DNA of 64,000 nucleotides, taken from contig NZ_CP073748.1 in NCBI RefSeq assembly GCF_024398035.1, positions 2,207,520 to 2,271,519 of the forward strand. Direction: 5' to 3'. This document shows positions 1 through 64,000 of the stretch, piece after piece (positions within the stretch are counted from its first letter, which is position 1; every line of letters begins with the position of its first letter). The stretch is from Kordiimonas sp. SCSIO 12603. GTDB lineage: Bacteria; Pseudomonadota; Alphaproteobacteria; Sphingomonadales; Kordiimonadaceae. Made by a program: the position numbers and the translations under genes. The notes beneath the pieces are model-generated. The model was given only the letters and a program-made list of their open reading frames with translations, was not told the origin of the DNA and made no database searches.

Positions 1-189
1 TTGCTCGACGCATATCACTCGGTATTTCGGGGATAGATGTTCGGCAATGCCTGCAAAGTCTTTTGAGTTACGAGTGAGGCCTGGCATACAGAGTACGGTT
101 AGAGCGCCTTCTGGTGCATTATTATAATCTCGGTAATGCTGTTTCAGCCCGTCTGGGTTCGTGAAATACTCACTGGTATACTTAGTCAA
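1..189 (-). CDS. Alpha/beta hydrolase, N-terminal part (cut by window start)
   Basis: An open frame runs off the left edge. Its product starts around LTKYTSEYF and includes the stretch LTVLCMPGLTRNSKDFAGIA, which fits the first strand and oxyanion region of an alpha/beta hydrolase; the nucleophile lies outside the window. No ATG precedes the conserved part, so the start must be a TTG (189, 195 or 204). The TTG at 189 overlaps the ligase stop codon, which implies translational coupling. It is the last visible gene of the receptor-ligase-hydrolase set. Family is likely; substrate unknown. Confidence 0.7.
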   Translation of the reverse strand, partial: MTKYTSEYFTNPDGLKQHYRDYNNAPEGALTVLCMPGLTRNSKDFAGIAEHLSPKYRVICVEQ

Positions 190-1732
190 ATTCAAGTCCC
201 CCAAATGTTATGCGCAGTTCGCGTTTCAAAATTTTACCGTTCGGGTTGCGGGGAAGGGCTTCTGTAAATACTACACCCGCAATCCGTTGCTGTTTACCAA
301 GCCGCTCATTGGCCCAGTTTTTTAAAGTGTGTTCGTCAGTTTCGGCGCCAGGCTCTTTCACCACAACTGCTAAAGGTGTTTCCCCCCAACGAGAGCTTTT
401 CGCGCCAATTACCGCGATGTCGTTAACGTCTGGGCTGGTTATGAGCATTGCTTCGATATCCTGTGGGTAAATGTTTTGCCCGCCCGACAGGATCATATCT
501 TTCTTGCGGTCTACAATGTAAAGATAGCCTTCTTCGTCTAACTGTCCAATATCACCTGTTCTTATCCAGGCATTGCCGTTTTCATCCAGCCATGTTGCCT
601 CCCTGGTTGCGTCTTCTCTGTTTAGATAACCCGGCATGACAATTCGGCCGTTTGCAACGATTTCGCCAGAGGAGCCAGTGGGCACTTCTTTATCATCGTC
701 ACCAATGATACGGATATCAGTACCCAAAAGCGGTTTCCCTACCGATGACATGCGACCTTCTGCTTCCTCGGGTTCAAGTGTGGTGATAATGCCTTCTGTA
801 AGGCCGAAAAGCTCAATGATAACTGGGCCAAAACGTTGATAAAGGTTAGCTTTTAAATCAGCATGTAATGGTGATCCGCAGCTCATTACAGCTTTTAGGG
901 AAGAGATGTCATATTTCTCTTGTTCTGGGTCTTCCATTAAGCGCTGATACTGGATTGGCACCATAGAAAAGTTGGTTATTTTCTCGTTCTGAATAGTTTC
1001 CAGTGTAAGCCTTGTATCAAATGTTTCATGCACATAGAGAGTACCACCAGCAAGTAAAGTAGCAAGAAAACCCACCCAACTGATATTTGAATATAGACCA
1101 ATGTTGAAGAGCGTACGGGCATTACCGTCATAACGAAGAGCAATACTCATATCATATGCCCAATCTCTGCGACCTCGATGGGTGTGTAATATCCCCTTCG
1201 GCATACCAGTTGTGCCAGAGCTGTATATTACGTTGAGCGGGTCATCGTCCTGAATGTCTGTTGTTGGTTTATGATCTGGCGCTTCTCTTTTAAAGGTTTC
1301 GAAGGTATCGCCTTCTGATCGATCGCCTGCGATGATGTGAAGGGTGCCAGGGTGTTGGTTTACATAGTTTGTGAGCCGTTCGGCTTGGTCTGTTGTTGTG
1401 ATAACGGCCTTAACTTTAGCATCTGTCATCATAGCCGTAACAGCTTCGTCAGTGACGGAGAGATTTACAGGAACGCTGCAAGCGCCGGATTTCATCACGC
1501 CGATAATTGCTTCAACCATCTGTCGGCCATTTTTCATTACAATGCCAACCATGTCACCGCGCCCGATACCCTTTTGGTTAAGCGCATTAGCCAACTGGTT
1601 GGTGGCGGTGTCTAATTCCTTCCAGGAAAGCATATCTTTGCCGGAAATTAACGCGGTTTTATTGCCTTTCCACTTGCCGTGAAGTGAGAGGATTTCCGGG
1701 AGTAAAGGTGCCGATGTGTTGAAAGGGCTCAC
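182..1732 (-). CDS. AMP-dependent acyl-CoA ligase (ANL superfamily)
   Basis: Predicted to activate a carboxylic acid to the acyl-adenylate and then the CoA thioester in the cytoplasm. The P-loop SSGTTGMPKGILHTHRG, the hinge region RTGDIGQLDEEGYLYIVDR with KKDMILSGGQNIYP, and the C-terminal lysine motif PRNPNGKILKREL are all present, and a length near 516 residues is normal. The start is uncertain: I use a GTG at 1732; a TTG at 1759 is also open and neither has a good ribosome site. It lies downstream of the TonB receptor and overlaps the hydrolase. Fatty or aromatic acid is the likely substrate class; the sequence does not decide. Confidence 0.88.
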   Translation of the reverse strand: MSPFNTSAPLLPEILSLHGKWKGNKTALISGKDMLSWKELDTATNQLANALNQKGIGRGDMVGIVMKNGRQMVEAIIGVMKSGACSVPVNLSVTDEAVTAMMTDAKVKAVITTTDQAERLTNYVNQHPGTLHIIAGDRSEGDTFETFKREAPDHKPTTDIQDDDPLNVIYSSGTTGMPKGILHTHRGRRDWAYDMSIALRYDGNARTLFNIGLYSNISWVGFLATLLAGGTLYVHETFDTRLTLETIQNEKITNFSMVPIQYQRLMEDPEQEKYDISSLKAVMSCGSPLHADLKANLYQRFGPVIIELFGLTEGIITTLEPEEAEGRMSSVGKPLLGTDIRIIGDDDKEVPTGSSGEIVANGRIVMPGYLNREDATREATWLDENGNAWIRTGDIGQLDEEGYLYIVDRKKDMILSGGQNIYPQDIEAMLITSPDVNDIAVIGAKSSRWGETPLAVVVKEPGAETDEHTLKNWANERLGKQQRIAGVVFTEALPRNPNGKILKRELRITFGGLEFD

Positions 1733-1777
1733 GTGATCATCCAATAATAAAAATAACAAAAAGAATGATAATAGGGA

Positions 1778-1798
1778 GGGGCCGGCGGAACCGACCCC
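1778..1798 (-). terminator. GC-rich hairpin between receptor and ligase genes
   Basis: Arms at 1778-1785 (GGGGCCGG) and 1791-1798 (CCGACCCC) pair with one G-U and a 5-base loop. On the minus strand it is followed by CCTATTATCATTCTTTTT, not a pure U run. It may attenuate rather than stop transcription, lowering ligase and hydrolase expression relative to the receptor. Confidence 0.45.
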
Positions 1799-1807
1799 AT
1801 GGGAGGT

Positions 1808-4171
1808 TTAGAATTTCACGCCAAATGTCGCTGTAACAGTGCGTGGCGGGCCGTAGAACGCAGAAGCAATGCCTTCTAAGCCTAATGTAGACGCTGTGCC
1901 GTCGGCATTCGCGAAGTTGTAACCTGCAACAATATATTCTTTGTCAGTCAGGTTCTTACCGTGCAAGCCAATGCTGTATTTGCCGCCCTCAGATGTCCAG
2001 ACGATACTTGCGTCGAACAAAGAGTAAGCTGGTTGATCAAGGAAGGCATTTGGAACCTCAAACTGGTGTGTACGGCTTTTATAGGACCATGCACCTGAGA
2101 AAGAGATTTCGCCGTCTGAGTTCAGTAGTTCCAGTGGACGATTGTAAGTTAGGCGCAGGTTAGTGGAGAGGTCAGGCGTATTCTGTACCACTCGCTCATT
2201 GGCTACATCCTGAATTGTTGTTACGCCGCCTTCTGTCACAGCTGTTAGGAACTCATCATACTGAGCATCTACCCAGCCTAGAGAGAAAGTGGCAACAAGG
2301 CTATCGCCATCAACACCCATATCTGTGCCGAGAATTGCATTACCTTCAAGTTCAATACCTGTGATGCTTGCTTTACCAGCGTTTGTTGTCACGCCTGCGA
2401 AGCTATCGTTGATACCGTCACCATTTGTATCCACACCAACAGAGCCCGGAATTTGAACATCTGTATAATCGCTGTAGAAGAAGGCTAGGTTTGTTTGTAC
2501 ACGGCCATCAGCCCAGTTTGATTTCAGGCCGACCTCATAAGTAGTGATGTTTTCAGGATCAAACTGCATGAAATCAAAGATTTCAGCTTCTGAAACTGTA
2601 CCATCATTATTCAGGTCAGGCGCAGCTGTGGTTGCACCGCGTGGGTCAAACCCTCCACCTTTGAAACCTTGGCTAAAGGAGATGTAAGCCGTTTGATCGT
2701 CGTTTGGCTGCCATGAAAGGCTTACACGTGGTGTGAAGTCCTTAAATGTTTGTGAACCATTGAAATCTGATGTTGTCGCGATAAGTGTCGCGTCACCACC
2801 AAACGTATCAGAAAAACCGCCAATAAAGGTGCGGCGCAGCACGTTAGATGTACGTTTGTCGCTTGTGTAGCGGCCGCCTACGCTTAGCTCCAAGCCAGTA
2901 TCCATGCCAAAATGTTTTGCCAGGTCAAAGGTGAAGTCACCAAAGATAGACCATGATTTCGTACCTACATCACCGAAGGTGTTTGCGTTCAAACCAGGCA
3001 GGCCAATGGCTGCACCTGTTTGTGCAAGAAGTACATCAAATTCGTTGGAAGCATTGGCATCTAGGTAATAAAAACCAAGGAGACCGCTTATAGTCTCACC
3101 ACTATAGAGAAGTTGCAGTTCTTCGCTGAACTGATCGTTCTCATAAATTACTGGTACGTCAACATCAGCCACAGGTAGGCTATCGAAATCAATAGCTTGG
3201 AAGCTTTCGTCTTCACGGTATGCAAGAATGTTTTTAATGGTCCAGTTTTCGTTGATTTCATACTCTACGAGCATGGAGCCGCCATATTGTTCTGCCTCAT
3301 TACGAGCATCAAGGCCTGCGCGTGTATCAAACACATCATCTAGAACTGGTGCGCCGCTAAATAGGCCAGGAATCAAACGGTGACCTGATTTAGGATTACT
3401 CTTATCTTTTAGGTAATCTGCGGTAAAGCGGATGAAGAGAGCATCTGATGGTAAGATTTCGCTGCTTGCTCGGAACGCCAGAATATCTTTGTCATAATGC
3501 TCTGCGCCAGTTTCGATATTTTCACCGTATCCGTTACGCTGTAGGTATGCGCCAGAGGCACTAAAGCGAACAGTATCAGAAACTGGTAATTCAGCGGAAG
3601 CTACGATCTCGTGTTGACCAAAAGTACCGCCTGCCAAGTTAAGCTTGAGGGATGGTTCATCACCAATGCGCTTGGTTACATATTTGATCGCACCCCCGAT
3701 AGTGTTCCGGCCGTATAGTGTACCTTGCGGACCGCGAAGTACCTCAATACGCTCAACATCATATACATCAAGTACACCACCTTGTGGGCGGTTCAGATAG
3801 ACATCGTCAAGATAAATACCAACACCCGCTTCAAAACCAGCGACAGGGTCCTGCTGGCCAACGCCGCGGATGAAGGCTGTGATTGTTGTGTTGGTACCGC
3901 GAGAAACCTCAAGTGTTGTATTTGGAATACTTTGGGCAAGATAGGTGATGTCCGGCGCACCCAGCTTTGCGAGTTGCTCGCCGGATAAGGCAGTTACTGC
4001 GACAGGTACATCTTGTAACGATTCAGAACGGCGACGAGCCGTTACTTGAATTTCTTCCAGTTGCACATCATTGGAGCCGCTGTCTTGTGCGGAAACGGCG
4101 GGGGTTAGCGTTAATCCTGATAGGCAGGTACTCGCCATCATTACTGCCAAAGCAGTTTTATTCGTTCTCAT
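1808..4171 (-). CDS. TonB-dependent outer-membrane receptor
   Basis: A 787-residue outer-membrane active transporter. It has a signal peptide (cleavage near AVSAQD), a TonB-box region LEEIQVTARRR, a plug domain with the RGVGQQDP and RGPQGTLYGRNTIGGAI motifs, and a beta barrel ending in the aromatic FGVKF. The start has a strong GGGGAGGG site. Two acidic loops in the barrel read as calcium-type sites: DLNNDGTVSEAE (2582-2617) and DTNGDGIND (2405-2431). The gene is divergent from a TetR regulator and leads the ligase and hydrolase genes, so it probably imports the compound those enzymes use. It resembles the many-member TonB families of sphingomonads and Kordiimonadales; ligand unknown. Confidence 0.95.
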   Translation of the reverse strand: MRTNKTALAVMMASTCLSGLTLTPAVSAQDSGSNDVQLEEIQVTARRRSESLQDVPVAVTALSGEQLAKLGAPDITYLAQSIPNTTLEVSRGTNTTITAFIRGVGQQDPVAGFEAGVGIYLDDVYLNRPQGGVLDVYDVERIEVLRGPQGTLYGRNTIGGAIKYVTKRIGDEPSLKLNLAGGTFGQHEIVASAELPVSDTVRFSASGAYLQRNGYGENIETGAEHYDKDILAFRASSEILPSDALFIRFTADYLKDKSNPKSGHRLIPGLFSGAPVLDDVFDTRAGLDARNEAEQYGGSMLVEYEINENWTIKNILAYREDESFQAIDFDSLPVADVDVPVIYENDQFSEELQLLYSGETISGLLGFYYLDANASNEFDVLLAQTGAAIGLPGLNANTFGDVGTKSWSIFGDFTFDLAKHFGMDTGLELSVGGRYTSDKRTSNVLRRTFIGGFSDTFGGDATLIATTSDFNGSQTFKDFTPRVSLSWQPNDDQTAYISFSQGFKGGGFDPRGATTAAPDLNNDGTVSEAEIFDFMQFDPENITTYEVGLKSNWADGRVQTNLAFFYSDYTDVQIPGSVGVDTNGDGINDSFAGVTTNAGKASITGIELEGNAILGTDMGVDGDSLVATFSLGWVDAQYDEFLTAVTEGGVTTIQDVANERVVQNTPDLSTNLRLTYNRPLELLNSDGEISFSGAWSYKSRTHQFEVPNAFLDQPAYSLFDASIVWTSEGGKYSIGLHGKNLTDKEYIVAGYNFANADGTASTLGLEGIASAFYGPPRTVTATFGVKF
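2582..2617 (-). other. EF-hand-like loop inside TonB receptor
   Basis: The encoded DLNNDGTVSEAE has the spacing of an EF-hand calcium loop (D1, N3, D5, G6, E12). It lies in the barrel part, presumably in an extracellular loop. A second loop, DTNGDGIND, is encoded at 2405-2431. Confidence 0.5.
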
Positions 4172-4216
4172 TTCATCCCTCCCCAGGAACGTTCAAGTTA
4201 TGTCAGTTTGATTAAA

Positions 4217-4261
4217 TTCAACGTTTGTTGAAATGTCAACAAAAATTCAACGATCATTGAA
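4217..4261. promoter_or_regulatory. Operator array for the divergent TetR regulator
   Basis: Two 16-bp palindromes lie in the receptor/regulator intergenic region: TTCAACGTTTGTTGAA (4217-4232, perfect) and TTCAACGATCATTGAA (4246-4261, one mismatched pair). A third inverted repeat bridges them (4224-4243, perfect 8-bp arms). Half-sites TTCAAC/GTTGAA recur about every 10 bp, one helical turn. The position between the two start codons (4171 and 4335) fits autoregulation plus control of the receptor operon. Confidence 0.75.
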
Positions 4262-4334
4262 AAAATATGTGGTTTTCGTTTTCAATAAAGTAATGTTACA
4301 AAACTACTGAAGTGATTTGAGCGGAGGCTAGTGC

Positions 4335-4991
4335 GTGACAAAAGCACCGGAGAAAAACCGAATTAGAAGAAAAGATCGTATTCTCAATGCGGCTGAGGCT
4401 TTGTTTGCCAAACACGGTTTTGAAGGCGTTTCTATGCGGATGGTTGCTGATTCCGCTGAGGTTGATCTCGCCCTCGCTAGCTATCATTTTGGCAGTAAAC
4501 GCGGTTTGTTTGATGCGGTTCTTTTGCGCCGTGCAGAAGTTCTGAATGATCTGCGTTTGGCAGCACTTGAAAAATGTCAGGCTGAAGCTGGTGAGAATGG
4601 GCCGAGCGTTGAGGCCATTATTGATGCATTTCTACATCCTCTTTTGGGGGAAGGGTTGCAGGCTGATGAAGGTTGGCTTCATTATTTTGAACTCATTGCA
4701 CAAGTGAACAGCTCCTACGAATGGGGTGGGCAATTGATGACTAAATATTTTGACCCACTCGTGCGCAAATTTATGGAAGCTCTTAAGGCTGCTTTGCCTG
4801 ATGCTGAACCACAAGATTTTTACTGGTGCTATCATTTCCTTTCGGGGGCTCTTACTCTCACCATGGCGCATACAGGTCGTATTGATCAGCTTTCCGATGG
4901 AGCCGTGAAATCGGAAGATATGGTGGGTGCGTATGAGCGTATGGTGCCTTTTATGGCCGCAGGTTTTAAAAAAATGTGTGAAAAAGGATAG
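4335..4991 (+). CDS. TetR/AcrR-family transcriptional regulator
   Basis: A 218-residue one-component repressor. The N-terminal helix-turn-helix shows RILNAAEALFAKHGFEGVSM followed by the recognition helix and YHFGSKRGLFDAVL, standard for the family. The C-terminal part is like the CecR/YbiH-type ligand domain. The start is GTG at 4335 with GCGGAGG seven bases upstream. Divergent orientation to the receptor and the palindromes at 4217-4261 point to local control, with an acyl-CoA or the imported ligand as a possible effector (inference). Confidence 0.92.
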   Translation: MTKAPEKNRIRRKDRILNAAEALFAKHGFEGVSMRMVADSAEVDLALASYHFGSKRGLFDAVLLRRAEVLNDLRLAALEKCQAEAGENGPSVEAIIDAFLHPLLGEGLQADEGWLHYFELIAQVNSSYEWGGQLMTKYFDPLVRKFMEALKAALPDAEPQDFYWCYHFLSGALTLTMAHTGRIDQLSDGAVKSEDMVGAYERMVPFMAAGFKKMCEKG

Positions 4992-5083
4992 ATCACGCAT
5001 TATTGTGCTTTTCGGGTCTATGACACATGATAAATACACATAGAAAATAACAACACATTTGGGTTAGTACACAGGGGGAGTTT

Positions 5084-7282
5084 ATGAAAACGATCTTAGC
5101 TGCCGCCCTTCTTGCGGCAAGCATGCCTGCAGTGGCGGAAGAATTTACAATTGATCGTCTCGTTGCGGGGCCGTCTATCAATGGCTCTAGTATGCGCGGC
5201 CTTCAAATGTCGCCTGACGGTAAGCGTATTACATTCTTGCGAGGCAAAGAAAACAACCGTAATCAGCTCGATTTATGGGAGTTTGATACAAAAAGCGGCA
5301 AGGCGAAGCTGCTGATTGATTCAAACGTTCTTCTGGGCGGAAAAAAAGAAGAGCTATCCGAGGAAGAAAAGGCGCGCCGTGAACGTCAGCGGATTGGTGG
5401 CATTTCTGGTATTACTCGGTATTTCTGGAGTAAGGATAGCAAATCACTGATGTTCCCTGTGGGGGGCGATGTTTATGTACTGCCGCTGGGCGGTAAGGTT
5501 AAGCGCCTTACAGATACACCAGAGTTTGAAACGGATATCCGTTTCAGCCCTAAAAGCACTTATGTTTCTTTTGTTCGTAACCGTGAAGTTTACATTGTAA
5601 ACGTTAAAACCGGTGAAGAGACCAAGCTGACATCAGGCTCGACCGATACAATTGCTAATGGTATGGCTGAGTTCGTAGCGCAAGAAGAACTAGGCCGCTT
5701 TACAGGGTATTGGTGGTCTCCGGACGAAACCAAAATTGCTTTTGAGCAATTTGATGAGAGCGATGTAATTATTAAGGATCGTTACGAAGTAAAAGGTGAC
5801 GGTTCGGTAACATCTATCAAACAGCGCTATCCTGAAGCAGGTACTACGAACGTTACATACAAACTCGGTGTTGTTTCTGTTGCGGATAAATCGGTTGATT
5901 GGATTGATGCGGGTGGTGATCAGGATACGTATCTTGGTCGTGTGAACTGGACACCAGATAGTCAAACGGTAATTTACCAGCGCCTCAATCGCCCACAGAC
6001 GCAGCTTGATATGGTGCTAGCTGCAGCTGATGGTTCCAGCCAGCGTACGCTGCTTACAGAACAATCAGATATTTGGGTAAATCTGCATAATATTCTGCGT
6101 TTCACAAACGATGGCAACAATATGTTGTGGGCTAGTGAGCGTACTGGTTTCCGGCATCTTTACAATGTGAATATGGAAACTGGTGAAGCAACACCAATTA
6201 CTTCTGGTGACTGGGTTGTGAGCAGCGTGAACCGTGTGGATGAAGAAAATGGTACTATTTACTTCTCTGGTTTTAAAGATAGCCCGATTGAAAGCCATCT
6301 TTATTCTGTTCCAATGGCCGGTGGTGATATCACCCGGATTACCAAAGAAGAGGGATGGCACGGTGCACGTGTAGGTGATGGTTTCTTCATTGATAACTTC
6401 TCAAGCCCGACCCAACCCCCACAGATTGTCGTTAAAGACCTGAAAGATGGTTCAGTTCGTTTCGCGATCAACGAGAATAAGCTGGATGGTAACCACCCAT
6501 ACGGTAAGTATTTAGACGGTGCAGCGAAACAAAGCTTTGGTACGATTAAAGCAAGTGACGGTAGCGACCTTTATTATCGCCTATACCTGCCACCAAGCAT
6601 GGAAGAGGGTAAAAAGTACCCGGCTATTATGGCGCCCTATGGTGGCCCGCACGGTCAGAGCGTACGGAAGACATGGAGTGTGAACTTCAATGAAATCCTT
6701 GCACGTAAAGGCTTTGTTGTAATGGTTCTTGATAACCGAGGCATGTGGAACCGAGGTATTGAGTTTGAAGGCCATATCAAAAATGCTATGGGCACGGTTG
6801 AGGTTGAAGATCAAGTTACTGGTGCTAACTACCTAAAAACACTTGATTTTATCGATGGTGATAAAATTGGTATGTGGGGTTGGTCTTATGGTGGTTACAT
6901 GACCATCATCAACATGTTCAAAGCACCTGATGTATTTAAAGCTGGTGTATCTGTTGCTCCGGTTACGGATTGGCGCCTTTATGATACAGCTTACACAGAG
7001 CGCTATCTGAGCCACCCGAATGATCCAGGTAATGTGTATGAAAACTCATCTGTGTTTAAATATGCAGATAACTTCAAAGGTGACCTGCTATTAATCCACG
7101 GTATGGCAGATGATAACGTGTTCTTCGATAACGCAGTTAAGCTTATGGCGACATTGCAGAAAGAAGGAAAGCCATTTGAGCTGATGACATACCCCGGCAA
7201 GAAGCACGGTATTCGTGGCGAAAATACCCGGAAGCATTTATGGAAATTGGCGCTAGATTTCTTTGAACGTAAGCTCAAATAA
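5084..7282 (+). CDS. Dipeptidyl-peptidase IV-like S9 peptidase
   Basis: A 732-residue exported serine peptidase that should release X-Pro dipeptides in the periplasm. It has a signal peptide (cut near AVAEE), an N-terminal beta-propeller, and a C-terminal alpha/beta hydrolase domain with Ser601 (GWSYGGY), Asp676 (ADDNVFF) and His708 (KKHGIRG). The propeller carries AQEELGRFTGYWWSPD, the double-glutamate motif that anchors the substrate amino terminus in DPP IV, which favours DPP IV over an oligopeptidase. The start has a GGGGGAG site. A strong terminator follows. Confidence 0.93.
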   Translation: MKTILAAALLAASMPAVAEEFTIDRLVAGPSINGSSMRGLQMSPDGKRITFLRGKENNRNQLDLWEFDTKSGKAKLLIDSNVLLGGKKEELSEEEKARRERQRIGGISGITRYFWSKDSKSLMFPVGGDVYVLPLGGKVKRLTDTPEFETDIRFSPKSTYVSFVRNREVYIVNVKTGEETKLTSGSTDTIANGMAEFVAQEELGRFTGYWWSPDETKIAFEQFDESDVIIKDRYEVKGDGSVTSIKQRYPEAGTTNVTYKLGVVSVADKSVDWIDAGGDQDTYLGRVNWTPDSQTVIYQRLNRPQTQLDMVLAAADGSSQRTLLTEQSDIWVNLHNILRFTNDGNNMLWASERTGFRHLYNVNMETGEATPITSGDWVVSSVNRVDEENGTIYFSGFKDSPIESHLYSVPMAGGDITRITKEEGWHGARVGDGFFIDNFSSPTQPPQIVVKDLKDGSVRFAINENKLDGNHPYGKYLDGAAKQSFGTIKASDGSDLYYRLYLPPSMEEGKKYPAIMAPYGGPHGQSVRKTWSVNFNEILARKGFVVMVLDNRGMWNRGIEFEGHIKNAMGTVEVEDQVTGANYLKTLDFIDGDKIGMWGWSYGGYMTIINMFKAPDVFKAGVSVAPVTDWRLYDTAYTERYLSHPNDPGNVYENSSVFKYADNFKGDLLLIHGMADDNVFFDNAVKLMATLQKEGKPFELMTYPGKKHGIRGENTRKHLWKLALDFFERKLK

Positions 7283-7305
7283 GAAATTAATGCTGAATAA
7301 AACAT

Positions 7306-7336
7306 GAAAAAGGGGCAGTTTTCTGCCCTTTTTTTA
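7306..7336 (+). terminator. Rho-independent terminator after the S9 peptidase gene
   Basis: The hairpin AAAAAGGGGCAG / CTGCCCTTTTTTT with a TTTT loop lies 24 bases past the stop codon and ends in a seven-base T run. Confidence 0.9.
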
Positions 7337-7461
7337 TATGAAAAATCAATGAGATAAAAGTTTCTAATGTAACTTTAACAGAATCTTGCTTGATTTATTT
7401 AATTACTGGACTAGATAGTCTATTAAGTCATCGGCGTGACTGTTCTGAGTTATAATCAAAC

Positions 7462-7588
7462 AGAGGGACGTCGAAACAGCCTGTTATCAGGAGGGTATAT
7501 CTTCCTTCCTCCCTGATTAGACTTCTGATAATAGGCACCTGGCTGAAGCCGAAGGGGGTGTCTGGATTCTCCCCTTCGGCTTTTCTTT
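7462..7588 (+). ncRNA. Candidate sRNA with anti-Shine-Dalgarno loop
   Basis: The 7337-7593 gap has no gene but is highly structured. A TATAAT hexamer at 7451-7456 precedes a 12-bp stem, GCCTGTTATCAG (7479-7490) with CTGATAATAGGC (7525-7536, one G-U). Its 34-base loop holds the pyrimidine run CTTCCTTCCTCCC, complementary to ribosome binding sites and partly able to pair with the GGAGGG at 7490-7495. A classical terminator follows at 7548-7588. This looks like an independent small RNA of about 125 bases. CCUCC loops are known from alphaproteobacterial cuckoo/CcsR-type sRNAs; membership is a guess. Confidence 0.6.
7548..7588 (+). terminator. Rho-independent terminator of the candidate sRNA
   Basis: Arms GCCGAAGGGG (7548-7557) and CCCCTTCGGC (7571-7580) match perfectly over 10 bp and are followed by TTTTCTTT. 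It points plus-strand, towards the convergent hydrolase gene, so it ends a plus transcript starting after the peptidase terminator. Confidence 0.85.
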
Positions 7589-7593
7589 ATGTT

Positions 7594-8466
7594 TTATGCA
7601 GCTAAAGTGCGGTCATACACGGGTTTGATAGAATCTAAAATCGTACGTACCGTGCCTTTAAACTGTTCTACATGGAACATATGATCGGCATTTGGCAGGG
7701 AAATAAAACGCCCATTTGCAAAATTATCGGCAATCTTCATATTTGCTTCGACAGGTAGAAAATGATCATGTTCTCCAGTGAAGACAGTGACATCCATATC
7801 ATTTGGCATTTTGCTCAAATCAGTATTAGCATGATCCAGAATACGCTTGGTATTATGCTTAAACTGTTCTTTGATGCCGCAATTGGCGTTTAAGAGGGCG
7901 TGACGTAACTTATCTGCGGTTAAGCGCGCCAATCTATTAGTTTCTCTTAATGCTGGATTGGTCATCAGGTCGGTAAAGCTCTCGGCAAACTCTTCGGTTT
8001 TATCCCACTCCAGTAGGAACAATAGATGGTTGAATGCATATTCAAGCCTGTCGGGCATTTTATCCATTGCGGAACCAAGAACTAGGTGTTCAATGTTGTT
8101 ATACATCTGAGCATAGCGCATTGCGATAATGCTACCGTAACTACAGCCCAGCATATTGACGCGTTCCGCGACGCCCAATTCACAGAGGCCGTGATGAATG
8201 GCTTGGCAGATGAATTCAAAGTCATATTCATGCGGTAATACACCAGTTTCACCGTTGCCTGGCGTATCGACAGTAATTACCCAAGTTTCCTGGCTGAACG
8301 CATTGCTTAATTTTTCAACGGCCGTGATGTTTTGGAAGGCACCGCCAATGAATACGAGCGGTAACGTGGTAGAATTGGGTGCATATTCTTTCATATGCAC
8401 AGGGAAACCTTGATAGGAAAACCGGTGGAATGTTCCTTCCGGGGAAATCTTTGTAGCATAAGTCAT
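7594..8466 (-). CDS. Alpha/beta-fold hydrolase
   Basis: A 290-residue cytoplasmic protein. The nucleophile elbow is GCSYGS, the acid is likely in FTGEHDHF, and the histidine in NADHMFH. The segment TVDTPGNGETG fits the oxyanion neighbourhood. The start has an AGAAAGAGAG purine run upstream. The gene stands alone, convergent with the sRNA locus. The family covers esterases, lipases, haloperoxidases and C-C hydrolases; no specific substrate can be assigned. Confidence 0.85.
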   Translation of the reverse strand: MTYATKISPEGTFHRFSYQGFPVHMKEYAPNSTTLPLVFIGGAFQNITAVEKLSNAFSQETWVITVDTPGNGETGVLPHEYDFEFICQAIHHGLCELGVAERVNMLGCSYGSIIAMRYAQMYNNIEHLVLGSAMDKMPDRLEYAFNHLLFLLEWDKTEEFAESFTDLMTNPALRETNRLARLTADKLRHALLNANCGIKEQFKHNTKRILDHANTDLSKMPNDMDVTVFTGEHDHFLPVEANMKIADNFANGRFISLPNADHMFHVEQFKGTVRTILDSIKPVYDRTLAA

Positions 8467-8841
8467 TTGGCACTCTCTTTCTCAGCAGAATGTGCCGTGT
8501 CTAACGCTCACTAAAAAAACCAACATCAACTCAACAAAGCGTAGACAGGGCAATTTTTTCAGTAATACGGGTGATTTTCTCACCACGTATGCCTCTATAA
8601 GCAAAGCATGTGCCAGTAAAGGTGGTTAATTACATCTATAAAGTTTAATTTTCGTGAAAAAATGGCAACAAAATTCAGATATTCTAAATTTTGTGAATGG
8701 CTGAGAGATTTTTTTTTAACTTTAGAGCAATTACGAGCCACAGGGATTTGAGAAAAGTATGCGGTTTTTCATCCAGAAATGCCGAATTTCAGTACGTATT
8801 AGTGAATTTTAGAGGTGTCGATGATTTTCAGTGGGAAAAAT
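8467..8841. other. Divergent intergenic region, no gene seen
   Basis: AT-rich gap between divergent genes. The only structure I see is an inverted repeat CAAAATT / AATTTTG (8669-8693, 11-base spacer), about 150 bp before the outer-membrane protein gene, which could be a regulator site. Confidence 0.4.
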
Positions 8842-9603
8842 ATGAAACATTTATTGGTAGTAAAGTTATCGCTTGCTCTCGTTTTCGTGGTCTCTTCAGG
8901 AAGCGTTATAGGGCAGGAGGATGGTAGGGGTTGGCAAGTGGGGGCAGTAGGGCTTTTATACGATAGTCCTTTTGAGCTTGAGGATACTCAGGTGCGCGTG
9001 TTCCCGAGTATCACTTATCAAAGTAGTAGCCTTTATCTACAAGGGTTGGAAGCTGGGTATCATTTGTTAACTCCTAATTATCGAGATAACTTGCAGCTAT
9101 CAGCTGATGTATTTGTTGCTGCACGAGGTGTTGCTGGGCAGTCTCTTAGTGCCTTTGCCCTTGATGCAGGCCTCAGGGCCCGTTTGGGTGGCCGTTTAGG
9201 GTTTGTTGAAGCTGAATTCAGGCGGGATATAACAGGCCAGTATAACGGGCAGGAAGTTTCGCTAGGATATGGATATCGTTTTGTTTTGGGTAAGCTCACA
9301 TTCATTCCAAGTATTCGTGCATCATGGAATAGCCGGAAATTAGGCAATTTTTCCTATGGTGTAACTTATGAACAAAGAGAGCGTATGCGCGAAAACGGAG
9401 AACCGCTTCTTCCGTTCTTTCGTGTTGAAGAGAGCTTTATTAATTATTCGGTGAACATATTCACAACGTATCCGATAACAGATCGTATCAGCTTTATTGG
9501 TTTTGGAAGTGCTGTGCTTTTAGCAGATGCCGTTACCGATAACCCGGGCATTACGGATGATTATGAGATAAGCGCTGGTTTTGGGGTTTCTTACAGTTTT
9601 TAA
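8842..9603 (+). CDS. MipA/OmpV-family outer-membrane protein
   Basis: A 253-residue beta-barrel protein with signal peptide (MKHLLVVKLSL, cut near VIGQED). The beginning GWQVGAVGLLYDSPFE, strands with alternating hydrophobics, the SLGYGYRFVLGK strand and the C-terminal GFGVSYSF fit the MipA/OmpV family (scaffolding or small-solute permeability). I chose the ATG at 8842, with a GTGGGA site, over in-frame starts at 8815 and 8821, because it gives a clean signal peptide. Role unknown. Confidence 0.85.
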   Translation: MKHLLVVKLSLALVFVVSSGSVIGQEDGRGWQVGAVGLLYDSPFELEDTQVRVFPSITYQSSSLYLQGLEAGYHLLTPNYRDNLQLSADVFVAARGVAGQSLSAFALDAGLRARLGGRLGFVEAEFRRDITGQYNGQEVSLGYGYRFVLGKLTFIPSIRASWNSRKLGNFSYGVTYEQRERMRENGEPLLPFFRVEESFINYSVNIFTTYPITDRISFIGFGSAVLLADAVTDNPGITDDYEISAGFGVSYSF

Positions 9604-9818
9604 ATACGATGTGATCTAGTTGTATCCTGTCGCCGTATTCTAAATATCACTGATGAAAATCACAGAAAGTGGGCCCATTAGTGAAGATGTCAGACATTCT
9701 AAAATAGATTTGCCGCCCTCTAGTGGTGCGGCGCACAACGCTTAATCTGCGGTCGATATGTTTTGGCATCTTTTCGCTCATACCTGATCCGCAGCCAATT
9801 AATCAGAGGATAGGTACA

Positions 9819-10313
9819 ATGATTAAATCTTTTGGAACTATGATGATAGCAGCTTCGCTTGTTGTGGCAGGCAGTGTGGTAACGCTTGCTGGAGAGCACA
9901 AGCCGAACAAAGATATTGTTGAAATTGCTGCAAGTAATAGCTCGTTCACCACGCTGGTTGCTGCAGTTAAGGCTGCTGGTTTAGTAGAAACCCTACAAAG
10001 TAGTGGACCCTTTACGGTTTTTGCCCCAACAGACGAGGCTTTTGCCAAGTTACCAGCGGGCACTGTAGAAAACCTCTTGAAGCCTGAAAATCGTGAGCAA
10101 CTAGTTGCAGTACTCACATATCATGTGGTGCCAGGTAAGGTACTGGTGAAAGATGTTGTTGGTTTGAAAGCTGCAAAAACAGTGCAGGGGCAGGATGTGA
10201 AAGTTACGGTTTCAGATATGGGTGTGATGATCGATAATGCCCGGGTGGTCGCGACAGATATAAAAGCGGAAAATGGCGTAATTCATGTAATTGACAGTGT
10301 AATTTTGCCGTAA
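9819..10313 (+). CDS. Fasciclin (FAS1) domain secreted protein
   Basis: A 164-residue protein with a signal peptide ([16 protein letters not shown]) and one FAS1 domain. Both diagnostic boxes are present: [17 protein letters not shown] and [10 protein letters not shown], followed by the typical end [13 protein letters not shown]. The start has AGAGGA upstream; an upstream in-frame extension to 9723 is not needed. FAS1 domains mediate adhesion or matrix contact at the cell surface. The gene stands alone. Confidence 0.93.
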
Positions 10314-10356
10314 ATTAAGTGCTGGTGGCGGTCTGGTGGCCGCCATCATTTTCCAA

Positions 10357-10950
10357 TTATTCTACCATAAACAGTAGATCATGCTTTCTAAGCAGTTTCG
10401 CGAGTTCTTCCTCGTTTTCTACAACTTCTCTATAAATCCATGTGTACCAGGTTTTGCCAAGAAGAACTCTTCTGGCTTCATCTTTTCCAAACAGAGAAGC
10501 GGATGCATAATATTCTTGAAGGCCTACAATAAGATGCACATAGGTGCTGTAATCGTCACGTGCACCACCACGCCTGCCACTAGGTACTTTCGGATATAAA
10601 GTTTTCAAATCTTTAATAGCCTCATTCACTTGCGGTTCAAAAGCGATACCGAACCAGTGCAACTGCTCGTGAATGAAGGTTGAGAGCGCTGATGCATCAT
10701 CTTCAATAAAATAATCATTCAGTGTTAGTATTGGATGACTGTGCGGAGCGTCATCTTGATCTATCTTAATTGAGTAAGTGAATACGAACGGGCTTACATC
10801 ATATGTATCAAGGAGCCGTTTCAATTGTTTCTCAGCAGCCTTTTCACGGGGAGAGTTATTGGCAAGCCGGATATCAAAGTCAGATGACGAGGCGAAGGCC
10901 GAAAGGCTCAACACAAAAATAAGTGAAATTGTAAGAAGAATTCGAGACAC
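10357..10950 (-). CDS. Secreted protein with HExxH zinc-protease motif
   Basis: A 197-residue exported protein with signal peptide (MSRILLTISLIFVLSLSAFA) and GTG start. The centre has FIHEQLHWFG, a perfect HExxH zinc motif; a glutamate in VGLQEYYA about 60 residues on could be the third ligand, as in gluzincins. I do not recognise the family. It is convergent with the fasciclin gene and has no operon partner. A metallopeptidase or a degenerate relative is likely; activity is inferred from the motif only. Confidence 0.65.
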   Translation of the reverse strand: MSRILLTISLIFVLSLSAFASSSDFDIRLANNSPREKAAEKQLKRLLDTYDVSPFVFTYSIKIDQDDAPHSHPILTLNDYFIEDDASALSTFIHEQLHWFGIAFEPQVNEAIKDLKTLYPKVPSGRRGGARDDYSTYVHLIVGLQEYYASASLFGKDEARRVLLGKTWYTWIYREVVENEEELAKLLRKHDLLFMVE

Positions 10951-11045
10951 GGCATAACCTGATTAAAAAGGTAACGATTTAGCAACCAGAGAAGCCTATA
11001 TTGGTGATACAGGGCACGCTAATAAAGATATCGTGTTAAAGGGGT

Positions 11046-11124
11046 GAATGGCCCCCAGGCTGTTGATGAAAAGGGGGCCATTCGTTCCGCACTTAAGGCT
11101 GTTGATACCATCGGGTTAAGTGCG
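11046..11124 (+). ncRNA. Tandem hairpins with identical loop sequence
   Basis: In the gap 10951-11332 two perfect inverted repeats stand side by side. The first has arms GAATGGCCCCC/GGGGGCCATTC (11046-11056, 11073-11083). The second has arms CGCACTTAA/TTAAGTGCG (11088-11096, 11116-11124). The arms are unrelated, yet both loops contain the same decamer GGCTGTTGAT (11058-11067 and 11097-11106). Conserved loops on different stems suggest a selected RNA element: an sRNA with two seed loops, or the leader of the gene at 11333. Strand is assumed. Confidence 0.55.
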
Positions 11125-11332
11125 AAATTCTATGTTCGAAACAAATATACTTACTTCATGGCATAGAAAATATATCCTTTAAATCAATTTAAATAGATTT
11201 CAGTAATCGTCTTAATCGATAAGTATTGCTTCGCTCCATCACGTTCAAGAGAGCGGATAAGCTCGCTGTTGTAGCCTTTTCAGGAAGGTTTATGTTGGTG
11301 AAGATCTAATATTCGCTTGAGGTATGCATCCT

Positions 11333-11857
11333 ATGTTTTCCAATGCCGTAAAATCTGCTTGTCTTACTGCCACCTTTTTATTCACCGCCGCCATTGAAGC
11401 ACAGGATACAAAAACACCTGAGCAAACCGCGATTGAGAAACTTGAGTTCCTTGTGGGCGAGTGGGAAGGGCCAGGTATCTCTTACCGGCAGGACGGTAGA
11501 GAAAGCCAGTACCACGATAAAGAAAGCGTGTGGTTTGATGTGCAGAATAGCCTGCTTATTATTCAGGCCCGGGGTTTCCGGGATGGCAGACAAACATACG
11601 GTCTTCATACCGTTATCAACTACGATGCTGAAGCCGGGCATTATTGGTATAATCCATACACGTCAAAGGGCGTAAGCAGGCCGTTTAAATGCGTGCTGGA
11701 GGCGAAAGAGTTCAAATGCCGCGTGGAAGATGGTTCTTACCGCCTCACATTCCGCCGCACTGAAGATGGATCATGGAACGAGTTCGGTGAACGCAAAACA
11801 GAGGCTGGCTGGCAAAAGAACTTTGAGACCATTCTGAAAGCGGCACCTTCAAAATAG
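11333..11857 (+). CDS. Secreted lipocalin-like hypothetical protein
   Basis: A 174-residue protein with a signal peptide (MFSNAVKSACLTATFLFTAA, cut near IEAQD). The motif LEFLVGEWEGPG after the first helix is typical of DUF1579-like and FABP/lipocalin-like folds in proteobacteria, and the rest alternates as beta strands. The ATG at 11333 is spaced better from GAGG (11319-11322) than the ATG at 11324. It lies 70 bases before prfC. Ligand and role unknown. Confidence 0.7.
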   Translation: MFSNAVKSACLTATFLFTAAIEAQDTKTPEQTAIEKLEFLVGEWEGPGISYRQDGRESQYHDKESVWFDVQNSLLIIQARGFRDGRQTYGLHTVINYDAEAGHYWYNPYTSKGVSRPFKCVLEAKEFKCRVEDGSYRLTFRRTEDGSWNEFGERKTEAGWQKNFETILKAAPSK

Positions 11858-11927
11858 AATAAATACCTTCCATCTTTCTCAAAAATCGTTATTTTGCGCG
11901 GGAATTTGATTTGGTTGGAAGACTTTC

Positions 11928-13511
11928 ATGGCTTTAGAGCAGGAAATTGATAAACGTCGCACCTTTGCGATTATCTCACACCCGGATGCGGGTAAAACCA
12001 CACTGACAGAGAAACTACTTCTCTTTGGTGGTGCTATTCAGATGGCAGGTGAGGTAAAAGCCAAGGGTGAGCGTCGTCGTGCCCGCTCTGACTGGATGAA
12101 GGTGGAGCAGGAACGTGGTATCTCGGTTGCGTCCTCTGTGATGACCTTTGATTTTGAAGGCAATACCTTCAATCTGCTTGATACGCCAGGTCACGAAGAT
12201 TTCTCTGAAGATACATACCGCACGCTTTCTGCCGTTGATAGTGCTGTGATGGTGCTTGATGCTGCAAAAGGTATCGAGCGGCAGACCCGCAAACTCTTTG
12301 AGGTATGTCGCCTGCGCGATATGCCGATCACAACCTTTATCAACAAACTTGACCGTGAAGCCAAAGACCCGTTTGAGCTTCTTGATGAAGTGGAGCAGAC
12401 ACTTGCACTTGATGTAACACCGGCGAGTTGGCCAATTGGTATGGGCCGTGATTTCAAGGGGTGTTACGACCTTATCCATGATCAGCTTATTCTGTTTGAT
12501 CGCGGTAAGGGAGATAGCCTTTCAGAAGGTATTAAGTGTGAAGGTCTTGATGATCCGAAGCTTGATGAATTGTTGCCTGATTACGCTGTTGAGAAGCTCC
12601 GCGAAGATGTTGAAATGGTGCGGGAACTTTGCCCGGCATTCGATCTCGAGCAATATCTGGACGGCATATTAACACCTGTATTCTTTGGTTCTGCCATCAA
12701 TAATTTTGGTGTGCAGGAACTACTTCAAGGTGTTGGTAGCTTTGCGCCAAAACCACGCCTTGGTAAGGCCATGGAGCGGGAAGTAGAGCCGCTTGAAAAC
12801 AAGGTTTCAGCTTTCGTTTTTAAAATTCAGGCGAATATGGACCCGAAACACCGTGACCGTATCGCGTTTGTACGTATTGTATCGGGTCGGTTCAAAAAAG
12901 GCATCAAGCTGAAGCATATTCGGAGCGGCAAAACTATGGCCGTGCATAACGCTCAGCTGTTTCTTGCGCAGGACCGTGAGATTGCGGAAGAAGCGTTCGC
13001 TGGTGATATTATTGGTATCCCGAACCACGGTAACCTCCGCATTGGTGATACGCTCACTGAAGGCGAAACACTTCGTTTCACAGGGGTACCGTCTTTCGCA
13101 CCGGAAATTCTCCAGAAGGTACGCTCCGAAGATCCAATGAAAGCAAAACACCTTGGCCGCGCGCTTGAACAGCTTGCGGAAGAGGGCGCTGCTCGCGTGT
13201 TTAAGCCGTATCTTGGTAGTGACTGGGTAGTTGGCGTTGTTGGAGCGCTGCAGTTTGACGTTCTAGCTGACCGCATCCGTACAGAATATCAGGTTCCTGT
13301 TATTTTTGAGCCAACAACGCTTCTCACTGCGGAGTGGGTAGAAGGGGATCACCGCGAGGTGAAACAGTTCTCGGACGGGAACCGTGCTTCCATGGCAGAG
13401 GATCATACTGGCTCACCAGTTTATCTGGCGCGGAACAACTGGCACCTTGATAAAGCCAAGGAAGATTTCCCAAGCCTCAAATTCCTGCGTACCAAGGAAG
13501 AAGTTGCGTAA
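11928..13511 (+). CDS. prfC: Peptide chain release factor 3
   Basis: A 527-residue translational GTPase that recycles RF1/RF2 from the ribosome after peptide release. GTPase motifs are intact: SHPDAGKTTLTEK (G1), DTPGHEDFSEDTYR (G3) and NKLDREAKDP (G4). The RF3-specific GERRRARSDWMKVEQERGIS follows G1, and the C-terminal RF3 domain (QFDVLADRI...) separates it from EF-G. Full length. A strong terminator follows. Confidence 0.97.
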   Translation: MALEQEIDKRRTFAIISHPDAGKTTLTEKLLLFGGAIQMAGEVKAKGERRRARSDWMKVEQERGISVASSVMTFDFEGNTFNLLDTPGHEDFSEDTYRTLSAVDSAVMVLDAAKGIERQTRKLFEVCRLRDMPITTFINKLDREAKDPFELLDEVEQTLALDVTPASWPIGMGRDFKGCYDLIHDQLILFDRGKGDSLSEGIKCEGLDDPKLDELLPDYAVEKLREDVEMVRELCPAFDLEQYLDGILTPVFFGSAINNFGVQELLQGVGSFAPKPRLGKAMEREVEPLENKVSAFVFKIQANMDPKHRDRIAFVRIVSGRFKKGIKLKHIRSGKTMAVHNAQLFLAQDREIAEEAFAGDIIGIPNHGNLRIGDTLTEGETLRFTGVPSFAPEILQKVRSEDPMKAKHLGRALEQLAEEGAARVFKPYLGSDWVVGVVGALQFDVLADRIRTEYQVPVIFEPTTLLTAEWVEGDHREVKQFSDGNRASMAEDHTGSPVYLARNNWHLDKAKEDFPSLKFLRTKEEVA

Positions 13512-13541
13512 ATATCTTCTAAAGTTGTTTGAGTATGATAA

Positions 13542-13578
13542 GCCAGTACTTGATTTAGGTACTGGCTTTTGTTTTTTT
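13542..13578 (+). terminator. Rho-independent terminator after prfC
   Basis: GCCAGTAC (13542-13549) pairs with GTACTGGC (13559-13566), followed by TTTTGTTTTTTT. Confidence 0.92.
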
Positions 13579-13751
13579 AGTATTTAGAAATTAATAAAAT
13601 ATTCTAATTTTTTTGCCTCGCGCGTTTTAATAATCTCTTATTTTTGGAGCTGTTAGAGGTAATGTACTTATTCGTTAAGTTTATAATCTTTTGGTGTTGC
13701 AGATCAAAATCAACTCCCTTAATCAGTGGTGTCTACTAAACGTTTGATTGA

Positions 13752-13777
13752 TTTTCAGTGTTTGCGCTGATGGGGGA
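13752..13777 (+). repeat. Leader repeat upstream of first RTX gene
   Basis: These 26 bases before the start codon are repeated at 17123-17148 before the second RTX gene with one mismatch (TTTGCGCTG against TTTGAGCTG). They include the GGGGGA ribosome site. The shared leader shows that the tandem copies duplicated with their 5' region. Confidence 0.75.
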
Positions 13778-13781
13778 ATAT

Positions 13782-16700
13782 ATGTCTGATATTGTTGGTA
13801 CCGTGGATGCCGAGATTCTTGAAGGTACTGATGGCGATGATGTGATCAGAGGCTTGGATGGGGATGATACACTATTAGGTGGTGCAGGAAATGATACCTT
13901 AATTGGAGGTTTCGGCAGAGATGTACTAGACGGTGGAGAGGGTATCGATACCATAGACTATAGCTCATCCCCAGCGGGCTTTATAATGTTTACTTCTGGA
14001 ATTATTATAGATTTTAATGGTGTAGGTGAAGCATCTCGAGATGTACTGATAAATTTCGAAAACATCATAGGTTCCGTTTTTGCGGACCGTATCTTCGGTA
14101 ATGAAGCAGATAACCTTCTTGATGGAAATGGCGGTGGAGACCTCCTTCAAGGCTTTGAGGGGGATGATACTCTAATTGGTGCTGTAGGCTCTAGCGCTGG
14201 AGCTACATATTCGTCATCTAATGAAGCTGTTTCCATTAACTTAACAACAGGCGAAAACCCATCAGGCGGGCATGCTGAAGGTGACGTTTTAATAAACATC
14301 TCCAGACTTTTTGGTTCTAATTTTGATGATCATCTTGTTGGCCTTTTTGCTCAGCCTACTACTCTAGGAGGCTTTGAGGGCGATGATACTCTTATAGGTG
14401 GATTCGCTGCGGATAGTATCAGTGGTGGCAGTGGTGATGATTTCATCAATGCAGGTGCTGGCGATAATAGGGTTGAAGGAGGAAACGGAGACGATCGGAT
14501 TGAGGCCGGAGCCGGAGATGATATAATTCGCGGGGGTAACGGAGATGATTTTATTGATGCAGGTGAAGGGTTTAACTTCATAGATGCTGGCGATGGTGAT
14601 GACACTGTTCTGGGCGGTAGCGGAATAGATAATGTTATCGTTGGCAATGGGGTTAGTGTTGTCCGTACTGGCGATGGAAATGACACTATAACTATTTTGG
14701 ATGATGGTATTGCGGATGTTGACGGCGGTAATGGGATTGACCAACTGGAAGTTGAAGGAATAGTAGACCTGTTGGCAGGGACGCTTTCCGTTAATGGCCA
14801 AAGTAGCAATATAGCGAACATTGAGGAATTGTTGGCCCCCTTCCAAGCGGGTGATGTTGTTTTTCTGGGCTCAAATAATGACGATCAACTTTCCGGATCC
14901 GATGGAAATGATACGCTGGTTGGCCGGGAAGGTGATGATCTAATTAGAGGTCACGCAGGCGATGACAGCATTGAGGGAAACGCTGGTGACGATAATTTGT
15001 CCGGTGGTAACGGAGATGACCTACTTATAGCTGGCGCCGGTATTGATACATTAAGCGGGGGGGCTGGCGACGACACTTTGATTGGTACCGGTGTTGATCG
15101 CGTACGTGCTTCTTTTTCTGATTTTGATGGAGTCAAAGGAGTTGTTGTTGATCTTGAAGCTGGGAGAGCAACAGACGCTTATGGTGATGTCGATGTACTA
15201 ATAAATATCGTTGATGTTTATGGTACGTCCGGCAATGATCTAATTTCCGGCGATGGTAAGAACAATAGGTTAGAAGGTTTTGATGGAGATGACACACTTA
15301 TTGGTGGCCAAGGTAGAGATACGTTAGGGGGTAGAGCGGGGGATGACTTTCTTGACGGTGGCGAAGGTATCGATGGCGCTCGATTTACATTCTCAGGTGG
15401 TGGAACCCTTGTTGTAGACCTTAATCAAGGTGTTGCTCTTTCGGGAGACGGGGAGCTGGATACACTTGTAAGTATCGAAAACATATTTGGTTCAGCGTTT
15501 GAGAGTAATCTACTGATTGGTGATGCAAATGATAATTTAATACGTGGCTGGAATTTTAATGATACGCTGATTGGAGGTTTGGGAAATGATTTCTTGCAAG
15601 GTGAAGGCGGAGATGATGTCCTTATTGCTGGAGGGGGGAATGACAGCTTATTAGGAGGCGCTGGAGCCGATATATTCGAGTTTAGCGATGATTTTGGACG
15701 TGGCGAAATTTTCCGCTTTGAACTTGGTATTGATAAAATTAATCTGAATGGTTTCGGGATTAATAGTTTTGCAGATGTTCAACGTTTATTTACCACAGGT
15801 ATTAACGGAGGTGCACGGATCAATATCAATGGAAACATCATTGATATTCACGGTATACAAACTTTTGCACTCTCAGCGAACGATTTCACTTTTGAAACAC
15901 GTGACCCAATTATAATCCCTGATCTTCCCGGTCCTGAGCCTATGCCAGAGCCAGAAGAGCCGGTAGGTGATCAGCTTGAACGGGGCGATGATACTAATGA
16001 GGTGATCGAGACCGGTATCGGGAATGATCGTCTGCTCGGATTTGGCGGCAACGATACCCTAATTGGTAATGGCGGTAATGATTTTATCTCTGGAGGTACT
16101 GGAAATGATATTGCCTCCGGCGGCGATGGTGATGATGAAATTTTCGCTGGCCCGGGTGATGAAGGTGATGATCTGTTTGTTGGAGGGCTAGGAAGCGATG
16201 TTATCGGTGGCGGTGCAGGGAATGATACCCTTATCGGTGGTGTTGGTAATGCCTCTATACTTAATGAAACAGCTGATCCAGCCGTAGCTGCCGGTAATAA
16301 TACTCTGTTTGGTGGTGCAGGCGGGGATATTCTGGTCTCAGGTGGGTTTAACGATCTGAACCAAGATAATGTGTTCCAGGACGGCGAGCAGGTAGCAACA
16401 GCAATAACCAATAATGCCGCTTTTGGGGGTAGTGGAAACGATACTATCTACGGTGCGGCTGGTGCAGATGTTTTAGGCGGAGGTGAAGGGGCTGACTTTA
16501 TCAACGCAGGGGCAGGGAATGATACCCTTTTCGGAGGGCAGGAAACTGTTGGAGCGACCTTCTTCAATGACACTTTAATCGGTGGCGATGGTGATGATTT
16601 GATTTTTGCAGGCGCCGAGCGTGATTTTGTGGAAGGTGGCTCGGGTGCGGATAGTTTATTTGGAGGCGCCGGGCTTGATACGATTGTTGGTGGTTTAGGC

Positions 16701-17021
16701 GATGATAGTATCTTTGGCGGCGCTGATGATGACGTTTTAACCGGTGGTGATGGTGCCGATACCTTCTTCTTCGCTGGCAACCATAGGGCAGACGAAATAA
16801 CAGATTTCAACGTTGATGAAGATATACTTTTCCTCGCCAATACGATTGATGATTTAAGCCAAATTGATATCAGCGAATTTGTTCGCGAAACTGTTAGGTC
16901 CAATGGTGTTGATGCTGATGAATTGGGAGTAACCATTTTTACCGGAGGTGGTGATATCTTTATTGCTGACCTGACCGTACAGGATTTTATAGACGGCAAT
17001 ATCAATTGGGTACTGAGTTAA
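13782..17021 (+). CDS. RTX calcium-binding repeat protein, copy 1
   Basis: A 1079-residue acidic protein made mostly of RTX nonapeptides (GGxGxDxUx), for example GGAGNDTLIGG and GNGGNDFISGG, which bind Ca2+ in parallel beta-rolls after export. There is no N-terminal signal peptide; the C-terminus (DFIDGNINWVLS) has the uncharged, aliphatic end usual for type I secretion. A proline/glutamate linker (PEPMPEPEEP) near residue 725 separates an N-terminal block from a C-terminal block shared with copy 2. The latter holds an EF-hand-like loop DLNQDNVFQDGE. I see no catalytic domain. No HlyB/HlyD genes lie in the window. Start chosen at the ATG after GGGGGA. Confidence 0.9.
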   Translation: MSDIVGTVDAEILEGTDGDDVIRGLDGDDTLLGGAGNDTLIGGFGRDVLDGGEGIDTIDYSSSPAGFIMFTSGIIIDFNGVGEASRDVLINFENIIGSVFADRIFGNEADNLLDGNGGGDLLQGFEGDDTLIGAVGSSAGATYSSSNEAVSINLTTGENPSGGHAEGDVLINISRLFGSNFDDHLVGLFAQPTTLGGFEGDDTLIGGFAADSISGGSGDDFINAGAGDNRVEGGNGDDRIEAGAGDDIIRGGNGDDFIDAGEGFNFIDAGDGDDTVLGGSGIDNVIVGNGVSVVRTGDGNDTITILDDGIADVDGGNGIDQLEVEGIVDLLAGTLSVNGQSSNIANIEELLAPFQAGDVVFLGSNNDDQLSGSDGNDTLVGREGDDLIRGHAGDDSIEGNAGDDNLSGGNGDDLLIAGAGIDTLSGGAGDDTLIGTGVDRVRASFSDFDGVKGVVVDLEAGRATDAYGDVDVLINIVDVYGTSGNDLISGDGKNNRLEGFDGDDTLIGGQGRDTLGGRAGDDFLDGGEGIDGARFTFSGGGTLVVDLNQGVALSGDGELDTLVSIENIFGSAFESNLLIGDANDNLIRGWNFNDTLIGGLGNDFLQGEGGDDVLIAGGGNDSLLGGAGADIFEFSDDFGRGEIFRFELGIDKINLNGFGINSFADVQRLFTTGINGGARININGNIIDIHGIQTFALSANDFTFETRDPIIIPDLPGPEPMPEPEEPVGDQLERGDDTNEVIETGIGNDRLLGFGGNDTLIGNGGNDFISGGTGNDIASGGDGDDEIFAGPGDEGDDLFVGGLGSDVIGGGAGNDTLIGGVGNASILNETADPAVAAGNNTLFGGAGGDILVSGGFNDLNQDNVFQDGEQVATAITNNAAFGGSGNDTIYGAAGADVLGGGEGADFINAGAGNDTLFGGQETVGATFFNDTLIGGDGDDLIFAGAERDFVEGGSGADSLFGGAGLDTIVGGLGDDSIFGGADDDVLTGGDGADTFFFAGNHRADEITDFNVDEDILFLANTIDDLSQIDISEFVRETVRSNGVDADELGVTIFTGGGDIFIADLTVQDFIDGNINWVLS
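15987..16793 (+). repeat. 807-bp segment duplicated in second RTX gene
   Basis: This segment matches 19621-20427 at a constant offset of 3634. Reading both line by line I find ten differences, all in third codon positions and silent; the last 350 or so bases are identical. The encoded 269 residues are therefore the same in both proteins. Confidence 0.9.
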
Positions 17022-17035
17022 AAAACGATTTTTTA

Positions 17036-17069
17036 ATAGGGATGTAACATCCCTATCTTTCCTTTTTTT
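17036..17069 (+). terminator. Rho-independent terminator after RTX copy 1
   Basis: ATAGGGATG and CATCCCTAT form a perfect 9-bp stem with loop TAA, followed by CTTTCCTTTTTTT. Copy 2 is therefore probably transcribed from its own promoter. Confidence 0.9.
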
Positions 17070-17122
17070 GCAGATACTCAGACTGAATATTATCGCAAAT
17101 AGCATTAATAAATTTTATCAAT

Positions 17123-17148
17123 TTTTCAGTGTTTGAGCTGATGGGGGA
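17123..17148 (+). repeat. Leader repeat upstream of second RTX gene
   Basis: Second copy of the 26-base leader found at 13752-13777, with one mismatch, placed directly before the start codon. Confidence 0.75.
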
Positions 17149-17151
17149 TGT

Positions 17152-20100
17152 ATGACCAATATTTTGGGCACGGAAAGCGACGATACTCTAGAAGGTACTG
17201 ATGGCGATGATGTGATCAGGGGATTAGACGGGCAAGATACACTATTGGGTGGTGAGGGAAATGACACTTTAATTGGTGGTCTAGGCGCTGATTTGCTTGA
17301 TGGTGGTGAAGGCATTGATACCGCTGATTATAGTGCCTCGACAGCAGGTATATTTATTGGTGATTTTCAATCATTCGTAACTGGCTGGCCTAGTTCAAGT
17401 TCTGGAGAGGGCGCAGGCGATAGGCTTATAAGCATCGAGCACATCATAGGTTCTCCCTTTTCGGATCGCTTGGTCGGTACCGCTGAAGATAACATTTTAA
17501 ATGGCAATGGTGGAAATGACTTTTTAATAGGCCTCGCTGGCGCTGATACTCTGATAGGAGGAGCCAACGATAATGTAGGAACCTCATATGATGCCTCACC
17601 TTCTGGAGTTAATCTAGACCTGGAAGAGGGTACAGCATCTGGTGGTCACGCAGATGGAGACTTGCTGATAAATATTCGGCGTATTGCTGGGTCTGACTTT
17701 GCAGATACGATTAACGGTTCAGAAGCTGATGAGATATTTGCTGGTGATGGTGGAGATGATTACTTAAATGGCGGCGGTGGTGATGATAGCCTGAACGGAC
17801 AATCAGGTCGGGATACACTGATTGGAGGGGCCGGAAATGATACTTTGCTTGGTGGCTTTGGAGTTATAGATGGGGGCGCAGGTGATGATTATATTTTCTT
17901 TAACGGTACCTTCAGTGGCGATGTGACCATTGATGGTGGTAGTGGTAATGATACATTATTCGCTTTTTCTTCTGGTGATATTGATCTCAATACTGGCGCA
18001 GTTACCGATGAAACAGGTGCACAGATAAATCAAATTTCAGGGTTCGAAAATCTAGAAACGGGTTTTAGTTTTCGCTCTGTCCACTATGTAGGCAATGAAT
18101 TTTCCAATGGCCTACGCGGAGGTCAACATAGTGATCTTTTAGAAGGTAGGGCTGGAAATGATACACTTATCGGTGGTGATGGAGATGATACCTTAATTGG
18201 CGGCCTGGGTGATGATGAAATTGAAGGTGGAGCAGGCAGCGATTTAATTGTTTTGGAAGCTGACCACGGTAACGATGTTCTTTCCACCATTACAAGCTTA
18301 GATATTATTGATATATCCGCGATCTCTTCGATTGCTGATATTCAGCAGTTATTGGCCAACGCATCTGAAACTATGGTTAATGGGACATCGGGTGTACTGG
18401 TACAAACGGGCATTAGCAGTAGCCTTTTCTTTAGTGGTTTAACCCTATCCGACATAGAAAATGTTGGGTTTAACTTTGTGAATGGTGGGGTGAACTCCTC
18501 CAGTTCTGAAGGTGTCGTTGGCGGAGCAGGGGATCAAACCGATGGTGATGATACACTGACCGGGACGACGGACCCTGAGGTTATTGAGGGTGGAGCGGGT
18601 AATGATGTGTTGCAAAGTAGATCAGGTGGAACAGGAGGGGATACGCTGAGAGGCGGTAGTGGTGATGATGAGCTGATTGGAAATGCCATCAACCGGTCTG
18701 GTGAAGGGGATTTGCTGGAAGGTGGCGACGGAAATGACACTCTTCGGGGATTAGATGGGCCAGATACGTTAATTGGTGGACCTGGTGCGGATACCTTTTT
18801 TGGAGAGAATTCTAGCGTTCCTACCTTTACTTTCGAATTTGTTTCCTATGCAACGTCATCGGCTGGTGTAAATGTTGATAATTTTGTTACCACACGCAAT
18901 GGCACGTTTGAGGGACGAGGCCTTGGTGGTGATGCTGAAGGCGATATCCTTTTTAATATTCAGAACATTATTGGATCAGCTTTTAATGACACTTTAACAG
19001 GTGGAGGCTTCCTGCGAGGAGGAGATGGCAACGATCTTCTAACGGATAATGGTATTGCTCCCAATAAACCTGCTGTTGGAGAGGCAGAACTATCTGGTGG
19101 TAGTGGCGATGATACGCTTTTAGGCAGTAGTCGTGGAGGTACCACTTTTGAAGGTGGTACCGGTCAGGATCTATTCATTATTCATGATAATCTTTGGGGT
19201 GATACGATCTTTGATTATACTACTGAAGATATAATCGATATCTCACGCCTTAATTCTGAGTTGCGTAATTTGGAAGAGGTTAGGGAAATTGCATCGCTAA
19301 ATGTTGATGGGAACCTTCAAATAGAGGTTTCTGGCGGTGTTTTCCTTACATTAAATGGATTAAGTATTGATGATCTAGACAATATCAATTTTATTTTTGC
19401 AGAATCAGATCCAACGCCAGATCCAACGCCAGATCCAACGCCAGATCCAACGCCAGATCCAACGCCAGATCCAACGCCAGATCCAACGCCAGATCCAACG
19501 CCAGATCCAACGCCAGATCCAACGCCAGATCCAGATCCCACTCCTGACCCAGAGCCAGATCCTGAGCCTACTCCTGACCCAGAGCCAGAAGAACCTGTAG
19601 GCAATCAACTTGAGCGTGGCGATGATACTAATGAGGTGATCGAGACCGGTATCGGGAATGATCGCCTACTCGGATTTGGCGGCAACGATACCCTAATTGG
19701 TAATGGCGGTAATGATTTTATCTCTGGAGGTACTGGAAATGATATTGCCTCCGGCGGCGATGGTGATGATGAAATTTTCGCTGGCCCGGGTGATGAAGGT
19801 GATGATCTGTTTGTTGGAGGGCTAGGAAGCGATGTTATCGGCGGCGGTGCAGGGAATGATACCCTTATCGGTGGCGTTGGTAATGCCTCTATCCTTAATG
19901 AAACAGCTGATCCAGCCGTAGCCGCCGGTAATAACACTCTGTTTGGTGGTGCAGGCGGGGATATTCTGGTCTCAGGTGGGTTTAACGATCTGAACCAAGA
20001 TAACGTGTTCCAGGACGGCGAGCAGGTAGCAACAGCAATAACCAATAATGCCGCTTTTGGAGGTAGTGGAAATGATACTATCTACGGTGCGGCTGGTGCA

Positions 20101-20661
20101 GATGTTTTAGGCGGAGGTGAAGGGGCTGACTTTATCAACGCAGGGGCAGGGAATGATACCCTTTTCGGAGGGCAGGAAACTGTTGGAGCGACCTTCTTCA
20201 ATGACACTTTAATCGGTGGCGATGGTGATGATTTGATTTTTGCAGGCGCCGAGCGTGATTTTGTGGAAGGTGGCTCGGGTGCGGATAGTTTATTTGGAGG
20301 CGCCGGGCTTGATACGATTGTTGGTGGTTTAGGCGATGATAGTATCTTTGGCGGCGCTGATGATGACGTTTTAACCGGTGGTGATGGTGCCGATACCTTC
20401 TTCTTCGCTGGCAACCATAGGGCAGACCGTATTACTGACTTTGATATTAACGAAGATATTTTGTTCCTTGCAAATACGTCGAACGATTTAAGCTTGATTG
20501 AAGATGTTCAAACGTTTGTTTTAGAGGCGACGCTGAGCTTTAGTGATAGGGATGAGGTTATCTTTGGTGTAAGTGTTGAAACTGGTGGGGGCAGTGTTTT
20601 TATCGATGGTTTGACTGTGCAGGATTTTGTAGATGGTAATGTTAATTGGGTGCTGAGTTAA
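17152..20661 (+). CDS. RTX calcium-binding repeat protein, copy 2
   Basis: A 1169-residue paralogue of the previous gene. The N-terminal half has RTX blocks (GGDGDDTLIGG) interrupted by less repetitive beta-rich inserts. A Pro-Thr-Pro-Asp linker at about residues 754-810, encoded by a 12-bp tandem repeat, joins it to a C-terminal block of which 269 residues are identical to copy 1. After that block the two diverge (RADRITDFDINEDILF against RADEITDFNVDEDILF) but end alike in NVNWVLS. Like copy 1 it has no signal peptide, so type I secretion is inferred. Surface, adhesive or S-layer-like roles are possible; no enzyme domain is seen. Confidence 0.9.
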   Translation: MTNILGTESDDTLEGTDGDDVIRGLDGQDTLLGGEGNDTLIGGLGADLLDGGEGIDTADYSASTAGIFIGDFQSFVTGWPSSSSGEGAGDRLISIEHIIGSPFSDRLVGTAEDNILNGNGGNDFLIGLAGADTLIGGANDNVGTSYDASPSGVNLDLEEGTASGGHADGDLLINIRRIAGSDFADTINGSEADEIFAGDGGDDYLNGGGGDDSLNGQSGRDTLIGGAGNDTLLGGFGVIDGGAGDDYIFFNGTFSGDVTIDGGSGNDTLFAFSSGDIDLNTGAVTDETGAQINQISGFENLETGFSFRSVHYVGNEFSNGLRGGQHSDLLEGRAGNDTLIGGDGDDTLIGGLGDDEIEGGAGSDLIVLEADHGNDVLSTITSLDIIDISAISSIADIQQLLANASETMVNGTSGVLVQTGISSSLFFSGLTLSDIENVGFNFVNGGVNSSSSEGVVGGAGDQTDGDDTLTGTTDPEVIEGGAGNDVLQSRSGGTGGDTLRGGSGDDELIGNAINRSGEGDLLEGGDGNDTLRGLDGPDTLIGGPGADTFFGENSSVPTFTFEFVSYATSSAGVNVDNFVTTRNGTFEGRGLGGDAEGDILFNIQNIIGSAFNDTLTGGGFLRGGDGNDLLTDNGIAPNKPAVGEAELSGGSGDDTLLGSSRGGTTFEGGTGQDLFIIHDNLWGDTIFDYTTEDIIDISRLNSELRNLEEVREIASLNVDGNLQIEVSGGVFLTLNGLSIDDLDNINFIFAESDPTPDPTPDPTPDPTPDPTPDPTPDPTPDPTPDPTPDPTPDPDPTPDPEPDPEPTPDPEPEEPVGNQLERGDDTNEVIETGIGNDRLLGFGGNDTLIGNGGNDFISGGTGNDIASGGDGDDEIFAGPGDEGDDLFVGGLGSDVIGGGAGNDTLIGGVGNASILNETADPAVAAGNNTLFGGAGGDILVSGGFNDLNQDNVFQDGEQVATAITNNAAFGGSGNDTIYGAAGADVLGGGEGADFINAGAGNDTLFGGQETVGATFFNDTLIGGDGDDLIFAGAERDFVEGGSGADSLFGGAGLDTIVGGLGDDSIFGGADDDVLTGGDGADTFFFAGNHRADRITDFDINEDILFLANTSNDLSLIEDVQTFVLEATLSFSDRDEVIFGVSVETGGGSVFIDGLTVQDFVDGNVNWVLS
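19411..19530 (+). repeat. Ten perfect 12-bp tandem repeats (PTPD linker)
   Basis: The unit CCAACGCCAGAT occurs ten times without a mismatch and encodes Pro-Thr-Pro-Asp. The unit is a multiple of three, so slippage changes linker length without breaking the frame. Degenerate copies continue to about 19590. Copy 1 has only a short PEPMPEPEEP at the same place. Confidence 0.95.
19621..20427 (+). repeat. 807-bp segment duplicated from first RTX gene
   Basis: Partner of 15987-16793, differing by about ten silent changes. The boundary is sharp on the 3' side, just after GGGCAGAC, where both DNA and protein diverge. Confidence 0.9.
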
Positions 20662-20730
20662 TTCTCTTATCTAGTAGAAAGGCTTGAATAAGTATTTCTC
20701 CTTAAATGAGTTTTGATCATCATACTGGTG

Positions 20731-20770
20731 AAGGCGTCACGTTTTTGTGAAAAATGTGTCGCCTTTTTTT
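20731..20770 (+). terminator. Rho-independent terminator after RTX copy 2
   Basis: AAGGCGTCAC pairs with GTGTCGCCTT (one mismatch) around an A/T-rich loop, followed by TTTTT. Confidence 0.85.
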
Positions 20771-20855
20771 GTTGTCGAGAAAATGCCGCATTTCTCATTC
20801 AGCGTACATCGCTAAGCGTGTATTTGTTTTCTATTAGTTGCAATGGTTGGGGCGT

Positions 20856-22547
20856 ATGACTGATATTTTAGGTACTGAAAATGATGATACCTTAATTGGT
20901 ACAGATGGTAACGATGTTATTCGAGGCTTGGGCGGGAATGATTCTATTCTAGGTGGAGCAGGTGATGATACCTTAATCGGCGGTTTGGGGGCGGATCAGC
21001 TTGATGGTGGTGAGGGTGTTGATACCATTGATTACAGTGCTTCTTCCGAAGGCATCCTCATGACATCCATTGGTCTGGTTGTTGGCTTTCCCAACCCTAT
21101 AGCTGGCTCCGGTGCCTTTGATATTCTTACTAATTACGAAAACATTATCGGTTCTGTTTTTGCTGATGAAATATTCGGGAATGAAGCTGACAATATTCTT
21201 GATGGCAATGGAGGCACGGATTTTCTTCAAGGCTTTGAAGGTGATGATACTTTAATTGGTGCAGAAGGTTCTAATTCTGCAGCGCTGTATTTCTCTTCTG
21301 ATGAGGCAGTCTCAATTAATCTTGCTACGGGTGAAAACCCTTCGGGGGGGCATGCTGAAGGTGACGTTCTTATCAATATCTCTCAGCTATTTGGTTCCGA
21401 ATTTAACGATCTTTTAGTTGGGTTTGCTGATCAATCTACAACGCTTGATGGCTTTACGGGTGATGACACTTTAATAGGCGGGACTGCTGGGGACAGGATA
21501 GAGGGCGGTAGTGGAAACGATACAATAGATGGTGCTGATGGCGCTGATAATATTAGAGGCGAAAACGGTAATGATTATATAGAAGCGGGCGACGGCAATG
21601 ATTTTGTATCTGGTGGAAACGGAGATGATATAGCCTTCGGCGGCGCGGGAGACGATGAAATTTTTGCAGGACCTAATGACGAAGGTAATGATCTGTTCAT
21701 TGGGGGACTGGGCTCAGATACCATAGGGGCTGGGGCTGGTAATGATACGGTTGTTGGCGGTGTTGGTAATGTTTCTGGTACAGATGAACTTTCAACATCG
21801 GCTATTGATGCCGAAAGCAATGTGCTTTTTGGTGGTGCAGGCAATGACATACTTATCGTAGGTGGTTTTGATGACGAAAACCAAGATGGTACTTTCCAGA
21901 GCGGAGAACAAATAACCAGTAGCACAGCCAGTAATGTCGCTTTTGCAGGGGTGGGTGATGATACCCTCTATGGTGTTTTGGGCGCTGATATCCTAGGCGG
22001 TGGTGATGGCGCTGATTTTATTGAAGCCAGTGGTGGTGATGACACCATATTTGGAGGGCGTGAAAGCAGCGGTAATGTACTGTTTAACGATACCTTGAAT
22101 GGTGGAGCAGGAAACGACGTTATTTTTGCTGGCGCCTTAAGCGATTCAGTTGACGGTGGTGCTGATGAAGATCAACTTTTTGGCGGTGCTGGAAATGACA
22201 CAATCGATGCAGGTAGCGGTGATGACAGTATATTTGGTGGCGCTGGTAATGATACCCTAACGGGTGGTGATGGTGCCGATATTTTCTATTTCGCCAATAC
22301 ACACGGCAATGATGAAATTCTCGATTTTAGTATAGGCGATGATACTTTGTTTTTGGCTAATACCGCTACAGACCTGAGTTCGATTGCTGATATCGCTGAC
22401 TTTATCTCCAATGAAACGAGGACAGATGCATTATCAGGCACCGAGGTGAATGGTGTTGTTATTGATACAGGCGGTGGGGAGATATTTATTCGTGGTCTGA
22501 CATTGGCAGATTTCGAGAATAGTACCGTTAATATAGTGCTGAGCTAA
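20856..22547 (+). CDS. RTX calcium-binding repeat protein, copy 3 (short)
   Basis: A 563-residue paralogue. Its N-terminal part resembles copy 1 (ENIIGSVFADEIFGNEADNI and the SGGHAEGDVLINIS segment), and its C-terminal part resembles the block shared by copies 1 and 2, including the EF-hand-like DDENQDGTFQSGE and the end TVNIVLS. It lacks the middle RTX blocks and the linker, so it looks like a compact or ancestral form and is much more diverged at DNA level. The ATG at 20856 follows TGGTTGGGG. It ends four bases from the convergent LysE gene. Type I secretion is inferred. Confidence 0.88.
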   Translation: MTDILGTENDDTLIGTDGNDVIRGLGGNDSILGGAGDDTLIGGLGADQLDGGEGVDTIDYSASSEGILMTSIGLVVGFPNPIAGSGAFDILTNYENIIGSVFADEIFGNEADNILDGNGGTDFLQGFEGDDTLIGAEGSNSAALYFSSDEAVSINLATGENPSGGHAEGDVLINISQLFGSEFNDLLVGFADQSTTLDGFTGDDTLIGGTAGDRIEGGSGNDTIDGADGADNIRGENGNDYIEAGDGNDFVSGGNGDDIAFGGAGDDEIFAGPNDEGNDLFIGGLGSDTIGAGAGNDTVVGGVGNVSGTDELSTSAIDAESNVLFGGAGNDILIVGGFDDENQDGTFQSGEQITSSTASNVAFAGVGDDTLYGVLGADILGGGDGADFIEASGGDDTIFGGRESSGNVLFNDTLNGGAGNDVIFAGALSDSVDGGADEDQLFGGAGNDTIDAGSGDDSIFGGAGNDTLTGGDGADIFYFANTHGNDEILDFSIGDDTLFLANTATDLSSIADIADFISNETRTDALSGTEVNGVVIDTGGGEIFIRGLTLADFENSTVNIVLS

Positions 22548-22551
22548 ACTT

Positions 22552-23163
22552 TTAGCCTCTTGTCGCCACAGCAATACTAGCGGCAGTTAGCATGCCCCCA
22601 GTAATTCTGTTAAACCAGCGCCTAGCACGGGGCTGGTTTAACTTTGTCCGTAGTCTCGCTGCGCTGACAATGTAAAAGCCTATAACCCCATATATAACCA
22701 GAACAGTGAGAACCATAACCAATAGTATATCAGCGCCTGTCGCGGCTTTGAGGTCAAGGAAAGTTGGCAAAAATGCCAGATAGAAAACAATGACCTTTGG
22801 GTTGCTGATGCTTATCGTAAAGCCTGTTATCAGTGTACGGCCAGTTTTAGCTTTTACTTGTTCTAAATCAGCAGCTTCTGTTGAACTTGTGAAAGCTTGA
22901 TAGGCCATCCAAAGCAGGTAAGCTGCACCAAGGTATTTGATGACGATAAAAACAAGTTCAAGTTCAGAGGCAATATAGCCTAGCCCGTAAAATGCACCGA
23001 GAAGGTATGTAAGATCACCAAAGGTGATACCTGTCAGAAGAGCAAAAGCAGACTTTGATCCCTTTGAAATTGCCTGCGCAATAACCGCGAAGTTTCCAGG
23101 GCCCGGAGAGCCTGCGAATACGATCATGGCAACGATAAATGCTAGGCTGGATTCAAATGTCAT
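22552..23163 (-). CDS. LysE/RhtB-family amino-acid exporter
   Basis: A 203-residue inner-membrane protein with six predicted hydrophobic segments. The N-terminal FAGSPGPGNFAVIAQAISKG is the LysE/RhtB signature region and the length is typical. The family exports amino acids such as lysine, homoserine or threonine; the substrate cannot be read from the sequence. It is divergent from the VOC gene and convergent with the last RTX gene. Confidence 0.93.
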   Translation of the reverse strand: MTFESSLAFIVAMIVFAGSPGPGNFAVIAQAISKGSKSAFALLTGITFGDLTYLLGAFYGLGYIASELELVFIVIKYLGAAYLLWMAYQAFTSSTEAADLEQVKAKTGRTLITGFTISISNPKVIVFYLAFLPTFLDLKAATGADILLVMVLTVLVIYGVIGFYIVSAARLRTKLNQPRARRWFNRITGGMLTAASIAVATRG

Positions 23164-23249
23164 AAAGCACCTTTACAGATAAAATCGCATCTCCCGTAGC
23201 AGAAAACAGGTAATTCCGCTAGATTGCCTTTAGGGAAGAGGAGACACAA

Positions 23250-23633
23250 ATGGGTGAAATAGGAAAAATTACTGGCCTTGGTGGCATATTCGTTAAATGC
23301 CGGGATGTGGATGGGCTTGTTAAATGGTACCGAGAAGTACTGGAATTTCCGTTTGATGGATATGGTTCTAATTTTCTGGCTGATGATAACAAGGGCGGTT
23401 ATAGCGTTTGGGGGCCTTTTAAGCAGGAAACCGACTATTTTAAACCATCTGAAAAAGAATTCATGATTAACCTGCGTGTGGATGATCTGGATGCTTTCCT
23501 GTCGAAGTTGAAAACCAAAGGGATTGAACTGGTTGGGGAGCCTGAAAACCATGATTATGGTAAATTTGCATGGATTGTTGACCCAGAAGGCACGAAAATA
23601 GAACTTTGGGAACAGGTTGGTGACGCGCCTTAA
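23250..23633 (+). CDS. VOC-family (glyoxalase/bleomycin-resistance) protein
   Basis: A 127-residue single-domain protein of the vicinal-oxygen-chelate fold with paired beta-alpha-beta-beta-beta modules. GGIFVKCRDVDGLVKWYREVL begins the first module and WIVDPEGTKIELWEQ ends the second, with the usual metal-ligand glutamate in IELWE. The start follows AGGAGACACAA. It probably forms an operon with the next gene (21 bases apart). Function ranges from glyoxalase to dioxygenase; undecided. Confidence 0.88.
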   Translation: MGEIGKITGLGGIFVKCRDVDGLVKWYREVLEFPFDGYGSNFLADDNKGGYSVWGPFKQETDYFKPSEKEFMINLRVDDLDAFLSKLKTKGIELVGEPENHDYGKFAWIVDPEGTKIELWEQVGDAP

Positions 23634-23654
23634 CATTAATTAAAGGGGGATGTT

Positions 23655-24716
23655 ATGAAGGCAAAGTGGATTGGATATGGTTTAGGGGCCGCACTTGGCG
23701 TGTTTCTGGTATGGCCTTCAAATATTGATGCTGTTTCTTACGAGCCACCGATGGACAAAGGCTTTACCGGGGATTTTTCCTTTAATGATGATCTGCACGG
23801 TGCAGAAGTGCTTTCTCTTCAGGATGGACACGGCCCAGAAGATGTTGCTGTAGATGCTGAAGGGCGTATCTATGGCGGGCTTCATGATGGGCGGGTTATT
23901 CGTCTTTCGTCAGATGGTAAAAATCAGGAAACATTCGCAACTATTGAAGGTGGCAGGCCGCTTGGTCTTCATTTTGATAATGCAGGCAACCTTATTGTAG
24001 CAGATGCATGGAAGGGGCTGCTTTCTTTCTCTCCAAGCGGTGAAATGACAGTTCTTTCAACCGAGCATAGTGGCAGGCCATTTGAGTTTGCTGATGATCT
24101 TGATATCGCGAGTGATGGTAAGATTTATTTCTCGGACGCAAGTGATAAGTATAATCAGCCTGACTACCGCCTTGATCTGCTGGAAGCCCGCGGGCATGGG
24201 AGGTTACTTTCTTATGATCCTGCAACGGGTGAAACGAGCCTGCTCCTCGATGGGCTTTATTTCGCTAATGGTATTGCACTTTCAAAGAATGAGGATTTCG
24301 TGCTCGTGAATGAAACTGGCCGGTACCGCATTACGCGCTATTGGCTGAAAGGGGAAAAGGCAGGCACAAGCGATATCTTTATCGATAATTTGCCAGGTTT
24401 CCCTGATGGTGTTTCCGCGAACAGAAATGGTATCTTCTGGCTTGCTATCCCAAGCCCTAGAAACCCCGCTATGGATAGTGCTCATCCAACACCGTGGCTA
24501 AAGGGGCTCATATCGAAATTACCAACTTTTATGCAGCCGTCCGCTATTAAGCAAGGCACGGTTATTGGCCTTAATGAACGGGGTGAAGTTGTTCGCACCC
24601 TTCATGACCGGGACGGCGATAAAGTGTTTATGATTACATCTGCGGAGCAGGTGGGTGATCAGCTCTATTTAGGCAGTCTTGAAGCCCCGCAGATTGTGCG
24701 TTTTAAGCTTAGGTAA
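23655..24716 (+). CDS. SMP-30/strictosidine-synthase-like beta-propeller protein
   Basis: A 353-residue protein with an N-terminal hydrophobic anchor or signal (WIGYGLGAALGVFLVW) and a six-bladed propeller typical of the strictosidine-synthase/APMAP branch: GPEDVAVDAEGRIYGG, FADDLDIASDGKIYFSDAS, YFANGIALSKNEDFVLVNET and LPGFPDGVSANRNGIFWLAI. Bacterial members are lactonase- or esterase-like; a periplasmic hydrolase is the best guess. Its stop overlaps the convergent GPP34 gene by eight bases. Confidence 0.88.
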   Translation: MKAKWIGYGLGAALGVFLVWPSNIDAVSYEPPMDKGFTGDFSFNDDLHGAEVLSLQDGHGPEDVAVDAEGRIYGGLHDGRVIRLSSDGKNQETFATIEGGRPLGLHFDNAGNLIVADAWKGLLSFSPSGEMTVLSTEHSGRPFEFADDLDIASDGKIYFSDASDKYNQPDYRLDLLEARGHGRLLSYDPATGETSLLLDGLYFANGIALSKNEDFVLVNETGRYRITRYWLKGEKAGTSDIFIDNLPGFPDGVSANRNGIFWLAIPSPRNPAMDSAHPTPWLKGLISKLPTFMQPSAIKQGTVIGLNERGEVVRTLHDRDGDKVFMITSAEQVGDQLYLGSLEAPQIVRFKLR

Positions 24717-25407
24717 TAACTGTTGTCACCATGATGGGAACCATGGTGGCAACCATAATGGCGGTTTGTGCAGCTTCCGCGGCTTTCTGTGCTGCTTCAC
24801 TAACAAGATTACCCTCTGTGATTTCCTTCATCCGGTGGCGACGTTCTTTTAGAGCCTTGCCTTCAAACGGAATTTTCAGAAGTTCTGATTTTCTAAGAAG
24901 TGACAGAAGCACCAATGTGCGTTCGTCAATTTCTCTGGTTTCTGTGAAAATAGCTTTTTCAAGCCGGGCAACCAAATCTTGTTCTGGTCTCGGGTTCAGT
25001 TCTGGGTAATAGGTTTTATCAAAGAAGAAAAAGGCTTTCCCTTCAACGGCTTTAAGGATGCCTCGCCCACACAGGCCTTCTGCAATACGTTCTCGTAAGT
25101 TTTTGATTGTGGCAAATTTTGAAAGCCAGTGGCTGGCTCCTCGATCTTTCTTGTCTTCGTTTACAAGGTTGAGGGCCGTATTAAGTAGCTCATTTTCGGT
25201 TTGTTCGTTTGAAAGTAATTTCACTGTGAAATTGTCGTCTTTTTGAACTTCAATCCGACCAAGCATGATCAGTTCGGCCATAACGGCAGAGGCAACGTGG
25301 CTTCCGTAAATATAAGCTGCATTTGTCTCTAGCTTTCCATCCTCCTCACGGAGTGAAAGCAGCATAATTTCTTCATGGAAATAGAGATTATCTTTTTGAT
25401 TTGTCAT
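24709..25407 (-). CDS. GPP34-family (GOLPH3-like) protein
   Basis: A 232-residue helical protein. The start LYFHEEIMLLSLREEDGKL and the segments SAVMAELIMLGRIEV and RERIAEGLCGRGILK match the GPP34/GOLPH3/Vps74 fold, whose eukaryotic members bind phosphatidylinositol-4-phosphate at the Golgi. Bacterial members are common in actinomycetes and have no firm role. The C-terminal 30 residues are alanine-rich and hydrophobic and may contact a membrane. It starts after GGGAGAAATTAG and lies 55 bases upstream of the flagellar fliP stop on the same strand. Confidence 0.8.
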   Translation of the reverse strand: MTNQKDNLYFHEEIMLLSLREEDGKLETNAAYIYGSHVASAVMAELIMLGRIEVQKDDNFTVKLLSNEQTENELLNTALNLVNEDKKDRGASHWLSKFATIKNLRERIAEGLCGRGILKAVEGKAFFFFDKTYYPELNPRPEQDLVARLEKAIFTETREIDERTLVLLSLLRKSELLKIPFEGKALKERRHRMKEITEGNLVSEAAQKAAEAAQTAIMVATMVPIMVTTVIT

Positions 25408-25462
25408 CTAATTTCTCCCTCGCAATAGAATATATTGGAATAAAGGGAGATAATTCAAGATT

Positions 25463-26293
25463 TTACCCGCCCACTCCGGGTGGTGGTGCCTGACCAAAAC
25501 TTTGAACCAGTGAACCTGCAACCAAGTTCCAACCATCCACCAAAACAAAGAAAATTAGCTTGAATGGGGTGGCAATCATAACCGGGGGTAACATCATCAT
25601 ACCCATAGACATCAGGATGGAAGCAACCACCATATCAATCACTACAAATGGGATATAAAGAAGGAACCCAATTTCAAAGGCACGCCTGATCTCACTAATC
25701 ATGAAAGCTGGTACCAATGTTGTCATGGGAACTGTATCTGGTGTGGTAGTAGAGATGTTTTCGCCCGATAGATCCACAAATAAAGCGAGGTCTTTCTCTC
25801 TTACTTGTGAAAGCATAAAGTTTCTAAGCGGTACTGAGGCGCGGTTATAGGCCTCAACCTCATCAATTTCTTCGTTCACTAGCGGTTCAATACCAAGGGT
25901 ATAAACCTCGGTGAGGGTAGGGGCCATTACATAGCCGGTTAGGAACAGAGCAAGTGAGATGATCACCATGTTAGGCGGTGTTTGCTGGGTTCCCATAGCG
26001 CTTCTGAGAAGGGAAAATACAATCACCATACGAGTGAAGCTGGTCATCATGATCAAAATACTTGGCGCAAGGCTAAGCACCGTAAGTAAAAGGATCATTT
26101 GAACCACGCGGCCACTTAACGTGCCACTTTCACCAAGGTTGATATTTATGCCTGGTGGTTCCTGTGCCAGCGCATCGGGGGCAAACATAAAAGAGCCTGC
26201 TACCAAAAGAGGTAGGAAAAAGAAAAAGGATTTTAGGATCAAGCCCTTATGAAATTTAAGAGAGTTTATCTTCAGGTGTTTCATCTTTTTCAA
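25463..26293 (-). CDS. fliP: Flagellar export gate protein FliP
   Basis: A core membrane component of the flagellar type III export gate, with FliQ and FliR. A cleavable signal (ending DALAQEPPG) is followed by [20 protein letters not shown] and [12 protein letters not shown], the FliP signature. C-terminal membrane segments and the final FGQAPPPG are also typical. The start overlaps fliO by 38 bases; the in-frame ATG at 26284 is also possible. Confidence 0.97.
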
Positions 26294-26567
26294 CTAACTC
26301 TTTAAAGGCAATATCTGCTTCTGAAATAGTTTGTGTTCCGCCGGGGTTTGTGGCGATTAAATATTCTTTATTTTTCCACCGGACAACAACCAGGCGATTG
26401 CGGCCATCAAGAAGCTTGCTTTCAAGGACTTCCAGTTGTTTCTCGCCGCCTTTAATGCGAGGTTGGCCGGGAAGTAGGCCAAGGCGCTTAACCGCCCATG
26501 ACATGCCCACCATTAATGCTAGTACAAACAGCAAAGCTGCAAAAGCGACGAGAGTATCTCCAATCAT
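26256..26567 (-). CDS. fliO: Flagellar biosynthesis protein FliO
   Basis: A 103-residue single-pass inner-membrane protein that stabilises FliP assembly. One N-terminal membrane segment ([19 protein letters not shown]) is followed by the cytoplasmic part with [20 protein letters not shown] and [10 protein letters not shown], the usual FliO core. It overlaps the upstream gene by four bases (ATGA) and fliP downstream. Confidence 0.93.
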
Positions 26568-26890
26568 GCTTTTTGTTGCCCTTCTTGCTGTCTGGTTTGT
26601 TCACGTTGGCGTTTCATTTTTTCATTCTCGGCATATACACGCTCTAAAATGATTGAAACAGTATTTAATGCTTCGAGAGGGACAGGGCAATCAACATCTA
26701 ACGCACTTAAAAGTTCGGTAAGATCTTTATCCTGACGAACCTTCACATCTTTAGAAAAGGCAATTTCCAGAAGTCTGTCAGCCAAAGCACCTTCTGCTTT
26801 AGCTGTGATAACCGGAGCCAAGGCTTTGGAATGCTGTTTGACAGCAACAACTTTCGTTGGGTCTTTTTCCTGATCGTTTCCTGAATTCAT
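26564..26890 (-). CDS. FlhB C-domain-like small flagellar protein
   Basis: A 108-residue protein resembling the cytoplasmic C-terminal domain of FlhB/YscU without the membrane part: KVVAVKQHSKALAPVITAKA, then ADRLLEIAFSKDVKVRQDKD and LLSALDVDCPVPLEALNTVS. The autocleavage NPTH motif is absent. Such stand-alone paralogues (FhlB-like) exist in several bacteria. It begins the minus-strand operon and overlaps fliO. A Gln/Arg-rich tail ends the protein. Role in export is inferred. Confidence 0.75.
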   Translation of the reverse strand: MNSGNDQEKDPTKVVAVKQHSKALAPVITAKAEGALADRLLEIAFSKDVKVRQDKDLTELLSALDVDCPVPLEALNTVSIILERVYAENEKMKRQREQTRQQEGQQKA

Positions 26891-27038
26891 AAGGCTATTG
26901 AGCGCTAATAGTGAATAAATTGCAAGGACTTGATGAAGGTAGTTAGGTTTTTTTCCAGTGTTTGGAACTTGTTAACTGGCCTTATGGCATGTTAGTGTAC
27001 TGTAAATCTGTATATCTGCGTAAAATTGCGGGGCAAAG
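26891..27038. promoter_or_regulatory. Divergent promoter region of the flagellar operons
   Basis: This 148-bp gap separates the two flagellar operons and must hold both promoters. I see no convincing sigma-54 or CtrA site; a TTAAC at 26970-26974 lacks a partner at the right distance. Confidence 0.5.
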
Positions 27039-27464
27039 ATGGATATAAATTCCTTACCACTCATGGCAGCGCTTAAGAAGCGTATGGCTTGGCTTAACCA
27101 AAATCAGGCTGTGCTTAGTGAAAATGTGTCCAACGCAGATACCCCTGGCTATAAAGCTAAGCAACTGGCTAAACAGGATTTTTCTCAATTGGTTGATAAT
27201 CTTTCTGGTGGTGATCAAGCAAAACCATCTATGAAGATGCGTACGAACCACGAACGCCATATCACGGCGGATGGTGGCGTTGCAGGGAAGAACTTCAGTG
27301 TAGAGAAAAATGATGAAGGTGAAGAATCACTTGTTGGAAACAATGTGGTTCTGGAAGAAGAAATGTTAAAGGTGGCTAATAATCAGATGCAATATGGCAT
27401 GGTTGTGAACCTTTATAAAAAGAATGTAGGGCTGTTGAAAACGGCTCTTGGCAAGCGGCAATAA
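27039..27464 (+). CDS. flgB: Flagellar basal-body rod protein FlgB
   Basis: A 141-residue proximal rod subunit exported by the flagellar machinery. N-terminal WLNQNQAVLSENVSNADTPG is the rod/hook family signature (ANxxNxxTPGY), and the C-terminal heptads NNVVLEEEMLKVANNQMQY complete it. First gene of the plus-strand operon. Confidence 0.96.
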   Translation: MDINSLPLMAALKKRMAWLNQNQAVLSENVSNADTPGYKAKQLAKQDFSQLVDNLSGGDQAKPSMKMRTNHERHITADGGVAGKNFSVEKNDEGEESLVGNNVVLEEEMLKVANNQMQYGMVVNLYKKNVGLLKTALGKRQ

Positions 27465-27503
27465 GCCAGAACGCTTAACACCGTTTCTAAGTTGAGGTTT
27501 TAA

Positions 27504-27911
27504 ATGGATCTTCAAAAGGCGATGATGGCATCAGCTGCTGGTTTGCGAGCGCAAACTGTACGGATGCGAGTGATATCTGAAAACATTGCTAACCAGAATT
27601 CTGTTGCATCAGACCCTGGTGCGGACCCTTATCGCAGAAAGATCGTTACTTTCAGTAGTGAGCTGGACCGTGCAAATGGTGTAGCGCTGGTTCAAGCTGA
27701 CGGTATTGATTATGATCAGGCAGAGTTCGGTAAGAAATACGATCCAGGTAATCCAGCAGCAGATGCTTCTGGTTATATTAAAACATCAAATGTAAATGGT
27801 TTGATTGAATTGATGGACATGCGGCAGGCGCAGCGTACATATCAGTCAAACCTGAATGCTCTAGAAGCGAGCCGCCGCATGGCGACAATGACGCTTGAAT
27901 TGCTTCGCTAA
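27504..27911 (+). CDS. flgC: Flagellar basal-body rod protein FlgC
   Basis: A 135-residue rod subunit. It has the N-terminal signature MRVISENIANQNSVASDPGA and PYRRKIVTFSS, and the C-terminal SNVNGLIELMDMRQAQRTYQ. It follows flgB by 39 bases. Typical length. Confidence 0.97.
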   Translation: MDLQKAMMASAAGLRAQTVRMRVISENIANQNSVASDPGADPYRRKIVTFSSELDRANGVALVQADGIDYDQAEFGKKYDPGNPAADASGYIKTSNVNGLIELMDMRQAQRTYQSNLNALEASRRMATMTLELLR

Positions 27912-27925
27912 GTAGGAGAGGTTAG

Positions 27926-28249
27926 ATGAATATTAAACAGCTAGACGCTCTTAGCGCTTATTCTCAAGCTTCCAAGCAGCTTCAAAATGGCATTGGTGCT
28001 CGTGAAGGGCAAGATGGTGTAGGTTCTGGTGGTTCTGCCTTTTCTGGTTTGATCGATGACGCTTTAGGTGATGTGAAAGCAGCAACCGCTAATACTGAGG
28101 TAACAGCGGCTAAAGCTCTTGTTGATGAAGCTGATATGGTTGATGTTGCTACAGCCGTTTCCAATGCAGAATTGGTTGTTGAAACCGTTGTAACAGTGCG
28201 TGATAAAGTAATTTCCGCCTATAACGACATTATCAAGATGCCAATCTAA
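27926..28249 (+). CDS. fliE: Flagellar hook-basal body protein FliE
   Basis: A 107-residue protein linking the MS ring to the rod. The C-terminal VDVATAVSNAELVVETVVTV and RDKVISAYNDIIKMPI fit the FliE family, and gene order flgB-flgC-fliE is standard. The ribosome site is GGAGAGG. Confidence 0.95.
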   Translation: MNIKQLDALSAYSQASKQLQNGIGAREGQDGVGSGGSAFSGLIDDALGDVKAATANTEVTAAKALVDEADMVDVATAVSNAELVVETVVTVRDKVISAYNDIIKMPI

Positions 28250-28267
28250 AGCGTATTTGGGGATTTT

Positions 28268-28531
28268 ATGACCGATCTTGAGGTAATGGATGTCGCTCGG
28301 GATGCGCTCACCACATTATTGTATGTAGTCAGCCCAATTCTTGGTGTTGGATTGGTTGTTGGCCTTGCAATCGCTTTCTTTCAGGCGCTAACCCAGTTAC
28401 AGGAAATGACGTTAACATTTGTACCAAAAATCATCGCCGTTTTTGGTGCAATTTTAATTTTGATGCCATATATGGGCCGCCTGATGGGGGACTTTATGAT
28501 GCGTATTTCTGAACGTATCGTAGGCGGCTAG
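28268..28531 (+). CDS. fliQ: Flagellar export gate protein FliQ
   Basis: An 87-residue protein with two membrane segments. VSPILGVGLVVGLAIAFFQA and LTQLQEMTLTFVPKI are the FliQ signature. It joins FliP and FliR in the export gate. Confidence 0.97.
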   Translation: MTDLEVMDVARDALTTLLYVVSPILGVGLVVGLAIAFFQALTQLQEMTLTFVPKIIAVFGAILILMPYMGRLMGDFMMRISERIVGG

Positions 28532-28535
28532 TTCC

Positions 28536-29294
28536 GTGCTCGGTGATGTTCTGCCACAGGAAGCTTTCGGCTTTATTCTTATATCAATCCGGTTGGCTGC
28601 AATTTTTCTTGTTGTTCCGGTTCTGGGGGATAGAAGTATCCCCAAACGTGTCCGGGCGGGGTTCGCTATCCTTCTAGCACTCGTTACGTATCCAAGCATT
28701 CAATCAACCATTCCTGCGCTCCCTGATAGTGTTCTGACAATGACAGTTATGGCTGCACGGGAGTTATTGATTGGGTCAATGATTGGAATGGCTATGCGTT
28801 TTCTAATGTCAGCAACTCATGTTGCTGGTTCTGTAATTGCGTTTCAGACGGGCTTGGCCGCTGCTCAATCATTTGACCCTGCTCAAGGTACTCAGAGCGT
28901 TATTGTAGCGGCTTTTATGAATCTTGTAGCTGTTACTCTTGTTCTTGTAACGGACCTGCACCACACAATGATTATGGCTATTGTATATAGCTATACAAAT
29001 TTTCCAATTGGTGAAGCTATCCCATTTGCGGATTTTGCTTCTGCTGCGACACAATCTGTTTCCAGTAGCTTCGCACTGGGTTTTCAAATGGCAGCGCCAT
29101 TCATTGTTTACGCTATGGTTTTTAATATAAGCTTGGGGCTTGTTTCTCGAATGATCCCTGGTTTTCAGGTCTTTTTTGTGGGCTTGCCTCTGAACCTCGC
29201 GATGGGCTTTCTATTAATGGCCTTGCTTTTAGGCTCTTTGATGTCACTTTTCCTTGGGCGATTTGAAGAACTTCTTCTTGGGATGCTTGGATAA
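28536..29294 (+). CDS. fliR: Flagellar export gate protein FliR
   Basis: A 252-residue inner-membrane protein with several hydrophobic segments; RLAAIFLVVPVLGDRSIPKR and ARELLIGSMIGMAMRF are typical. The start is GTG at 28536, four bases after fliQ. Its stop overlaps the flhB start (TAATG), which suggests coupling of gate and switch proteins. Confidence 0.96.
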   Translation: MLGDVLPQEAFGFILISIRLAAIFLVVPVLGDRSIPKRVRAGFAILLALVTYPSIQSTIPALPDSVLTMTVMAARELLIGSMIGMAMRFLMSATHVAGSVIAFQTGLAAAQSFDPAQGTQSVIVAAFMNLVAVTLVLVTDLHHTMIMAIVYSYTNFPIGEAIPFADFASAATQSVSSSFALGFQMAAPFIVYAMVFNISLGLVSRMIPGFQVFFVGLPLNLAMGFLLMALLLGSLMSLFLGRFEELLLGMLG

Positions 29295-30373
29295 TGGCGG
29301 AAGAACAGGATGAAAGCCAGAAAACTGAAGAACCCACCGCAAAAAGGCTTAGAGAAGCTGAAGAAAAAGGTGAGGTGGCTCAAAGCCAAGAATTAAAAAC
29401 ATGGTTGATGTTGCTTGTAGCAGCAGGGGTGTTGGCCGGATTTGGTGATAGCTTTGCACGTGGCGTGATGGCACCGCTTCAAGGTTTTTTAAGCCAGACT
29501 CATTCCTTAACTGCATCAGATGTAGATTATGTTGATGTGGTATCGAGGTTGTTTCGCGATATATATACCATAATGGCATTACCGCTTGGTATTTTTGTGA
29601 TTGCCGCGATTGCAGCAAATAGAATGCAAAAGCCTTTTATTCTTACAACAGAAAAAGTTAAACCGGATTTGAAAAACCTTTCGTTAATGAAAGGGTTTAA
29701 GAAGATTTTCTCATCTCGTTTTTTTGTAGAGTTCGGAAAGATATCGGCAAAGCTTGCAGCGGTTGGAGGGGTACTGTTTCTGATCGTTTACCCTGAAAGG
29801 GAAAAGCTTGATATCATCATGCTAATGGCTCCCATCGAAATTTTAACATTCATCAAATTGCTGGCTATCAAACTTTTAATAGGCGTTATTATAGTTCTTA
29901 CTGTTGTTGCAGCTATTGATTATTCTTATCAAAGCTATCAGCACGTGAAAAACCTGAGAATGACCAAGCAGGAAGTAAAAGACGAGCAAAAACAAACGGA
30001 TGGTGACCCTAAGGTAAAAGCACGGCTAAGACAAATCCGCTATGAACGACATAACCAGCGCATGATGTCTAATGTTCCAAAAGCTGATGTAGTGATCACT
30101 AACCCAACCCATTATGCAGTTGCTCTTGAATATAAACATGAAACCATGGAAGTACCCGTGCTTGTGGCGAAGGGGGTGGATGACGTTGCTATGCGTATTA
30201 GGGGTATTGCTGAGGAAAATGATATTCCTATTATGGAAAACCCACCTCTTGCGCGTGCACTACATGCATCTGTGGAGCTTGATGAAGAAATTCCACCTGA
30301 TCACTATAAGGCCGTTGCTGAAGTGATTAGTTATATTATGAAACTCAGGCGTGCAGGCCTGAAACCAAGCTAA
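29294..30373 (+). CDS. flhB: Flagellar export switch protein FlhB
   Basis: A 359-residue inner-membrane protein that changes export specificity from rod/hook to filament by self-cleavage. N-terminal EEPTAKRLREAEEKGEVAQS, four membrane segments, and the cleavage motif NPTH in DVVITNPTHYAVALEY are intact. The C-terminal part LVAKGVDDVAMRIRGIAEEN is standard. flhA is not in the window. Confidence 0.98.
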   Translation: MAEEQDESQKTEEPTAKRLREAEEKGEVAQSQELKTWLMLLVAAGVLAGFGDSFARGVMAPLQGFLSQTHSLTASDVDYVDVVSRLFRDIYTIMALPLGIFVIAAIAANRMQKPFILTTEKVKPDLKNLSLMKGFKKIFSSRFFVEFGKISAKLAAVGGVLFLIVYPEREKLDIIMLMAPIEILTFIKLLAIKLLIGVIIVLTVVAAIDYSYQSYQHVKNLRMTKQEVKDEQKQTDGDPKVKARLRQIRYERHNQRMMSNVPKADVVITNPTHYAVALEYKHETMEVPVLVAKGVDDVAMRIRGIAEENDIPIMENPPLARALHASVELDEEIPPDHYKAVAEVISYIMKLRRAGLKPS

Positions 30374-30447
30374 AGCCCCGATATGCTCTTGCATATTGTT
30401 TGGATACCTAAGTAATGTTTGGTTCCAGTTTTTAAAATGAGGTCTGT

Positions 30448-32832
30448 ATGGAAAGCCGCTTGCCTAAACCTATTCGTGAAGCTCTTCTTGATAATGAGGT
30501 CAAATCTGCCTTTAAGCTATTGGCGATTGCTTTATCTGGGTTGTTTGGAGCTGGTGGTGTTTCTCTGTTGGCTTATTTGTTTTGGGGTAGCAAAAGTGCG
30601 ATTTTAGTTGGTTCTATCATTCTCGTTTTGACTGCTTTTACAATATTTCGCGCTTTGAGAAATCTAGATGATCCGGGACATCGTCAGGAAGTGATGGATC
30701 TGGAACTGTTGAATGCTTTAGCTTCAAATGATCGTAGGGCACTCCTGATTACGGATGTGGATGGTACATCTGTTACCAACAATTATGCCTTTGAAAAGAT
30801 GGCAGGTTCCAATTTCACCAGCGTTAATGAGCTAGCTCTTTCCGAGGATGGAAGAACGCAGGTTAAGCGTCTTTTGCACCGAGTTGCTCAGGTTGGGCAG
30901 GCCAAGGATGTTATTCAGGGGAGAGGTGGTTCCGTTACCGTATCAGGACGCCGGATAGGCCGTTATATCGTCTGGCAGGCCTTCAGGGATAACGATGTTG
31001 AAAGGTTGGTTCATGAACGAGCCAGTTTTTCTCGCTGGATGGAACCTATTTTTGACCAACTTGAATGTGGTGTACTACTAGAAGACCGGAATGGTAAGCC
31101 GCATTTTCTTAATCGGGTTCTTCGTGAATGGCTTCGGCTTGGTGATGAGGATGGCGTTCCGCATAAGGTTAGCCTAAAGCATGATGATACCCAGTTACTT
31201 GTTAGCAGTCGGCAAGGAATTGATGTTGAAGTGGTTGATGTGCCGCTTCAAACTAGAGAAAGTGATCGTTACCTTGGGCGTTACCGTATTATCCGTAAGC
31301 TTGATCACCTTCGTCAGATTGCGTTGGACGATAGCAGAGAGTTTTTGATCGACCCAATTTTTGATGCTGCCCCTGTTGCGATTGCTGTCGTGGACCGTGA
31401 GGGAGGTATCACTGAATTTAACCAACCGTTAAAATTACATGCTGCGGGGAAAAATGTAGCTGTAGGTGATAGTGTTCTTGAGTTGGTTAAACAGGAAGAT
31501 AGAGAGGAGCTGCAACAGATTATTGAGTTCGCCTATGATGGACGACCATCTTCTGTACCGCTTGATATTGTTTTCAACACGCAGCCTGAGCGGCTAGGGC
31601 AAATCTACTCTACATGTATCACTAAGGGAGGTGAACCACACGCTATTCTCTACCTTATTGATACAACACAAGAAAAGAGCCTGGAACGTCAATTCGTACA
31701 GGCGCAGAAAATGCAAGCGGTTGGTCAGCTTGCAGGTGGTGTTGCACACGATTTTAATAATCTGCTGACAGCAATTATTGGGTTTTGTGACCTATTGTTG
31801 GTGCGTCACGATGCAGGCGATCAGTCATTTTCCGATATTATTCAGATTAAACAAAATGCGAACCGAGCCGCCAATTTGGTGCGCCAGTTACTCGCATTTT
31901 CTCGCCAGCAGACCCTGCGTCCAAAGGTGTTGATGCTTACAGATATTCTGGCAGAGATTTCCAATCTTATTCGCAGGTTGATTGGCGAAAATATTGATTT
32001 ACAGGTAGTTCATGGCCGAGACCTTCTTCCTGTTAAGGTGGACCAGGGTCAGCTTGAGCAGGTTATCATAAATCTGGCTGTTAATGCTCGGGATGCAATG
32101 CCTGAGGGTGGTAAGCTTGAAATTACCACCAGTATGATTGGTCCAACGCACGCTTATATTGACCGTTTTGATATTATGACGCCTGATGATTACGTGCTGA
32201 TTGAAGTGAAAGACACAGGGTGTGGCATTCCAAAAGATAATCTTAATAAGATTTTCGAACCGTTTTTCACCACCAAATCAGTAGGGCAGGGAACTGGTTT
32301 AGGACTTGCTACAGTATACGGAATTGTAAAACAAACTGGCGGCTTCGTGTTTGTTGATTCAGAAGAGGGGCGCGGCACAAGCTTTTTAGTGTTCCTTAAA
32401 GCGCATTCAGTCACGGCTTCAGAAGTTGAAGAAGAAAAAGAAGAAGAAAAGGCGGCAAAAGATCTGACGGGTAAGGGGACCATCCTTGTTGTGGAAGATG
32501 AAGCGCCTGTTCGCATGTTTGCATGTCGTGCACTGTCAAATAAGGGCTATAAAGTGCTGGAAGCTGATTCAGGTGAGGCTGGTTTAGAGATATTGCAAAC
32601 CAGTGAGGAAACTATTGATTTGCTGATCTCGGATGTAATTATGCCGACGATGGATGGGCCAACGCTTGTGAAAGAGGCAAGAAAAGATTTTCCTGATCTT
32701 CCTGTGATTTTTGTTTCAGGGTATGCAGAAGATATGTTCCGTAAAAACCTTGAGGCGGAAGAATTTCAATTCCTTCCAAAACCTTTTTCTCTCAATGACT
32801 TAGCAGAAAAAGTGAAGATGATATTAAGCTAG
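30448..32832 (+). CDS. cckA: CckA-type hybrid histidine kinase
   Basis: A 794-residue inner-membrane sensor. Two membrane segments (about residues 25-67) are followed by PAS-like regions, a HisKA domain with the phospho-accepting His in LAGGVAHDFNNLLTAIIGF, a HATPase domain (NLAVNARDAMP, DTGCGIP, GTGLGLATVYG), and a C-terminal receiver with the acceptor Asp in LLISDVIMPTMDGPTL. This layout is that of CckA, which phosphorylates ChpT and through it CtrA, controlling cell cycle and flagellar genes in alphaproteobacteria. It follows flhB by 74 bases in the same direction. Confidence 0.93.
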   Translation: MESRLPKPIREALLDNEVKSAFKLLAIALSGLFGAGGVSLLAYLFWGSKSAILVGSIILVLTAFTIFRALRNLDDPGHRQEVMDLELLNALASNDRRALLITDVDGTSVTNNYAFEKMAGSNFTSVNELALSEDGRTQVKRLLHRVAQVGQAKDVIQGRGGSVTVSGRRIGRYIVWQAFRDNDVERLVHERASFSRWMEPIFDQLECGVLLEDRNGKPHFLNRVLREWLRLGDEDGVPHKVSLKHDDTQLLVSSRQGIDVEVVDVPLQTRESDRYLGRYRIIRKLDHLRQIALDDSREFLIDPIFDAAPVAIAVVDREGGITEFNQPLKLHAAGKNVAVGDSVLELVKQEDREELQQIIEFAYDGRPSSVPLDIVFNTQPERLGQIYSTCITKGGEPHAILYLIDTTQEKSLERQFVQAQKMQAVGQLAGGVAHDFNNLLTAIIGFCDLLLVRHDAGDQSFSDIIQIKQNANRAANLVRQLLAFSRQQTLRPKVLMLTDILAEISNLIRRLIGENIDLQVVHGRDLLPVKVDQGQLEQVIINLAVNARDAMPEGGKLEITTSMIGPTHAYIDRFDIMTPDDYVLIEVKDTGCGIPKDNLNKIFEPFFTTKSVGQGTGLGLATVYGIVKQTGGFVFVDSEEGRGTSFLVFLKAHSVTASEVEEEKEEEKAAKDLTGKGTILVVEDEAPVRMFACRALSNKGYKVLEADSGEAGLEILQTSEETIDLLISDVIMPTMDGPTLVKEARKDFPDLPVIFVSGYAEDMFRKNLEAEEFQFLPKPFSLNDLAEKVKMILS

Positions 32833-32855
32833 TTTTCTACTATATGATTGGTTGG

Positions 32856-32870
32856 GAACAAAAAAAGAAC
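32856..32870 (+). promoter_or_regulatory. LexA box of recA
   Basis: GAAC-AAAAAAA-GAAC, the direct-repeat SOS box of alphaproteobacteria (GAAC-N7-GAAC), 85 bases before the recA start codon. Confidence 0.88.
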
Positions 32871-32955
32871 AAAAATCATTGGCAAGAAAGAACAAAGATG
32901 GTACAAAACATTCCATTGCATGGGCGGACGCCCTGTGGAATAAGGAGACCAGATA

Positions 32956-34026
32956 ATGTCAATGCCTGAATTACAGTTGGTTAAAGGAACGTCCATGGAC
33001 AAGAATAAAGCGCTAGAAGCTGCGCTGGGTCAGATCGATCGGGCTTTCGGCAAGGGCTCTGTTATGAAGCTCGGCCAGAAAGATAATAATATTGAAGTTG
33101 AAGCTATTTCCACTGGCTCATTGAACCTTGATATTGCGCTTGGCATTGGCGGTTTGCCTAAAGGCCGTATCATTGAGGTTTACGGCCCTGAAAGTTCAGG
33201 TAAAACAACACTAGCACTTCATGCAGTGGCAGAATGTCAGAAAGCTGGTGGTATTGCAGCGTTCGTTGATGCCGAGCATGCGCTTGACCCCGTATATGCA
33301 CGCAAGCTTGGTGTTGATGTAAACGAGCTTCTTGTTAGCCAACCTGATACAGGCGAGCAGGCGCTTGAGATTACAGATACGCTGGTTCGTTCGGGTGCGA
33401 TTGATATTCTTGTTGTCGATTCTGTGGCAGCCCTTACGCCGCGCGCTGAACTTGAGGGCGAAATGGGTGATAGTCACGTTGGCCTTCAGGCACGCTTGAT
33501 GAGCCAAGCGCTTCGTAAGCTTACTGGTTCGATTAATAAGTCCAAAACTATCGTTATTTTCATCAACCAGATTCGTATGAAAATTGGTGTGATGTACGGT
33601 AGCCCTGAGACAACAACAGGTGGTAATGCACTAAAATTCTACGCATCTGTTCGTCTTGATATACGCCGCACCGGAGCCATCAAAGAAAAAGATGAGATCG
33701 TTGGTAACGCAACCCGTGTGAAAGTGGTGAAAAATAAACTAGCACCGCCGTTCAAACAAGTTGAGTTTGATATTATGTATGGTGAGGGTGTTTCCAAGAT
33801 GGGCGAGGTTCTCGACCTTGGCGTGAAAGCCGGTGTGGTTGAGAAATCGGGCTCCTGGTACAGTTACTCAAGCCAACGTATCGGGCAAGGCCGTGAAAAT
33901 GCGAAGCGTTTCCTGAAAGAGAATGAAGAAGTGGCACAAGAGATTGAGCATGAAATTCGTAAGAATGCGGGCCTTGTGAACGAAGCTATGTTGATGGATC
34001 CGTCTGAACGCAAAGAAGACGACTAA
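32956..34026 (+). CDS. recA: Recombinase RecA
   Basis: A 356-residue strand-exchange ATPase that also triggers LexA self-cleavage. Walker A is GPESSGKTT, Walker [21 protein letters not shown], and the L2 region has [20 protein letters not shown]. The ATG at 32956 follows AAGGAGACC; a second ATG thirteen codons on is possible. Expression should be SOS-induced through the upstream LexA box. Confidence 0.99.
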
Positions 34027-34045
34027 TCATAAAGCTATATGTATG

Positions 34046-34075
34046 AAAAAGGGGCGGCTTTTGCTGCCCCTTTTT
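34046..34075 (+). terminator. Rho-independent terminator after recA
   Basis: AAAAAGGGGCGGC and GCTGCCCCTTTTT pair with one G-U around TTTT. Confidence 0.9.
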
Positions 34076-34215
34076 CTGTAATCGACAAAATTGTTGGTTT
34101 ATATGCCTCAACTTTGCGCTCACTGCTGGACACTGGTGGGAATGAAGGTTAAAACGGCGGAAAACATGGCCGCATGCGCGTGCATGCAAACAGTATTATT
34201 GATTTGAGGCTTTCT

Positions 34216-36873
34216 ATGTCCGGTTCTATGTCAGGTGCAAATGATATCAGGAAAACATTCCTGGATTTCTTCAAGAAAAACGGCCACGAGGTTGTTCCGT
34301 CTTCACCACTTGTACCAATTAACGACCCAACCCTGTTGTTTACAAATGCGGGGATGGTTCCGTTTAAAAATGTATTCACTGGCGCAGAAACCCGCGATTA
34401 TACACGTGCTACTTCTTCGCAAAAATGTGTGCGTGCAGGTGGTAAACATAATGATCTCGATAATGTTGGCTACACGGCACGTCACCATACATTCTTTGAA
34501 ATGCTGGGGAATTTCTCCTTTGGTGATTACTTCAAAGATGAAGCCATCTCTCATGCTTGGGAATTGATCACTAAGGAATACGGCGTAAATAAAGATAAGC
34601 TTTGTGTAACTGTTTATCACACCGACGATGAGGCTTTCGACCTTTGGAAGAAAATTGCTGGCCTGCCGGACGAAAAAATCATTCGTATTGCTACCAATGA
34701 TAATTTCTGGTCCATGGGTGATACAGGCCCTTGCGGCCCATGTTCCGAGATTTTCTATGATCATGGCGATCATATTTGGGGCGGCCCTCCTGGTACACCA
34801 GAGGAAGATGGTGACCGTTTTGTAGAAATTTGGAACCTTGTATTCATGCAGTATGAACAAACTGCTGAAGGCCGGGAGAACCTACCGAAACCAAGTATTG
34901 ACACAGGTATGGGGCTTGAGCGTATGGCTGCTGTAATGCAGGGTACGCATGATAACTATTCTATTGATACGTTCCGACGCCTTATTGATGCGTCTATTGA
35001 AGCAACTGGCGCTAGTGAAAATGAAAATACAGCTGCATCACACCGTGTGATAGCTGATCACCTGCGCGCAGGTAGCTTCCTTATCGCTGATGGTGTTCTG
35101 CCGTCAAACGAAGGACGCGGCTATGTGCTACGCCGTATTATGCGCCGGGCTATGCGTCATGCGCACCTTTTAGGTGCTAAAGATTTGGTGATGCATCAGC
35201 TTGTACCTGCGCTCGTAGGCGAGATGGGCCAGGCATTCCCGGAGCTTACTCGCGCTGAAGCATTGATCGGCGAAACACTGAAGCTTGAAGAAGGCAAATT
35301 CCGCCAGATGCTGGATAAAGGCTTGCGTCTTCTTGATGATGAAGTGTCTAAAATCTCAGGTGATACACTTGCTGGTGATGTGGCGTTCAAACTTTATGAT
35401 ACTTATGGTTTCCCGCTTGACTTAACACAAGATGCTCTTCGCAGTCAGGATTTGAAAGTTGATGTAGACGGCTTCAATGTTGCTATGGATGAGCAACGTG
35501 CCAAAGCCCGCGCTGCATGGTCAGGTTCAGGTGATGCTGCGACAGAGAAAGTTTGGTTTGATATCCGTGATGAACACGGCGCGACTGAGTTTGTTGGTTA
35601 TACATCTGAAAGCGCTGAAGGTCAGGTTGTTGCTATTGTAAAAGATGGCGAACGTGTTGAAAAAGCGTCTGCTGGTGAAGAAGTATCAATCCTCACGAAC
35701 CAGACACCATTCTACGGTGAATCTGGTGGCCAGATGGGTGACACAGGTATTATCAGCCTGGGTGGTTTTAGAGCTGAAGTAGCTGATACAGCGAAAGCCA
35801 TTGGTGCGCTTCATGTTCATAAAGCAACAGTTGTTGAAGGTGAACTGAGTGTTGGGCAATCAGTTCAGATGGATGTTGATGGTGAACGCCGCGCAAGGCT
35901 GCGTGCAAATCACTCAGCAACGCACGTACTGCATGAAGTACTCCGTCGTGAGCTCGGTGATCATGTAACTCAGAAGGGTTCTCTTGTAGCGCCAGACCGT
36001 CTGCGGTTTGATATCTCACACCCGAAAGCAATGTCAGCTGAGGAACTTACATCTGTTGAGTACAAGGTAAATACAATCGTGCGTGGAAATGCTGATGTGG
36101 TAACACGTCTTCTTTCCTATGATGATGCTATTGAAGCTGGTGCTATGGCGCTATTCGGTGAAAAATACGGTGATGAAGTTCGTGTTGTCTCCATGGGAGA
36201 TGAGTTCGAAAAGAGTGATCGTGATAGCTATTCTGTTGAGCTTTGTGGAGGTACGCATGTGAAGCGCCTTGGTGATATCGGCCTCTTTACCATTATCTCG
36301 GAAAGTGCGGTTTCTTCTGGTGTACGCCGTATTGAAGCTCTTACTGGTGCAGCTGCTCTAGATTATCTGTTGAGCCAGCGTTTAATGCTGCAGGAAGCAT
36401 CTTTAAACTTAAAAACAAAACCAGAAGAGCTGGTAGAGCGTATTTCTGCACTACAGACTGAGCGCAAAAAGCTTGAAAAAGATCTTGCTGAAGCGAAGAA
36501 AAAAGCTGCTCTTGGTGGCGGTGCTTCATCTGGCCCAGCTGCCAAGGAGATCAACGGTATCAAGTTTATGGGACAGGTACTTGACGGTGTTAGCCCGAAG
36601 GACCTGCGCGGTATGGCTGATGATGCCAAGAAAGCACTTGGTAGTGGGGTTGTAGCTTTTGTTGCCGTTAACCATGGCAAAGCCGGTCTCTTGGTAGCTG
36701 TGACAGATGATCTTAAAGATAAAGCAAATGCTGTTGAGCTTGTACGTGCCGGTACCGCAGCAGTTGGCGGAAAAGGCGGCGGCGGGCGCCCAGATATGGC
36801 ACAAGCTGGCGGACCTGACGGATCAAAGGCTGCCGATGCTATTGCAGCGATTGAAGCTGCAATAGGTGTATAA
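34216..36873 (+). CDS. alaS: Alanine-tRNA ligase
   Basis: An 885-residue enzyme that charges tRNA-Ala. The class II core begins [20 protein letters not shown], the editing domain has [13 protein letters not shown] with CGGTH as zinc ligands, and the C-terminal Gly-rich C-Ala domain has [17 protein letters not shown] chose the ATG at 34216, eight bases after GAGG, rather than the upstream in-frame start at 34174. recA-alaS order is common in alphaproteobacteria. Confidence 0.98.
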
Positions 36874-36921
36874 GGTAGTTTTTTACAATTACTACTTACA
36901 TAAATCTGTAACAATGATAAT

Positions 36922-36949
36922 GTGGTGCCGTTGAGTTAAACGGTATCAC
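36922..36949 (+). promoter_or_regulatory. Hairpin abutting the phosphatase start codon
   Basis: GTGGTGCCGTT (36922-36932) and AACGGTATCAC (36939-36949) form an 11-bp stem with two G-U pairs, three bases before the ATG. There is no visible Shine-Dalgarno site, so the hairpin may control initiation. Confidence 0.4.
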
Positions 36950-36952
36950 ACT

Positions 36953-37519
36953 ATGCAGATTATGATTGGGGCGAGAGCTACGGCTCTCAAAGTGGCAACA
37001 GAGTTTAAAGCCACGCACGTTATTCGTATTGGACAAAATCTAAGTGGCAGGAAGAAGTTCTTCTTCTTGCCAAAGCAAGCGGTATTGCTGCTACCACTGG
37101 AAAGTACGAATATTAAAGTTGAACTGATTGAACAGCTTATTGAATTTGTTGAAAAACTACCGGCTGACGCACGGCTCTTTATTCATTGCGCATCAGGTAT
37201 GACACGTTCTGCTTCAGCAGCAATTATCGCCGCTTGTGCGGTTGATCGGGCAACTGAGCCATCGGTGCATTACAAACGAATGTTGCAGATAAACCCGCGA
37301 ATTGTCCCACAAAAAAATATGCTGGCTATAGCGGATAGTTTGCTGGGTTTACAGGGGCGTTTACAAAGATATTCAGAACAAGACAGGTCTGAAAGGCTAA
37401 GTAATCTTAAGCCGCTTGAGGTGGCAGCCAATCACCATCACGAAATAAATAACAGACGAACTCGAGTGCCTTTTTACCTTCGATTTTATTTACGGCTTAA
37501 ATTTGCACTTATTAAATAA
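36953..37519 (+). CDS. Tyrosine-phosphatase-like (dual-specificity fold) protein
   Basis: A 188-residue protein with the phosphatase loop FIHCASGMTRSASAAIIAA, a perfect HCx5RS motif with Cys nucleophile and Arg. The upstream FKATHVIRIGQNLSG and the following helices fit the DSP/PTP-like proteins found in alphaproteobacteria. A general-acid Asp is not obvious in the expected loop. The C-terminal 50 residues are basic. Stand-alone gene between alaS and convergent icd. Substrate unknown. Confidence 0.8.
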   Translation: MQIMIGARATALKVATEFKATHVIRIGQNLSGRKKFFFLPKQAVLLLPLESTNIKVELIEQLIEFVEKLPADARLFIHCASGMTRSASAAIIAACAVDRATEPSVHYKRMLQINPRIVPQKNMLAIADSLLGLQGRLQRYSEQDRSERLSNLKPLEVAANHHHEINNRRTRVPFYLRFYLRLKFALIK

Positions 37520-37520
37520 A

Positions 37521-37544
37521 AAGGCCGCTCAAAAGAGCGGCCTT
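37521..37544. terminator. Bidirectional terminator between phosphatase gene and icd
   Basis: AAGGCCGCTC-AAAA-GAGCGGCCTT with T-rich flanks on both strands serves the two convergent genes. Confidence 0.9.
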
Positions 37545-37567
37545 TCTGTATTAGGATATTGGTTTGA

Positions 37568-38782
37568 TTAACCAAGTTCTGCTTTCAGGTTCTCGTCGAT
37601 CTTGTCGAAGAACTGACCTGTTGTCATCCAGCTTTGGTTTGGGCCAATCAGAAGGGCAAGGTCTTTTGTCATGTTGCCGCTCTCAACTGTACCGATACAA
37701 ACTCTCTCAACAGCTTCAGCGAATGCTGTAACTTCTGGTGTACCGTCCATTTTGCCGCGGTATTTAAGGCCACGTGTCCAAGCAAAGATAGAAGCAATTG
37801 GGTTAGTCGATGTTTCTTTACCATCTTGGTGTTGACGGTAGTGACGAGTTACTGTGCCGTGTGCAGCTTCAGATTCAACTGTCTTCCCATCTGGTGTCAT
37901 AAGTACAGATGTCATCAGGCCGAGGGAACCGAAGCCCTGAGCAACAGTATCTGACTGAACGTCACCATCATAGTTCTTACAAGCCCAAACGAAGCCGCCA
38001 GCCCATTTCATTGCACAAGCAACCATATCGTCAATCAGACGGTGTTCGTATGAAATACCGGCATCTTTGAACTTTTCTTCAAACTCTGTTTCAAACACTT
38101 CCATGAATAGGTCTTTGAAGCGACCATCGTAAGCTTTCATGATTGTGTTTTTGGTAGACAGGTAAACAGGGTAGTTACGCGCAAGGCCGTAGTTCATACA
38201 TGCACGTGCGAAATCACGGATAGATGCATCAACGTTATACATACCCATTGCAACGCCTGATTCAGCGAATTCGTAAATTTCACGCTCAATCGCTTCACCG
38301 CCGTCAGCAGGCTCAAATTTCATTGTTAGCTTACCAGCGCCAGGTACTTTGAAATCTGTCGCGCGGTACTGGTCACCAAATGCGTGACGGCCAATGATAA
38401 TTGGCTGTGTCCAACCTGGAACCAGGCGAGGAACGTTCTGCATGATGATTGGCTCACGGAATACAGTACCGCCGAGAATGTTGCGGATTGTACCGTTTGG
38501 AGAGCGCCACATTTTCTTAAGGTCAAATTCCTCAACGCGCTGCTCATCCGGAGTAATTGTCGCACATTTCACACCAACACCATGTTCTTTAATGGCATTT
38601 GCGGCGTCGATTGTGATCTGGTCGTCAGTTTCGTCACGCTTTGTCACAGATAGATCATAGTATAGAAGATCTACGTCTAGGTATGGCTGGATAAGACGTT
38701 CACGAATCCACTGCCAGATGATGCGTGTCATTTCATCGCCGTCGATTTCAACGATAGGATTTTTTACTCTAATTTTGCTCAT
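37568..38782 (-). CDS. icd: NADP-dependent isocitrate dehydrogenase
   Basis: A 404-residue TCA-cycle enzyme converting isocitrate to 2-oxoglutarate and CO2. [32 protein letters not shown] and [20 protein letters not shown] place it in the homodimeric subfamily shared by alphaproteobacteria and eukaryotes rather than the E. coli type. Full length. A perfect inverted repeat lies 42-61 bases upstream of the start. Confidence 0.98.
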
Positions 38783-38823
38783 AGGTCCCTCAGTATAGCT
38801 AGTTGCCTGGCGGGCTAATTATT

Positions 38824-38843
38824 GTCGAACTTGACTGTTCGAC
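38824..38843. promoter_or_regulatory. Palindromic operator candidate upstream of icd
   Basis: GTCGAAC-TTGACT-GTTCGAC is a perfect inverted repeat with 7-bp arms in the icd upstream region. It is not a LexA box (the arms are inverted, spacer six). Confidence 0.5.
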
Positions 38844-38969
38844 CAGAATTTTGCGCGCACCCTATCACCAAGAATAGGATTATTGAAGAGCTAAGACGCG
38901 GAAAATTCGCCGAATATGAAGTTTTTTCAATAATTTTTCCTTGAGCAGGCCGTTACATGCCCACTTTTC

Positions 38970-39521
38970 TTATGGTTTTAACAACTCCATTGCCTCTTCA
39001 GCCGTTTCCACAACCGTAAGCAATTTTCCGTGTTCATCTGATGCAAAGCCGTCATTTACCACATGATCAATCAACTCAACCAGTGGCGACCAAAAGTCTT
39101 TATAATTAATCAGAATGATAGGTTTTTTGTGCAGACTGAGCTGCGCCCATGTCATCATTTCCATAGTTTCGTCAAGCGTACCAAGGCCTCCGGGGAGCAC
39201 GATAAAGGCATCGGAACGATCAAACATCATTTTTTTACGCTCGTGCATGTTGTCTGTTATGTGTAGTTCGGCGAGGCCATCTTGCGTAATCTCTACATCA
39301 TCGAGGTGCTCGGGAATGATTCCAATAACATTACCACCAGCATCTCTGGCAGCCCGAGCTACAACGCCCATCAAGCCAACGCTGCCAGCGCCGTACACAA
39401 GTGACATATCCGCCCCAGCGATCATTTCGCCAAGATTATTCGCTAACTCTTGATAATAGGATTTGTTACCTAATCTTGAGCCGCAGTATACACATACAGA
39501 TTTTATATTATTTTCAGGCAC
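38970..39521 (-). CDS. LOG-family nucleotide phosphoribohydrolase
   Basis: A 183-residue protein of the TIGR00730/LOG family. The Rossmann motif VYGAGSVGLMGVVARAARD and PGGLGTLDETMEMMTW (PGGxGTxxE) are complete. Members cleave the N-glycosidic bond of cytokinin or purine ribotides, giving base plus ribose 5-phosphate; several bacterial ones act on AMP. It starts from a short leader with weak ribosome site. Single gene. Confidence 0.93.
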   Translation of the reverse strand: MPENNIKSVCVYCGSRLGNKSYYQELANNLGEMIAGADMSLVYGAGSVGLMGVVARAARDAGGNVIGIIPEHLDDVEITQDGLAELHITDNMHERKKMMFDRSDAFIVLPGGLGTLDETMEMMTWAQLSLHKKPIILINYKDFWSPLVELIDHVVNDGFASDEHGKLLTVVETAEEAMELLKP

Positions 39522-39642
39522 TTAGATATCCTCGTAGAATAAAAATACAATTAGACAAACTTTTGACATGTTTTTAACGAAATCATCTTTATATATATAC
39601 AGTTGATTGTTAAGGCTTTGTTAGAAGAGTAAGCGGAGTTAT

Positions 39643-40686
39643 ATGGGGCCTCTCGTTACAAAAAGTGATGATACACGAAGAAACATTATTATTGGTGTTT
39701 CTATTGCAGCGGTTGTTGCTGCAGTTGGCTATGTGATGTGGCCAGCTGAAGATTCCGCTCTTCCAGTTCCGCAACAACAAACTTCTACGGTTTCCCCTTC
39801 ATCTTCACCTGAAGAGCAAGCACAAGAGAGTGCAAAGGTGCCTGAATTCGATCTGGTACGTATTTCCCGTGGTGGCACAGGAGTTATTGCTGGTCGTATG
39901 GCGCCGGGTGCTCAGGTTGAATTATATGCAAATGGCCGGAAAATTTCAGAAGTTACAGCCGATGAAAATGGTGAATGGGTAATGATTCTTGAAGAGCCGC
40001 TTGAAGCGGGCTCTGTAGAATTAAACTTAAAAGCCCAGGAGACTGGCGGAACGGAAGTTGCTGAGGCAGATGATGTTGTTGTCGTTTCTGTGCCTGAACG
40101 AGAAGATAACCGTTTTTTGGAACGGTCTCAAAATGGTGTTGTTGCTGTTCTAACGCCTAAAGACGGGCAGGGCAGCAGTACTGTTCTTCAGAAGCCCGGC
40201 GTGGCCGCATATGCGGAAGTTGGTGAAAGCCTGACGCTTGATACCATTGATTATGGTAGTGGCGGGGATCCGGTGTTTACAGGGCGTTCACTGCCTCGTG
40301 TAGAAGTGCGATTGTATCTGGATGGTCGATTTGTTGGTAGTGTACGTGCTGATGATGGTGGCCGGTGGGCTGTGCCTTACACAAATAATGTTCTTGAACC
40401 AGGAAAGCACCTTATAAGGCTTGATCAGACCATTGCGGAAGGCCGGGTTCAGCTTCGGGTGGAGCAGCCATTTGAAACTGGCGAGCCAATTGACGCTTCT
40501 ACTGCGTCCGGCGGTGTTCTTGTGAAACCAGGGAATACATTATGGCAGATTGCACGTCAGCTCTATGGTTCTGGTTTCCGTTATACTCTTATTTTCCAGG
40601 AAAATAGCGAACAAATTCTTGATCCCGATAAAATTTACCCGGGTCAGCTGTTCAAGCTCCCCAATCCAAATAAATCAGAAGGCTGA
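39643..40686 (+). CDS. Membrane-anchored LysM-domain protein
   Basis: A 347-residue protein. One membrane segment near residues 14-29 (IIIGVSIAAVVAAVGYVM), a Pro/Ser/Gln-rich linker, two Ig-like beta repeats (GVIAGRMAPGAQVELYANGR; TGRSLPRVEVRLYLDGRFVG), and a C-terminal LysM (VKPGNTLWQIARQLYGSG to IYPGQLFKLP) that should bind peptidoglycan. Such proteins are common in alphaproteobacteria. It is one base from the convergent downstream gene. An envelope-anchoring role is inferred. Confidence 0.87.
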   Translation: MGPLVTKSDDTRRNIIIGVSIAAVVAAVGYVMWPAEDSALPVPQQQTSTVSPSSSPEEQAQESAKVPEFDLVRISRGGTGVIAGRMAPGAQVELYANGRKISEVTADENGEWVMILEEPLEAGSVELNLKAQETGGTEVAEADDVVVVSVPEREDNRFLERSQNGVVAVLTPKDGQGSSTVLQKPGVAAYAEVGESLTLDTIDYGSGGDPVFTGRSLPRVEVRLYLDGRFVGSVRADDGGRWAVPYTNNVLEPGKHLIRLDQTIAEGRVQLRVEQPFETGEPIDASTASGGVLVKPGNTLWQIARQLYGSGFRYTLIFQENSEQILDPDKIYPGQLFKLPNPNKSEG

Positions 40687-40687
40687 A

Positions 40688-41095
40688 TTAAGCGACTTTT
40701 AGGTGGGTTCTTAGTGAACGAAGATGACGCTCTGCCTCTAACAGAATAACTGTTACGGCTGTCATCAGTTCAGAGCCGCTTTTAGTTTCTTCTGTTTTGG
40801 TAACGCTCGTAAAGCTTACATCACCGCGTGGGCTAATGGAGTATTTACCATCAATTTGCCGATTTGTAGAATAAAGCTGTTCTATGGCAATCGCGCGCTG
40901 GTTTTTGTCTTCTATCGTGTAAAACAGCCTGCCGAGAGCACCATCTACTTTAATAAATGAAGCACCTTCACTACTTTCCATTGCAGCAGCATGAAATTGA
41001 ATGCCTTCCCAATTGAAATCAAAATTACTGATTTCATGATCGCCCAAGCTGTCTAGATGAGTTTCAGCTTTTGAGAGATGTTCATTTAATTTCAT
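40688..41095 (-). CDS. Hypothetical protein
   Basis: A 135-residue soluble protein that I do not recognise. It is mixed alpha/beta with a central GALGRLFYTIEDKNQRAIAIEQ and a C-terminal helix (GSELMTAVTVILLEAERHLR). The ATG at 41095 is chosen over an upstream TTG. It is convergent with the LysM gene. Confidence 0.6.
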   Translation of the reverse strand: MKLNEHLSKAETHLDSLGDHEISNFDFNWEGIQFHAAAMESSEGASFIKVDGALGRLFYTIEDKNQRAIAIEQLYSTNRQIDGKYSISPRGDVSFTSVTKTEETKSGSELMTAVTVILLEAERHLRSLRTHLKVA

Positions 41096-41329
41096 AGGTT
41101 TGGATTCCAACTACAACAGCCCAAGATGTCTATAAGCATCTCTTTTTATGTTTAACTAAGAGTTAAGGCTGGAGACGAAAAAATGTAAAGAATAAAAAAA
41201 TGAATTTGAGCTGGAGCAAATTTGCCGTAAATATCCCTTAAATAATAAACAGATGATCCCTAATTATGTAATAGTGGCACTGTTTTAGTAATAAATATTG
41301 GCGAAAGCCCTAAAAGATAGAGGCATATC

Positions 41330-41989
41330 ATGAATGCAATGGACGTGGTGATGACACCGATCAACAAAGAAGGGCATAGATTTGTCTTTATCTTCTTGTT
41401 GGCTTCAATCGGATTATTCTTCCTTGCTGAGCCTTTGGGGTGGGTTAGCCTTGTGCTGACTGCATGGTGTGTTTATTTCTTCAGGGATCCGGAACGTGTT
41501 ATTCCAGATGAGCAAGGTGTACTTATCAGCCCTGCTGATGGTATAGTTTCTGCGGTAGTTGAAGCTACGCCGCCTGCGGAACTTGGTATGGGTAGCGAGC
41601 CGCGCACACGTATTTCTGTTTTTCTTTCTGTTTTCAATGTTCATGTGAACCGTGTTCCTGCAAAAGGTAAAATCACGGGCCTTGCATATGTTCCAGGTAA
41701 ATACCTGAATGCAGCTGCAGCTGAAGCAAGCGAAGAAAATGAACGGCAGTTGGTTCGTATGACAACTGAAGAAGGTCACGACATTGCATTCGCACAGGTA
41801 GCTGGCCTTGTTGCTCGTAAGATTCTATGTGATCTTGAGGTAGATCAAGAGGTTGAGCGTGGTGATCGCTTTGGCTTGATTCGTTTTGGTAGTCGTACGG
41901 ATATTTACCTGGATAAAGGACAGGAAGCTACGGTGAAGGTTGGTCAAACAATGATCGGCGGCGAAACTGTTATTGCACGCAATAAATAA
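41330..41989 (+). CDS. psd: Phosphatidylserine decarboxylase
   Basis: A 219-residue inner-membrane-associated enzyme that makes phosphatidylethanolamine. Two N-terminal hydrophobic helices, the metal/active-site region VFLSVFNVHVNRVPAKGKI, and the self-cleavage site IRFGSRTDIYL (Gly-Ser, the Ser becoming the pyruvoyl group) show the short alphaproteobacterial type. The next gene, pssA, makes its substrate. Confidence 0.96.
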   Translation: MNAMDVVMTPINKEGHRFVFIFLLASIGLFFLAEPLGWVSLVLTAWCVYFFRDPERVIPDEQGVLISPADGIVSAVVEATPPAELGMGSEPRTRISVFLSVFNVHVNRVPAKGKITGLAYVPGKYLNAAAAEASEENERQLVRMTTEEGHDIAFAQVAGLVARKILCDLEVDQEVERGDRFGLIRFGSRTDIYLDKGQEATVKVGQTMIGGETVIARNK

Positions 41990-42001
41990 GCGAGATTGAC
42001 C

Positions 42002-42769
42002 TTGTCTAGCCAGAAGCGACCTCTTTTATTTAAATCTATTTCCATCAGAACAGTGTTACCAAGTGTGGTAACGCTGTTTGCCTTTATGTCAGGCCTGACA
42101 TCCATCAAGTTTGCCTTGTCTGGAAAATGGGAATTAGCCGTAGGGGCTGTGTTGCTGGCGGGCATTTTTGATGGTCTGGACGGAACAGTGGCGCGCCTTC
42201 TGAAAAGTACTAGTAAATTTGGTGCAGAGCTTGATTCTCTATCAGATGTCGTGGCTTTTGGTGTTGCGCCTGCTGTAATTCTTTATTTATGGGTGCTTGA
42301 AGGCTTAGACCGTATGGGCTGGGCTGTTGCGCTTATCTATGCGAGTGCAATGGCTCTGAGGCTGGCACGCTTTAACGCACGCCTTGATGATGAAGAAGAG
42401 CCAATTAAGCGTACGGGCTTTCTCACTGGTGTTCCTGCTCCTATGGGGGCTGGGCTCTTACTCTTGCCTATGATGATTGATTTTGCCCTTGGGCAGAATC
42501 TCGCAAAAGAAAATGGCCTGATTATCTGCGGGTATGCAATCGTGGTAGTCTTCCTTATGGTGTCTACTTTACCTACGTTGTCGCTGAAGGCATTAAGGGC
42601 GCCAAAAGCTTGGTTTGTACCGCTTCTTGTCGTTATTGCTACCCTTATCGCTGGTCTTTTTGTACGTACTTGGCTGGTGCTTATCATTATTGGGGTAGGT
42701 TATCTTGCCACTATGCCACTTACCTATATTTCTTACCGTAGACGGGTTGAACGTAAAACCCGCGGCTAG
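42002..42769 (+). CDS. pssA: CDP-diacylglycerol-serine O-phosphatidyltransferase
   Basis: A 255-residue inner-membrane enzyme making phosphatidylserine. The CDP-alcohol phosphatidyltransferase motif DGLDGTVARLL...GAELDSLSD is complete, with about seven hydrophobic segments. No ATG fits; I use the TTG at 42002, seven bases after GCGAG, though a TTG at 41996 is open. It forms a two-gene phosphatidylethanolamine pathway operon with psd. Confidence 0.95.
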   Translation: MSSQKRPLLFKSISIRTVLPSVVTLFAFMSGLTSIKFALSGKWELAVGAVLLAGIFDGLDGTVARLLKSTSKFGAELDSLSDVVAFGVAPAVILYLWVLEGLDRMGWAVALIYASAMALRLARFNARLDDEEEPIKRTGFLTGVPAPMGAGLLLLPMMIDFALGQNLAKENGLIICGYAIVVVFLMVSTLPTLSLKALRAPKAWFVPLLVVIATLIAGLFVRTWLVLIIIGVGYLATMPLTYISYRRRVERKTRG

Positions 42770-42887
42770 TCTAATCTTTGGCACCTAACTTGCTTATTTA
42801 AAAACCGAATATATCTGATTTTTCTCTGTAAAGCAGATTAGAAGGCTGTTTTTAAAGGAGAAATCTTGTTATCGGAAAGGCAAGAAA

Positions 42888-43694
42888 ATGGCGGGTGTTG
42901 AGCGAAAACAAATGGGACTGAGAAAAAATGGCCTTAAGGCGGTAATTACTGCCTCAAGTTTATTTGCACTTTCAGCATGTGGTTCCAGCGGTAACCTTTG
43001 GCAGGGCCAAGAAGTTCTTGTGGAGGCGAGGCAACAGGTCCTTGAAGAAGAAGTTGGTGTTGTAACTGATAACCATAGAGAAATTCGGGATCGCTTTGAT
43101 GCGCTTGAACGTCTCTATATTGAACTAGTACAGCAAATAAGAATGCAGGATAGTAAGCTTTCAGCCATGGAGGCCAAGCTTTCAACTGTTAAACGTGACC
43201 CGCAGGTAGATGCGAATATTAAAAAGGTAAAGTCAGATGTTACCTTTATGCGTGAGCAGTTAAAAAAGCTTGAAACGCGTATCTTTACTGTAGAAATGGC
43301 AGAGCAAACAGCTGAATTTGATAGCGATTTAGCGCCGACAGGAAATTCGGTGGTGAGTGCTAATACCTCTGACGAAACCGAGGCTACTCCTGTGAGCAAA
43401 ACAGTGGCAGAAACACAATCAACGTTTTATGGCGTGCATCTGTCTTCGTATCGGTCACAAGATCAAGTTGCTTCTGGCTGGAGCGGTATCCAATCTTCAT
43501 ATTCATCAGAGTTGGATGGTTTGACACCTCTTATCTATACACAAACTCAAGAAGGTGTTGGTACTTTCTTGCGATTAATTGCCGGGCCTCTTGTAAACGA
43601 GCAGGAAGCAGAAGAGTTGTGTGGCCGAATTAAGGAAGCTGCGCCTGAGCAATATTGCAGAGTTTCCGAATATCAAGGTGAGCCTATCAGCTGA
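42888..43694 (+). CDS. Lipoprotein with coiled coil and SPOR domain
   Basis: A 268-residue protein. The lipobox LSACGSS (Cys near residue 31) predicts a lipoprotein. A coiled coil follows (about residues 45-145, REIRDRFDALERLYIELVQQ). The C-terminal 80 residues, FYGVHLSSYRSQDQVASGW to YCRVSEYQG, match a SPOR domain, which binds denuded glycan at the septum. A division or cell-wall role is likely. An in-frame ATG at 42912 is an alternative start. A terminator follows. Confidence 0.82.
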   Translation: MAGVERKQMGLRKNGLKAVITASSLFALSACGSSGNLWQGQEVLVEARQQVLEEEVGVVTDNHREIRDRFDALERLYIELVQQIRMQDSKLSAMEAKLSTVKRDPQVDANIKKVKSDVTFMREQLKKLETRIFTVEMAEQTAEFDSDLAPTGNSVVSANTSDETEATPVSKTVAETQSTFYGVHLSSYRSQDQVASGWSGIQSSYSSELDGLTPLIYTQTQEGVGTFLRLIAGPLVNEQEAEELCGRIKEAAPEQYCRVSEYQGEPIS

Positions 43695-43704
43695 TAGGTC
43701 AGTA

Positions 43705-43740
43705 CACAGTGTGCTTTCATTGGCACACTGTGACTTTTCA
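43705..43740 (+). terminator. Terminator after the SPOR lipoprotein gene
   Basis: CACAGTGTGC (43705-43714) pairs with GCACACTGTG (43723-43732), followed by ACTTTTCATTTT. Confidence 0.8.
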
Positions 43741-43819
43741 TTTTCTAATTATTAACAAAAAGTGACTTTTATTCATAATGCGGCTTGACACCCGCTGCAA
43801 AATTTTGTCGGATGCTAAT

Positions 43820-43985
43820 CACCTTCATTAAGCTTATTCGCCAATCAACTTGGGGAGGTGCGGTTGGCAAGTGGCGCCAGAGATGGCAGCCTGAAGTTTT
43901 GAGGGCCGGGCACACCTGGGGGGTTAGCTCGGATTAGGCGCAGGTGAACGGTTTGTCTTGGCTGTTCTCTGCGCCTTTCTTATTT
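43820..43985 (+). ncRNA. Candidate structured RNA, possibly 6S-like
   Basis: A GC-rich island in an AT-rich gap without a gene. TTGACA at 43785-43790 gives a likely -35. The ends close by AGGTGCGG (43856-43863) with CTGCGCCT (43969-43976), 8 bp, extendable by G-U pairs, then CTTTCTTATTTC. Inside, CAAG/CTTG, GCGCC/GGCGC and CACCTG/CAGGTG can pair. The 5' part GAGGTGCGGTTGGCAAGTGG vaguely recalls E. coli 6S RNA (GAGATGTTCGCAAGCGG). SRP RNA, tmRNA and RNase P signatures are absent. Ends are approximate. Confidence 0.5.
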
Positions 43986-44010
43986 CAGCCTTCTTAAAAA
44001 TTATCACCAT

Positions 44011-44036
44011 AAAAAAAGCCTCAGTGAACTGAGGCT
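44011..44036 (-). terminator. Terminator of the SOS-type small gene
   Basis: AGCCTCAG-TTCA-CTGAGGCT followed by TTTTTT on the minus strand, 38 bases beyond the stop codon of the small membrane-protein gene. Confidence 0.92.
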
Positions 44037-44073
44037 AAGTAAGGGCGTTTCTGGACGGTTGGAAAAGCCGCAA

Positions 44074-44262
44074 TCAATAATGTAATGGGCGGCCGGTGTT
44101 GGACGAACGTGAAAATACTCTTGTAGGTTCTGGCTTTTTGAACTCTACATCACGAGTGAAATGCTTAAACACCATTGAAATGCCATCTTGCATAGCGGCG
44201 ATACCTGCGCTGCCGAGGGCAATGAAAACCAACAGAATGATAACCTGTGAAAGTGTAAGCAT
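44074..44262 (-). CDS. Small membrane protein under LexA control
   Basis: A 62-residue protein with one N-terminal membrane helix (LSQVIILLVFIALGSAGIAA) and a basic, probably cytoplasmic tail rich in Lys/Arg. I do not recognise a family. The gene is real by context: GGAG six bases before the ATG, a promoter bracketed by two LexA boxes, and its own terminator. Small single-pass SOS-induced proteins in other bacteria (SidA in Caulobacter, YneA, SulA by function) stop cell division. A division inhibitor is the leading hypothesis, not shown by homology. A toxin-like or membrane-stress peptide is the alternative. Confidence 0.75.
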   Translation of the reverse strand: MLTLSQVIILLVFIALGSAGIAAMQDGISMVFKHFTRDVEFKKPEPTRVFSRSSNTGRPLHY

Positions 44263-44272
44263 AGTTTTCTCC

Positions 44273-44287
44273 GTTCTTGTTATGTTC
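44273..44287 (-). promoter_or_regulatory. Proximal LexA box of small membrane-protein gene
   Basis: On the minus strand GAAC-ATAACAA-GAAC. It covers the predicted transcription start and abuts the GGAG ribosome site. Confidence 0.85.
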
Positions 44288-44291
44288 TTAT

Positions 44292-44319
44292 GTTATATAA
44301 AATGTTACGTCAAGAACAA
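44292..44319 (-). promoter_or_regulatory. Promoter of the SOS-type small gene
   Basis: Minus-strand -35 TTGTTC (44314-44319), 16-base spacer, -10 TATAAC (44292-44297). The -35 overlaps the distal LexA box, and the start point falls in the proximal box. Confidence 0.65.
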
Positions 44320-44328
44320 AATGAGAAC
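44314..44328 (-). promoter_or_regulatory. Distal LexA box of small membrane-protein gene
   Basis: On the minus strand GTTC-TCATTTT-GTTC, the reverse complement of GAAC-N7-GAAC. Together with the proximal box it would clamp the promoter, suggesting tight repression. Confidence 0.85.
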
Positions 44329-44473
44329 ATTTTTCTTAAAAGCTTGAAAGTAGCAGTTTTGTGACAATTGATTTCGTTTTGCGCAGGAACAGTGCTAAAC
44401 AGGAATTAAGTGAATAGCCTCATATGAATAGTATGTTGGTTATGAAAGAAATATAAGAAGACAGAGACGTGTA

Positions 44474-45685
44474 ATGTCGTTGGAAGTAAAGGAAGATCGC
44501 AGCGGTAATGCGGCTTCTGACAATGTGAAAGGCTCTCAAGCCTCTAAGAACGATAGGAATAGACGCCGTCGCCGCCGTGGTGGGAAAGACCACTCCGGCT
44601 CGAAAGCTCCTAACCATCGTGTCTCTGCTCGTAATGACCAAACTGACCCAGCCGTTAATCGCTTTACAAGCCGAGGCGTATATAGTGCGATAGATTTAGG
44701 CACTAATAATTGTCGCCTGCTAATCGCAAAACCTACACGCCAAGGCTTTCGGGTTATTGATGCTTTTTCCAGAATCGTTCGCTTAGGTGAAGGGGTTTCC
44801 CAGAATAATCGATTATCTGACGAAGCAATGGACCGTACTATTGCTGCACTTAAAGTTTGCGCGGAAAAAATTGCGCGCCGAAATGTAACCTGTATGCGCC
44901 ATGTAGCAACAGAGGCTTGCCGTGTGGCAGATAATGCCGAAGAGTTTGTTGCGCGGGTGAAGGCAGAAACAGGTATCAATCTTGATATTATTTCCACGGG
45001 TGAAGAAGCCCGGCTTGCTGTTATGGGGTGTCAGTCCTTAATCGCACCCGGTAATAAGAATGCATTGGTATTTGATATTGGCGGTGGAAGTACCGAATTG
45101 ATTTGGGTTCGCGTACTACCGGGTGGTGGTACTGAAATGCGTGGTTGGATGTCTATCCCATGGGGGGTAGTAAATCTTTCTGAAGAATATGGCGAGCCGG
45201 GTGTGCGTCTACCAGACGAACAGTATGCCCGTATGGTTGGTACGGTGAAGGATCATCTTATCGAATTTGAAGAGGCTCATGATATTTCTGAGGTAGTGAG
45301 GCGTAAAAAAACCCAGTTTTTGGGAACGTCAGGTACAGTAACCACGCTTGCGAGTTTGCATTTGGAGTTGCCACGTTATATCCGCGAAAAAGTGGATGGC
45401 GCCTGGATGAAGTCAGAAGATATTAAATCCTTGAGCCGCCGTGTTGCGCAGATGACCCATGAAGAACGCTCAGCGCAGCCTTGTATTGGCTCTGAAAGAG
45501 CTGATTTGGTGGTTGCGGGGTGCGCAATACTTGAAGCTATCCTCGGAATGTGGCAGGTACCCAGCCTTCGTGTAGCTGACAGAGGTATCAGAGAAGGTAT
45601 CTTACGCGGCTTGATGCAAACTGGTAAAATGCCCATACGCGCAGACAGGCGCGGTAAGAACAAGAGGCGCCGTAACAATGGCTAA
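44474..45685 (+). CDS. Ppx/GppA-family phosphatase
   Basis: A 403-residue protein of the exopolyphosphatase / pppGpp phosphohydrolase family. ASKHA-fold motifs are present: YSAIDLGTNNCRLLIAKP, TGEEARLAVMGC and LVFDIGGGSTELIW. An unusual N-terminal extension of about 65 residues is Arg/Lys/Ser-rich (NRRRRRRGGKDH), unlike the short start of most members; it may bind RNA or ribosomes. It overlaps rlmE by eight bases, so co-translation is likely. Confidence 0.92.
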   Translation: MSLEVKEDRSGNAASDNVKGSQASKNDRNRRRRRRGGKDHSGSKAPNHRVSARNDQTDPAVNRFTSRGVYSAIDLGTNNCRLLIAKPTRQGFRVIDAFSRIVRLGEGVSQNNRLSDEAMDRTIAALKVCAEKIARRNVTCMRHVATEACRVADNAEEFVARVKAETGINLDIISTGEEARLAVMGCQSLIAPGNKNALVFDIGGGSTELIWVRVLPGGGTEMRGWMSIPWGVVNLSEEYGEPGVRLPDEQYARMVGTVKDHLIEFEEAHDISEVVRRKKTQFLGTSGTVTTLASLHLELPRYIREKVDGAWMKSEDIKSLSRRVAQMTHEERSAQPCIGSERADLVVAGCAILEAILGMWQVPSLRVADRGIREGILRGLMQTGKMPIRADRRGKNKRRRNNG

Positions 45686-46391
45686 AGGTTGGAATACCGA
45701 ATCAAATCCACGTAGTAGAGCGCGCGGTGCGAAAGTGCGCGTGAAAACAGCGCGTGGCCGTAAATCATCTTCTACCCGTTGGTTGCAGCGTCAGTTGAAT
45801 GACCCGTATGTAGCAGAGGCAAACCGCCTTGGTTACCGCTCGCGGGCAGCTTTTAAGCTTATTGAGATTGATGAACGCTTTGAAATCCTCAAGAAAGCTA
45901 AACGAGTTGTTGATCTTGGCTGTGCACCAGGTGGTTGGACACAGGTTCTAACGGAACGTCTTGGCGAAGAGGCGCAGATTGTTGGTATTGACCTTCAGGA
46001 AGTGGAACCAATCCCAGGCGCTAACCTCTGGGTTATGGATTTTCTGAGCTTGGATGCTGAAGAACGTTTGATGAAAGAGTTGGACGGACCTGTGGACGTT
46101 GTACTTTCAGATATGGCCAATGCTGCAACCGGGCATAAGCAGACGGATCAGATCAGAACTATGTCTCTGGCTGATGCCGCACTTGATTTTGCCATAAAAG
46201 TGCTGGGTGAGGGCGGAAGCTTCGCCGCGAAAGTACTGGCAGGCGGGGCTGATGCAACGCTTATGAAAAAGATGCAAACACACTTTAAAACAGTGAAGCA
46301 TGCCAAACCGCCATCAAGCCGCGCGGGCTCCAAGGAATGGTTCGTTGTGGCACAGGGCTTTAAGGGTCGAAAAAAGCCTGAAGATGAATAG
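45678..46391 (+). CDS. rlmE: 23S rRNA 2'-O-methyltransferase RlmE
   Basis: A 237-residue SAM-dependent enzyme that methylates U2552 of 23S rRNA. A basic N-terminus (RARGAKVRVKTARGRKSSS) leads to YRSRAAFKLIEIDERF, the SAM motif VVDLGCAPGGWTQVL, and VDVVLSDMANAATGHK; the K-D-K catalytic set is plausible. It forms an operon with the upstream ppx/gppA gene. Confidence 0.96.
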   Translation: MAKGWNTESNPRSRARGAKVRVKTARGRKSSSTRWLQRQLNDPYVAEANRLGYRSRAAFKLIEIDERFEILKKAKRVVDLGCAPGGWTQVLTERLGEEAQIVGIDLQEVEPIPGANLWVMDFLSLDAEERLMKELDGPVDVVLSDMANAATGHKQTDQIRTMSLADAALDFAIKVLGEGGSFAAKVLAGGADATLMKKMQTHFKTVKHAKPPSSRAGSKEWFVVAQGFKGRKKPEDE

Positions 46392-46508
46392 TTTGTAAAA
46401 TTTACAAGATTAGCATTGTCTTTGCTCTCAGTTCGGGGTATGGAACGGCGAACATCCAAAACCTGGATCTGGCTCGATGGGTTGGTCATCAGTCAGTATT
46501 AACTTTGA

Positions 46509-47993
<1,485 letters not shown>

Positions 47994-47996
47994 TCA

Positions 47997-49304
47997 ATGC
48001 GGCCATCCGCAAGAATTGCAGCTTTTATAGAGCTGGTTGAGGAAATCGAAGGGGGCATCGCAGCAAGCGGTGCCCCTGCTGATTCTATCGTAAACACATA
48101 TTTCCGCGAACGCCGTTACGCCGGTTCAAAAGATCGCCGCACTATCAGTGAGTGGGTTTATGGTTATCTGCGTTCGAGAGCTTATCACCTCTGGGCGCTT
48201 GAGAATGTAGATGCAAAGCTTACGGCACGTTATGCTGTGCTGTCCTATTTAGCCGTAGAATCTGCAGATATGCTGCCACTGTTTGGGGAAGAAGATGGTT
48301 ACGGCCCTGATGCGCTGACTGAAGATGAAGTTGATCTAATAGAAAAGCTTCAGGTCCTTGATGCAGTACCGGAAGAGATTTCCGCAAATATTCCTGAATG
48401 GGCGCAAACTGGTTTTAAAGAGCGATTTGGTAAACACGCGATAGAAGCCGCAAAAGCGCTTAACACTGCAGCTTCTCTTGATCTTCGTGTCAACAAGTTT
48501 AAAGCCAAACGAGAGATCAATGATTATCTGACATTATTGCCAGAGGGCGCGGAGCGCACATCATATTCAAGCCTTGGCCTTCGATCTCATACCAAGCCAA
48601 ACCTTGCAGGTATGAAGGAATATAAGGCTGGTGAAGTAGAAGTACAGGATGAAGCAGCGCAATTGGCTTCGCTTCTTGTTGGTGCTCAGCCCGGTATGCA
48701 GGTACTTGATCTTTGTGCTGGCGCTGGAGGTAAATCTCTCACAGTTGCAGGCCAAATGGCTAATAAAGGCCAACTCTATGCCTTGGATGTTTCGCGTAAA
48801 CGGTTGCGTGAATGTGAAAAGCGGATTGAGCGAGCAGGGGCACGTAATATTCAGGTAAAGCTTCTGAATATGGATGTTGAGAGCCGGACTGAGGCACTCG
48901 CTGGGTTCAAAGCTGCCTGTGACCGTGTTTATGTGGATGTACCGTGTACGGGAACGGGCACTTGGCGCCGTAGCCCTGATCAGCGCTGGCGTTTCTCTAG
49001 TGATAACCTATCTGATATGTACGCAACACAATTAGGTTTACTTAAAGAAGCTGCGCCACTTGTCAAAGAAGGTGGTCGTCTGATTTACATGACATGTTCT
49101 GTGCTCCCGCAAGAAAATGAACGGATTGTAAGCCGGTTCATGAAACAGCAGCCTGAATGGAAGCTCGTTGATTACCGTAATGTATGGAATGAAGTGCTGG
49201 AAACAGAGGTACCTAAAAGCCTCTCCAGCATGGAAGAATGCTTGCAACTTGCTCCTCATATGCACGGTACTGACGGATTCTTTATCGCAATTTTACAGAG
49301 ATAA
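47997..49304 (+). CDS. RsmB/NOP-family RNA cytosine-C5 methyltransferase
   Basis: A 435-residue protein. An N-terminal NusB-like or PUA-type part precedes the SAM domain with VLDLCAGAGGKSLTVAG. Both catalytic cysteines are visible: VPCTGTGTWRRSPD and YMTCSVLPQENE. It should make m5C in rRNA, most likely like RsmB (position 967), though alphaproteobacteria often carry several paralogues. It is cotranscribed with guaB. Confidence 0.92.
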   Translation: MRPSARIAAFIELVEEIEGGIAASGAPADSIVNTYFRERRYAGSKDRRTISEWVYGYLRSRAYHLWALENVDAKLTARYAVLSYLAVESADMLPLFGEEDGYGPDALTEDEVDLIEKLQVLDAVPEEISANIPEWAQTGFKERFGKHAIEAAKALNTAASLDLRVNKFKAKREINDYLTLLPEGAERTSYSSLGLRSHTKPNLAGMKEYKAGEVEVQDEAAQLASLLVGAQPGMQVLDLCAGAGGKSLTVAGQMANKGQLYALDVSRKRLRECEKRIERAGARNIQVKLLNMDVESRTEALAGFKAACDRVYVDVPCTGTGTWRRSPDQRWRFSSDNLSDMYATQLGLLKEAAPLVKEGGRLIYMTCSVLPQENERIVSRFMKQQPEWKLVDYRNVWNEVLETEVPKSLSSMEECLQLAPHMHGTDGFFIAILQR

Positions 49305-49322
49305 CCAACTTCGGTGTTATGA

Positions 49323-49365
49323 TTTTAGATAGATTCGTCGTGTAAAATGCACGAATGGTCTAAAA
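49323..49365. promoter_or_regulatory. Interrupted palindrome upstream of TPR gene
   Basis: TTTTAGA...ATTCGT (49323-49329, 49333-49338) mirrors ACGAAT...TCTAAAA (49351-49356, 49359-49365). It could be an operator or an RNA hairpin; it has no T run for a terminator in the plus direction. Confidence 0.4.
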
Positions 49366-49425
49366 AAGCAGACAATAAGTATAAATGCCGTTAGGCTGGT
49401 TTTGTAATAGATAGCAGAGGTATCA

Positions 49426-49908
49426 ATGATTGTACGTTCCGTTTTTTCCGTTGTGGTAGCCGTTAGTTTATTTGCTGCACCAGCGTTTGCGCAAACAAAT
49501 GAAAAATATAAGCAGGTTTCAGAAAAGTATGTAGCTGAAGCGAATGTTGCGCTTAGATCAGAGAATAATGCCCAAGCACAGGTTTTGTTTGAGCGTGCTA
49601 TTGTAGCAAATCCTGCAAATGTGACCGCGTTAATTGGTCTTGGTCAAACCCATGAGGCGGAAGGTCGTATTGGCCGTAGCCTTAAGTATTACCGTCATGC
49701 GCTTGAGATCGAACCAAACGCACTGCCTGCTCTTGAGGCTCAGGCACTGGCATTTCTAAAGCGAGACATGATTGACAGAGCTGAAAGTAACCTTTCTAAG
49801 CTATCGCGTCTTTGCCCAAATGGCTGTAAGGCACTGGATACCGTTGAGACCAGTATTGAAGGCTATAAAGCTAGAAAAGCTGATGAGGATCAAAAAGAGC
49901 AAGGTTAA
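49426..49908 (+). CDS. Secreted TPR-repeat protein
   Basis: A 160-residue protein with a signal peptide (MIVRSVFSVVVAVSLFAAPAFA) and about three tetratricopeptide units: ALRSENNAQAQVLFERAIVA, ALIGLGQTHEAEGRIGRSLK and ALEAQALAFLKRDMIDRAES. The Cys pair near LCPNGC could form a disulfide. It should mediate protein contacts in the periplasm. A terminator follows. Confidence 0.88.
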   Translation: MIVRSVFSVVVAVSLFAAPAFAQTNEKYKQVSEKYVAEANVALRSENNAQAQVLFERAIVANPANVTALIGLGQTHEAEGRIGRSLKYYRHALEIEPNALPALEAQALAFLKRDMIDRAESNLSKLSRLCPNGCKALDTVETSIEGYKARKADEDQKEQG

Positions 49909-49936
49909 AACTTGCTGTATTGATTACCTCAAAAGA

Positions 49937-49962
49937 AAAGGCGCCAATCGGCGCCTTTTTTT
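49937..49962. terminator. Bidirectional terminator
   Basis: GGCGCC-AATC-GGCGCC flanked by AAAA on the left and TTTTTTT on the right, between the TPR gene and the convergent peptidase gene. Confidence 0.9.
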
Positions 49963-49980
49963 ATTGGGTCATTATGGTAT

Positions 49981-51381
49981 TTATTTGAATTCGCCCGGCC
50001 ATTCAGCGGCGATATAAGTGAATACAGCCCACGCAGCCACATTCTTCCGCATGTGTTCAGGTTTCACTTTATCAAGTGTGTCGTCTGCGGTGTGGTGCAG
50101 ATCAAAATAGTCAGTACCGTCTTGCATCAGATCAAGGGTTGGCATGCCTGCACGGCCCATTTGGCCTACGTCTGGACCACCACTTGATTTACGTTCGTGG
50201 CGAAGAACGCCAAGAGGGCGCATAAGCTGAGCCATTTTATCAACCACGAAAGTAGAATCGCGATTTACATTCGAAGCCAGTGCCCAAATTGGGCCAGCAC
50301 CGAAATCTGACTCTGCACCAATTTGGTGGTGTTTTCCGGCATCATCACCATGAACTTTGGCATATTGACGTGCGCCAACGAGACCAATTTCCTCGGCGGC
50401 AAACAATACAACGCGGATTGTTTTGCGGGGGCGCTGTGGTGCAAGGCGGTTAATAAGATCAGCTGTAGCCATGGTAATAGCAACACCTGCACCGTCATCA
50501 ACCGCGCCTGTACCTAGATCCCAGCTGTCAAGGTGTCCGCCGATGAGCACGATATCTTCTGGTTGTTCACGGCCAGTAATTTCACCAATCACGTTCGCCA
50601 TTTCCACCTCGCCGTGGTGCTTAACCTGAATATCAAGTTTGAGCGTGATTGGTTTCCCGCGTGTTAGTATCCGTTCCATAAGGTCTGCATCTGGATTGGA
50701 AAGAGCTGCCGCAGCAATTGGCTTCACGCCTTCAACGTAGTTCACGCCACCAGTATGGGGCAGGCGGTGGCTATCTGTGCCGATAGAGCGGATCACAATG
50801 GCCAACGCACCCTTTTTGGAGGCTTCAACCGCACCTGCACCACGCGCACGAACAGCAGGGCCGTAGCCGGCGCCATCAATATGACGTTCCATTCGGTTGG
50901 AAATAAAGACGATTTTGCCTTTAATATCGCTTGCATCTGCTTTTTGAAGGTCTTCAAAGGTTTTGAAGTGTGCGATTTCTGCCGTTACGCCACCTTCAGG
51001 TGTTCCAACAGATTTACCAAGTGCGGTGATGTGAAGTGGCTGTGTAAATGGAGCCAGTACTTCGGCGTGTTCAGAAAGGCGTTCCCAGTAAGGCACCATT
51101 ACTGGTTCAGTATAAACTTTATCAAAGCCTAGTTTTTTAAATTTAGCGATAGCCCAATCAATCGCTTCTTGTTCTTTAGGGCTGCCGGCAAGGCGAGGGC
51201 CAATTTCTGTCGTGAGTGATTCCAGCAAGTTATAAGCTGTATCATCTTTGAGGGCAGCATCCCTGAGCATTTTTGCTGTATCAACTGTTTGATCAGCGAT
51301 ATCTGGTTGCTGCGCAAAAACAGGCGCTGCAAATAAAAGTGCGGCAGCTGTTGCTGCCTGCAATGACTTGGAAAGTAACAT
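49981..51381 (-). CDS. M28-family zinc aminopeptidase / carboxypeptidase Q-like
   Basis: A 466-residue exported protein (signal ending PVFAQQ). All co-catalytic zinc positions are visible: GGHLDSWD (His, Asp), GAVDDGAG (bridging Asp), FAAEEIGLVG (Glu base and ligand), ESDFGAGP (Asp) and DLHHTADDTLDKV (His). A PA-type insert lies at about residues 130-235 (GKIVFISNRM). Family members release N-terminal residues or dipeptides in the periplasm. Start well supported by the signal peptide. Confidence 0.94.
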   Translation of the reverse strand: MLLSKSLQAATAAALLFAAPVFAQQPDIADQTVDTAKMLRDAALKDDTAYNLLESLTTEIGPRLAGSPKEQEAIDWAIAKFKKLGFDKVYTEPVMVPYWERLSEHAEVLAPFTQPLHITALGKSVGTPEGGVTAEIAHFKTFEDLQKADASDIKGKIVFISNRMERHIDGAGYGPAVRARGAGAVEASKKGALAIVIRSIGTDSHRLPHTGGVNYVEGVKPIAAAALSNPDADLMERILTRGKPITLKLDIQVKHHGEVEMANVIGEITGREQPEDIVLIGGHLDSWDLGTGAVDDGAGVAITMATADLINRLAPQRPRKTIRVVLFAAEEIGLVGARQYAKVHGDDAGKHHQIGAESDFGAGPIWALASNVNRDSTFVVDKMAQLMRPLGVLRHERKSSGGPDVGQMGRAGMPTLDLMQDGTDYFDLHHTADDTLDKVKPEHMRKNVAAWAVFTYIAAEWPGEFK

Positions 51382-51539
51382 GGTTTCCCCCTAGTAGGTT
51401 TTCGCCCGCTACAGTGCTGGATTGCAGTTGGAGCGTCAAGTATCAAGGCTTTGGTTAAGGGCTAAGTTTATCTGTTGTGAAATCAAAAGATTGTGTGCTT
51501 TATACAAATGATAATATTCCAGAAGCCGGATGGGGGAAT

Positions 51540-52037
51540 ATGGAAATTCAGGGTTTAAATCGTTTCGAACTCAAGCCTGTTGGGCATTATGCAGATAAAG
51601 GCATGGTGTTTGACATGGTCATTGATGGCATTTCATATCTTGAGACAATAAAGGCGTATGAAGTCGAGTGTGGTTATGAACCTGCTGGCGCTTATGTTCC
51701 GACACTGGGAACCGTTGAGATTATGTGCCGGTCTTTGGATAAGGAATTCACGATGATTCCTTATGGCTGTGACTGTGGTGTTTGGGAATGTTGGTGGCTT
51801 TTTTGTACCGCACGCCGCTATTCAAAAATGGTTTATATTGATAGTTGGTCTAACCCGCGCCGCGATGATAAAATCCGTGATACCGAAGGGGTTTACTGGC
51901 GCTACAATGGTTTGAAGCCTATCTGTGTTGATATTAAGGAATATGATGCTGCCATAAAAGCCGCACAGTCTATCATTAAAGAAGATGCTTCCACCTTATG
52001 GATGGTTGAGAAATATGAACGGGAGCGAATACTGTGA
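51540..52037 (+). CDS. Hypothetical protein, first gene of a two-gene operon
   Basis: A 165-residue soluble protein I do not recognise. It is rich in Tyr, Trp and Cys, with a cluster IPYGCDCGVWECWWLFCT that could bind metal. The ATG at 51540 sits just after GGGGGAA; an upstream GTG at 51477 would add 21 residues. The end overlaps the next start (GTGA), so the two proteins are likely co-translated. Confidence 0.6.
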   Translation: MEIQGLNRFELKPVGHYADKGMVFDMVIDGISYLETIKAYEVECGYEPAGAYVPTLGTVEIMCRSLDKEFTMIPYGCDCGVWECWWLFCTARRYSKMVYIDSWSNPRRDDKIRDTEGVYWRYNGLKPICVDIKEYDAAIKAAQSIIKEDASTLWMVEKYERERIL

Positions 52038-52534
52038 TTGTGCAGATGGAACGGCTGAAGGGCCATAATATCTTTCGGTTGAATAAAAAACGCTCCATAG
52101 CCGTTTGCGTTCGCGAAGGTGACCTGCCTTTAGTGCATGCTAGTTTTCAGCCGACACACATCTGTAAAATTGGTATCAACGATCGCCAGAAAATCAGGCG
52201 GCTGGAAAAATTGGCGCCGAATGTTACGCCCTATGATCTACCTTCTAAGGGTATTCCCGAAAAGTTATCGGATAAACTTGAGTGCAGAGAAGAGCTGTTC
52301 AGCTTCGTGAATCTTATGAATGCGGAGGTTGAAGAAAGGCGTGTGCTGTTATGCTGCTCCGAGGACAAATGGCCGATTAGACAGGCTGGTATGTATATGG
52401 CGGCTGTATTCTATAGTCAGGGAATTGAAGCGGTGCAGGAGCATATGGAAGCCTTCAGTCAAGAGGTGCACCGCATGTTAAATGGCAGAGAATATAGTTT
52501 TGTACGCTCTGCTATCCTTGGTGATTTTGAATAA
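52034..52534 (+). CDS. Hypothetical, degenerate phosphatase-like protein
   Basis: A 166-residue protein. Its layout parallels the phosphatase-like protein at 36953: THICKIGIND aligns with THVIRIGQN, and VLLCCSEDKWPIRQAGMYMA with LFIHCASGMTRSASAAII. The Cys-to-Arg spacing is seven rather than five, so it would be a pseudo-phosphatase or the likeness is accidental. GTG start overlapping the upstream gene. A terminator follows. Confidence 0.55.
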   Translation: MIVQMERLKGHNIFRLNKKRSIAVCVREGDLPLVHASFQPTHICKIGINDRQKIRRLEKLAPNVTPYDLPSKGIPEKLSDKLECREELFSFVNLMNAEVEERRVLLCCSEDKWPIRQAGMYMAAVFYSQGIEAVQEHMEAFSQEVHRMLNGREYSFVRSAILGDFE

Positions 52535-52540
52535 AGAAAA

Positions 52541-52566
52541 AGCCCTGATACTTCAGGGCTTTTTTT
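52541..52566. terminator. Bidirectional terminator between operon and trmFO
   Basis: AGCCCTGA-TACT-TCAGGGCT with A run upstream and T run downstream serves the two convergent transcripts. Confidence 0.9.
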
Positions 52567-52570
52567 ATTG

Positions 52571-53890
52571 CTAAAGATTTTCCATCCAGCTTGCTAAATC
52601 TTCAAGAGCGCGTTTGCTCATGGCTGGTTTACGTTCCTTTTTCTTCACTCTGTGTTCAAACGGAGGGAATAGGCCGAAGTTCACATTCATTGGTTGGAAT
52701 GTTTTAGCGTCAGCGCCGCCTGTGATGTGATTAATAAGGGCACCAAAGGCTGTAGTTTCTGGTGGCGCAATAGGTGTACCACCTTTGCGTTCTGTTGCGG
52801 CGAAGCGACCACAAATAAGACCCATAGCTGCGCTTTCAACATAACCTTCGACCCCTGTCATCTGGCCAGCGAATCTTAAGCGTGTATCTGCTTTCATGCG
52901 CATCAAGCCATCAAGCACCAATGGGCTGTTGATGAAAGTGTTGCGGTGAAGGCCGCCAAGGCGAGCGAATTTGGCATCCTCAAGACCTGGAATTTTGCGG
53001 AAAATACGCTGTTGTTCACCGTACTTAAGTTTGGTTTGGAAACCAACAATATTATAAAGCGTGCCGAGTTTGTTATCCTGACGGAGCTGCACAACAGCAT
53101 GGTGTGGCTCATCTGTATGAGGGCTTTGAAGGCCAACGGGCTTCATTGGACCAAAACGAAGTGTTTCAGGACCGCGCTCTGCCATTACTTCAATTGGCAT
53201 ACAGCCTTCAAAGTAAGGAGTTTTTTCTTCCCATTCTTTAAAGTCTGTTTTTTCACCTTCATTTAGATCAGTGATGAACTCATCATACTGTTCTTTGCTC
53301 ATTGGCAGGTTGATGTAGTCAGCGCCATCGCCTTTATCATAGCGGCTTTGGTACCATGCTTTATCAAAGTTAATGCTGTCTTTATATACGATCGGTGCAA
53401 TCGCATCAAAGAAAGCAAGGCCGTCTTCACCGCATAGTTCAAGAACGGCTTCAGAGAGAGCAGGTGAGGTTAAGGGGCCTGTTGCCACAATCACGTTGTC
53501 CCACTCTTTAGGCGGTAGGCCAGCGATCTCTTCACGCTCAATGGTTACAAGCGGGTGTGCTTCCAGCGTTTTAGTTACATCTTCAGAGAAAGCGTCACGG
53601 TCAACCGCAAGGGCTGAACCCGCTGGCACTTTGTTGCGCTCTGCCGCTGCCATGATGAGTGAATTCATCCGACGCATTTCTTCGTGCAGCAGGCCCACGG
53701 CATTATTTTCATAATCATCAGAACGGAAAGAATTGGAACAAACCATTTCCGCGAGACCATCTGTATGGTGAGCATCTGTTTTCTTAACACCGCGCATTTC
53801 GTGCAAGATTACAGGAACACCTTGTTCCGCGATTTGCCATGCTGCTTCCGAGCCTGCGAGGCCACCACCAATGATATGAATAGGATCCAT
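52571..53890 (-). CDS. trmFO: Folate/FAD-dependent tRNA (uracil-54-C5) methyltransferase
   Basis: A 439-residue flavoprotein that makes m5U54 in tRNA with methylenetetrahydrofolate as carbon donor. The dinucleotide motif [20 protein letters not shown] starts the protein, and [20 protein letters not shown] and [18 protein letters not shown] are TrmFO signatures. The ATG at 53890 is chosen over upstream in-frame codons because conserved sequence begins there. SAM-dependent TrmA replaces it in enterics. Confidence 0.97.
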
Positions 53891-54002
53891 TACAAAAACC
53901 AACTTATTTGCTTTTTACGTTTGGCGCCTGTTTACCGGAGACAGGCTTTTATTGTAAGCAAAAAAGATAAGTTTCTGGGAAGTAAGCGGGATTTGAGGGC
54001 TT

Positions 54003-55121
54003 ATGTCGATTTCGGCCAAGCATATCTATAGCATTTTATCGGAATGGCCTGAGCGCAAGGTTGGTAGTGAAGACGAGATGATGGCTCGCGAAGCGCTGAT
54101 GACTGAATTACTAGCTGAACCTGATGTTGAAATAGCAGAAGAAGGCCTTCGTCTCCCTAGATCAGTTTGGTCCATTGAACTTGTGATGGTTGGTGGCGCT
54201 TTAGGGGCGATATGGATGGCATCCGTTATGCCGTATATAGCTTTGCTTGTTGGGCTTCTATTGGTTGGCTGCTTTATGCTGCATATGGACGGTCGCAGAA
54301 CACCGATCGATTGGTTTGTACCCTCCGTAATATCTTCTAATCTAGTCGCCAAAAAAGGGAGCGGGAAGCGGCTTTATATTGTTTGCGCATCACTGGATAA
54401 TGATCTTAAATTTTTGAATAAAAAGATTGAATTAAGTGATTATAAAAACATAATTTTTTATGCATATGTATTTGTCTTTATATGGGCTGTTATTATCCCT
54501 GTTTTTTATATAATGGGTTTCGGGCTTGCAGGTTGGTTCGAGCTAGTAATCACCGTTTCTTTACTAAGCATTTTTTGTCTTTACCGAATTTCAGTAAACG
54601 ACATCAACTCAGGTCATTTAACTGGTGTCGCTGCAGCTAGCTCTACTGCATGTGGTTTATGGCGGAAAATGCCGAATGATACGGAGGTTAGACTGGTTGT
54701 TTCAACAGGTGGCCGCTTATTGGGGTACGGACTGGAACATTACCTTAATCACCATGCCTCTGAGTTCGAGGAACGCGATATCTATGTTCTAAATTACGAT
54801 ACCCCACAAAATGAGAAAGTTGCGTATATTGAAAAGGCAGGAGTGTTTACGTCTACCGGATTTGAGAACATCATGAAGATGGTTGCTCAAGGCTTGGTTA
54901 AGCTAAATCCTTCTTACAGTAAGATACGTGCCATAGATGCAGATACTGTTTTACCAGAGAGTGTACTGTGTGCTCGAAAGGGTTATATGGCACTGACGAT
55001 TACTTCAAAACCTGGAGTACAGGAGAAGCCAGATTTAGACGCGATGGAGAAAGCTTCTAAATTTGGAGAAGCGATATTACGGATGTTGCCGGAAATGAAA
55101 GGTAAGCGGGATGCGCGCTGA
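54003..55121 (+). CDS. Membrane-embedded, degenerate M28-like protein
   Basis: A 372-residue protein with hydrophobic pairs at about residues 59-95 and 150-200. The soluble parts follow the order of an M28 peptidase but with altered metal positions: LYIVCASLDND where GGHxD is expected, VNDINSGHLTGVAAASS near NDNASGVA, and STGGRLLGYGLEHYL in place of EExGLxG. I read it as a non-catalytic relative (pseudo-peptidase). It overlaps the DUF924 gene by 11 bases. Confidence in gene high, in family moderate. Confidence 0.65.
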   Translation: MSISAKHIYSILSEWPERKVGSEDEMMAREALMTELLAEPDVEIAEEGLRLPRSVWSIELVMVGGALGAIWMASVMPYIALLVGLLLVGCFMLHMDGRRTPIDWFVPSVISSNLVAKKGSGKRLYIVCASLDNDLKFLNKKIELSDYKNIIFYAYVFVFIWAVIIPVFYIMGFGLAGWFELVITVSLLSIFCLYRISVNDINSGHLTGVAAASSTACGLWRKMPNDTEVRLVVSTGGRLLGYGLEHYLNHHASEFEERDIYVLNYDTPQNEKVAYIEKAGVFTSTGFENIMKMVAQGLVKLNPSYSKIRAIDADTVLPESVLCARKGYMALTITSKPGVQEKPDLDAMEKASKFGEAILRMLPEMKGKRDAR

Positions 55122-55650
55122 AGATGTTTTATATTTTTGGTTTACGGAAAATGGGCCAAAACAATGGTGGCAAAAATCTGAGGCTTTTGATGCCATTATT
55201 CGCCGGAAATTTATAGATACTTATGAACTAGCTATTTTGGGCGGCTTATCTGAATGGCGAGAGACAGATCGCGGCAGGTTAGCTGAAATCATTGTGATTG
55301 ATCAGTTTGCGCGAAATATGTTCCGCGATACCCCTCGCGCTTTTATTGCCGATCCGATTGCTCTTGTACTGTCACAAGAGGCTGTACTGCGGGGTGTGGG
55401 CGAGGGTTGGTCAGCGGAGATGAAGCAATTCCTTTACATGCCTTATATGCATAGTGAAGAACCAAAGATACATGAAGAAGCAGTAGAGTTGTTCAGCGCG
55501 CCCGGGCTTGAAGATAACCTAGATTTTGAACTTAGGCATAAGGTGATTGTTGATAGATTTGGCCGTTATCCTCACAGAAATGCAATTCTGGGCAGAGAGA
55601 ATACTGAGGAAGAGCTTGAGTTTTTAAAACAACCGGGAAGCCGCTTTTAA
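55111..55650 (+). CDS. DUF924-family protein
   Basis: A 179-residue helical protein. VLYFWFTENGPKQWW at the start, VIDQFARNMFRDTPRAF and LYMPYMHSEEP are the hallmarks of DUF924, a TPR-like fold without known function, widespread in proteobacteria. It overlaps the preceding membrane gene. Confidence 0.93.
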   Translation: MRAEDVLYFWFTENGPKQWWQKSEAFDAIIRRKFIDTYELAILGGLSEWRETDRGRLAEIIVIDQFARNMFRDTPRAFIADPIALVLSQEAVLRGVGEGWSAEMKQFLYMPYMHSEEPKIHEEAVELFSAPGLEDNLDFELRHKVIVDRFGRYPHRNAILGRENTEEELEFLKQPGSRF

Positions 55651-56471
55651 CGTGATGGCGTTTGAGTGATCTCTAATACATCATGTTCGTATTTATATAA
55701 TATCTGATCGTAAACGCCGTTTGCTTTGATTTCTTTCAATGCGCTGTTGAACTGCTTGCAGTGTTCAGGGTTTTTGAAGCGAGCTGAAATCTGGACCGGA
55801 TCCAGAATGTTATGAGATTCCATTGCGTGATATTCGCCAGTGCGATCAAAATGGTTTTTCTGGTGATATTTGATAACCAGGCTGTCGCTGACAATGGCAT
55901 CAAACCGGCCCTTGTATAAAATTTCGATGTGCGATTGTTGATGGTAGGATTCAACGTAGTTGGGGTTGTTTCTTGTAGCCTTCCGGAAGGCGTGAGATAG
56001 ATACTTTGAAGCACCATCAAAGGATATGATCTTTAGATTGGCAAGATCATTGACATTTTCGATCTTCAGACGCTTTTCTTTTAAAGTAACTACATGCGCT
56101 AAATGCTGAATATACCAATCTGTTACGCAGCCATCTGTGTTCGTGTTCTTCGGTTGAATTAAATATCCATCCAGATTGGTGCCTTCAAAAGGTGCTACCA
56201 TTCGCTTACGGGGAAGGTGAACATACTCAAATTGAAGGTTGCTGCGTTCCTCTATTGCGGCGAGGATTTCCATATCAATGCCACCCTTAAACTCACCAAA
56301 AACAAAAGGCGGCGTGTTTATACGGCTGGCAACAAGAAGAGTTTCTTTCTCTTGCGCAAGAGAAGGGCTGGTTGTAAAGCAGAATAAAGAAAATAAGCCT
56401 ATGCTTGAGAGCAAAGTCTTCAAATGAAGTAGTGAAATATTGCTTTTTGGTGCAATTAAAGTTGAAGACAT
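55647..56471 (-). CDS. Periplasmic solute-binding protein (family 3-like), copy A
   Basis: A 274-residue exported protein with signal peptide (end near SLAQEKE). INTPPFVFGEFKGGIDMEIL and FDAIVSDSLVIKYH follow the SBP_bac_3 layout. It is about as long as copy B upstream and similar in order (IKPKNTNTDGCVTDWY-type Cys region against CATEWY). No ABC permease or ATPase is adjacent, so it may feed a distant transporter or serve as a sensor. Its stop overlaps the convergent DUF924 gene by four bases. Confidence 0.85.
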   Translation of the reverse strand: MSSTLIAPKSNISLLHLKTLLSSIGLFSLFCFTTSPSLAQEKETLLVASRINTPPFVFGEFKGGIDMEILAAIEERSNLQFEYVHLPRKRMVAPFEGTNLDGYLIQPKNTNTDGCVTDWYIQHLAHVVTLKEKRLKIENVNDLANLKIISFDGASKYLSHAFRKATRNNPNYVESYHQQSHIEILYKGRFDAIVSDSLVIKYHQKNHFDRTGEYHAMESHNILDPVQISARFKNPEHCKQFNSALKEIKANGVYDQILYKYEHDVLEITQTPSR

Positions 56472-56518
56472 ATTACTGAATGCCTGCTTACACAGTACCC
56501 TTTATTATACGGTTTTAT

Positions 56519-57346
56519 TTACGGTACCACTATCTTTTGATTTGGGCTATTTAATATTCCAGCCATTGAGATGGTATCGTAATATGTGCTTACAATTTGG
56601 CGGTATGTACCGTTTTCCCTGATATTTTTTAAAGCAGTATTAAAGGCATCACAAATGGCCTGATCATGGAAGCGAGCGATATAGTATGAAGCAGGCAGAA
56701 TTTCGTGCTGCTGCATTTTCATATAATTACCCGTTGTTTCATAATATCTGCGCTGGGCTAGTTTTAAAATCCATTCGTCTCCAACCACGGCATCAAATCT
56801 GCCTTTGTAGAGAAGTGCTATGTGTGTGCTTTGATCAGCTGCTTCGGTATAGGCTGGGTTTTGTAAAACGGTATTTTTGTACCGAGGGCCTAGGTATTGG
56901 GTTGCTCCATCAAATGATACAAGCCGGATAGATTTTAAATCATCCAGTCCACTGATGCTTAGCTCTCTATCATTCAGTGTGAAAGCAAAGTTTTGATGTT
57001 TTAGGTACCATTCAGTTGCGCAACCAACTTTGGAAGCTTTGGGGTTCTGAGTAAGGATACCATCCATTTGTTGAGCGTCGAATGACTGGATCATTCTGAT
57101 ACGCGGCATTTGTACAAACTCAACATCAAGGTTGGCAATTTTCGCAATTTTTCTTATGAGATCAATTTCAATCCCATGGTCGGCGCGTTCATAAACATAA
57201 GGGGGTAGATCGTGGCGGGTTGCGATTTTTAGTGTGTCATTCGCTTGTGTTTGAACGGATGCAACAGCTAGTCCCATAAGTGTTAGGGACTTGATCTTAT
57301 TGGAAAATAGTCGATTGAACTTATTGTTTTTTATGTTCAGGGCCAT
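56519..57346 (-). CDS. Periplasmic solute-binding protein (family 3-like), copy B
   Basis: A 275-residue paralogue of the previous gene, 47 bases upstream in the same direction. A basic N-terminus and hydrophobic segment (LTLMGLAVASVQTQAND) form the signal. RHDLPPYVYERADHGIEIDL and LLYKGRFDAVVGDEWILKLA give the family fold. The ATG at 57346 is preferred over a non-ATG start at 57391. Ligand unknown; the tandem pair looks like a local duplication. Confidence 0.83.
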   Translation of the reverse strand: MALNIKNNKFNRLFSNKIKSLTLMGLAVASVQTQANDTLKIATRHDLPPYVYERADHGIEIDLIRKIAKIANLDVEFVQMPRIRMIQSFDAQQMDGILTQNPKASKVGCATEWYLKHQNFAFTLNDRELSISGLDDLKSIRLVSFDGATQYLGPRYKNTVLQNPAYTEAADQSTHIALLYKGRFDAVVGDEWILKLAQRRYYETTGNYMKMQQHEILPASYYIARFHDQAICDAFNTALKNIRENGTYRQIVSTYYDTISMAGILNSPNQKIVVP

Positions 57347-57438
57347 ATAGGTTCGCAAGCATTGTTCAAACTCAATTACTAACCTCAACAATATGAGGGA
57401 AATGTAATGGTATCATTCCCCTCGTTAAAATTCTATTT

Positions 57439-59046
57439 CTATCTACGCCCTAAACGCTGATCAGCAGGGTATGTAATACGGTACTGATGTTTGATTTCCC
57501 AAGTTTCACCTGGCTCAAGGGTTTTTCGCCACATTAACAAGCCTTGTTTGTTATCCATATTTTGATCTGCAGGTGGGGTCGCGCCCTTAATTGTGGTTAC
57601 TTTAATATCGTCATGGCCTGAAACAGGCATCCGATCATAAATTTCTATGATTTGCGGGCTGTTATGTTCATTGATAACGCTAATAAGGTAGCGTTTTTCT
57701 TCGATGTTTGATTTGCTGAAAACACCTCTTTTATCATCTTTGGGAGGTTGTTCCTGATAGGTGATTTTTATTTGTTGGTCAGCGCCGAAGGGTAGCTTCA
57801 GGCGTTTCCCTTTGATAAGGTCTGGCCAATCATCTTTACCGATGAAATGCCCATCGCGGTATAGGGATGCTTGGGTATTGCGCTGTGTTTCAAGCTCTTC
57901 AAACTGTGCTTCAGCAAAAACGTATGCGGTTGAGCTCTCCCGCGGCAGTGCACGAATAACTGTTTGGGTGCGTGTGCTGTTACGAGAGATAAGAATTTCC
58001 TCACTATCAGCTGAACTGTTTTGACTATAAGCACCTTTGATGCTGTAACTTCGATCGAATAAACTGTTGTTGGTGGTAATTCTAGAACCCGTCACCACCA
58101 CTTCTTCAAGGCCATCTGCCTGAATGAGTCTGCGCTCTGTTCTAGCTGGTTCATATGTTTTGAAGCGTTCATCTTTTAATAGATTCAAAAATAATGGTCG
58201 TTGTTCAACGGAACCAAAGTCTCCAAAGCTATCATTGTTTGAAAGAGATAGAGTTATATCCTGCCAGTTTTCGCCGGTTTGTTGGTGGATGGATGCTTTA
58301 TCTGTAATAGTTATCTCATCGCTTTCGGTATTAAGACTGCTGCTGACTTCAAGTTCCCATCCCGCGTCTTCCATGAAATAGTTTACAGCTAGTTCGATAG
58401 TTTGTGGGCTATCAAGTTCAATGGTTGCGATGCCTGTCATGGTATCAATTTGTTTGCTGCCTGCGGCCTTTAGCTCTCGTTGAAGAGCTTTGATTTCATC
58501 ATTCAGCTTGGATACTTTGTTTTTTGAAGCGGATATCTTTTCAAGTAATCCTTCACCTTTGTCGCCAATAAATTGGAAGGCCGTTTGCCAATCGCTAACT
58601 GATAAAGCAGTTCCTTGTTGCGGCGATGAATTCCCCAGGGTACGAAGGAAATTCATTTGAAGATGGCTGGTTTCTATGAGTTTGTTTTCTTCAAGTATCT
58701 GATTTCGCGCGATTTTTATCTTTGCTTCAATTTTTTTCTGTACGTCAGACGTTGTATTTGCGGAATATACCTCCCTGAACTTCACGCTGTTAATTTGGGC
58801 AGAGCCTTTCAGGATATTAATAAAAGGTGAATAATTTTCGTCTGCGCTTTCCGGCAGCATGGGAAAACTAATCGTGTGAATGCCGACAGGGAGATCAAAT
58901 GTCGTTGCTCTGCTAACGAGGGCACCTCCATTACGGTATATGGTGGCAGCGTTTACCTTGGTGCCAGCTGTATAATCACCAGCGAATGCAGATGTAGAGA
59001 TTAGGGCTGTTGATATAAAAAGGCCCGAAAATAAGTATTTTTTCAT
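57439..59046 (-). CDS. DUF4139-family secreted protein
   Basis: A 535-residue exported protein (signal MKKYLFSGLFISTALISTSAFA). N-terminal AATIYRNGGALVSRATTFDL and C-terminal SVINEHNSPQIIEIYDRMPV and EPGETWEIKHQYRITYPAD fit the DUF4140/DUF4139 (MuiA-like) proteins. A coiled coil near residues 105-185 links them. The ATG at 59046 follows GGGGAA and starts the signal peptide, so the upstream frame is discarded. Role unknown. Confidence 0.88.
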   Translation of the reverse strand: MKKYLFSGLFISTALISTSAFAGDYTAGTKVNAATIYRNGGALVSRATTFDLPVGIHTISFPMLPESADENYSPFINILKGSAQINSVKFREVYSANTTSDVQKKIEAKIKIARNQILEENKLIETSHLQMNFLRTLGNSSPQQGTALSVSDWQTAFQFIGDKGEGLLEKISASKNKVSKLNDEIKALQRELKAAGSKQIDTMTGIATIELDSPQTIELAVNYFMEDAGWELEVSSSLNTESDEITITDKASIHQQTGENWQDITLSLSNNDSFGDFGSVEQRPLFLNLLKDERFKTYEPARTERRLIQADGLEEVVVTGSRITTNNSLFDRSYSIKGAYSQNSSADSEEILISRNSTRTQTVIRALPRESSTAYVFAEAQFEELETQRNTQASLYRDGHFIGKDDWPDLIKGKRLKLPFGADQQIKITYQEQPPKDDKRGVFSKSNIEEKRYLISVINEHNSPQIIEIYDRMPVSGHDDIKVTTIKGATPPADQNMDNKQGLLMWRKTLEPGETWEIKHQYRITYPADQRLGRR

Positions 59047-59089
59047 GATTATTCCCCATAGTGTCTTGCTCTTAGAATGCATCATGCGC

Positions 59090-59112
59090 TCATTTCTATC
59101 AAATAGAAATGA
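59090..59112. promoter_or_regulatory. Palindromic operator candidate upstream of DUF4139 gene
   Basis: TCATTTCTAT-CAA-ATAGAAATGA is a perfect 10-bp inverted repeat 44-66 bases before the start codon, placed where a repressor would block the promoter. Confidence 0.55.
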
Positions 59113-59160
59113 ACACACGATGTATGTGCTGTATAGGGAATTATATGCCTAAATATTGCC

Positions 59161-62019
59161 TTATTCGGCAGCCTGACGAGTAAGAACTGGTGCTAGATAG
59201 CGGCCAGTGTAACTACGGTCATTCTTTGCTACCTCTTCAGGTGTACCTGTTGCTACGATTTCACCGCCGCCATCACCGCCTTCTGGGCCGAGGTCTAAAA
59301 TCCAGTCGGCGGTTTTGATAACCTCAAGATTATGTTCAATCACGATAACCGTATTGCCTTGGTCTACAAGTGCCTGCAAAACTTCCATCAGTTTTCTGAC
59401 ATCTTCGAAATGCAGACCTGTGGTTGGCTCGTCCAGGATATAAACAGTCTTGCCCGTTGAGCGCTTCGAAAGCTCTTTTGCGAGCTTAACGCGCTGAGCT
59501 TCCCCGCCCGATAGGGTTGTGGCCTGTTGACCTACGCGGATATAGCTGAGACCCACTTTATCAAGCATCTCTAGCTTGTTTCTGATGGCCGGGACAGCTT
59601 TAAAAAACTCAACACCTTCTTCAACAGTCATATCAAGAACATCCGATATGCTTTTGTCTTTAAAGCGAATTTCCAAAGTTTCCCGGTTGTAGCGCTTACC
59701 TTTACACTGATCACATTCCACATATACGTCCGGCAGGAAATGCATTTCGATTTTGATAACGCCGTCACCCTTACACGCCTCACAGCGTCCGCCTTTTACG
59801 TTGAAGGAGAAACGCCCAGCTTTATAACCGCGCGCCTGCGCTTCAGGAAGTCCAGCGAACCATTCTCGGATTGGGGAGAAAGCACCTGTGTATGTAGCCG
59901 GGTTGGAGCGAGGTGTTCGGCCAATCGGGCTTTGGTCGATATCAACGATCTTGTCCAGGTGCTCAAGTCCCTCAATTTCCTTGTGTGCGCCGGGCATAAC
60001 CCTTGAGCCATTCAGGTGCTTTGCGATGGCCTTGTATAGAGTTTCAATGGTGAAGGTAGATTTACCAGAACCAGATACGCCTGTAATGCAGGTTAGGGTG
60101 CCAAGAGGGATTGAGCCGGTCACATTCTTGAGGTTGTTTGAGGTTGCCCCCTTAACGGTCAGGAATTTATCTTTATGGCCTGTACGACGAGCGGCAGGGA
60201 TTGGTACCTCTCTTTTGCCAGTAAGATATTGGCCCGTGAGGCTCTTTGGGTGGTTCATCACTTCTTGCGGAGCACCTTCAGCAACGATAGTGCCGCCGTG
60301 TTCGCCAGCACCTGGCCCCATATCAATGACATAATCAGCGGTGCGGATCGCATCTTCATCGTGCTCAACTACTAGAACGGTGTTCCCGATATCACGTAGG
60401 TTTTGCAGTGTTTCCAGGAGACGATCATTGTCCCGTTGGTGCAAACCAATAGATGGTTCATCCAGAACATAAAGTACACCGGTAAGGCCTGAACCAATTT
60501 GCGAGGCAAGCCGAATGCGCTGGCTTTCGCCGCCGGAAAGCGTTCCAGATGAACGGCTTAGGTTAAGATATTCGAGTCCTACATTATTAAGGAAACTAAG
60601 GCGGTCCTGAATTTCTTTGAGAACTTTTTCCGCAATAGCATTTTGTTTTTCGGTAAGCTTTTCAGGAAGAGCGCCGAACCAATCATGCGCGCCTTTGATG
60701 GAAAGTGCAGTAATATTGCTGATGTGGGACCCATCAATTTTAACAGCGAGTGCTTCCGCGCGGAGACGATCACCCTTACAGGAAGTACAAGTGGTAGAGC
60801 TCTGATATTTGCTCAATTCTTCCCGCATCCAGTTACTGTCTGTTTCACGCCAGCGGCGCTCGATATTGTTGATTACACCCTCGAAAGGCTTGTTCACCTC
60901 AAACTTACGTTTGCCGTCGGCATAGGTAATGGTCACGGGTGTTTTGCCTGTACCGTATAGAAACGCGTCTTGTGCTTTCTTCGGTAGGTCTTTCCATTTT
61001 GTATCCAGAGATACATCGAAATGGCGAGCTACAGCGTCTAGCGCTTGGAAATAGAAGGGAGATGGATTGTTAGCTTTGTTAGCCCATGCGGCAATAGCAC
61101 CATCTTTCACTGTTTTGGTTTCATCAGGCACAACAAGGTCCGGGTTGAAATACAGCTTTTCACCAAGACCATCACAGGATGTACAAGCGCCGAACGGGTT
61201 GTTGAATGAGAAAAGACGCGGCTCAATCTCTTCAATAGTGAAACCTGATTCAGGGCAGGCAAACTTTGCAGACATCAGGTGCCGTTCGCCGTCTTCACCT
61301 TTAACGACAGTTTCAATGGCTACAAGTCCTTCAGAGAGATCAAGCGCTGTTTCTACACTGTCGGCAAGGCGTTGCTGCATATCATCTTTAATAACTAAGC
61401 GGTCAACTACCACATCAATATCGTGTTTGAATTTTTTATCGAGTGTAGGGACTTCATCAATCAGGTAAAATTCGCCATCCACTTTAACGCGCTGAAAACC
61501 CCGTTTCTGTAACTCCTGAAATTCTTTGCGGTACTCACCTTTACGCCCACGAACGATTGGAGCCATCAGATAAAGGCGTGTGCCTTCACCGAGGGCAATA
61601 ATGCGGTCTACCATCTGGCTAACGGTTTGGCTTTCAATAGGTAGGCCTGTGGCTGGTGAGTAAGGAATACCAACGCGTGCCCACAATAGACGCATATAAT
61701 CGTAAATCTCGGTAACTGTACCAACGGTGGAGCGAGGGTTTTTGCTCGTGGTCTTCTGTTCGATAGAAATAGCCGGCGATAGCCCTTCAATATGATCCAC
61801 ATCGGGCTTTTGCATAAGTTCAAGGAACTGGCGAGCATAAGCGCTCAGGCTTTCCACATAACGGCGTTGGCCTTCGGCATAAATGGTATCAAATGCGAGA
61901 GAGGATTTACCGGAACCGGAAAGACCTGTGATAACCACTAGTTTATCACGGGGAATATCAACATCCACGGATTTCAGATTATGTTCTTTTGCGCCGCGAA
62001 CGGAAATTTCAGTTAGCAT
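59161..62019 (-). CDS. uvrA: Excinuclease ABC subunit A
   Basis: A 952-residue DNA damage sensor of nucleotide excision repair. Two ABC ATPase modules are seen: [20 protein letters not shown] and [15 protein letters not shown], with signatures [12 protein letters not shown] and [12 protein letters not shown]. Zinc-binding CxxC pairs are [16 protein letters not shown] and CEACKGDG. The start has GAGTGAGGAT. A LexA box lies upstream, so SOS induction is expected. Confidence 0.99.
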
Positions 62020-62074
62020 CTAATCCTCACTCTACGAAAGTTACAGGCCATCAAGTGGCAAGTGTACCTTAACC

Positions 62075-62091
62075 TGTCAAGCGCCTTGACA
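62075..62091. promoter_or_regulatory. Back-to-back -35 elements of uvrA and GFA gene
   Basis: TGTCAAG-CGC-CTTGACA is a perfect inverted repeat that gives a TTGACA hexamer on each strand, so divergent promoters share this spot. The -10 elements are not clear. Confidence 0.5.
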
Positions 62092-62106
62092 ATAGTTTGA
62101 GTTTTG

Positions 62107-62121
62107 GAACAAATAAAGAAC
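62107..62121. promoter_or_regulatory. LexA box between uvrA and GFA gene
   Basis: GAAC-AAATAAA-GAAC, 88 bases from the uvrA start and 31 before the GFA start. It overlaps the expected -10 of the GFA promoter, so both genes may be SOS-controlled. Confidence 0.85.
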
Positions 62122-62152
62122 AAATGCAATAGTGGTGACAGGAATTGTCAGT

Positions 62153-62578
62153 ATGAACTCAAACATTAAAGAAGGCGGCTGCCTTTGTGGCAAAGCCCGG
62201 TATCAGATTGATCTGAAAAATCACCAAACGGGTAATTGCCATTGTAAGGATTGCCAGCGTCAGGCAGGTGCGCCTTTTGTGCCTTTTACGAGTGTCGATG
62301 CGGTTCAGTTCAAGTGGCTTTCAAAGCCTGATGGTGAATATAGGGCTACAGAGAAGGCGGTACGACGTTTTTGTACTTCCTGTGGGTCGCTGATCACATG
62401 GGAAGGTGTTGATTTTCCTCACAGAAAAACTGTAGTGACTTCTACGCTTGATGTGATGACGGCAACATTTGATGAGCCAGAAGATATTCCTATCACTTAC
62501 GAAATTTTCACGAAGAACCGCTGGAAATCCATACCACCAGTGCAGGGCGCGAAGCAGTTCCTCGAAGATAATGAGTAG
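62153..62578 (+). CDS. GFA-family zinc protein
   Basis: A 141-residue protein of the glutathione-dependent formaldehyde-activating (GFA/CENP-V) fold. Zinc ligands are GGCLCGKARY, NCHCKDCQRQAGAPF and RRFCTSCGSLITW. The true GFA activity is disputed for most members. The ATG at 62153 starts the conserved part. Divergent from uvrA across a LexA box, so damage control is possible. Confidence 0.92.
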   Translation: MNSNIKEGGCLCGKARYQIDLKNHQTGNCHCKDCQRQAGAPFVPFTSVDAVQFKWLSKPDGEYRATEKAVRRFCTSCGSLITWEGVDFPHRKTVVTSTLDVMTATFDEPEDIPITYEIFTKNRWKSIPPVQGAKQFLEDNE

Positions 62579-62589
62579 GCCTTCATGGC

Positions 62590-63279
62590 CTATTGGTTAA
62601 GTGCCCTTATAACCATAGGGAAGAGATAATAATAGCAAGCAGCAATCACGGCGAGGCTAATGCTAATACGGATTAATTGTTGCTTTCGCTGGGATGTTTG
62701 TAGGTCTTTTAGCATATCCTGTTTTTGAGAAGCTGTAAGGTGGTAAGTGTCATCCTTCGGACTGCCATATTCATTTCGCCATAGATTGATGGTGTCCGCC
62801 ACATCGGTTGGGGTGTTCAGCCAAGTGATATTAAATTTGATATCTGCGTTGTTTGATGAAGCACTTGAAGAAGCACTCGCGCCGTATTGGAGATCGTGCT
62901 TCATATCTGTATGCGCATAAAGAGTGCGGATGCGATGCTTACGGCTACCAGACTCGATCAAAGTAAAGGGACCAACATCTTTCCAGTGATATAATTTATT
63001 CGAAAGAACGGTTTTATAGCGAATGCCTTCAATAGATAGTTCTAATTTGGGTACCGAAATCAATGACAAGACTAAGCGAATGAATGCTTGCAGAACGCCG
63101 AAGCTTACAGCGACAAGAAACAAAGCAGTAAACAGGTAAGCAATAGTGGTTTTTTCGGTGTCAGAACCAAGCCGATTAACGAATAAATTTTGATAAATTA
63201 AGTACAAGAACAAGATGCTCACGAGGAAGGTTATTACTGCTGTAACTTTATTCGGTGTATAAATTATGGTTTGGCGCAT
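62590..63279 (-). CDS. Hypothetical membrane protein
   Basis: A 229-residue protein with two N-terminal membrane helices (VTAVITFLVSILFLYLIYQ; TIAYLFTALFLVAVSFGVLQ), a soluble middle with PH-like strands (KLELSIEGIRYKTVLSNKLY) and a C-terminal helix. Not recognised beyond this layout. ATG at 63279 follows GGGGGGAAAG. Confidence 0.65.
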   Translation of the reverse strand: MRQTIIYTPNKVTAVITFLVSILFLYLIYQNLFVNRLGSDTEKTTIAYLFTALFLVAVSFGVLQAFIRLVLSLISVPKLELSIEGIRYKTVLSNKLYHWKDVGPFTLIESGSRKHRIRTLYAHTDMKHDLQYGASASSSASSNNADIKFNITWLNTPTDVADTINLWRNEYGSPKDDTYHLTASQKQDMLKDLQTSQRKQQLIRISISLAVIAACYYYLFPMVIRALNQ

Positions 63280-63340
63280 CACTTTCCCCCCAGTTGTTCC
63301 ATGCCATATGTTTAGCTTGGTGAGAAAGTAGACACAAGAT

Positions 63341-64000
63341 TTACAGGTAGCTGAGCCACCAGTCTTTCCGGCGTGCTTTTACGCCTGCAAACCATTTACA
63401 TGCTGGATAAAGCGCAGCAACTATGCCTATCCAAACAAGCCATGCGCCCCAGAGTGGTAAGCCATAATTAGAAGGCGCAGCCCAAAAGCCTCCTGCCAAT
63501 GCTTTCCAGCCAATGCCTTGGAATTCCGCCAGTGCCATTGCAGCCACATGAATTAGGTAGATATGGAGTACATAGAAGAAGAAAGGTACGCGACCTAAGA
63601 TAACTGTGGCATGATAGAGCCAACCGCGCCATTTCTCTGCATACGAGAGAACGATTAGAGCAGGCCCTAATGTCATTGCGAGATAGAGAAGGGATGGCGG
63701 GTACTTTTGCCCGTTTATAAAGGATAGAAGTGTGTGAACCCATGTTTCTTCTTGTTTCCAGAGGGTAGGGTCACCGTACAAGTTGGTTGCTCTAAGTGCG
63801 ATAAAGAAAAATGTGATACCAACACCTAGTTTAATAAGAAAACTCCGGCGCCACGCTGCATCAGTGTTTGGTTCATAAATGCGCGCTAATATATACCCAA
63901 GTGGCATAACGCCAATCCAAGGCAGCGCCGGGTAAGCTATGTAAGTAGGCCAGCCAAAATCCATGGTAAAAATAGGATTATGAAGCGCATGCCATAAGGG
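63341..64000 (-). CDS. DUF1624/heparan-glucosaminide acetyltransferase-like protein (5' cut)
   Basis: A polytopic membrane protein whose frame stays open to the window end (codons before Met at 63964 read PLWHALHNPIFT). Segments FVYVLHIYLIHVAAMA-like and PWIGVMPLGYILARIY match the DUF1624 / YeiB-type acyltransferase C-terminal half. The histidine in FFFYVLHIYLIH is in the usual place. Substrate unknown. Confidence 0.75.
   Translation of the reverse strand, partial: PLWHALHNPIFTMDFGWPTYIAYPALPWIGVMPLGYILARIYEPNTDAAWRRSFLIKLGVGITFFFIALRATNLYGDPTLWKQEETWVHTLLSFINGQKYPPSLLYLAMTLGPALIVLSYAEKWRGWLYHATVILGRVPFFFYVLHIYLIHVAAMALAEFQGIGWKALAGGFWAAPSNYGLPLWGAWLVWIGIVAALYPACKWFAGVKARRKDWWLSYL

Follow-up and report, generated by a model that had tools for sequence, protein, structure and literature searches.

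Within the window, by which we mean the whole 64,000-nucleotide stretch of Kordiimonas sp. SCSIO 12603 DNA that was analysed, an intergenic gap at 7283-7594 lies between an S9 peptidase gene upstream (5084-7282, + strand) and a convergent alpha/beta hydrolase gene (7594-8466, - strand), the latter being a neighbour in only part of the genus and lying outside the RNA described here. The + strand of this gap hosts a predicted small RNA of ~120 nt (7463-7586), whose transcription start is placed from a -10 element, TATAAT, at 7451-7456, as first described. The gap was originally described as gene-free, and the open reading frames that overlap the element are indeed just 21-36 aa long, none of them a real gene. 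The main hairpin (7479-7536, + strand), supported by folding, orthologous hairpins and covariation, pairs 7479-7493 with 7522-7536. This includes the 12-bp stem with one G-U pair and a 34-base loop (7491-7524) of the original prediction, which is present as 7479-7490 / 7525-7536 and extends to 15 bp; weak inner pairs above the stem close an apical loop of 13 nt, TTCCTTCCTCCCT (7502-7514). An intrinsic terminator with its U-run follows at 7545-7586 (+ strand), with the hairpin itself at 7545-7583 and then TTTTCTTT, and relatives carry a counterpart at the same relative place. Compared with shuffled sequences, the terminator by itself reaches z -3.40, in keeping with its earlier description as strong, and the paired hairpins (138 nt) are also more stable than shuffles (z -3.06; 1/200 equally good). 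Loose hairpin criteria gave 17 matches in 2.0 Mb of strand sequence (the window plus 80 prfC loci), 3 of them family members; within the window the sRNA hairpin is the sole match, and the 78 of these contigs that lie outside Kordiimonas gave few matches near prfC. Taken together with the conservation described below, this leaves us with very little doubt that the gap encodes a real RNA element.

BLASTN against 59 related genomes recovered a near-identical copy (99%) in G016 only, the other matches being weak (E 0.02-0.09). We therefore read the gap by synteny, with the flanking S9 peptidase, alpha/beta hydrolase and prfC as anchors. Read in this way, 16 of the 19 Kordiimonas genomes possess a long hairpin between the S9 peptidase gene and prfC, with a terminator following, and no copy was detectable at the locus in the other three, among them G007, in which no prfC was found. 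Other copies of the hydrolase in the genus, whether beside tRNA-Asn or at further loci, have no such RNA. The loops of the genus are single-stranded, 13-25 nt long, C-rich and mostly pyrimidine, and a C-rich pyrimidine loop is found in all relatives. The stems of different subfamilies, by contrast, share almost no common sequence, and their pairing is nonetheless kept. Compensatory change in related genomes, on which the original prediction had been staked, is seen most clearly in subfamily 2, where the eight alignable members show double changes with pairing kept at 15 of 32 pairs, a degree of covariation reached by 0/500 shuffles, and where 96.4% of cells are paired, versus 31-46% for structures with the partner displaced by 1-3 bases. 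MAFFT alignments that combined the 16 hairpins (A2, A4) or several hairpin types (A6) were left out of these counts, their arms having been judged unreliable. A covariance model built from the eight members of subfamily 2 alone (R1) matches three members of subfamily 1 (E 1.7e-8, 9.5e-6 and 1.5e-5). Run on 29 family genomes, R1 picks up subfamily 2 and some paralogues and misses the window copy, so that it is position and architecture that link the window copy to subfamily 2. Sequence search thus reaches just one near-identical genome; position and structure trace the RNA through four genera.

We note that a different RNA-like element lies 3' of the S9 peptidase gene in seven Kordiimonas genomes (L011:3800-3885, L014:3797-3882 and L018:3811-3896, and, on the - strand, L016:1290-1375, L019:1304-1389, L022:1289-1374 and L023:1291-1376). 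It has long GGGCGGC/GCCGCCC arms around a near-invariant core, GCGCATCGGAATCCCTARTTCGCGAGC; an FNR/FixK-like box (TTGAC-N4-GTCAA) precedes the element and a gene for a small protein follows it. It has no Rfam match and is absent from the window. A second C-loop hairpin RNA, probably a sibling sRNA, was seen at another locus in G015, G003, G014 and G006 (L177, L179, L180 and L183), where a GACGG hairpin is followed by a GGCCG-YCCTGRY stem with loop CTCTCCCCCCTCCCCC and then by a terminator.

Signals in the window that would fit a free-standing transcript are the TATAAT, a conserved palindrome and the terminator; the -35 region (about 7428-7433) is poor, and a strict sigma-70 scan called no promoter at this site. 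When relatives are aligned by eye to the palindrome, promoters appear at the same place, such as TTGACA-17-TAAATA (G011) and TTGACG-17-TATTCG (G001). The palindrome itself, TGGACTAGATAGTCTA (7407-7422, + strand), lies directly 5' of the sRNA promoter and belongs to a pattern confined to the genus. Its shared form, TRGACTANNTAGTCYA, is common to eight genus members just 5' of the -35, the K. marina copy being altered, and an extended pattern, GACTANNTAGTCYANTAA, was found in 7 of 396 genomes of the order, every one of them in Kordiimonas. It marks the aligned sRNA promoters in six of those seven genomes and also sits at an sRNA in the seventh (G002), with a single extra copy in one genome, ahead of another gene. 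Since this palindrome is confined to the genus and found at sRNA promoters, it is a dedicated operator-like element, and its sharing by eight members beside the promoter suggests that transcription of the sRNA is probably regulated. The palindrome is probably a transcription-factor binding site. Operator-like palindromes were also seen elsewhere (L031, L033, L058): ahead of an efflux-like gene with a TetR-like neighbour (two copies), ahead of an acyl-CoA dehydrogenase-like gene, and ahead of another gene in G011, the identities of the efflux-like, TetR-like and acyl-CoA dehydrogenase-like neighbours in the window's own genome having been read by eye. Such look-alikes may serve as a pointer to the regulator family. 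Because in the same genome they precede the efflux-like gene by the TetR-like gene and the acyl-CoA dehydrogenase-like gene, our guess would be a TetR-type regulator. The promoter of subfamily 2 is of another type, reading CTTGAA-N17-CATATA in most members, and in several members a looser TTGACTnAnTTAGT-like element lies farther upstream.

The apical loop at 7502-7514 (+ strand) presents a pyrimidine stretch, UUCCUUCCUCCCU, that resembles the anti-Shine-Dalgarno (anti-SD) sequence, and its bases are computed to be 93-100% unpaired. Across the genus, 15 of 16 members have loops with a mean unpaired probability of 0.89-1.00, G011 being the lone substantially occluded case (0.46). It had been proposed that a purine run in the same stem could mask the loop and so act as a switch. 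Forcing the run at 7486-7495 to pair with the loop, however, yields a fold that is 7.4 kcal/mol less stable in the window, and this cost, together with the open loop and the single occluded relative, leaves the switch unsupported. Instead, the RNA looks built for holding its loop open. The central proposal, that of a small RNA whose anti-SD pyrimidine loop is exposed, finds good support in an architecture found in 16/19 genus genomes and three outgroup genera, in the compensatory changes and in the open loops of the relatives.

The loop copies the 16S rRNA anti-SD tail, and so can pair with ribosome-binding sites that consist of long purine runs. In line with this, the window loop pairs with the 25 bases before start codons at a median of -6.5 kcal/mol, versus -3.3 kcal/mol for gene interiors (p 2e-6), a comparison made within the window. 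Among 368 ORFs from the window plus a 388-kb genome sample, the best partners have long purine-rich SDs, and three of the four TonB-dependent receptors fall within the top nine. One of these three, the receptor at 1808-4171 (- strand), is the top target within the window; its SD, GGGGAGGGA, is identical in K. marina and similar in G017. We note that the SD region of this receptor is very long (CTGGGGAGGGA) and that it is identical in the K. marina locus L017. The ribosomal tail itself favours TonB receptors in the same way (p 0.04, n=4), and any C/U-rich oligomer pairs with SDs; these receptors are thus candidate targets.

The reading that we favour, and consider probable, is a trans-acting anti-SD sRNA. 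The observations amount to a conserved structured RNA element with an open pyrimidine loop, a conserved palindrome of its own and, in the window, pairing that favours start regions over gene interiors; that the RNA is transcribed, which mRNAs it targets and represses, whether it needs Hfq and which regulator controls it are inferred. In such a scheme, a transcript of ~120 nt ended by the intrinsic terminator would use its long rigid stem to display a single-stranded C/U-rich loop of 13-25 nt, which would chemically mimic the anti-Shine-Dalgarno tail of 16S rRNA. The loop would pair with mRNAs that have an unusually long purine-run ribosome-binding site, such as GGGGAGGGA, and block the initiation of translation, probably with the assistance of Hfq, and the palindromic operator ahead of the promoter would control transcription of the sRNA. 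By analogy with SisA, MmgR and NfeR1, the effect is likely to be translational repression of mRNAs with long purine-rich SDs, probably Hfq-assisted.

A literature search on Kordiimonadaceae found no sRNA study. The original prediction could not place the RNA among known families, and our Rfam scans of the window and its relatives likewise gave no family at gathering and none credible up to E 10; the weak matches in that range (mir-H7, snoR138, STnc40 at the upstream terminator, and SorX in one relative) were judged to be chance. Several anti-SD RNAs of alphaproteobacteria nevertheless resemble it in kind. In the alphar14 group (NfeR1, SmelA075, the 'cuckoo RNA', often named together with Rhodobacter CcsR1-4), CCUCCUCCC lies in unpaired regions and the stems have diverged (PMC10746234, PMC3927594); the Kordiimonas RNA likewise keeps its anti-SD loop unpaired while its stems diverge. 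An alphar14 RNA, however, is built of three or four hairpins that each leave the exact CCUCCUCCC unpaired, whereas the Kordiimonas RNA has a single hairpin, whose C/U loop is longer and variable, followed by a terminator. The window loop reads CTTCCTTCCTCCC, the terminator loop lacks the motif, and no alphar14 model matches at gathering or up to E 10. Closest in layout to the cuckoo RNAs is an RNA seen at a locus apart from the prfC element in G021 and G028 (L168, L169), which has two consecutive hairpins that each carry a CTCCCCTCC-type loop; the second hairpin is the terminator. CcsR RNAs derive from an mRNA 3' UTR (PMC8625941), an origin that the Kordiimonadaceae outgroup copies may share. 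AbcR1/AbcR2 (alphar15) are also alphaproteobacterial RNAs with anti-SD motifs and have many metabolic mRNAs as targets (PMC8844928); the Rfam scans matched no such model.

The alphaR8 family (suhB, RF00519; MmgR, SisA-D) combines an anti-SD core, UUUCCUCCCU, with a Rho-independent terminator, and its member SisA represses many mRNAs through this core (PMC12559287). The window loop contains CUUCCUCCCU, identical to the core at 9/10 letters, but this counterpart sits inside the loop of a 15-bp stem, whereas in alphaR8 a weak hairpin is followed by the core, which is single-stranded. Furthermore, the suhB covariance model has no match at 7460-7590 up to E 10, and in place of the N-formylglutamate amidohydrolase linkage found in most species the neighbours here are the S9 peptidase, the alpha/beta hydrolase and then prfC. 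The genome's true alphaR8 lies at a different locus (G000:C1:1351680-1351751, L202; core GTTTCCTCCCTG), where it scores 56 bits, over the cut-off, as alphaR8 does in 17 of the 19 genus genomes. The window RNA is therefore a second anti-SD RNA of the cell rather than alphaR8, and we assign it to a new and uncatalogued family within a known kind, the anti-SD loop sRNA.

The presence of two such RNAs bears on a different reading, in which the loop acts mainly in a sponge relationship, either capturing one or more G/A-rich small RNAs or being itself the target of a CrfA-type G/A-rich sponge. In Caulobacter, the G/A-rich stem-loop of CrfA captures the UUUCCUCCCU core of SisA-D (PMC12559287), and since the alphaR8 of this same genome carries such a core, a G/A-rich partner would bind both RNAs. 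A sponge role does not exclude mRNA targets, however, and as an explanation of the main function we regard it as unlikely.

Beyond the genus, a comparable hairpin, with loops such as ACCTCCCCTCCCTCCCCTCCCC, lies upstream of prfC in four genomes from three other genera of the family (G019, G021, G028 and G023); the prfC of six other family genomes has no such hairpin. In the three of these genomes whose upstream gene was tested (G019, G021, G023), the hairpin is found close behind the stop codon of a Phasin_2 gene, and G021 has peptidase, phasin, RNA and prfC in that order. Based on this gene order, the RNA is likely to have begun as the 3' UTR of a phasin mRNA, or still to be one in the outgroup genera, with the phasin later lost at the Kordiimonas locus. 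The link of MmgR to PHB and phasins (PMC8401924) is a parallel to these outgroup copies. The same position shortly after the phasin stop codon would also fit an element that just ends or protects the upstream mRNA and is no independent regulator, but the genus locus has no upstream phasin, and there a terminator-like hairpin belonging to the S9 peptidase gene precedes the main hairpin by ~150 nt, while the RNA has a promoter region of its own with the conserved palindrome. In addition, a C-rich loop of 13-25 nt is unnecessary for termination or protection, yet it has been kept while the stems changed. A role confined to the 3' end of an mRNA consequently appears quite improbable.

That the C-rich pyrimidine composition of the loop is kept more strictly than its exact sequence would suit a landing site for a pyrimidine-binding protein, with base-pairing secondary, but a base-pairing loop that fits many purine runs would give the same pattern, and we consider protein binding very improbable as the principal role. 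Finally, a chance hairpin without function, for which one could cite the BLASTN match in one near-identical genome only and the occurrence of loose-criteria hairpins about once per 140 kb of strand sequence (the three family members set aside), is refuted by the comparative data, which place the element in 16 genus genomes and three outgroup genera, at one syntenic place and with compensatory changes, and its probability is close to nil.

The trans-acting anti-SD sRNA favoured here would add an uncatalogued family to the anti-SD RNAs of alphaproteobacteria. A bolder and distinctly speculative scenario, which we hold to be possible though doubtful, is that of a family-wide anti-SD RNA that arose from the 3' UTR of an mRNA for phasin, a carbon-storage granule protein, and turned into a free-standing Kordiimonas gene with its own operator, whose C-rich loop, as opposed to an exact motif, would broadly mimic the ribosomal anti-SD tail and tune down mRNAs with over-strong SDs, such as those of TonB receptors. 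The apparent passage of a phasin 3' UTR into a free-standing gene under operator control would offer a traceable example of the birth of an sRNA, and a loop that keeps its composition over its sequence makes it possible to test directly the degree of target choice that an anti-SD sRNA needs.

Follow-up and report, generated by a model that had tools for sequence, protein, structure and literature searches.

A pair of adjacent perfect hairpins that present the same decamer in their loops lies upstream of prfC in the Kordiimonas genome, within the 64,000-nt stretch of DNA that was analyzed (the window). The pair occurs once in the genome, and in one relative its stems have changed in a compensatory manner and the core of the second loop has been kept. 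We conclude that this is probably a real structured element restricted to the lineage of a few species, and that its most likely identity is an unannotated small RNA. Our leading explanation, which we put forward tentatively and at somewhat under even confidence, is that an unannotated RNA, restricted to this lineage and encoded between genes upstream of prfC, has the twin hairpins as its structured core and carries a binding loop.

Twin hairpins and their shared loop word

The locus comprises the following features:

10357-10950, minus strand: gene of unknown function (197 aa), left flank of the hairpin gap
10951-11323: noncoding gap between genes, host to the twin hairpins
11002-11209, no strand assigned: 208-bp stretch identical to K. 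laminariae, containing both hairpins
11046-11083, plus strand: hairpin 1, perfect 11-bp stem and 16-nt loop
11058-11067, plus strand: copy 1 of the loop decamer GGCTGTTGAT, in the loop of hairpin 1
11088-11124, plus strand: hairpin 2, perfect 9-bp stem and 19-nt loop
11097-11106, plus strand: copy 2 of the loop decamer, in the loop of hairpin 2
11128-11168, plus strand: weaker third hairpin TTCTATG...CATAGAA with a long loop, predicted by RNA folding; membership in the element uncertain
11135-11222, plus strand: A+T-rich tail, alignable with a relative (G019)
11324-11857, plus strand: gene of unknown function (177 aa), right flank of the gap
11880-11902: promoter-like motif of prfC, AAATCGCTAGGGTGCGC, which reads AAAAATCGTTATTTTGCGC in the window's species
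11928: start of prfC, following the 177-aa gene (name read from the sequence, not from a family search)

Hairpin 1 consists of the 5' arm GAATGGCCCCC (11046-11056), the loop AGGCTGTTGATGAAAA (11057-11072), and the 3' arm GGGGGCCATTC (11073-11083); hairpin 2 consists of CGCACTTAA (11088-11096), the loop GGCTGTTGATACCATCGGG (11097-11115), and TTAAGTGCG (11116-11124). The earlier note had described a pair of perfect hairpins (11 and 9 bp) with unrelated stems and a common loop decamer, and all of this was confirmed at exact coordinates. The word common to both hairpins extends to 11 letters, AGGCTGTTGAT, its first A being a stem letter in hairpin 2. Both hairpins are present in the minimum-energy RNA fold, in which loop 2 has some weak internal pairs. 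The product of the gene on the left is probably secreted and contains the motif HEQLH, so it may be a zinc peptidase; a Pfam search of the 197-aa protein gave no match.

The window contains 17 perfect hairpins with stems of 9 bp or longer, compared with 5.7 in shuffled sequence. The twin hairpins are its sole adjacent pair (gap of 20 nt or less), and 20 shuffled windows yielded one such pair in total. We estimate the chance that loops of 16 and 19 nt have a decamer in common at ~8e-5 per pair, in agreement with the earlier claim that chance repetition is unlikely. Two caveats apply to this estimate: the loop word is overrepresented in the genome (28 exact sites versus ~7 expected, mostly Ala-Val-Asp codons), and its two copies lie 39 nt, or 13 codons, apart within one open frame. 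The 11-letter word occurs 10 times in the genome, with hairpin loops of this kind only at the two copies described here, and no second decamer pair was found elsewhere in the genome. A slightly relaxed pattern of the pair was detected in 7 of the 401 genomes of the order, in hairpins only in the window's species (G000) and in K. laminariae 5E331 (G016). Among the matches listed are viral contigs, one of which (L225) carries the pair within a 33-nt tandem repeat whose stems are 8 bp long; this case is unrelated.

Conservation and stem changes among relatives

Over the 64 kb, intergenic sequence differs by ~5% overall between the window's species and K. laminariae, and by 1-3% in many gaps; identical runs longer than 208 bp also exist, in or overlapping genes. 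The identity at 11002-11209 is thus moderate evidence of constraint and, given the low intergenic background, not decisive as proof of conservation when taken by itself. At the level of sequence, the repeated decamer itself is seen just in these two near-identical species. Elsewhere in the window, the region from ~13570 to 22000 has either diverged strongly from that of K. laminariae or been rearranged, and includes a large RTX-like gene with GGxGxD repeats (13758-17021).

A more distant counterpart was identified in G019, where both hairpins occur at the corresponding place upstream of prfC. A covariance model built from the window's species and K. laminariae alone, and searched against both strands of whole loci, matched G019 with 18 bits (E 0.036 in 156 kb), and the alignment spans both hairpins end to end. 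A scan of whole genomes with the model did not list G019 at E 1; homology is therefore argued from the place and from the downstream tail, which aligns in the same order after the hairpins with a local-alignment score that no shuffle attained (0 of 200 and 0 of 100). Across the 20 stem pairs, eight differ on both sides between the window's species and G019, none on one side only, and four are broken, a count made on an alignment fitted to the covariance model and from two distinct sequences only; slid-register controls gave 0-1 changes on both sides. The model-guided alignment was used because the MAFFT alignment had the 3' arm of hairpin 2 in the wrong place.

The earlier note had looked for loop conservation with stem covariation, and the two hairpins differ in this respect. 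In G019, hairpin 2 has the stem GCATTCGC/GCGAATGC, with four of nine pairs changed on both sides, and its loop retains the core CTGTTGA.ACCA at equal spacing from TCCGCA, as anticipated. The stem of hairpin 1 is kept (four of 11 pairs changed on both sides, three broken), and its loop has become CTATTGTAA, with loss of the decamer. Nor does the expectation hold in G002, the sister of G019 (72% identity to it over the region), in which hairpin 2 is disrupted and neither loop motif survives. At the place of the third hairpin G019 has a different, much stronger one. Overall, the G019 locus (L065, 960-1180) presents a row of very stable hairpins before prfC, namely a 15-bp terminator, hairpins 1 and 2, and the long third hairpin; the stretch 950-1240 has a folding z of -9.4.

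No trace of the element was found in G004, in G008, or in 12 other Kordiimonas genomes with a comparable prfC region. A prfC tree places the four carriers in a single supported clade that also includes G004 and G008, and hence requires either two losses or a more intricate history; only two species pairs are informative. Weak covariance-model matches in G003, G021, G004, G028, G018, and G007 (E 0.15-0.7 per genome) were taken as chance; for three of them the surroundings were read, and these three are located within genes for a TonB receptor, an ABC ATPase, and UvrB (as named from sequence). Two further similarities were also attributed to chance: one between 11128-11163 and a G008 hydrolase gene read in antisense (score attained by 3-6 of 300 shuffles; no match to the window's own hydrolase), and one of 53 nt (E 5e-3) between the A+T-rich tail and a gene of an Acinetobacter phage.

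Competing explanations and a possible binding partner

The motif AAATCGCTAGGGTGCGC lies ~50-65 nt upstream of prfC in most of the genus Kordiimonas, which places the hairpins upstream of the prfC promoter. The 177-aa gene, sought among relatives, was not found in G019. Together, these observations make a separate small RNA more likely than a leader of prfC or of the 177-aa gene. The A+T-rich tail is perhaps the promoter region of the downstream unit. A TATATT/TATACT hexamer at 10997-11002, seen by eye only, is a possible -10 element, and no convincing promoter was seen near the hairpins. An intrinsic terminator scan of both strands, limited to loops of 3-8 nt, gave no site at the hairpins, and by eye there is no T run beside the stems. 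At gathering scores, searches of the window with the Rfam covariance models returned nothing, and over 10900-11350 there was no match up to E 5.

A structured RNA is favored by the adjacency of the perfect hairpins and their improbable common loop word, the single copy, the syntenic counterpart in G019 with its compensation, and the confinement to one prfC clade; it is weakened by the drift of loop 1 in G019, the loss of hairpin 2 and the motifs in G002, the absence of any trace in most of the genus, and the want of a convincing promoter or terminator. The same drift and decay, together with the perfection of the stems, would suit inverted repeats that act, if at all, as DNA without RNA function, an explanation that we consider unlikely as a whole yet worth serious attention. 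In that case quasi-palindromes would be kept perfect by replication template switching, in which one arm is rewritten from the other, a process that mimics compensatory change, and the loop word would be the relic of a short tandem duplication; the common word is indeed accompanied in both loops by GGG at equal distance, as a duplication would leave it. Correction of arms would not, however, preserve the core of loop 2 between the window's species and G019 while four stem pairs change. A short coding sequence, present or past, is very improbable, either as the frame 11044-11166 (MNGPQAVDEKGAIRSALKAVDTIGLSAKFYVRNKYTYFMA), in which the decamer reads Ala-Val-Asp twice, or as a 23-aa leader peptide opening at ATG 11048. 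The spacing of the copies in one open frame agrees with coding, as does the finding that, among the matches listed for a one-letter-shorter repeat, 126 of 156 have a spacing divisible by three, as genes would (these matches are nearly all in viral contigs, with a few in genomes of the order, and include the twin-hairpin element). Against it, a Pfam search gave no match, the frame is broken in G019 by a 5-nt length difference between anchors with a stop directly after the second motif, and a coding sequence is not expected to yield two adjacent perfect stems.

The earlier note had also proposed a two-seed antisense RNA, in which both loops would pair with ATCAACAGCC near the translation starts of its targets. 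In the predicted fold the loops are open to pairing except for the weak pairs in loop 2, and a site 33 nt ahead of the obg start codon (gene named from sequence) has 12 letters complementary to loop 2. This is, however, the only one of 26 other ATCAACAGCC sites in the genome that lies directly upstream of a start codon, about the number expected by chance (~1, for 60-nt zones and ~3,800 genes, a rough guess from genome size), and most of the others are inside coding sequence. TCAACA-like words precede prfC in three of 18 genomes, the window's species not being among them. The proposal was therefore not borne out, and we regard antisense pairing as quite unlikely.

Returning to a structured RNA with a binding loop, we predict that the element is transcribed, with the plus strand as the functional one, and that each hairpin would display a single-stranded loop. 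Because the same word, GGCUGUUGAU, is in both loops in the window's species and its nearest relative, one short RNA could offer two binding places to one partner; a protein is a likelier partner than the start site of an mRNA. A model in which the RNA binds a protein through its repeated loops would fit the architecture of the two hairpins. It is a long shot that the pair represents a new small-RNA family whose two stems evolve independently and display one recognition loop twice, to a candidate dimeric Kordiimonas RNA-binding protein with a CUGUUGA specificity unlike that of CsrA. If transcribed, the element would add a structured RNA not previously described, and with it a compact natural example of same-sequence loops on unrelated stems; the literature searched contained no dedicated small-RNA study of Kordiimonas. 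The narrow range and partly drifting loops make its interest moderate at present.

Known systems and a neighboring candidate gene

REP palindromes are dispersed and present in many copies. The twin hairpins resemble REP/BIME elements as adjacent inverted repeats within an intergenic gap and differ from them in being single copy. The loops of the alphaproteobacterial small RNAs CcsR1-4 carry a CCUCC-type motif; the Kordiimonas loop motif is different, and there are two hairpins. CcsR1-4 of Rhodobacter sphaeroides are homologous small RNAs that share a transcript with ccaF1 and are released from its 3' UTR by processing (PMC8307010); no ccaF1-like gene was identified beside the Kordiimonas hairpins. 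The four stem-loops of RsmZ have loops of the form A(N)GGAX (PMC4005645). Like CsrB/RsmZ-type sponge RNAs, the element has adjacent stem-loops that could offer one short loop motif to one (dimeric) protein. Unlike them, it has two hairpins rather than four or more, its loops carry GGCUGUUGAU and contain no GGA, and a terminator was not seen. By analogy, a repeated loop on unrelated stems could in principle work like the GGA loops of RsmZ with a different motif.

Another gap in the window, 7283-7593, looks like a better small-RNA gene than the twin hairpins:

7409-7592: candidate small-RNA gene, with a conserved block at 7409, a folded stretch, and an intrinsic terminator

The conserved block reads GACTAGATAGTCTATTAAG / GGACTAGATAGTCTATTAAG. 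The stretch 7427-7592 folds strongly (z -4.7) and has a pyrimidine-rich loop holding TCTTCCTTCCTCCC, and the intrinsic terminator is at 7546-7582 (AAGCCGAAGGGG...CCCCTTCGGCTTTTCTTT). Rfam matches in this area were below threshold only. Counterparts with C-rich loops and terminators were identified upstream of prfC in G019, G002, and G004, and the conserved block is also present in G001, G005, G011, and K. laminariae.
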